Of a stretch of DNA of 22,303 bases, positions 1 through 22,303 are shown in pieces. A model generated the notes under the pieces. The model was not told where the DNA came from. It made no database searches and saw nothing but the letters and a program-made list of their open reading frames with translations. This DNA is from Chloroflexota bacterium (lineage in GTDB: Bacteria > Chloroflexota > Limnocylindria > Limnocylindrales > CSP1-4), in NCBI GenBank assembly GCA_021802185.1, contig JAKAAV010000001.1, forward strand, positions 1 through 22,303, written 5' to 3'. How positions within the stretch are numbered: position 1 is the stretch's first letter; each line of letters begins with the position of its first letter. Made by a program: the position numbers and the translations under genes.

Positions 1-228
1 CGGGACGGGCACGACGCGGTCGACGGGGGAGGGGCGGCCGGCGAGGAACGCGGCGTGCCAGGCGCGGCCGAGCAGCACCATCTCCGCGTGCGGGTACGCG
101 GCCCGCAGTGCCGCGAGCGCCGGGAGTGCGAACACGAAGTCGCCGAGCGCGTTCGCCCGGAGTACGGCGATCTTCCGGACCCCGGGGAGCACGTCCGGTA
201 GCGCGCCTGGGCGCGCGTCGGCGGGCAC
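1..228 (-). CDS. Glycosyltransferase family 9 (heptosyltransferase-like), N-terminal part
   Basis: Only the first 76 codons are visible; the gene runs off the left edge. The start is a GTG whose complement is 226-228, directly abutting the TGA stop of the SMP-30-like gene (TGAGTG), which indicates translational coupling. After about 18 variable residues the protein reads RKIAVLRANALGDFVFALPA, the first beta-strand and glycine turn typical of GT9 enzymes (ADP-heptose:LPS heptosyltransferase superfamily), then an ALRAAYPHAEMVLLGR helix-strand. GT9 enzymes transfer a sugar from a nucleotide donor in the cytoplasm during surface glycan assembly. Donor and acceptor cannot be told from this part. 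A decayed relative lies at 6097-6368. Confidence in the family is high, in the substrate nil. Confidence 0.82.
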   Translation of the reverse strand, partial: MPADARPGALPDVLPGVRKIAVLRANALGDFVFALPALAALRAAYPHAEMVLLGRAWHAAFLAGRPSPVDRVVPVP

Positions 229-1071
229 TCAGGCGATCTCCGGCCGGCAGAGCGGCACGCCCGTCAACCCGACGTCGCCGACCGCCACGTGCCAGCGGCC
301 GAGGTTCGACGTCACCAGCCTGTCGAGCCGCTCGCCGGCGAATGCCGCGTTCGCGGGTGCGCCAAGCACCTGGGCGTGGGGGTCCTCGACGAGCGTCTCC
401 ACGCGCCCGTCGGGCAGCAGACGGAGGACGCCGTCCGGCCGGTAGCAGGGCAGGAGGATCGAGCCATCGGTCGCCAGCAGGATCCCGTCGAGCGTCGTCG
501 ACGGCACCTCGGCGACGACGGCAGGACCGCCCGCCGATCCGTCCGCCTCGATCGGCACGCGCGTCACCCGCTCGCCGTTCGTCTCGATCACGAGCAGCGC
601 GCGCTCGTCCGCGTCGATGCAGCAGCCGTTCGGCAGCGCGTCGACGCGGTCCGTCCAGATCCGCGCCCGGCCACCGGGCTCCACGCACCAGATCACGCCA
701 TCGCGCCGGCCCCAGTCACCCGAATCGGTCACGTAGAGCGAACCGTCGGGTCCGAACGCCAGCCAGTTCGGCGCGCGCATCCTCCGTCCGTCGTCGCCCG
801 ACGCGTACGTCTCGAGCGACCCCGTCGCCGGGTCGAACCGGACGATCTCGCCCCGGCCGACGTCGCACGCGTAGACGCGGCCTGCGCCGTCGCACGCGAC
901 GCCGAGGACGAACCCGCCCGTCTGCGCGACCGTCTCCACCGAGCCGTCGAGCCCGATCGCGTAGAGCTGGCCCGCCTCCCCGCCCGCGTACACCCGCCCC
1001 CGGACGGGATCCCAGCACACCCCCTCGGGGTGATCCAGGCCGCCGGCGAGCACCGAGAACCGATCGAGCAT
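229..1071 (-). CDS. SMP-30/gluconolactonase/LRE-like beta-propeller protein
   Basis: 280 residues, full length for the SMP-30/gluconolactonase family of six-bladed beta-propellers, which bind a divalent metal and often hydrolyse sugar lactones. Family landmarks are the N-terminal HPEGVCWDP (metal-ligand Glu), blade repeats of the type GRVYACDVGRGEIVRFDPA, APNWLAFGPDGSLYVTDSGD, LPNGCCIDADERALLVIETN (Asn ligand position) and LDGILLATDGSILLPC (Asp ligand position), so the metal site looks intact. There is no signal peptide, so a cytoplasmic location is likely. The ATG at 1069-1071 is preceded by GGAGG (minus strand) at good spacing; the frame stays open further upstream but would overlap the GT4 gene. 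It probably co-transcribes with the adjoining GT9 gene, which suggests a role in sugar or glycan metabolism. The exact lactone is unknown. Confidence 0.85.
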   Translation of the reverse strand: MLDRFSVLAGGLDHPEGVCWDPVRGRVYAGGEAGQLYAIGLDGSVETVAQTGGFVLGVACDGAGRVYACDVGRGEIVRFDPATGSLETYASGDDGRRMRAPNWLAFGPDGSLYVTDSGDWGRRDGVIWCVEPGGRARIWTDRVDALPNGCCIDADERALLVIETNGERVTRVPIEADGSAGGPAVVAEVPSTTLDGILLATDGSILLPCYRPDGVLRLLPDGRVETLVEDPHAQVLGAPANAAFAGERLDRLVTSNLGRWHVAVGDVGLTGVPLCRPEIA

Positions 1072-1132
1072 CGACCCCCTCCGATCCCGCGAGCGGGCGC
1101 CGTCGCGCATGCGCTCGCCAACCGTCGGCCGG

Positions 1133-1248
1133 GGCGACGGTCGCATCGTCGCCCCGGCCAGGCCATCCCGAGTGGCGACCCATCGTCCCTGAGTGACAAT
1201 CCATCGTCGCCCACCGGTCGTCGCCGAGGCGACGACCGCATCGTCGCC
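1133..1248. repeat. Cluster of 21-nt palindromic repeats
   Basis: Inside the 230-bp gap between the GT4 and SMP-30 genes. Two 21-nt elements, 1133-1153 and 1228-1248, match at 19 of 21 positions. Each is an inverted repeat with 7-bp perfect arms (GGCGACG / CGTCGCC) around a 7-nt loop. A third, partly matching unit ends at 1211 and shares the half-site CATCGTCGCC (1202-1211). A fourth, degenerate one lies around 1172-1189. The half-site CATCGTCGCC occurs exactly at 1144, 1202 and 1239. They sit 62 to 177 bp upstream of the SMP-30 start, so they could be operators, or RNA hairpins after the GT4 stop. Function unknown. Confidence 0.7.
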
Positions 1249-1301
1249 GACGCGACGATTCGCCCGCGCTCGCGACCCCCGGCCGCTTCTCGCAGCCGCG
1301 C

Positions 1302-2477
1302 CTACGCCGTCGCCGCCAGCGCGGCCTCGTACGCGTCGAGCGTCCGATCGATCGACAGCGCCGCCAGCGCGCGCCGCCGGATCTCGTCGCGGTCCAGTCC
1401 GCCGACCTCCCCGCACGCCTCTGCCAGCGCCGTCTCGTCGCCGGGATCGACCAGCCGTCCGCCGACGCCGTCGGGCACGATCTCGGGCAGCGCGCCGCGC
1501 CGGTACGCGACCACCGGGCACCCCGCCATCTGTGCCTCCGCCGCCACCAGCCCGAACGGCTCGTCCCAGCAGACCGGCATCAGGACGACCGCGGCGCGTG
1601 CCATGAGCCCGGCGAGGCGCTCGCGCGACACCGGTCCGAGCCACTCGGCGCCACCGAGCAGCGGGACCACGCGCCGTTGGTGGTACTCGCGATCGTAGAC
1701 CTCGCCGGCGAGGACCGGTCGCAGCCCCGCACGCCGCGCGACGCGGAGCGCGACGTCCACCCCCTTCTCCGGCGAGATCCGGGCCGCGATCAGCGCGACG
1801 CGATCGTCGGCGGGCCGCCCCTCCGGATGCGCGGACGGCCGAGTGATTGCTCGACCGGCGGGCTCCGGCCCCGCGATCGCCGCCCCCGCGAGGTCAGGGA
1901 CGCCATTGCGCAGGAGCAGCACGTCGGGGACGCCCGTATCGCACCACTGGCGCCGGCCGTGCTCGGAGACCGCGGCCACTCGCCGGGTCGTGGTCCGGCA
2001 CGCGGCGACGACCGCGGGCACGATCGGTGGCAGGTGGAGGGTGTGGACGGCGGGGAACGGTTCCGCGAGCTCGAACGCCTCGACGTCGAACGCGTGCTGG
2101 CTCACGGCGTCGGGCTGCCAGCGCCGGACGCCCTCGAACACGCGCTCGAACGCGCGGCGCATGCCGTCCGACGATCCGGCCCCGCCCGGACCCCCTGGGC
2201 CAGCCTCCGATCGCGACGCGTCCCGATCACGATCGCTCCGCGGCCTCCCGCCCGCCTGGCCCAGGCCGGGCACGATGAACGCCGACCGGATGTCCTCGTC
2301 GACCTCGACCGCCTCGACATCCACTCCGTCGATCCGCGAGCCGGCCGCGCACCAGACGCGGACGTCGTGACGGCGCGCCGCGAGACCGCGTGCGACGTCG
2401 ACGATCAGCGCGTGGTTGCCGCGCGCCTGGCCCGGCCGGATCGGGGCCACGAGTGGCGCGACCACGGCGATCCGCAC
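1302..2477 (-). CDS. Glycosyltransferase family 4 (GT-B fold)
   Basis: 391 residues, a normal length for a retaining GT4 enzyme. The N-terminal domain opens with MRIAVVAPLVAPIRPGQARG and a glycine-rich acceptor-side loop. The C-terminal nucleotide-sugar domain has LIAARISPEKGVDVALRVAR, the strand GAEWLGPVSRERLAGLMARA, and the diagnostic EPFGLVAAEAQMAGCPVVAY (EX7E) followed by GALPEIVPDGVGG. A low-complexity Asp/Arg/Gly-rich insert lies around residues 78-105. The GTG start (2475-2477) follows the folE stop by 7 bp with GAGG upstream, so it is probably translated from the folE message. It likely adds a hexose to a glycan or small molecule; the acceptor is unknown. The 7-bp link to folE is odd for a surface-polysaccharide enzyme and might point to a glycosylated pterin, but that is speculation. 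Confidence 0.88.
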   Translation of the reverse strand: MRIAVVAPLVAPIRPGQARGNHALIVDVARGLAARRHDVRVWCAAGSRIDGVDVEAVEVDEDIRSAFIVPGLGQAGGRPRSDRDRDASRSEAGPGGPGGAGSSDGMRRAFERVFEGVRRWQPDAVSQHAFDVEAFELAEPFPAVHTLHLPPIVPAVVAACRTTTRRVAAVSEHGRRQWCDTGVPDVLLLRNGVPDLAGAAIAGPEPAGRAITRPSAHPEGRPADDRVALIAARISPEKGVDVALRVARRAGLRPVLAGEVYDREYHQRRVVPLLGGAEWLGPVSRERLAGLMARAAVVLMPVCWDEPFGLVAAEAQMAGCPVVAYRRGALPEIVPDGVGGRLVDPGDETALAEACGEVGGLDRDEIRRRALAALSIDRTLDAYEAALAATA

Positions 2478-2484
2478 GGACGCC

Positions 2485-3192
2485 TCAGCGCGGCGGCTGG
2501 TGCTCGGCGAGCGCGAGCTGCGCGAGGAACTCCGACCGCAGCCGCTCGTCCAGCTCGTACGCCCCGCGCCATGTCAGCGTCCGCGTCACGGCCTCGGCCT
2601 CGGACACCCCGCGCATCCGGGTGCACATGTGGGCTGCCGCGATCGACACCGCCGCGCCGCGCGCGCCGCTGGCCTCCACGACCGCGTCGGCGACCTGCTG
2701 CCCGACGCGCTCCTGGACGGTGAAGCGGGCGGCGAAGAGCCGGACGAGCCGTGTCAGCTTCGAGATGCCGAGGATCCGGTCCTCGGGGACGTACCCGACC
2801 CATGCGTCGCCGACGAACGGCAGCGCATGGTGCTCGCAGAGGGCATGCAGCCGGATCGGCCCTTCCACGACCTGGTCCCGGCTCGCCGGCTCCCGCCGGT
2901 GCCGCTCCGTCGGGAACACCGTGACCGCCTTCGGGTCGCCCTCGTAGCCGCGCGTCGCGTCCGCGAGCGCGGACAGGAAGCGCTGCGGCGTCCTGCGCGT
3001 GCCGGGCGTGTCGAGTGGCATCCCGAGCGATTCGAGGATCTCCGCGATCCAGCGCTCGTACCGGGCGCGCTGCTCGTCGGTGAGGGTCCGGGGCCGGGCA
3101 GCCTGCCACCCCGGCACGAAGTCGCGCGGCCCGCGCCCGCCGCGGATCAGGTCGAGGCGCGAACCACGTTCGTCGTCGCGTGCGTCCTGCAT
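2485..3192 (-). CDS. folE: GTP cyclohydrolase I (FolE)
   Basis: 235 residues. It converts GTP to 7,8-dihydroneopterin triphosphate, the first step of tetrahydrofolate/pterin synthesis and a source for queuosine precursors, in the cytoplasm as a homodecamer. The catalytic core is unmistakable: LHALCEHHALPFVGDAWVGY, then ILGISKLTRLVRLFAARFTV, QERVGQQVADAV and HMCTRMRGV. The zinc ligands are Cys119, His122 and Cys190, with the same spacings as Cys110, His113 and Cys181 of the E. coli enzyme. The N-terminus is a hydrophilic extension of about 40 residues. ATG start at 3190-3192 without a clear ribosome site. It leads a minus-strand set with the GT4 gene 7 bp downstream. Confidence 0.95.
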   Translation of the reverse strand: MQDARDDERGSRLDLIRGGRGPRDFVPGWQAARPRTLTDEQRARYERWIAEILESLGMPLDTPGTRRTPQRFLSALADATRGYEGDPKAVTVFPTERHRREPASRDQVVEGPIRLHALCEHHALPFVGDAWVGYVPEDRILGISKLTRLVRLFAARFTVQERVGQQVADAVVEASGARGAAVSIAAAHMCTRMRGVSEAEAVTRTLTWRGAYELDERLRSEFLAQLALAEHQPPR

Positions 3193-3541
3193 CCGACCAT
3201 GCTCGCGTCCCAGGGGCGAGCCCCGCGCCCGCGGCGGGCGGTGCGCCGTTGCAGCGGCCTTGCCTGGAAGCTGGAAAGGCGCCCGCGGAGGCGAAGCCGG
3301 ACGCCCCTGCTCGCGCGATCCGGACGGCGCCGGAGCGCGTCTTGCACGCCCGTTTCAGGTGGAACGCATTCCGTCGCGCGGGACGAGCTGCCACGACGCT
3401 GCAAGGCCAAGCCCGCGACGTCGTCCCACGGCTTTGGGGGCACCGGGGCGACGCTCGGTGCATGGCACACCAGCGAGCGGGGGACGCACCGAGGGTGCCC
3501 TCCAGCGGGGCGTCGGGCGCGGACGCAGATCGGCCGGCGCA
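3193..3541. other. Divergent intergenic region, folE / VKOR-SDR
   Basis: 349 bp without a supported gene. Two adjacent perfect short inverted repeats lie just upstream of folE: GGGGC-ga-GCCCC at 3213-3224 and CGCCCG-cgg-CGGGCG at 3226-3240, either of which could fold in the folE leader RNA. I see no convincing -35/-10 pair in this GC-rich stretch. The promoters of both divergent genes should lie here. The upstream in-frame extension of the VKOR-SDR gene into this region has no family similarity that I can recognise. Confidence 0.5.
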
Positions 3542-5437
3542 GTGAGCGCTGCGGCGTTCGGCACGCGCGGCAACCCGTCACGCTGGCCCCGCCGGCTCCC
3601 CGAAGCGGCACTCGCCGTGCTCGGCGCCGTCGTGGCCGGCTATCTGGCCGCGTACCAGCTCGGCGTCGTCGCCGCCGTCTGGGATCCGTTCTTCGGGTCG
3701 GCCTCGTCGGCGAGCGTCGTCGAGTCGTCGCTCTCGCGTGTGCTGCCCGTCCCGGACGCGGTGCTCGGCACGCTGGCGTACCTCGTCGAGGCGGCGCTCG
3801 TGCTCTCGGGCCGGCCGGACCGCTGGATCTCGCAGTCGTGGCGGGTGGTCGCGTTCGGAGTCGTCGTCGCCGGGCTCGGCGTGACCGCGATCGGCCTCGT
3901 GCTGATCCAGGCGCTCGTCGTCCACGCGTGGTGCTCGCTGTGCCTGACGTCCGCGGCGATCTCGCTCGTGATGGCGGGATCGGCGGTGGAGGAGGTGCGG
4001 GCCGCGGTCGAGGTGCTGGCCGCGCGCCACGAGCGTTCGCGGCACGCGGTGGTCGTGTCGGGACGGCGCGACAACACGCTCGCATCCCCGCCGCCGGGGA
4101 CCGTGCCCTCGCTCGCGGGGTCCGTGCTCGACGCGTTCCGGAGCAGCGACGCGCATGACGCGACGAGCGACCCAGGCCGCGACGTCCCCGGCGGGACGGG
4201 CCCGGCCAGCGGCGGTGGTGGCTCGGCCGTCAGCGGGACGGGCAGCGGTGCAGGCAGCAGTGGACAGGAGCCGGCGGGCGATTCGAGCCCGGGACACGAG
4301 GTGACGCAGGACATGACGTACGACACACACAGGACGCAGGGAACGACGGAGACCGCGACCGACGGGCACGGCTCCGCCACCGGGGTCGCGACCGAGACCC
4401 GGGAGGTGTTCGCGCGACAGGGCAACGGGACTCCCCGCCGGGTCGTCGTGGTGAGCGGGGGGTCGGCGGGCGTCGGGCGCGCGACCGCGATCGCCTTCGC
4501 GAAGGACGGCTGCGACGTGGCCATCCTCGCGCGCGGCGAGGACGGGCTCGACGGGGCACGTCGCGATGTCGAGGCGCAGGGGGCCCGTGCGCTTCCCATC
4601 CGGTGCGACGTCGCCGACGCCGACGCCGTCGAACGCGCGGCGGAGCAGGTCGAGCAGCAGCTCGGGCCGATCGACGTGTGGGTGAACGTCGCGATGGTGT
4701 CGGTGTTCTCGCCCGCCAAGGAGATGAAGCCCGAGGAGTACCGCCGCGTCACGGAGGTCACGTACCTCGGCCAGGTCTACGGCACGCTCGCCGCGCTCAA
4801 GCGGATGCTGCCGCGCGACCACGGCCGGATCATCCAGGTCGGGTCTGCGCTCGCCTACCGCGGCATTCCGCTCCAGTCGGCGTACTGCGGCGCGAAGCAC
4901 GCGATCCAGGGCTTCACCGAATCCGTCCGGTGCGAGCTCATTCACGATGGCAGCAGCGTGAAGATCAGCATGGCGCAGCTGCCGGCCGTGAACACGCCGC
5001 AGTTCGACTGGGTGAAGAGCCGCCTGCCGCACCGCGCCCAGCCCGTGCCGCCGATCTTCCAGCCGGATCTGATCGCGAATGCGCTCGTCTGGCTCTCCCA
5101 CAACTACCGCCGCGAGCTGAACATCGGCGCGTCGACCGACCTGGCGATCTACGCGAACCGCATCGTGCCCGGCTGGCTCGACTACTACCTGGGATGGACC
5201 GGATACGACTCGCAGCAGACGGGCGAGCCTCGCGACCCGGATCGTCCGGACAATCTGTGGGAACCGGTCGACGGCATGGGCGGTGGCGACCACGGCGCAC
5301 ACGGTCGCTTCGACGATCGGGCGAGCTATCAGAGCCGGCAGCTGTGGGCCGCCACGCACCGGAACGTGCTCGTGGGCGGTATCGCCGCCGCGGCCTTCGG
5401 CATGTTCGCGCTGACGCGGACGATGCTGTCCAGATGA
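3542..5437 (+). CDS. Fusion: VKOR-family membrane domain + short-chain dehydrogenase + C-terminal TM
   Basis: One uninterrupted frame of 631 residues from GTG 3542. Residues 1-160 form a VKOR (vitamin K epoxide reductase) family domain with four hydrophobic segments (e.g. AVLGAVVAGYLAAYQLGVVA, VVVAGLGVTAIGLVLIQALV) and the redox motif WCSLC (Cys131, Cys134). The loop cysteines of typical VKORs are absent (DPFFGSASSASVVESS). Residues about 170-298 are a Gly/Ser/Thr-rich hydrophilic linker. Residues 299-555 are a classical SDR: SGGSAGVG (305-312) for NAD(P), catalytic Ser435, Tyr448 and Lys452 with standard spacing. A conserved-looking tail (LDYYLGWTGYDSQQTGEP) and a last hydrophobic helix (residues ~608-627) follow. 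It may couple quinone or thiol redox to an NAD(P)-linked oxidation at the membrane. The start is uncertain: no clear ribosome site, and upstream in-frame GTGs exist. An internal ATG (4313) could give a separate SDR product. Stop overlaps a possible ATG of the next gene. Confidence 0.8.
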   Translation: MSAAAFGTRGNPSRWPRRLPEAALAVLGAVVAGYLAAYQLGVVAAVWDPFFGSASSASVVESSLSRVLPVPDAVLGTLAYLVEAALVLSGRPDRWISQSWRVVAFGVVVAGLGVTAIGLVLIQALVVHAWCSLCLTSAAISLVMAGSAVEEVRAAVEVLAARHERSRHAVVVSGRRDNTLASPPPGTVPSLAGSVLDAFRSSDAHDATSDPGRDVPGGTGPASGGGGSAVSGTGSGAGSSGQEPAGDSSPGHEVTQDMTYDTHRTQGTTETATDGHGSATGVATETREVFARQGNGTPRRVVVVSGGSAGVGRATAIAFAKDGCDVAILARGEDGLDGARRDVEAQGARALPIRCDVADADAVERAAEQVEQQLGPIDVWVNVAMVSVFSPAKEMKPEEYRRVTEVTYLGQVYGTLAALKRMLPRDHGRIIQVGSALAYRGIPLQSAYCGAKHAIQGFTESVRCELIHDGSSVKISMAQLPAVNTPQFDWVKSRLPHRAQPVPPIFQPDLIANALVWLSHNYRRELNIGASTDLAIYANRIVPGWLDYYLGWTGYDSQQTGEPRDPDRPDNLWEPVDGMGGGDHGAHGRFDDRASYQSRQLWAATHRNVLVGGIAAAAFGMFALTRTMLSR

Positions 5438-5440
5438 ATC

Positions 5441-5446
5441 GGGAGG
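5441..5446 (+). promoter_or_regulatory. Ribosome binding site deciding the BON-protein start
   Basis: GGGAGG lies 8 nt before ATG 5455. An ATG at 5434 overlapping the preceding stop (ATGA) is also in frame but has no such site, so 5455 is preferred. Confidence 0.6.
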
Positions 5447-5454
5447 TCAGTCCG

Positions 5455-6084
5455 ATGGGAACGCTGATCCGAACGGGAGGCGCGGCGCGCTCGGCGCAGG
5501 GGTGGTCGGAGAACGTGCGCGACATGCTCGCCGAGCGAGGTTCCCGAGCCCGGGATGCGATCGGTGGCCTGCGGTCCGCGCCCCCGGCGCGAGTCTCGAA
5601 CGGCCCGAGTGCCGTCGCGATGCTGCTGGCCGGTCTCCTCGGCGCCGCGCTCGGCGCGCTGCTCATGTACCTGCTCGACCTCGAGCGGGGCGCGCACCGC
5701 CGGAACGCGCTCGCGCAGCAGGCCGGTGTCGCCCTCCGCTCCGGGCGCGAGGGCGCGGCCGAGCGGTCGAAGGACGTCGCGCAGCGAATGCGGGGCATCC
5801 GGATCGAGACCATCCGGCGGGTCGAGACGACCGGGGGCGAGGAATCCGCGCCGGACTCGGTGGTCGCGGAGCGCATCCGCGCCGAGCTCGGGCACAGCGT
5901 GCGCCACGCCGGGGCGATCGAGGTCGACGTGATCGACGGGCGGGCGATCCTCCGCGGACCCGTGCTGCGCGACGAGCTGTCGTCGGTGCTCGCGACGGCG
6001 CGCGGCGTGGACGGCGTCCGGGACGTCGAGTCCGAGCTCGAGATCCACGAGGCTCCGGGGGCGGTCCCCGCGCTCCAGGACTGA
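5455..6084 (+). CDS. BON-domain protein with a single membrane anchor
   Basis: 209 residues. A hydrophilic N-terminus is followed by one transmembrane helix (AVAMLLAGLLGAALGALLMY), then LLDLERGAHRRN, a variant of the YLLDPERGxRRR motif found after the membrane helix of many small BON proteins. The C-terminal ~65 residues form a BON domain (SVVAERIRAELGHSVRHAGA, then AIEVDVIDGRAILRGPV and VDGVRDVESELEIHE). BON domains are thought to bind phospholipid or other hydrophobic surfaces and occur in envelope-stress proteins. The gene follows the VKOR-SDR gene within 20 bp and is probably co-transcribed, which puts both at the membrane. No enzymatic residues are expected. Function beyond envelope association is not known. 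Confidence 0.82.
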   Translation: MGTLIRTGGAARSAQGWSENVRDMLAERGSRARDAIGGLRSAPPARVSNGPSAVAMLLAGLLGAALGALLMYLLDLERGAHRRNALAQQAGVALRSGREGAAERSKDVAQRMRGIRIETIRRVETTGGEESAPDSVVAERIRAELGHSVRHAGAIEVDVIDGRAILRGPVLRDELSSVLATARGVDGVRDVESELEIHEAPGAVPALQD

Positions 6085-6096
6085 CGGCCGGAGGCA

Positions 6097-6368
6097 ATGG
6101 AGGCCGCCGATCAGCTTCAGCAGCGGGATTCCGTCGCCGCGCGCGCCGCGTCGGGGTCGGCCTGACCGGGCCCATCCGCTCGGTCACGGTCGTCCGCGCC
6201 AACAACATCGGCGACTTCGTCGCCGCGAAGCCGGCATACCGCGCGCTGCGTGCGGCGCTGCCCCGCGCCCGGATCGACCTGATCGGGCTGCCCCGCTGCC
6301 GGCCGCTCGCGGAGTGGCTCCCGGGGTACATCGTCGGGCCTTCGCATCGCGCTGCAACGGCCGCGTGA
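6097..6368 (+). pseudogene. Truncated GT9 glycosyltransferase remnant
   Basis: From about 6168 the frame reads GPIRSVTVVRANNIGDFVAA, then KPAYRALRAALPRARIDLIG and RPLAEWLPGYI, the first ~55 residues of a GT9 enzyme, clearly related to the gene at the left edge (both have VxRANxxGDF and the ALRAA-P helix). After WLPGYI the similarity stops and the frame ends at TGA 6366-6368. The remaining ~280 residues of a GT9 enzyme are absent. No ATG, GTG or TTG start is in frame nearby. An ATG at 6097 opens a 22-codon frame (MEAADQLQQRDSVAARAASG) in a different phase that stops at 6165, which looks like a frameshifted original N-terminus. So this is a 5'-frameshifted, 3'-deleted gene. Confidence 0.65.
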
Positions 6369-6490
6369 CGTTCGTCACGGAGGCTCGACGGCGCACGGCG
6401 AGCATCGCAGCACGCGTCGCGGACGGGCGGCGGGGCCCGCCGGCCCGAACGCTGCAGCGGCGCTCGGATCACAGGGAAGGAGTGCACGTG

Positions 6491-6685
6491 ATGGCGCGAG
6501 ACGATCAGGCAGGAAACGCGGACCCCGAAGAGTTCAAGAACATGCCGGGAAACCGGACGCCCGGGGCGCCGAACCGCGACGAGAGCCGCGCCGAGCACGA
6601 ACGCGAGCACGGACGCGAGCACGAGGGCTCGCGCGACGAGCGCGGGCACGGGCAGGATCGCGAGCGGCGGGAGGGGCGGTCGTGA
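6491..6685 (+). CDS. Small, highly charged hypothetical protein
   Basis: 64 residues, very rich in Glu, Arg, His and Asp, with repeated EHExEHGREHEG-type stretches and no hydrophobic core; likely intrinsically disordered. The ATG at 6491 has an excellent ribosome site (AAGGAG, 6477-6482) 8 nt upstream. Its TGA overlaps the GTG start of the next gene (GTGA, 6682-6685), so the two form a coupled pair. The opening resembles small stress or sporulation-type disordered proteins only in composition. I do not recognise a family. Confidence 0.6.
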   Translation: MARDDQAGNADPEEFKNMPGNRTPGAPNRDESRAEHEREHGREHEGSRDERGHGQDRERREGRS

Positions 6686-7026
6686 CGGCTCGGGAGCAGT
6701 TCCCCGACGCGCGCCCCGTCGAAGCCCCGGACGCGGTGACGCTCCCGACCGACGAGCTGCTCCGGAACGACGCCTCGTGCACGATCCCGTGGCGGGCCGA
6801 TGGCTTCGAGGCGATCTCGGTCTACGTCGACCCCGCGATCTGGGACCGCGCCGACGAGATCTGCGAGGTCGCGACGGTCTGGTCGGGAGCGCACGAGGAC
6901 ATCGACGGGCTGTGCCGCGACGTCATGGCGTACGCCGACGAGGAGCGCCTGAGCGCGTCGATCTACACGGATCTGCGCGACGAGCTGTCCGAGGGCGTCG
7001 TCGCGATCGCGTTCACGGTGGGCTGA
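6682..7026 (+). CDS. Hypothetical protein, 114 residues
   Basis: GTG start overlapping the previous stop by 4 bp, with GGGAGGGG (6669-6676) as ribosome site. The protein is acidic and soluble: TLPTDELLRNDASCTIPWRA, then EAISVYVDPAIWDRADEICE, WSGAHEDIDGLCRDVMAYAD and DLRDELSEGVVAIAFTVG. It has three cysteines, no membrane segment and no signal peptide. I cannot assign it to a family. Translational coupling to the disordered 64-residue protein suggests they act together. Confidence 0.65.
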   Translation: MTAREQFPDARPVEAPDAVTLPTDELLRNDASCTIPWRADGFEAISVYVDPAIWDRADEICEVATVWSGAHEDIDGLCRDVMAYADEERLSASIYTDLRDELSEGVVAIAFTVG

Positions 7027-7128
7027 CGCATCCGAGGGCGCCGCGGCGTCGCGACGATGGCCGCCGGCACGTCAGCGACGGTCGCTCGCGAGGCTCTCCT
7101 GCCAAGGCGGTCGACGTACGATCCGGAC

Positions 7129-7710
7129 GTGGATGACGATCGACCGACGACACCGGTTGCGCCCCCGGTCAGCCCCTGGCGGCGGCTTGGACGGCGAACC
7201 GCCTACGAGAACCCCTGGATCACGGTGTGGGAGGACCAGGTGGTCCGTCCCGACGGGCATCCCGGCATCTACGGCGTGGTGCACTTCGTCCACCGGGCCG
7301 TCGGCGTGGTGCCGCTCGACACGTCGGGCCGCGTCCTCCTCGTCGGGCAGTGGCGATACACGCTCGACGCGTGGTCGTGGGAGATCCCGGAAGGTGGAGC
7401 GCGGCCCGACGAGGACCCGCTCGATGCCGCTCGCCGCGAGCTCGCGGAGGAGACGGGGTACACCGCCGCGCGCTGGCGCGAGGCGATCCGGGCGCACCTC
7501 TCGAACTCGGTGAGCGACGAAGAGGCGATCGTGTGGGTCGCCGATGGACTCGAGCCGGGCATCGCCGCGCCCGAGGGCACCGAGCAGATCGAGCTGCGCT
7601 GGGTCGCGTTCGACGAGGCGGTCGCGATGTGCCGCGACGGCCGGATCACGGACGCCCTGTCGATCCTCGCGATCCAGGCCGCGGCACTCGACCCGTCGCT
7701 CCGTCCCTGA
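7129..7710 (+). CDS. NUDIX hydrolase, ADP-ribose pyrophosphatase-like
   Basis: 193 residues from GTG 7129; an in-frame ATG at 7057 would add 24 residues, and neither start has a clear ribosome site. The complete Nudix box GX5EX7REUXEEXGU is present (GGARPDE, then RRELAEETGY). The preceding strands (YENPWITVWEDQVVRPDG, then VVHFVHRAVGVVPLD and VLLVGQWRYTLDAWSWEIPE) are those of the NudF/ADP-ribose pyrophosphatase group, which cleaves ADP-ribose to AMP and ribose 5-phosphate with Mg2+. Size and layout fit. Substrate assignment is by family only. It stands alone, 102 bp after the previous gene. Confidence 0.87.
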   Translation: MDDDRPTTPVAPPVSPWRRLGRRTAYENPWITVWEDQVVRPDGHPGIYGVVHFVHRAVGVVPLDTSGRVLLVGQWRYTLDAWSWEIPEGGARPDEDPLDAARRELAEETGYTAARWREAIRAHLSNSVSDEEAIVWVADGLEPGIAAPEGTEQIELRWVAFDEAVAMCRDGRITDALSILAIQAAALDPSLRP

Positions 7711-7867
7711 CGGCGCCGCCTGCCCGGGCCTGACTCGAGAACCCGGGTCTCCCGCGCGTGCCGCGGTCGCCTGCACAACTGACAGCCAACTGTCGCGATG
7801 CGACGCCCATGTCCGCGACGGGTGAGGCCGCCGGATCGGACGATGGCGGCCGCAGGAGAGGAGGAGC

Positions 7868-8341
7868 ATGTCGAATGACCCGCACGTCGCCGGCGGAGCG
7901 CGGGGCCCGCATCGCGATTGGCCGCCCGAGCCTGGGCAGACGGCTGCCGCCCTGCGCGCCTCGTCGGATCCCGAGCACGCGCCCTCGGCGGACGTGCCCG
8001 CGGGGCCCCCAAGGCCGGTGATGGGCGAGCACGGGCCGTTCGCCGGCGCCGCCGGCGGAATCGTCGCCGGCCAGGTCGGGAGTGGCCTACTGGCCGGGCC
8101 GCCGGGCGCGGTCATCGGAGGCGTCGTCGCTGGCGTGGCCGGTGCCATCGTGAGCTGTGCCGCCGACGACGTGGCGCCCGGGGAAACCGAGACCGTGGAC
8201 GAGCCGGGCCTTCGCGGGATCGCGCGTCCGGAGGACGCCGCATGCGAGGTCCGTCCCGACGGGCGCGCGCCGCGTGTCCGGTGTCGACGCCGGGGACGTC
8301 CGGCCACCCGCCCGCGGCCGCCGGGGCCCCGGCGTGTCTGA
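7868..8341 (+). CDS. Glycine-zipper membrane protein, hypothetical
   Basis: 157 residues. The ATG at 7868 has a very strong purine-rich ribosome site (AGGAGAGGAGGAG, 7854-7866). The N-terminal ~50 residues are Pro/Ala-rich. Residues ~55-95 form a hydrophobic glycine-repeat stretch (AGAAGGIVAGQVGSGLLAG, then AVIGGVVAGVAGAIVS) like glycine-zipper segments of small membrane or envelope proteins. The tail is Arg/Pro-rich and poorly ordered. The stop overlaps the GTG start chosen for the Nramp-related gene by 8 bp, so the pair may be coupled. No family recognised; the last ~40 residues look like low-complexity sequence and might be out of the natural frame. Confidence 0.55.
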   Translation: MSNDPHVAGGARGPHRDWPPEPGQTAAALRASSDPEHAPSADVPAGPPRPVMGEHGPFAGAAGGIVAGQVGSGLLAGPPGAVIGGVVAGVAGAIVSCAADDVAPGETETVDEPGLRGIARPEDAACEVRPDGRAPRVRCRRRGRPATRPRPPGPRRV

Positions 8342-9836
8342 GGGCGCCTCGGACCGGCGCCTTTCCGCGGGCCAGCGTGATTCGACCCGACACCAGGCCG
8401 GGAAGCCGAACGGGAACGGGCGCGCGGTTTCCGAACGGCGGGTGGCGGCCTCGGACCGGCATCGCGCGGAGCCCGCGTCGAACCGGCACCGTGCCGCGGC
8501 TGTCTCCGATCCCGCAGGGCCGACGGTCCAGCCGGGCCGCCCGCCGAACCCGATGGTCGCCGAGCTGCGCCGCGAGTCGAACCCGCTGCGGCGTGCGTTC
8601 GCGGTCCTCGGGCCCGGCCTGATCACGGGCGCGTCGGACGACGACCCCTCGGGGATCGGGACGTATGCGCAGGCCGGCGCGCAGTACGGCTATGCGACCC
8701 TGTGGTCGACGCTGGCGATGCTGCCGATGATGTCCGCGGTGCAGTACATCTGCGCCAAGATCGGGATGGTGACCGGACGGGGCCTGGCCGGCGTCCTCCG
8801 GCAGCACTACCCCCGCCGGATCCTCTATCCGGTCGTCCTCGCGATGGTGGCCGCGAACACGATCAACGTCGGTGCCGACATCGGTGCGATCGCCGCGGCG
8901 ATCAACCTGCTCGCGCCCGTCCCGCCGATCGCCCTCGTCGTCCCGGTGGGAGCGCTCCTGATCGTGCTCCAGGTCCTCGGCTCGTACGGGCGGATCGTCC
9001 GGGTGTTCAAGTGGCTCACGCTCGCGCTGCTCGCGTACATCGCCGCGGCGATGTTCGCCCACCCGAACGCTCTCGACGTCCTCAGGGGCACGCTCGTCCC
9101 GACGATCCGGCCGGACTCGCAGTTCATTGCGCTGCTCGTGGCGCTCCTCGGCACGACGATCTCGCCGTACCTCTTCTTCTGGCAGGCGAGCCACGAGGTC
9201 GAGGAGGAGATCAGCATGGGCCGGCGGCGCCTCTGGGAGCGCCAGGGGGCGTCCGGCGCAGAGCTCAAGTACGCGCTGTGGGACACGCTCGCGGGCATGG
9301 TGCTGTCGGAGGCGGTCGCGTACTTCATCATCCTCGCCACCGGCGCGACCCTGTTCGTGCACGGCCAGACGAACATCGCGTCGGCCACGCAGGCCGCCCA
9401 GGCGCTCCGGCCGATCGCCGGGAACCTGTCGGAGCTCCTGCTCGCGGTCGGGCTCATCGGCGCCGGCGTCCTTGCCGTGCCGGTGCTGACCGGCGCCGCC
9501 GCGTACGGCGTCTCCGAGGCGTTCGGATGGCGGTTCGGGCTCGACCAGAAGCCCGCGAGGGCGCCGCAGTTCTACGGCGTGATCGTCGTCGCCACCATCA
9601 TCGGGGTGCTCATGAACTTCCTGGGCATCAACCCGATCTCGGCGCTGGTCATCACGGCGATCATCAACGGGCTCGTGGCGCCGGGGCTCCTCGTGCTCGT
9701 CATGCTCGTGTCGAACAACCGGTCCGTGATGGGCTCGCGCACGAACGGCCGGCTGCTCAACGTGCTCGGCTGGGGGACGACGATCCTGATGAGCCTCGCG
9801 GCCCTCGCGCTGATCGTGACGACGCTCGCGGGGTAG
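8334..9836 (+). CDS. Nramp-related (SLC11-like) metal ion transporter with altered metal site
   Basis: 500 residues from GTG 8334. The conserved transporter part begins at about residue 74 (ATG 8553 would give 427 residues, the normal family length). The first 73 residues are hydrophilic but keep high third-position GC. About 11 hydrophobic helices follow the Nramp/SLC11 layout. In TM1 the canonical DPGN is DPSG (GASDDDPSGIGTYAQAGAQY, Asp104-Gly107). In TM6 the canonical MPHN region is SPYL (TTISPYLFFWQASHEVEEEI, Ser277-Leu280), so the methionine that favours Mn/Fe over Mg/Ca is missing. Other landmarks are TINVGADIGAIAAAI and FLGINPISALVITAIINGLV. It is an inner-membrane cation transporter, perhaps for Mg2+ or another hard ion; the substrate is inferred. 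Ends convergent with enolase. Confidence 0.82.
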   Translation: MSEGASDRRLSAGQRDSTRHQAGKPNGNGRAVSERRVAASDRHRAEPASNRHRAAAVSDPAGPTVQPGRPPNPMVAELRRESNPLRRAFAVLGPGLITGASDDDPSGIGTYAQAGAQYGYATLWSTLAMLPMMSAVQYICAKIGMVTGRGLAGVLRQHYPRRILYPVVLAMVAANTINVGADIGAIAAAINLLAPVPPIALVVPVGALLIVLQVLGSYGRIVRVFKWLTLALLAYIAAAMFAHPNALDVLRGTLVPTIRPDSQFIALLVALLGTTISPYLFFWQASHEVEEEISMGRRRLWERQGASGAELKYALWDTLAGMVLSEAVAYFIILATGATLFVHGQTNIASATQAAQALRPIAGNLSELLLAVGLIGAGVLAVPVLTGAAAYGVSEAFGWRFGLDQKPARAPQFYGVIVVATIIGVLMNFLGINPISALVITAIINGLVAPGLLVLVMLVSNNRSVMGSRTNGRLLNVLGWGTTILMSLAALALIVTTLAG

Positions 9837-9927
9837 TCGCGGCGGCGATGGCGGACCAGGGAGGCCGCACGCGCCTGCCGCTGGATACGGACGGACCGGG
9901 GGCATGAGCCTCCCGATCCGTCGCCCG

Positions 9928-9951
9928 CGCCACCTGCACCGCCGGGTGGCG
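9928..9951. terminator. Possible shared terminator between Nramp-related gene and eno
   Basis: Inverted repeat CGCCACC (9928-9934) / GGTGGCG (9945-9951) with a 10-nt loop in the 123-bp gap between two convergent genes. There is no U-tract, as often in GC-rich genomes. Weak evidence. Confidence 0.3.
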
Positions 9952-9959
9952 GCGCGCCT

Positions 9960-11642
<1,683 letters not shown>

Positions 11643-11647
<5 letters not shown>

Positions 11648-12074
11648 GCTGCGCGCCGTGCAGCCGCGTGTTCTCGGGGCCGTCCGTCGCCTTCCACGCC
11701 GCGTCGACCTGGTCGATGAGGTCGAGCAGCTTCTGAGCCTCGGCCAGGTCCGTCGTCTCCTTGACCTTGCCGGCCTGCTTCGTGGCGTCCCAGAACAGCT
11801 GATGCACGTTCGGGACCTTGTCGAGCATGTTCGGCTTGAAGTAGTCGTGCCAGAGCACGTCGAGGTGGTGCTGGCAGAGGTTCGCCCGCTCCTCCTTGAT
11901 GTCGATTGCGCGGGAGCGGAACACCGCATCGTCGCTCGCGTTGAACTTCTCGATGATCCTGTAGCAGCTCTCGGCCTCGATCCGGGCCTGCTCGGGATCG
12001 TAGACGCCGCACGGGAGCCCACAGTGGGCGTGGAGCGTGTGGCGTGGCGCGAGCCAATCGGTCAGTCGGGACAT
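11643..12074 (-). CDS. sodN: Nickel superoxide dismutase precursor
   Basis: 143 residues. It dismutates superoxide to H2O2 and O2 with a nickel centre, as a cytoplasmic homohexamer in known members. The Ni-hook HCGLPCGVYD follows a 16-residue leader (MSRLTDWLAPRHTLHA), so cleavage before His17 would give mature His1, Cys2 (Cys18) and Cys6 (Cys22), all the Ni ligands. The rest matches the family: YDPEQARIEAESC, IDIKEERANLCQHHLDVLWH, DYFKPNMLDKVPNVHQLFWD. Extra cysteines (ESC, ANLC) replace the Val/Ala of Streptomyces NiSOD. ATG start at 12072-12074 with a strong AGGAGG ribosome site. The maturation protease gene (sodX), often adjacent elsewhere, is not in this window. Confidence 0.96.
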
Positions 12075-12294
12075 CGTTCCTCCTGGGTCTGCCGGCGAGT
12101 GGCACGGGCGTGGTGCGCGACCGCACGGGGCGCGGATCGATCGAGAGCCGAGTGTCGGCCGCGCCGTGTGACGTTCCCCGTCGCGCGCTCGAACCCCTCG
12201 CTTTCAGCGCCGTATCGACCGCTCCAACCCACGTCTGGCGAGGAGTACCGCTCACCCGTGATGCGCGGGTGGGGGAGACCACGGAGCGCCGCCC

Positions 12295-12300
12295 TATGCT
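12295..12300 (+). promoter_or_regulatory. Possible -10 element, leaderless start
   Basis: TATGCT ends 9 bp before ATG 12310, placing a transcription start within a few bases of the ATG. No good -35 is seen. Weak. Confidence 0.3.
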
Positions 12301-12309
12301 GTGGGGGCC

Positions 12310-12909
12310 ATGACCAGCCGCTCACCGTCACCTGAGCGGACAGCGGTCGGAGACCGCTGGTTTCTCGCCGGGTACGCGGGCCTCGCCGGGTTCTTCGCGC
12401 TGGAGGCCACCGTGCGCCAGCGGGGCAGTGCGGCCACCCTGCACGCCTCCGACGACGATGCGGGCACGACAAGCGAGATCGTCCGGGCCTTCGTTCTCGG
12501 TGCGGCCCTCCCGATCCTGCTGCGACGCCTGCCCCTGCCTCACCTGCCGCGCTGGACGGCGCCCCTCGGGCTGGTGATGGAGGCGACCGGGCTGGGCGTG
12601 CGGATCTGGTCGATGCGCGCGCTCGGCGCGGCCTACTCTCGCACCCTCCGCACGGGCGCGGCGCAGCAGGTCGTGGACGCTGGCCCGTACCGGCAGGTGC
12701 GCCATCCGGGATATCTCGGCACGCTCCTGACGTGGACAGGGTTCAGCCTGACCTCGGGCAGCCTGCCGGTGGTGCCCGCTGTGACCCTTTTGTTCGGCCG
12801 GGCATACCGCCGCCGCATCGCGGCCGAGGAGCGCCTGCTGACGCGTGACCTCCCCGGGTACGACGCATACGCGCGCCGCACGAAGCGGCTCATCCCGTTC
12901 GTCTGGTAG
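12310..12909 (+). CDS. Isoprenylcysteine carboxyl methyltransferase (ICMT/PEMT)-family membrane protein
   Basis: 199 residues from ATG 12310 (a GTG at 12301 is also in frame). Several hydrophobic helices surround the family motif: VVDAGPYRQVRHPGYLGTLL, where RHPxYxG begins the SAM-binding part, and the C-terminal AAEERLLTRDLPGYDAYARR with the Glu-Glu pair and GYxxYxxRTxRLIPF ending typical of bacterial ICMT/PEMT/NnrU-like proteins. It is probably a SAM-dependent methyltransferase in the inner membrane; the bacterial substrate is unknown. It is divergent from sodN with 235 bp between. A TATGCT hexamer at 12295-12300 sits 9 bp before the ATG and no ribosome site is visible, so a leaderless message is possible. 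Confidence 0.8.
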   Translation: MTSRSPSPERTAVGDRWFLAGYAGLAGFFALEATVRQRGSAATLHASDDDAGTTSEIVRAFVLGAALPILLRRLPLPHLPRWTAPLGLVMEATGLGVRIWSMRALGAAYSRTLRTGAAQQVVDAGPYRQVRHPGYLGTLLTWTGFSLTSGSLPVVPAVTLLFGRAYRRRIAAEERLLTRDLPGYDAYARRTKRLIPFVW

Positions 12910-13091
12910 GAACCCGACGGACCCGACTCGTGGGACGCGACCACGCGCCACGCGGCGGAGGTGCTGCCCGATGGCGCCGCGCCGGGCGGGAGCAGCAGTC
13001 TGGGAGGTCGCGCCTCGCGCAGAAGCGTGCGCGACGCTCCAGCCCCGGCTCGTGCAGGTTATCGTGTCGTGCTGATCGAGAAAGAGGGGAG

Positions 13092-13167
13092 TGGAGCGGG
13101 AGACGGGTCTCGAACCCGCGACATGCAGCTTGGAAGGCTGCCGCTCTGCCAACTGAGCTACTCCCGC
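13092..13167 (-). tRNA. tRNA-Gly (anticodon TCC)
   Basis: On the minus strand it folds as a canonical cloverleaf: acceptor GCGGGAG / CTCCCGC, D-arm GCTCAGTTGGCAGAGC, anticodon arm GCAGC-CTTCCAA-GCTGC with anticodon TCC, and T-arm GCGGG-TTCGAGA-CCCGT. The discriminator is T and the 3' CCA is encoded (13092-13094). It reads GGA codons. Confidence 0.96.
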
Positions 13168-13208
13168 CCGGAGGCCGGTGTCGGGCCACGGTACCACGGC
13201 GACGGAAC

Positions 13209-13262
13209 GGCCCGTGCCCCCTGTGCCCCTGTGGCCCGTGCCCCGCAAACGGCCCGTGCCCC
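13209..13262. repeat. Three copies of GGCCCGTGCCCC
   Basis: Exact 12-mers at 13209-13220, 13233-13244 and 13251-13262, the first and last preceded by AC. They lie 42-95 bp upstream of the tRNA-Gly on its 5' side. Confidence 0.75.
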
Positions 13263-13281
13263 ATCTGGCCGGCACGGCCTC

Positions 13282-13440
13282 GATGGCGTTCCGCCTGCTG
13301 CGTGGCGTCCGCGGTCAATCGCCACACGCCATGGTCAACGACGTGCGCCTGCTCGTGCCGGCCCGCGACGAGCTCATCCACGAACGGACGCAGGTGGCGA
13401 ACCGCTTCCGTGCCGCCCTGCTCGTGCCCAGGTTCGAGGC
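13282..13440 (+). pseudogene. IS110-family transposase remnant
   Basis: The frame reads MAFRLLRGVRGQSPHAMVND, then VRLLVPARDELIHERTQVAN and RFRAALLVP. This matches the segment of IS110-type (DEDD) transposases with the pattern DLRLLxxxRxDLVxERTRxxNRLRxxL, about 50 residues from the first third of a ~340-400-residue protein. Neither the N-terminal RNase H-like part with the first catalytic Asp nor the C-terminal transposase_20 part is seen nearby. The frame continues into unrelated low-complexity sequence. It is a dead fragment next to a tRNA gene. Similarity is judged by eye. Confidence 0.55.
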
Positions 13441-13636
13441 AGCGCGTGCCCGCGGGCCTGCCTTCGGCCTGATGGGCCGCAGGGTACACTTGGCTCCGCG
13501 GATCGAGTCGGATCTGCTCGCCGCATCCCTGTCGAAGCCGAATCCCGCCGACGACGACCAATCCCGGCCCCGGTCCCGCATCGCGGACTCGGTGGTGCGC
13601 CGCGACGGCGGGGAAGAGCCAGACGGGCCGTCTCCT

Positions 13637-13668
13637 GCCCGGGCGAGTAGCCACCCGGGCTCGGGTGG
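13637..13668 (+). promoter_or_regulatory. Two mutually exclusive hairpins in the leader of the diguanylate cyclase gene
   Basis: GCCCGGG (13637-13643) can pair with CCCGGGC (13654-13660). CCACCCG (13651-13657) can pair with CGGGTGG (13662-13668). The two stems share 13654-13657, so only one can form at a time. They lie about 85-115 bp before the ATG. This layout would suit an attenuator, but no known riboswitch core is recognised. Confidence 0.4.
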
Positions 13669-13752
13669 GGCCACAAGGCAGGTGCGTTCGCGCGGGCCAA
13701 GCGAGACACTCCACCACCGACGCCGGAGAGGGTCGCAGCTGGAGCGACCGCG

Positions 13753-16047
13753 ATGCTGGAACCAGGACATCCGGGCTCCTCCCCGGCGGATGCCGGAGGT
13801 CAACCCGCGCCCGCGACCGATCTGTGGTCGTCGGCCGCGATCGTCGACGTCATCCTGGACCACCTCAGCGACGCCGTCTACGCCACGGACCTCGACAATC
13901 GCGTGACGTTCTGGGGCCCCTCCGCGGAACGGCTGTTCGGGTACAGGGCGAACGAAGCCGTCGGACGACCCTACGGCGAGCTGCTCCCCTATCGGATGGC
14001 CGCCGACGGCGACGATGACGCCTTCGTCGCCGCCCTTCGGGCGGGCCGCACCTGGCGTGGCTCGGGCAGCGTGCGCCTGCGCGACGGGACCGAGCTGTGG
14101 ATCGAGTCGACGGTGCAGCCGGTGCGCATCGACGGCCACGTGATCGGGAGTGTCTCGGTCAGCCGGGACATGACCGCCCAGCGCGCCGCGGAGCACCGGA
14201 GCGTCGCCCAGGAGCGGTTCCTCGACGCGGTGCTCGAGGTGATGGGCACCATCGTCAGCGTGCTGGACGCCCAGGGACGCATCGTGCGCGTCAACCGGGC
14301 CGCCCAGGAGTTGAGCGGTCGCACGCCGGCCGAGCTGGTCGGACGACCCTTCTGGGAGGTGCTGATCTCGCCATCCGAGGTGGCGACCATGCGGGCCAGG
14401 TTCGCGCGCCTGACCGCCGGCGACTACCCCAGCGTGCACGAGAACCACTGGGTCAGCGCGTCCGGCGCGGAGCGCCTCATCCACTGGTCGAACACCTGCC
14501 TCACCGACACGGCGGGCGCGGTGACCCACGTGATCGGGTCCGGGATCGACATCACCGATGCGCGGCGGAGCCGCGACGCCCTCGACGGCATCGAGGCCGT
14601 CGGCCGGCTCCTGGCGAGCGCCGGTCCCACCCCTGCCACTCTCGACGCGGTCGTGGAGCGTCTGACCGCGCTGATGGGCTATCGGTTCGCCGCCCTCGTC
14701 CTCCGCGACGGGCAACTCTGGCGGCTCGGGGCGCAGCGCGGCTACGCGTCGCTGCCCGCCGTGTTCGACCCCGCGCGTGGCGTCATCGGGCGGGTCATCC
14801 GCAGCGGCGTCCCCGCCTTCGTCGCCGACGTGCTCGCGGACCCCGACTACGTGGCCGACGACGCCCTGGTACGAAGCGAACTCTGCGTGCCGCTGCGGGC
14901 CGAGGACGCCACGCTCGGCGTGCTCGACATCGAGGCCGGACCCGATGCGCCCCTCACCGAGGACGACCTCCGCCTGGCCCTCACGGTGGCCGACAGGCTC
15001 ACCGCTGCGCTGCTCCTGGGCCGCGAGCAGCTGGCCCTGCGCGAGCGCGTCCGGCTGTTCGGGGCCCTCACGGAGTTCGCCCGGCAGGCCGGCCTCGTCC
15101 GGGATCCGGAGCAGCTCTGGCCCGCCCTCACCGCTGCCGCCGCCGCGGTCATCGCCGCGGACATCGTCTCGCTTGCGACCCTCGACCGGGCCAGCGGGCA
15201 GTACGTCCTGCGTGCCGTGGCAGGTGCCGGCGACGCTCCCGTGGGGATGGCGGTGACGCCCGGCGAAGGGGCCGCCGGGCGCGCCATCGCCGAACGCGCG
15301 CTGGTGATCCTCGATGCGCTGCCCCGGGAGCAGTTCATCAGCGCCGTGCAGCCCTACCTCCCGGCCGACGCCATGGCGGTGGCCGCGATGCCGCTGCTGC
15401 GCGAGGGCGTGGTCCTGGGCGCCCTGGTGTTCGCCCGGCCGGCCGAGCGCGGTTTCAGCCTGCTCGAGCAGGAGGTGGCCGCCCTCCTGGGCGCGCAGGC
15501 CGCGCTGGCTGTGGCCAACGCGCATCTCCTCGCGGAGGTGTCCGAGCTCGCCATCCACGACCCGCTGACCGGCCTCTTCAACCGCCGGCACTTCGACGCC
15601 ACGCTCGAGCTGCTGATCGCCCGCTGGCGGCGCGACCGGGGACGGACGCCGCTGGCCGCGGTGATGCTCGATCTCGACCACTTCGGTGACTTCAACCGCG
15701 CGCACGGGCACCAGGTCGGCGACGAGGCCCTGCGTCGCTTCGCCGGCGTGCTGCGCGAGCGGGTACGCTCGTCCGACCTCGTGGCCCGCTACGGGGGCGA
15801 GGAGTTCGTGGTGGTGCTGGAGGGCTGCGACCGCGACGGTGCACACGCCGTCGCCGAGGCGATCCGCGCCACCTTCGAGCGGCAGGCGATTCCCGGGCCG
15901 CAGGGGGTCGCCCTGCACGCCACGGTGTCGGCCGGGTGCACCGTCCTCACGCCCGATGCGCCGTCCGCGGAGGCGCTCATCCGGTCCGCAGATGTGGGGC
16001 TCTTCACGGCCAAGCGGGCTGGGCGCAATCAGGTGATCGCGGTGTGA
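13753..16047 (+). CDS. Diguanylate cyclase with PAS-PAS-GAF-GAF-GGDEF architecture
   Basis: 764 residues, no membrane segments, so probably a soluble sensor. Approximate domains: PAS 25-145 (LSDAVYATDLDNRVTFWGPS, ERLFGYRANEAVGRPYGELL), PAS 150-272 (VLDAQGRIVRVNRAAQELSG), GAF 280-425, GAF 438-590 and GGDEF 592-764. The catalytic motif is intact as GGEEF (681-685) in LVARYGGEEFVVVLEG. Metal-site and substrate motifs HDPLTGLFNRRHFDATLELL and LDLDHFGDFN are present. RSSD (672-675), five residues before GGEEF, is a proper I-site for product inhibition. It should make c-di-GMP from GTP in response to small ligands, light, redox or oxygen bound by PAS/GAF. ATG 13753 has GGAG 8 nt upstream. No EAL domain and no obvious effector gene nearby. 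Confidence 0.93.
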   Translation: MLEPGHPGSSPADAGGQPAPATDLWSSAAIVDVILDHLSDAVYATDLDNRVTFWGPSAERLFGYRANEAVGRPYGELLPYRMAADGDDDAFVAALRAGRTWRGSGSVRLRDGTELWIESTVQPVRIDGHVIGSVSVSRDMTAQRAAEHRSVAQERFLDAVLEVMGTIVSVLDAQGRIVRVNRAAQELSGRTPAELVGRPFWEVLISPSEVATMRARFARLTAGDYPSVHENHWVSASGAERLIHWSNTCLTDTAGAVTHVIGSGIDITDARRSRDALDGIEAVGRLLASAGPTPATLDAVVERLTALMGYRFAALVLRDGQLWRLGAQRGYASLPAVFDPARGVIGRVIRSGVPAFVADVLADPDYVADDALVRSELCVPLRAEDATLGVLDIEAGPDAPLTEDDLRLALTVADRLTAALLLGREQLALRERVRLFGALTEFARQAGLVRDPEQLWPALTAAAAAVIAADIVSLATLDRASGQYVLRAVAGAGDAPVGMAVTPGEGAAGRAIAERALVILDALPREQFISAVQPYLPADAMAVAAMPLLREGVVLGALVFARPAERGFSLLEQEVAALLGAQAALAVANAHLLAEVSELAIHDPLTGLFNRRHFDATLELLIARWRRDRGRTPLAAVMLDLDHFGDFNRAHGHQVGDEALRRFAGVLRERVRSSDLVARYGGEEFVVVLEGCDRDGAHAVAEAIRATFERQAIPGPQGVALHATVSAGCTVLTPDAPSAEALIRSADVGLFTAKRAGRNQVIAV

Positions 16048-16149
16048 CCCGAACGCGACTCAGGTCCGGCGATCCGGGGGACGGCGGGGTGAGACGCCGC
16101 GGACCTTCGTCACCGCCACTGGACCGCGCCGCTGCGAACTGCTCAACCG

Positions 16150-17049
16150 CTACTTCAGCCCCGAATGCAGGAAGCTCTCGATGAACTGGCGCTGGAAGAC
16201 CAGGAACAGGACCAGGAGGGGCCCGACCACGATCAGCGTTCCCGCAGTCACGAGCGGCCACTGCGCCCCGATCTCACCGAGCTGGGTGAAGACGGCGAGG
16301 CCGACCGTGAGCGGGCGGCTGTTCGTGCTGTTCGTCACGACGAGCGGCCACAGGAAATCGTTCCAGTGGAAGCTGATCGACGAGAGGGCGAACGCGACCA
16401 TCGCGGGCCGTGCCGGGGGGATGTACACGTGCCACAGCGTCTGCAGCCAGTTCGCCCCATCGACCCGCGCCGCATCGTCGAGGTCGCGCGGCACGGTCTT
16501 GAACGTCTGCCGCATCAGGAAGACGCCGAAGGCCGAGCCGAAGTACGGGAGCATGACGGCCACGAGCGTGTCGAAGAGGTGCAGCTGGCGGATCGTCGAG
16601 TAGTTGGGGACGATCAGCGCGCTCGAGGGGACCATGAGCTGGAGCAGGATGAGGAAGAAGAGCAGGTTCTGTCCGCGGAACCGGTAGCGTGCGAATGCGT
16701 AGCCAGCCAGGCTGATGGTCACCAGCTGCACGACGAGGATGCCGGCGACGATGAGAATCGTGTTGACGTAGTACTGCGCGAACGGCGCGATCTGGAACGC
16801 CTGCGCGTAGTTCGAGAGGGTCGGTTTCGACCCCCACCACAGGTTGCTCGCGGTGATGGGCTCGTCCGGTGAATGCACGGACACGGCCATCGCCCAGATC
16901 AGCGGCACCGCCCATCCGATGGCGACGATTGCCAGCACCACGACGCCACTCGCGTCGAGCAGCCGGAACCGGTGCAGCCGCACCGACAGTCGCCCGGCGG
17001 CGGATCCCCGCGGCAGCGGAGACGACGGCGAGGCGAGGCTGCTACTCAT
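16150..17049 (-). CDS. ABC sugar/glycerol-3-phosphate importer, permease (UgpE/MalG type)
   Basis: 299 residues with six predicted helices. The cytoplasmic EAA loop (DDAARVDGANWLQTLWHVYI, then PPARPA) docks on the ATPase. LVPNYxxI-like sequence (IVPNYSTIRQLHLFDTLVAV), SAFGVFLMRQTFKTVPRDL and the WNDFLWPLVV motif are typical of MalG/UgpE-type CUT1 permeases. The start overlaps the end of the partner permease by 8 bp. It is the last gene of the operon and ends convergent with the diguanylate cyclase gene, 102 bp away. Confidence 0.92.
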   Translation of the reverse strand: MSSSLASPSSPLPRGSAAGRLSVRLHRFRLLDASGVVVLAIVAIGWAVPLIWAMAVSVHSPDEPITASNLWWGSKPTLSNYAQAFQIAPFAQYYVNTILIVAGILVVQLVTISLAGYAFARYRFRGQNLLFFLILLQLMVPSSALIVPNYSTIRQLHLFDTLVAVMLPYFGSAFGVFLMRQTFKTVPRDLDDAARVDGANWLQTLWHVYIPPARPAMVAFALSSISFHWNDFLWPLVVTNSTNSRPLTVGLAVFTQLGEIGAQWPLVTAGTLIVVGPLLVLFLVFQRQFIESFLHSGLK

Positions 17050-17953
17050 ACGTGGCCCGCCGCTCGAGGTGCGAGAAGTTGACGACGGTGAAGATGAGCA
17101 GCACCGCGATCAGGATGACGCTCATCGCGCTCGCCTTGCCGAGATCGAAGAAGCTGAAGAGCGTCTGCCAGATGTCGAACAGGAGCATCGTCGTGGCGTT
17201 GGTTGGCCCACCGCCCGTCATGATGTAGGTCTGGTCGACCGTCTCGAAGCCGTTGACAACCGCGATCGTGGTGACGAAGAGGGTCATGCCCGCCAGGAGC
17301 GGGAGCGTGATGTGGCGCACCGTCTGGATCGCCGAGGCGCCATCGAGTTCGGCCGCCTCGAAGATCTCGCGCGAGAGTCCCTGCAGCCCGGCCAGGTAGA
17401 AGATCATGAAGTAGCCGGTCTGCTTCCAGACGCCGACGACCATGAGGGCGAACAGCGCGAGGTCCGAGCTCCCGAGCCAGTTCTGGCCGGGAAGGTGCAG
17501 GATGCCGAGGAAGACGTTGACGAGGCCATAGCCCGGCGCGTACATGAAGAGCCAGATCGTCGCGGCGCTGACCATCGGCAGGATGGCCGGGTAGAAGAAT
17601 GCCAGGCGGAACAGGCCAAGCGCGCGCAATCGGCGGTTGAGGGCGAGCGCGATGACGAGGGCCAGCGCGACGCTGATCGGCACCGTGACGATCACGTAGA
17701 TGACGGTGTTGAAGAGGACCTGCCGGAAGGCCGGGTCCGCGAACAACGCGGCGTAGTTGCCGAGCCCGGTGAACTGCGGCACCTGGACGGCCTCGTTCTG
17801 GAGGAACAGGCTGTCGTACGCGACACGCACCGTCGGCCAGAGCGTGAACACCGCGACGAAGAAGCCCGTCGGCAGCACGAGCAGATAGGGAAGGACGGCG
17901 GCCCCGCTCCGAGGCCGCCGTCCGAGCCGGGAGACGCGCTGCGGCCTCCCCAC
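17042..17953 (-). CDS. ABC sugar/glycerol-3-phosphate importer, permease (UgpA/MalF type)
   Basis: 303 residues. The N-terminal helix (LLVLPTGFFVAVFTLWPTVR) is followed by the periplasmic stretch FTGLGNYAALFADPAF and NTVIYVIVTVPISVALALVI, standard for CUT1-family UgpA/MalF-like permeases. The EAA loop is FEAAELDGASAIQTVRHITL with PLL. GFETVDQTYIMTGGGPTNAT is the conserved late periplasmic loop. GTG start at 17951-17953, three bases after the binding-protein stop. It forms the membrane channel with the downstream permease. Confidence 0.93.
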   Translation of the reverse strand: MGRPQRVSRLGRRPRSGAAVLPYLLVLPTGFFVAVFTLWPTVRVAYDSLFLQNEAVQVPQFTGLGNYAALFADPAFRQVLFNTVIYVIVTVPISVALALVIALALNRRLRALGLFRLAFFYPAILPMVSAATIWLFMYAPGYGLVNVFLGILHLPGQNWLGSSDLALFALMVVGVWKQTGYFMIFYLAGLQGLSREIFEAAELDGASAIQTVRHITLPLLAGMTLFVTTIAVVNGFETVDQTYIMTGGGPTNATTMLLFDIWQTLFSFFDLGKASAMSVILIAVLLIFTVVNFSHLERRATYE

Positions 17954-17956
17954 GGA

Positions 17957-19267
17957 TCAGTTCTTGAACGCCGACAGGAGCTGCGTCGCCTGCTGCTGGG
18001 CCGACTGAAGCGCGGACGAGGGATCGCTCTTGCCCGTCAGCACGGCCTGCACGGCGTCGCCCAGGAACTTCTGGACCTGCGCGTTGTCGTGGGCAGAAAG
18101 TTCCGCCTTCGCGTACTTGAGGCCATCGGGTGCGACCGACGCCTGTGGCGTCTTGGCGAGGTAGGCCTTCATGGCCGCTGTCTGGTAGGCGGCCGGGCTC
18201 GCGGCGATGTAGCCGGTGTGCATGCTCCAGTCAGCCTGGATGTCGTTCGACGACATGAACTGGATGAACTTCCACGCAGCGGCCTGGTGGTCGGCCGGGA
18301 TGCCCTTCAGCATGTACAGGTTGCCGCCCCCGGTCGGCGCACCGAAGCCCTGCTCACCCACGGTGTAGCTCACGCCGACGTTGAACTTCGCCTGCTTCAG
18401 GATGTTGGCCAGGGATCCGCTCGAGTGCCAGATCATGGCCGCCTTGCCGGCCACGAAGTCGTTGGGCATGTTGGCCCACTGCAGAATCCCCGACGGCATC
18501 ACGTGGTACTTCGCGGAGAGGTCGGCGAAGTCCTGCAGCGCGCTGACGACCTGCGGCGTGTCGAAGCTGACCTGGTTGGGGGCCGAACCCACCACGTTCG
18601 ATCCGTTGCCGATCACGAACGACTGGAACAGCCAGTACGGGATGCCATCCGAGGAGATCTCGATGCCCCACGTGCTGCCGTCCGGCTTGGTGAGCTTCTG
18701 CGCGTCCGCCACCATCTCCTGGTAGTTGGCGGGACCCTTGCTCGGGTCGAGGCCCGCCGCCTGGAACATGTCCTTGTTGTAGTAGAGGACCGGGGTGGAG
18801 CGCTGGAACGGCAGGCTCCAGACGTGCCCCTGGTAGCGCGAGTTGGCGAGAAACGCCGGGTAGAAGCCGTTCAGGTAGTTGTTGCCGCCGGCGGCCGCGA
18901 TCTGGCTGTCCAGCGGCTGGATGGCGTTCGAGTCCACGAGCGAGTACAGGTCCGTCGAGAGCATCACCGCCACGTCCGGTGGCGTCCCGCCGCCCTTGAT
19001 GGTCGTCTCGATCTTCGTCAGGGTGTCCGGATACCCGCCCGACAGGACGGGCTTGACGGTGATCCCGGGGTTCTGCTGCTCGAACTTGCTGATGTATCCG
19101 TCGATCAGCTGGGTGATCGGACCGGGCACGGCGACCGGATAGTAGAACGTCAGTGCCACGGCACTCGGCGCCGCTGTGGCGGCGGATCCGCCACAGGCCG
19201 AGAGCGTTGCCGCAAGGACGGCGGTCGCGGACGCGGCGAGCAAGCGCCGCCACTGCTCAGCAATCAC
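17957..19267 (-). CDS. ABC importer substrate-binding lipoprotein (UgpB-like)
   Basis: 436 residues. Signal peptide with lipobox LSAC (lipid on Cys25), so it is anchored outside the cytoplasmic membrane. The mature protein is a type 1 extracellular solute-binding protein: ISKFEQQNPGITVKPVLSGG, PPDVAVMLSTDLYSLVDSNA, and LPFQRSTPVLYYNKDMFQAA with GLDP, which resemble UgpB and its sn-glycerol-3-phosphate/glycerophosphodiester relatives; oligosaccharides are possible. The GTG start (19265-19267) is well supported by AAGGAGGAGG (complement of 19276-19285) 8 nt upstream. Two permeases follow at once. No ATPase gene is in the operon. A HAD phosphatase lies 119 bp upstream on the same strand. Confidence 0.92.
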   Translation of the reverse strand: MIAEQWRRLLAASATAVLAATLSACGGSAATAAPSAVALTFYYPVAVPGPITQLIDGYISKFEQQNPGITVKPVLSGGYPDTLTKIETTIKGGGTPPDVAVMLSTDLYSLVDSNAIQPLDSQIAAAGGNNYLNGFYPAFLANSRYQGHVWSLPFQRSTPVLYYNKDMFQAAGLDPSKGPANYQEMVADAQKLTKPDGSTWGIEISSDGIPYWLFQSFVIGNGSNVVGSAPNQVSFDTPQVVSALQDFADLSAKYHVMPSGILQWANMPNDFVAGKAAMIWHSSGSLANILKQAKFNVGVSYTVGEQGFGAPTGGGNLYMLKGIPADHQAAAWKFIQFMSSNDIQADWSMHTGYIAASPAAYQTAAMKAYLAKTPQASVAPDGLKYAKAELSAHDNAQVQKFLGDAVQAVLTGKSDPSSALQSAQQQATQLLSAFKN

Positions 19268-19386
19268 GGTTCTGTCCTCCTCCTTCAGGGTCGCAAATCA
19301 CACGCGGGGATCGTCCCGCGCCGAACCCACCGAGCTCGCGGCGCCCTCCTTTCCGGTTCCGCGCGGAGCGGGGAATCCGCGGATCC

Positions 19387-20145
19387 CTAGCCGACCGCCA
19401 GCCCTCCACGCCTGTCGACCGCGGACCGTCCGACGGCTCGCACCCAGCCGTACAGCTGCGGCAGCACTTCCTCGATCGTTGCCCCCGCGATCGAGCAGGC
19501 ACCCGGGATCCATCTCCAGGGATTGATGTACGTCGTGAACCAGCCGCGCCCGAGCGCCGGCTCGATGTCGTTACGGTAGTGGTCCCCGACGCTCATCACG
19601 TGGTCTGGGTGCAGGATGCTGATCCAGCCATCCACCAGCTCGACGAACCGACCGGGCTTGCTCGCGTCACTGGCGATGGCGTCGAGGTATCCGGCGAGCC
19701 CGAGCCGCTCGACGACGGGCTGGACGGATTCCGCGGGGCTGTTGGACGCGAGCACCACCGTGCAGCACGTCCTGCTGAACGCGAGAAACTCCGGCAGACC
19801 GGCAGGCACCTCGAGCTGGAAGTCACCCGCCGCGATGCGGCGCCGGGTTTCCGCGAACGCCTCCTGGCGATGCCGCTCGCTGCCCCCCCGGGCTCTGGCC
19901 AGTTCGGCGACAGCGGCCCAGCCGTCATGGGGAGGCGCGTTCAGGCCCGTGACGTCCCACCGCTCACCGTGAAGCAGAGCGCGCAGCGCGGCCTGGAAGG
20001 GCAGTCGCTCGCCCGGCGGCAACTCCTCGGAAACCAGATGCGCGTAGTGCAGCAGGGGTTCGTCGCCACGCCAGAGCGTGCCATCGAAGTCGAACACCAG
20101 CAGCCCGGGACGCGGTCGATCGCGTACGCGGAATGATTCCGTCAC
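19387..20145 (-). CDS. HAD-superfamily hydrolase (phosphatase)
   Basis: 252 residues. All HAD motifs are visible: DFDGTLW (Asp19 nucleophile, Asp21 acid/base), VVLASNSPAE (motif II Ser), SKPGRF (motif III Lys) and SVGDHYRNDIEPALGRGWFT (motif IV). A helical cap lies between motif I and II. It removes phosphate from a small cytoplasmic metabolite. Its position ahead of a Ugp-like importer makes an imported phosphorylated sugar or polyol (for example glycerol phosphate) a reasonable guess, nothing more. GTG start at 20143-20145 without a clear ribosome site. The 119-bp gap to the binding-protein gene allows either one operon or an extra promoter. Confidence 0.85.
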   Translation of the reverse strand: MTESFRVRDRPRPGLLVFDFDGTLWRGDEPLLHYAHLVSEELPPGERLPFQAALRALLHGERWDVTGLNAPPHDGWAAVAELARARGGSERHRQEAFAETRRRIAAGDFQLEVPAGLPEFLAFSRTCCTVVLASNSPAESVQPVVERLGLAGYLDAIASDASKPGRFVELVDGWISILHPDHVMSVGDHYRNDIEPALGRGWFTTYINPWRWIPGACSIAGATIEEVLPQLYGWVRAVGRSAVDRRGGLAVG

Positions 20146-20477
20146 CCGGAAGTCGATGTCGCGAAGGCTGCCGACGCGGAAATCGTGTTCCCTCCAGCTT
20201 CCTGCTCGTCCCGCTCAGGCTACCACTCGCCGAGTTCGACGCCGCCACGTCCGCGCCTCCCTGTTCGCGGGAGCGGCAGGCATGGCGCGGCCTGGTCGCA
20301 CGCCTCCCCGGGACGCGCACCAGCCGGCGCGTCGGCGCGGCAACCATGCCGCCCGGCGCGTCACATCACTGTGATGGAACCGGCCACCTGGCGCAGCGAA
20401 CGGACCAGGGCCGACACGACGATCCGGATCGGCGCGCGGGGCACCGCGTCCCCGCTTGCCGCACGTCCGGACCCGGA
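20146..20477. other. Intergenic region between HAD and hemerythrin genes
   Basis: 332 bp, both neighbours on the minus strand. No supported gene. A perfect 6-bp inverted repeat CATCAC-T-GTGATG lies at 20364-20376 and could be a regulator site for the HAD/importer operon. No clear promoter hexamers seen. Confidence 0.45.
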
Positions 20478-20975
20478 TCAGGCGAGGGCGGCCTCCTTCG
20501 TCTCGAGCGCATCGATGATCGCCGCGAGCTGCGCCTCAGTCAGCTCGTGCTCGAGGATCGGCGTGTACATCTCCTCTTCCGCGAGATGCACCTTGAGCAG
20601 TGCGTACAGGTGGTACAGCATCCGCCGCACCTCCATGAGCCACGGCGTCCCCGGCCCGGACCGGCCGGTTGCCGGGGTGCTCGCCAGCTGGCTCATCGAG
20701 CTCAGCAGGCGCCGGATCTGGTCGTGTTCCCGCGACAGGGGCGACATCGAATGGCGATTCTGGAGAAGCCGCTCGAACGCGGGATAGAGGGTCTCCTGCA
20801 CCGCGGACACGTGGGGCAGGAGCTCGGCGGTCAGGAAGGCATGCTCCTCCCCCAGCCGCTTCTGAACGGCCTCTCGCGAAAGGGTGCCCGCTTCGTCCGC
20901 GATCACGCGCAGGTCGTCCACATGTGGCATGAGCCGAGTGTGCTCGGCGCAGAGCCGGTCGGTCAGCGGGCCCAT
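20478..20975 (-). CDS. Hemerythrin-like HHE-domain protein
   Basis: 165 residues from ATG 20973-20975, supported by GGGAGAGG just upstream on the minus strand (the frame stays open further but without a better site). Helical histidine/carboxylate motifs fit a hemerythrin HHE cation-binding domain: CAEHTRLMPHVDDLRV, TAELLPHVSAVQETLYPAFE, LSREHDQIRRLLSSM and LYALLKVHLAEEEMYTPILE. The paired HxxxE/H residues would hold a di-iron site that binds O2 or senses O2, NO or iron. It is soluble and cytoplasmic. It is divergent from the ArsR-DsrE-TusA operon, so the two may share control. Confidence 0.85.
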   Translation of the reverse strand: MGPLTDRLCAEHTRLMPHVDDLRVIADEAGTLSREAVQKRLGEEHAFLTAELLPHVSAVQETLYPAFERLLQNRHSMSPLSREHDQIRRLLSSMSQLASTPATGRSGPGTPWLMEVRRMLYHLYALLKVHLAEEEMYTPILEHELTEAQLAAIIDALETKEAALA

Positions 20976-21323
20976 TTCCTCTCCCTTCGGTTTCGAGTCC
21001 GAGGCCTGCCGATCGACGCCAGACCTGGTCGCGCGGTGGTGCTCAGGACAGCCACCGACAACCCGCCCTGCCGCGGTGGCCGCGAGACTGGCGCCAGCCT
21101 CATGCGGATTCCGTCTGCAACAGAAGGGCCGGAGGTGGCCAATCGAGGGGCCGATCGTCAGGGCTGAAGGACGCGGGAGCGGCGATGACAGGCGATCGCG
21201 ATCTCGACCGGCGGACCGCACGGTCGGGCTCCGCGCGGCACTCGACCGACATGCCGGATGGACGTGCGAATTGAGGCATACCGTACTAGTGCGCATGTGC
21301 GCATATCGGGATACTCGGGCCCG
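20976..21323. other. Divergent regulatory region, hemerythrin / arsR
   Basis: 348 bp. It should hold promoters for both directions. The only clear structure is the palindrome next to arsR at 21290-21303. An in-frame ATG at 21258 would extend ArsR by 22 residues through this palindrome and is judged unlikely. Confidence 0.5.
21289..21304. promoter_or_regulatory. Candidate ArsR operator
   Basis: TGCGCA-TG-TGCGCA (21290-21303) is an inverted repeat of two self-palindromic hexamers; it is also a tandem GTGCGCAT x2 (21289-21304). It ends 19 bp before the ArsR ATG. ArsR-family repressors commonly bind such AT-flanked palindromes overlapping their own promoter. Confidence 0.5.
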
Positions 21324-21671
21324 ATGGATGAGATTTCCGCGCTGCAGGCCGACATCCTGAAGACGCTTTCGAACCCACATCGGGTGGAGATCATCGAACG
21401 CCTTGCGCATGACGGCCCGTGCGAGGTCACCCGTCTCGCCGATCTGATCGGGATCAGCCAGCCCAACCTGTCGCAGCACCTGGCAGTGCTGCGCTCGGCC
21501 GGACTCGTCGAGGCCGCCCGGAGCGGGCGGGGCGTCCAGTACCACCTGACGGACCCGGAACTGGCCGAGGCCTGTCGCATGATGCGGCGGATTCTCGCCC
21601 GGAGACTGGCTCGGCTCGGCGCCCTTTCAAGCCGAGTCGACGAGCCGCTTGACGCCCCAATTCCGCTGTGA
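21324..21671 (+). CDS. ArsR-family winged-helix repressor with two cysteines
   Basis: 115 residues. Full ArsR fold: LQADILKTLSNPHRVEIIER, then CEVTRLADLIGISQPNLSQH (recognition helix), LAVLRSAGLVEAARSGRGVQ and YHLTDPELAEACRMMRRILA. There is one cysteine in the first DNA-binding helix region (Cys33) and one in the C-terminal dimer helix (Cys84). That could be a dithiol switch, but the spacing (51) differs from the SqrR/BigR pair. It lacks the ELCVCDL metal box of ArsR/SmtB metal sensors. It overlaps the next gene region by a GTGA and is followed within 11 bp by the DsrE ATG, so it probably represses its own sulfur operon. The 21324 ATG is chosen because it leaves the operator outside the gene. 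Confidence 0.9.
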   Translation: MDEISALQADILKTLSNPHRVEIIERLAHDGPCEVTRLADLIGISQPNLSQHLAVLRSAGLVEAARSGRGVQYHLTDPELAEACRMMRRILARRLARLGALSSRVDEPLDAPIPL

Positions 21672-21682
21672 GGTCGGCGCCG

Positions 21683-22096
21683 ATGGACGACACGATTTCC
21701 CTGGTGCTCTTTTCCGGAACCGACGATCGCCTCCAGGCTGCGGCCGTGATGACCGCGGGGGCGGCCGCACTCGGCAAGACCGTGCATCTCTTCCTGCAGT
21801 ACTGGGCCCTCGACGCATTCCGCGCCGACCGGATCGGCCTGGACCATGGACTGTCTCCGGAGGCTGGGCCGGACGGCGCCGCCGCCGTCGCCGCTGCCGC
21901 AGCGGCGGGGCAGGCAAGCTGGGCCGAGACCCTGCGCCAGGCCAAGGAGATCGGCGCCGTCGACATCCAGGCCTGCTCCCTCTCCATGGACATCCTGAAG
22001 CTCGAGCTCCGCGACCTCGACCCGATGGTCGACGGCGCGGAGGGGGTGACTGCCTTCTACCTGAACGCGGGCGACGGTCCCGTGCTGTTCATCTAG
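21683..22096 (+). CDS. DsrE/DsrF-like sulfur-relay protein
   Basis: 137 residues from ATG 21683, with GAGGT (21670-21674) as ribosome site; an upstream GTG (21668) overlapping the ArsR stop is less likely. The N-terminal strand TISLVLFSGTDDRLQAAAVM, then GAAALGKTVHLFLQYWALDA, and the motif DIQACSLSMDILKLELRDLD mark a DsrE2-like DsrE/F protein. The Cys in ACSLSMD matches the conserved persulfide-carrying cysteine of DsrE2-type proteins, which pass sulfur to TusA. An Ala/Gly-rich insert lies around residues 62-75. It is cytoplasmic or loosely membrane-linked. Lies between arsR and tusA, as expected for sulfur transfer. Confidence 0.85.
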   Translation: MDDTISLVLFSGTDDRLQAAAVMTAGAAALGKTVHLFLQYWALDAFRADRIGLDHGLSPEAGPDGAAAVAAAAAAGQASWAETLRQAKEIGAVDIQACSLSMDILKLELRDLDPMVDGAEGVTAFYLNAGDGPVLFI

Positions 22097-22143
22097 GGGT
22101 CCCGGGAGCGAGCCGCGACACAGGCTCCCGGCGTCCCGACCCC
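22096..22143 (+). terminator. Hairpin between dsrE-like gene and tusA
   Basis: CCGGGAGC (22102-22109) pairs with GCTCCCGG (22124-22131); outside this, GGGGT (22096-22100) can pair with ACCCC (22139-22143). No U-run follows. With the next gene on the same strand, it may be a partial terminator or RNA-stability element. Confidence 0.4.
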
Positions 22144-22203
22144 TGATCGCGCGCCCTGAAATATCGCCCGCAGCAACGGGCGAACAACGCAAAGGAAGCC
22201 TCC

Positions 22204-22303
22204 ATGACGGATCTCGAGATCGCACAGCGCGTGGACGCCAAGGGACTGTCCTGCCCGATGCCGATCGTCAAGACGGCGCAGGCCATCAAGGGCCTCTCGT
22301 CGG
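22204..22303 (+). CDS. tusA: TusA/SirA-family sulfurtransferase, N-terminal part
   Basis: First 33 codons; the gene leaves the right edge. After MTDLEIAQRV comes DAKGLSCPMPIVKTAQAIKG, the TusA signature with the CPMP cysteine that carries a persulfide. TusA-like proteins relay sulfur for tRNA thiolation, molybdenum cofactor synthesis or dissimilatory sulfur oxidation. AAGGAAG (22192-22198) precedes the ATG by 5 nt. With a DsrE-like protein directly upstream, a sulfur-trafficking role is likely, and more genes of the operon are expected beyond the window. Confidence 0.9.
   Translation, partial: MTDLEIAQRVDAKGLSCPMPIVKTAQAIKGLSS

Follow-up and report, generated by a model that had tools for sequence, protein, structure and literature searches.

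The 22,303-nucleotide stretch of Chloroflexota DNA analysed here (hereafter, the window) carries a gene that joins a VKOR-like membrane domain to a short-chain dehydrogenase (SDR) in one reading frame. We put at roughly 0.5 the probability that the gene is a true fusion of functional partners that are encoded elsewhere by neighbouring genes and share a membrane-soluble substrate across the membrane. The frame at 3542..5437 (+) runs from a GTG start to a TGA stop and translates into 631 aa without an internal stop, in the order VKOR-fold domain, disordered linker, SDR of the NF005495 family and C-terminal helix. The first-pass annotation had proposed such a one-frame fusion and a domain search to check it; the search placed Pfam VKOR (PF07884), Pfam adh_short and NCBIfam NF005495 above their cut-offs in the same frame, and the architecture of the fusion is firmly shown. 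The open frame stretches farther upstream of the GTG at 3542 (829 aa from stop to stop), and this codon is supported as the start because the nearest relative has an ATG at the aligned position. If the VKOR start is used, the full-length fusion follows, since no stop lies in between.

The N-terminal part, residues 22-145 (3605..3976, +), matches PF07884 with 61.2 bits against a curated cut-off of 27.5. Its AlphaFold2 (AF2) helices at residues 15-39, 72-88, 99-127 and 132-173 form the four-helix bundle of the VKOR fold, and VKOR structures occupied the top rows of fold searches with this part. A sequence search of the PDB with the same part yielded two chance antibody matches and was superseded by the fold search. 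VKOR enzymes are thiol–quinone oxidoreductases that pass electrons via a loop cysteine pair. This pair (Cys43 and Cys51 in the human enzyme) was found in 0 of 42 subfamily rows, which include the window and in which L214 repeats the genome of P0003, versus 30 of 30 ordinary VKORs, a set made up of loci returned from the window's own bacterial family. At the corresponding loop (3680..3706, +) the window carries W47 and S55: 40 of 41 rows have W at the first cysteine position and all 41 have S or T at the second, whereas each of the 30 ordinary VKORs has C at both. Residues P69, D72 and Y80 are likewise each present in 41 of 41 subfamily rows, where ordinary VKORs have Gly, Val and mostly Ser, respectively.

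The CXXC motif, C131-S-L-C134 at the head of helix 4 (3932..3943, +), is retained in 40 of the 42 rows, the exceptions being P0023, which has lost it, and L199, in which the contig end cuts it; C131 and C134 are present in 40 of 41 aligned rows. S62 aligns with a conserved loop serine (S in 40 of 41 subfamily rows and 30 of 30 ordinary VKORs) and, on our reading of the spacing, may be the counterpart of human Ser57. Because the loop cysteine pair is absent, the domain is a VKOR-fold homologue and not a canonical four-cysteine VKOR, nor an ordinary thiol-shuttle VKOR. The VKOR-type domain with WCSLC that the first-pass annotation had described is thus real in its fold and its CXXC, but atypical in that both loop cysteines are gone. 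A second VKOR-like type, marked by LPEPPLP and also devoid of loop cysteines, adjoins the same SDR in other Chloroflexota (L177, L190, L194 and L204), and its CXXC is present in six of six rows.

The C-terminal half contains a classical SDR domain at residues 297-557 (4430..5212, +), as judged by Pfam, NCBIfam, the AF2 model and fold search. The adh_short match covers residues 300-487 (140.4 bits, cut-off 26.6), and that to NF005495 (PRK07109) covers residues 298-625 (474.6 bits, cut-off 264), spanning profile positions 7-328 of 334 and reaching into the C-terminal helix. The SGGSAGVG cofactor motif (residues 305-312) and Ser435, Tyr448 and Lys452 lie where the first-pass annotation had placed them; the triad is invariant across five aligned fusions, and its Ser-Tyr-Lys pattern recurs in 8 of 8 fusions. 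At what we take, from the motif, to be the position of the catalytic-tetrad Asn, the window has T, and among the eight fusions only P0005 has N, the others having T or S; this Asn is not among the features scored for NF005495 membership. An Arg after strand 2 is associated with a preference for NADP(H), and its presence suggests NADP(H) as the cofactor. The closest solved folds are ordinary SDRs with 20-28% identity and tied Z scores, the first Foldseek rows include the membrane SDRs 17-beta-HSD13 and 17-beta-HSD11, and SDRs filled the rows of the whole-model search.

The comparison with related genomes that the first-pass annotation also proposed revealed the same fusion outside the window. 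The nearest relative, Chloroflexi bacterium DBS1-3.bin120 (L035, JAJYGH010000041.1), encodes it in a single frame and shares its flanks, in the order folE (-), fusion, BON, NUDIX and eno (-), an order also kept in L214; the BON-domain gene lies directly downstream of the fusion (5455..6084, +) and is kept in the relative. The order VKOR-linker-SDR occurs in at least eight protein clusters (P0002, which holds the window's protein, P0003, P0004, P0005, P0006, P0024, P0025 and P0026), a minimum because the 8000 candidates sharing most words were scored and one search kept the best 120 of 7912. An assembly or frameshift error, which had been raised as a way to explain the joined domains away, is unlikely given at least seven other fusion clusters with the same order, and we rejected such an artefact on the strength of fusions in other assemblies together with the conserved synteny. 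Two of the eight genomes of the window's genus, several of them incomplete, carry the fusion. Outside the eight clusters we left P0028, whose N-terminal part looks by eye like the tail of an SPW protein although Pfam shows no SPW, and P0027, an apparent reverse-order fusion (SDR then VKOR in one predicted frame) whose scrambled middle suggests frame errors. The surroundings of the gene vary: the gap between folE (-) and the fusion (3193-3541) measures about 350 bp in the window versus about 2.8 kb in L214, and a gene for an Nramp-type transporter that separates NUDIX from enolase (8157-9836) has no counterpart in the stretch of L214 that is syntenic.

The linker that joins the two enzymes (residues 178-294; 4073..4423, +) is rich in Gly, Ser, Thr, Pro and Ala and predicted to be disordered over about 117 aa, or 142 aa long if taken to begin 24 residues beyond the CXXC. 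Its lack of stops means little alone, because the chance of a stop-free linker at the window's base composition is 0.37, and its gap lengths offer no evidence of selection, since alignment at the protein level forces gaps of three. The linker also evolves fast: its dN/dS between the window and the relative is 0.52 (residues 163-296), whereas the VKOR part has 0.18, the SDR 0.08 and the C terminus 0.15. The linker's differences by codon position (39, 37 and 57) have only a mild third-position excess. These properties would suit a chance stop-free intergenic stretch, or an assembly error, with no fusion protein made in life. We regard that as very improbable: at least eight clusters have no stop between VKOR and SDR, with in-frame linkers of 45-142 aa (137, 87 and 91 aa in relatives); the gene order from folE to eno is kept in L214; and third codon positions of the linker are GC-rich (0.88 and 0.83 in the comparison of the window with the relative). 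The suggestion that the linker is mere intergenic readthrough is therefore not supported, as the relatives' linkers stay in frame and other assemblies carry the fusion.

The frame may nevertheless yield two products, the full fusion and a free SDR translated from an internal start inherited from a two-gene ancestor, an arrangement that would be compatible with a functional fusion. The candidate start lies at 4301..4315 (+) and comprises GTG 4301, where the relative has an ATG, as well as ATG 4313, which is preceded by GAGGTGA 8 nt upstream. In P0002, P0003, P0004 and P0006 a Met (Val in the window) is followed by T and then Q or D, and the residues before the Met in P0005 (KEKSM), P0025 (KEPAM) and P0028 (KESSM) could be encoded by AAGGAG. 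However, the ribosome site in the last three is read back from protein sequence, and inspection by eye shows no comparable site at that spacing in L035, so we hold a second product to be a tentative possibility.

Outside the fusions, the two domains are often encoded side by side. In a sample of 400 genomes of the phylum, 43 matched the SDR at E 1e-60, at 45 places, of which 2 are fused, 36 were fetched with flanks and 7 are weaker. At least 17 of these 36 unfused Chloroflexota loci have a same-strand VKOR gene less than 600 bp from the SDR (5 upstream and 12 downstream; 13 of the WDPFFG type and 4 of the second type), a lower bound because several contigs end near the SDR; in the other 19 a VKOR gene was absent from the fetched stretch. 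No VKOR gene was found beside other SDRs at 26 control loci from the window's nearer kin (L009-L034, with no more than 1.5 kb of flank). Within the class, the SDR is present at E 1e-100 in 12 of 177 genomes: 2, of the window's genus, have it fused, G070 and G221 have a VKOR gene just upstream, G515 has one just downstream, and 7 have none in the stretch fetched. The pair is thus not obligatory, as shown by the 19 loci and 7 class genomes without VKOR in the stretch examined. The coupling can be tight: in G070, a member of the window's family, an ATGA after AAAGGAGG holds both the stop of VKOR and the start of the SDR, the same overlap occurs in L201, and in L206 and L198 the SDR start necessarily precedes the VKOR stop.

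Beyond these genomes, 80 loci were kept of 588 from named genomes, many of them Actinomycetota. Counted anywhere in the locus, the first VKOR type occurs in seven, including the fused L035, and the second in three, L103 carrying both, so that a VKOR gene of either type is present in 9 of 80, in two of them on the other strand only. VKOR-SDR pairs are frequent in Chloroflexota and occur sporadically elsewhere. Plasmids have the order GH15-VKOR-SDR in the haloarchaea Natrinema and Halocatena, VKOR-SDR in Stutzerimonas and VKOR-GH15-SDR in Candidatus Manganitrophus, and the VKOR proteins of all four carry SPW repeats; a Rhodococcus plasmid has GH15-SDR, with no VKOR in the stretch shown. A GH15 gene is present in 19 of the 80 named-genome loci; such a gene is a frequent companion of the SDR, whether or not VKOR is there too, on chromosomes as well as plasmids (L215, L216, L003, L004 and L217).

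Because VKOR and SDR are separate, adjacent and in some cases overlapping genes in other lineages, we conclude that the fusion derives from a conserved pair. Separate genes in relatives had been named as evidence against the fusion; they were found, but they show that it is derived and not that it is false. In a quick SDR tree of 82 rows, from which most of the VKOR-less L041-L114 were omitted by locus number and in which SH-aLRT was the only branch support, the fused label (9 rows, including P0028) needs four changes, of which well-supported branches force two. The fusion perhaps arose more than once; a single fusion with a later split could also fit the tree, as the unfused L198 sits inside one fused group. 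Across 20 unfused pairs, VKOR and SDR identities correlate (r 0.42; 0 of 5000 permutations), which may come from shared descent alone.

How the two domains might work together depends on their placement in the membrane. The fusion has net positive charge at the N terminus and in the loop after helix 2, with arginines after helix 4. By the positive-inside rule, this weak signal would put the N terminus, the linker and the SDR on the inner side and leave the CXXC outside, so that CXXC and SDR probably face opposite sides of the membrane. The C-terminal helix (residues 607-630; 5360..5431, +), seen in the AF2 model, is a probable second membrane anchor; six of seven fusions tested reach the hydropathy threshold of 1.6 here, and the window's copy misses it.

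On this predicted topology, direct electron transfer from SDR to CXXC is unlikely and any cooperation must go via a diffusible molecule. A shared membrane-soluble substrate, or a VKOR-like part that serves as anchor, would fit better. Under the reading we prefer, the protein would enter the membrane with its N terminus inside and cross it with four helices, leaving linker and SDR in the cytoplasm, where the VKOR bundle and the SDR's own C-terminal helix would hold the SDR at the inner face. The SDR would use NADP(H) to act on a carbonyl or alcohol soluble in the membrane, most likely a lipid or a molecule resembling an isoprenoid quinone, and the VKOR-like bundle would bind the same kind of molecule. 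The single CXXC, in the absence of a shuttle pair, would carry out another redox step on the outer side of the membrane, and the linker would tether the two enzymes loosely so that both stay with one pool of substrate.

Two other accounts assign the VKOR-like domain a different part. It may do no more than anchor the SDR in the membrane or give it a lipid-binding scaffold, with a CXXC that takes no part in thiol–quinone chemistry. Loss of both loop cysteines in 42 of 42 rows points that way, as do the additional loss of CXXC in P0023 and the occurrence beside the SDR of a different VKOR subtype that also lacks loop cysteines (in L177, L190, L194 and L204). Yet 40 of 42 rows retain the CXXC, as do all 6 rows of the second type, and the nearly invariant polar residues D72, Y80, R94 and Q123 suggest an active site, which makes a pure anchor rather unlikely. 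The first-pass annotation envisaged instead a dinucleotide-driven thiol reductase, with electrons passing from NADPH through the SDR and a quinone to the CXXC. Both folds are redox-enzyme folds and the VKOR-SDR pairing recurs; however, SDRs transfer hydride to carbonyls and not usually to quinones, and the two sites would lie on opposite membrane faces, so that we judge this route improbable.

A link between a dinucleotide pool and a membrane redox pair may exist. As a bolder conjecture, which we think unlikely, the fusion and the pairs would represent a conserved two-enzyme membrane module of bacteria and haloarchaea. Its cytoplasmic SDR, dependent on NADPH, would make or recycle a lipid-soluble molecule whose redox state the shuttle-less VKOR would read or reset, and NADPH would in this way be coupled to extracytoplasmic thiols across the membrane without a thioredoxin partner. 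Fusion and pairing mark the VKOR-like protein and the SDR as partners in a membrane reaction and, together with gene order, tie a shuttle-less VKOR subfamily to an SDR of the NADP type. The fusion singles out the two proteins that should be assayed jointly, and with the haloarchaeal and Chloroflexota pairs the role of shuttle-less VKORs becomes directly testable. In open-licence PMC literature we found no description of a VKOR-SDR pair or fusion, and no paper that treats VKOR together with SPW repeats or GH15. The 2015 VKOR phylogeny, in the portion of its text available here, counts both loop cysteines among the fully conserved residues and culled sequences without known conserved residues, so that a shuttle-less subfamily would probably drop out of it; the words fusion, fused and dehydrogenase are absent from that portion (PMC4555120).

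Several known proteins resemble the fusion in part. VKOR fused to a thioredoxin-like partner is familiar, as described in the same phylogeny (PMC4555120). In Synechococcus VKOR (3KP9, 4NV2/5/6) this partner is a thioredoxin at the outer face, whereas here it is probably a cytoplasmic SDR, and no thioredoxin-like domain matched the window's fusion in Pfam at E 0.01. Unlike Synechococcus VKOR, moreover, the window's VKOR lacks the loop cysteines and its AF2 model has no separate fifth helix before the partner. The SDR matches family NF005495 (PRK07109), but VKOR and linker precede it in frame. The VKOR-SPW proteins on the Natrinema, Halocatena and Stutzerimonas plasmids belong to the same VKOR subfamily and lie side by side with the same SDR family; in contrast to the window, these are two genes with SPW repeats on the VKOR protein, and a GH15 gene accompanies the pair, on the other strand in Stutzerimonas. 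Finally, the epimerase-SPW-VKOR proteins P0012, P0015, P0020, P0022 and P0023 (804-856 aa) also join the same VKOR subfamily to an NAD(P)-binding enzyme, which in them is an N-terminal extended SDR (PF01370, residues 23-241 in P0012, the one whose layout was checked by Pfam) and in the window a C-terminal classical SDR.
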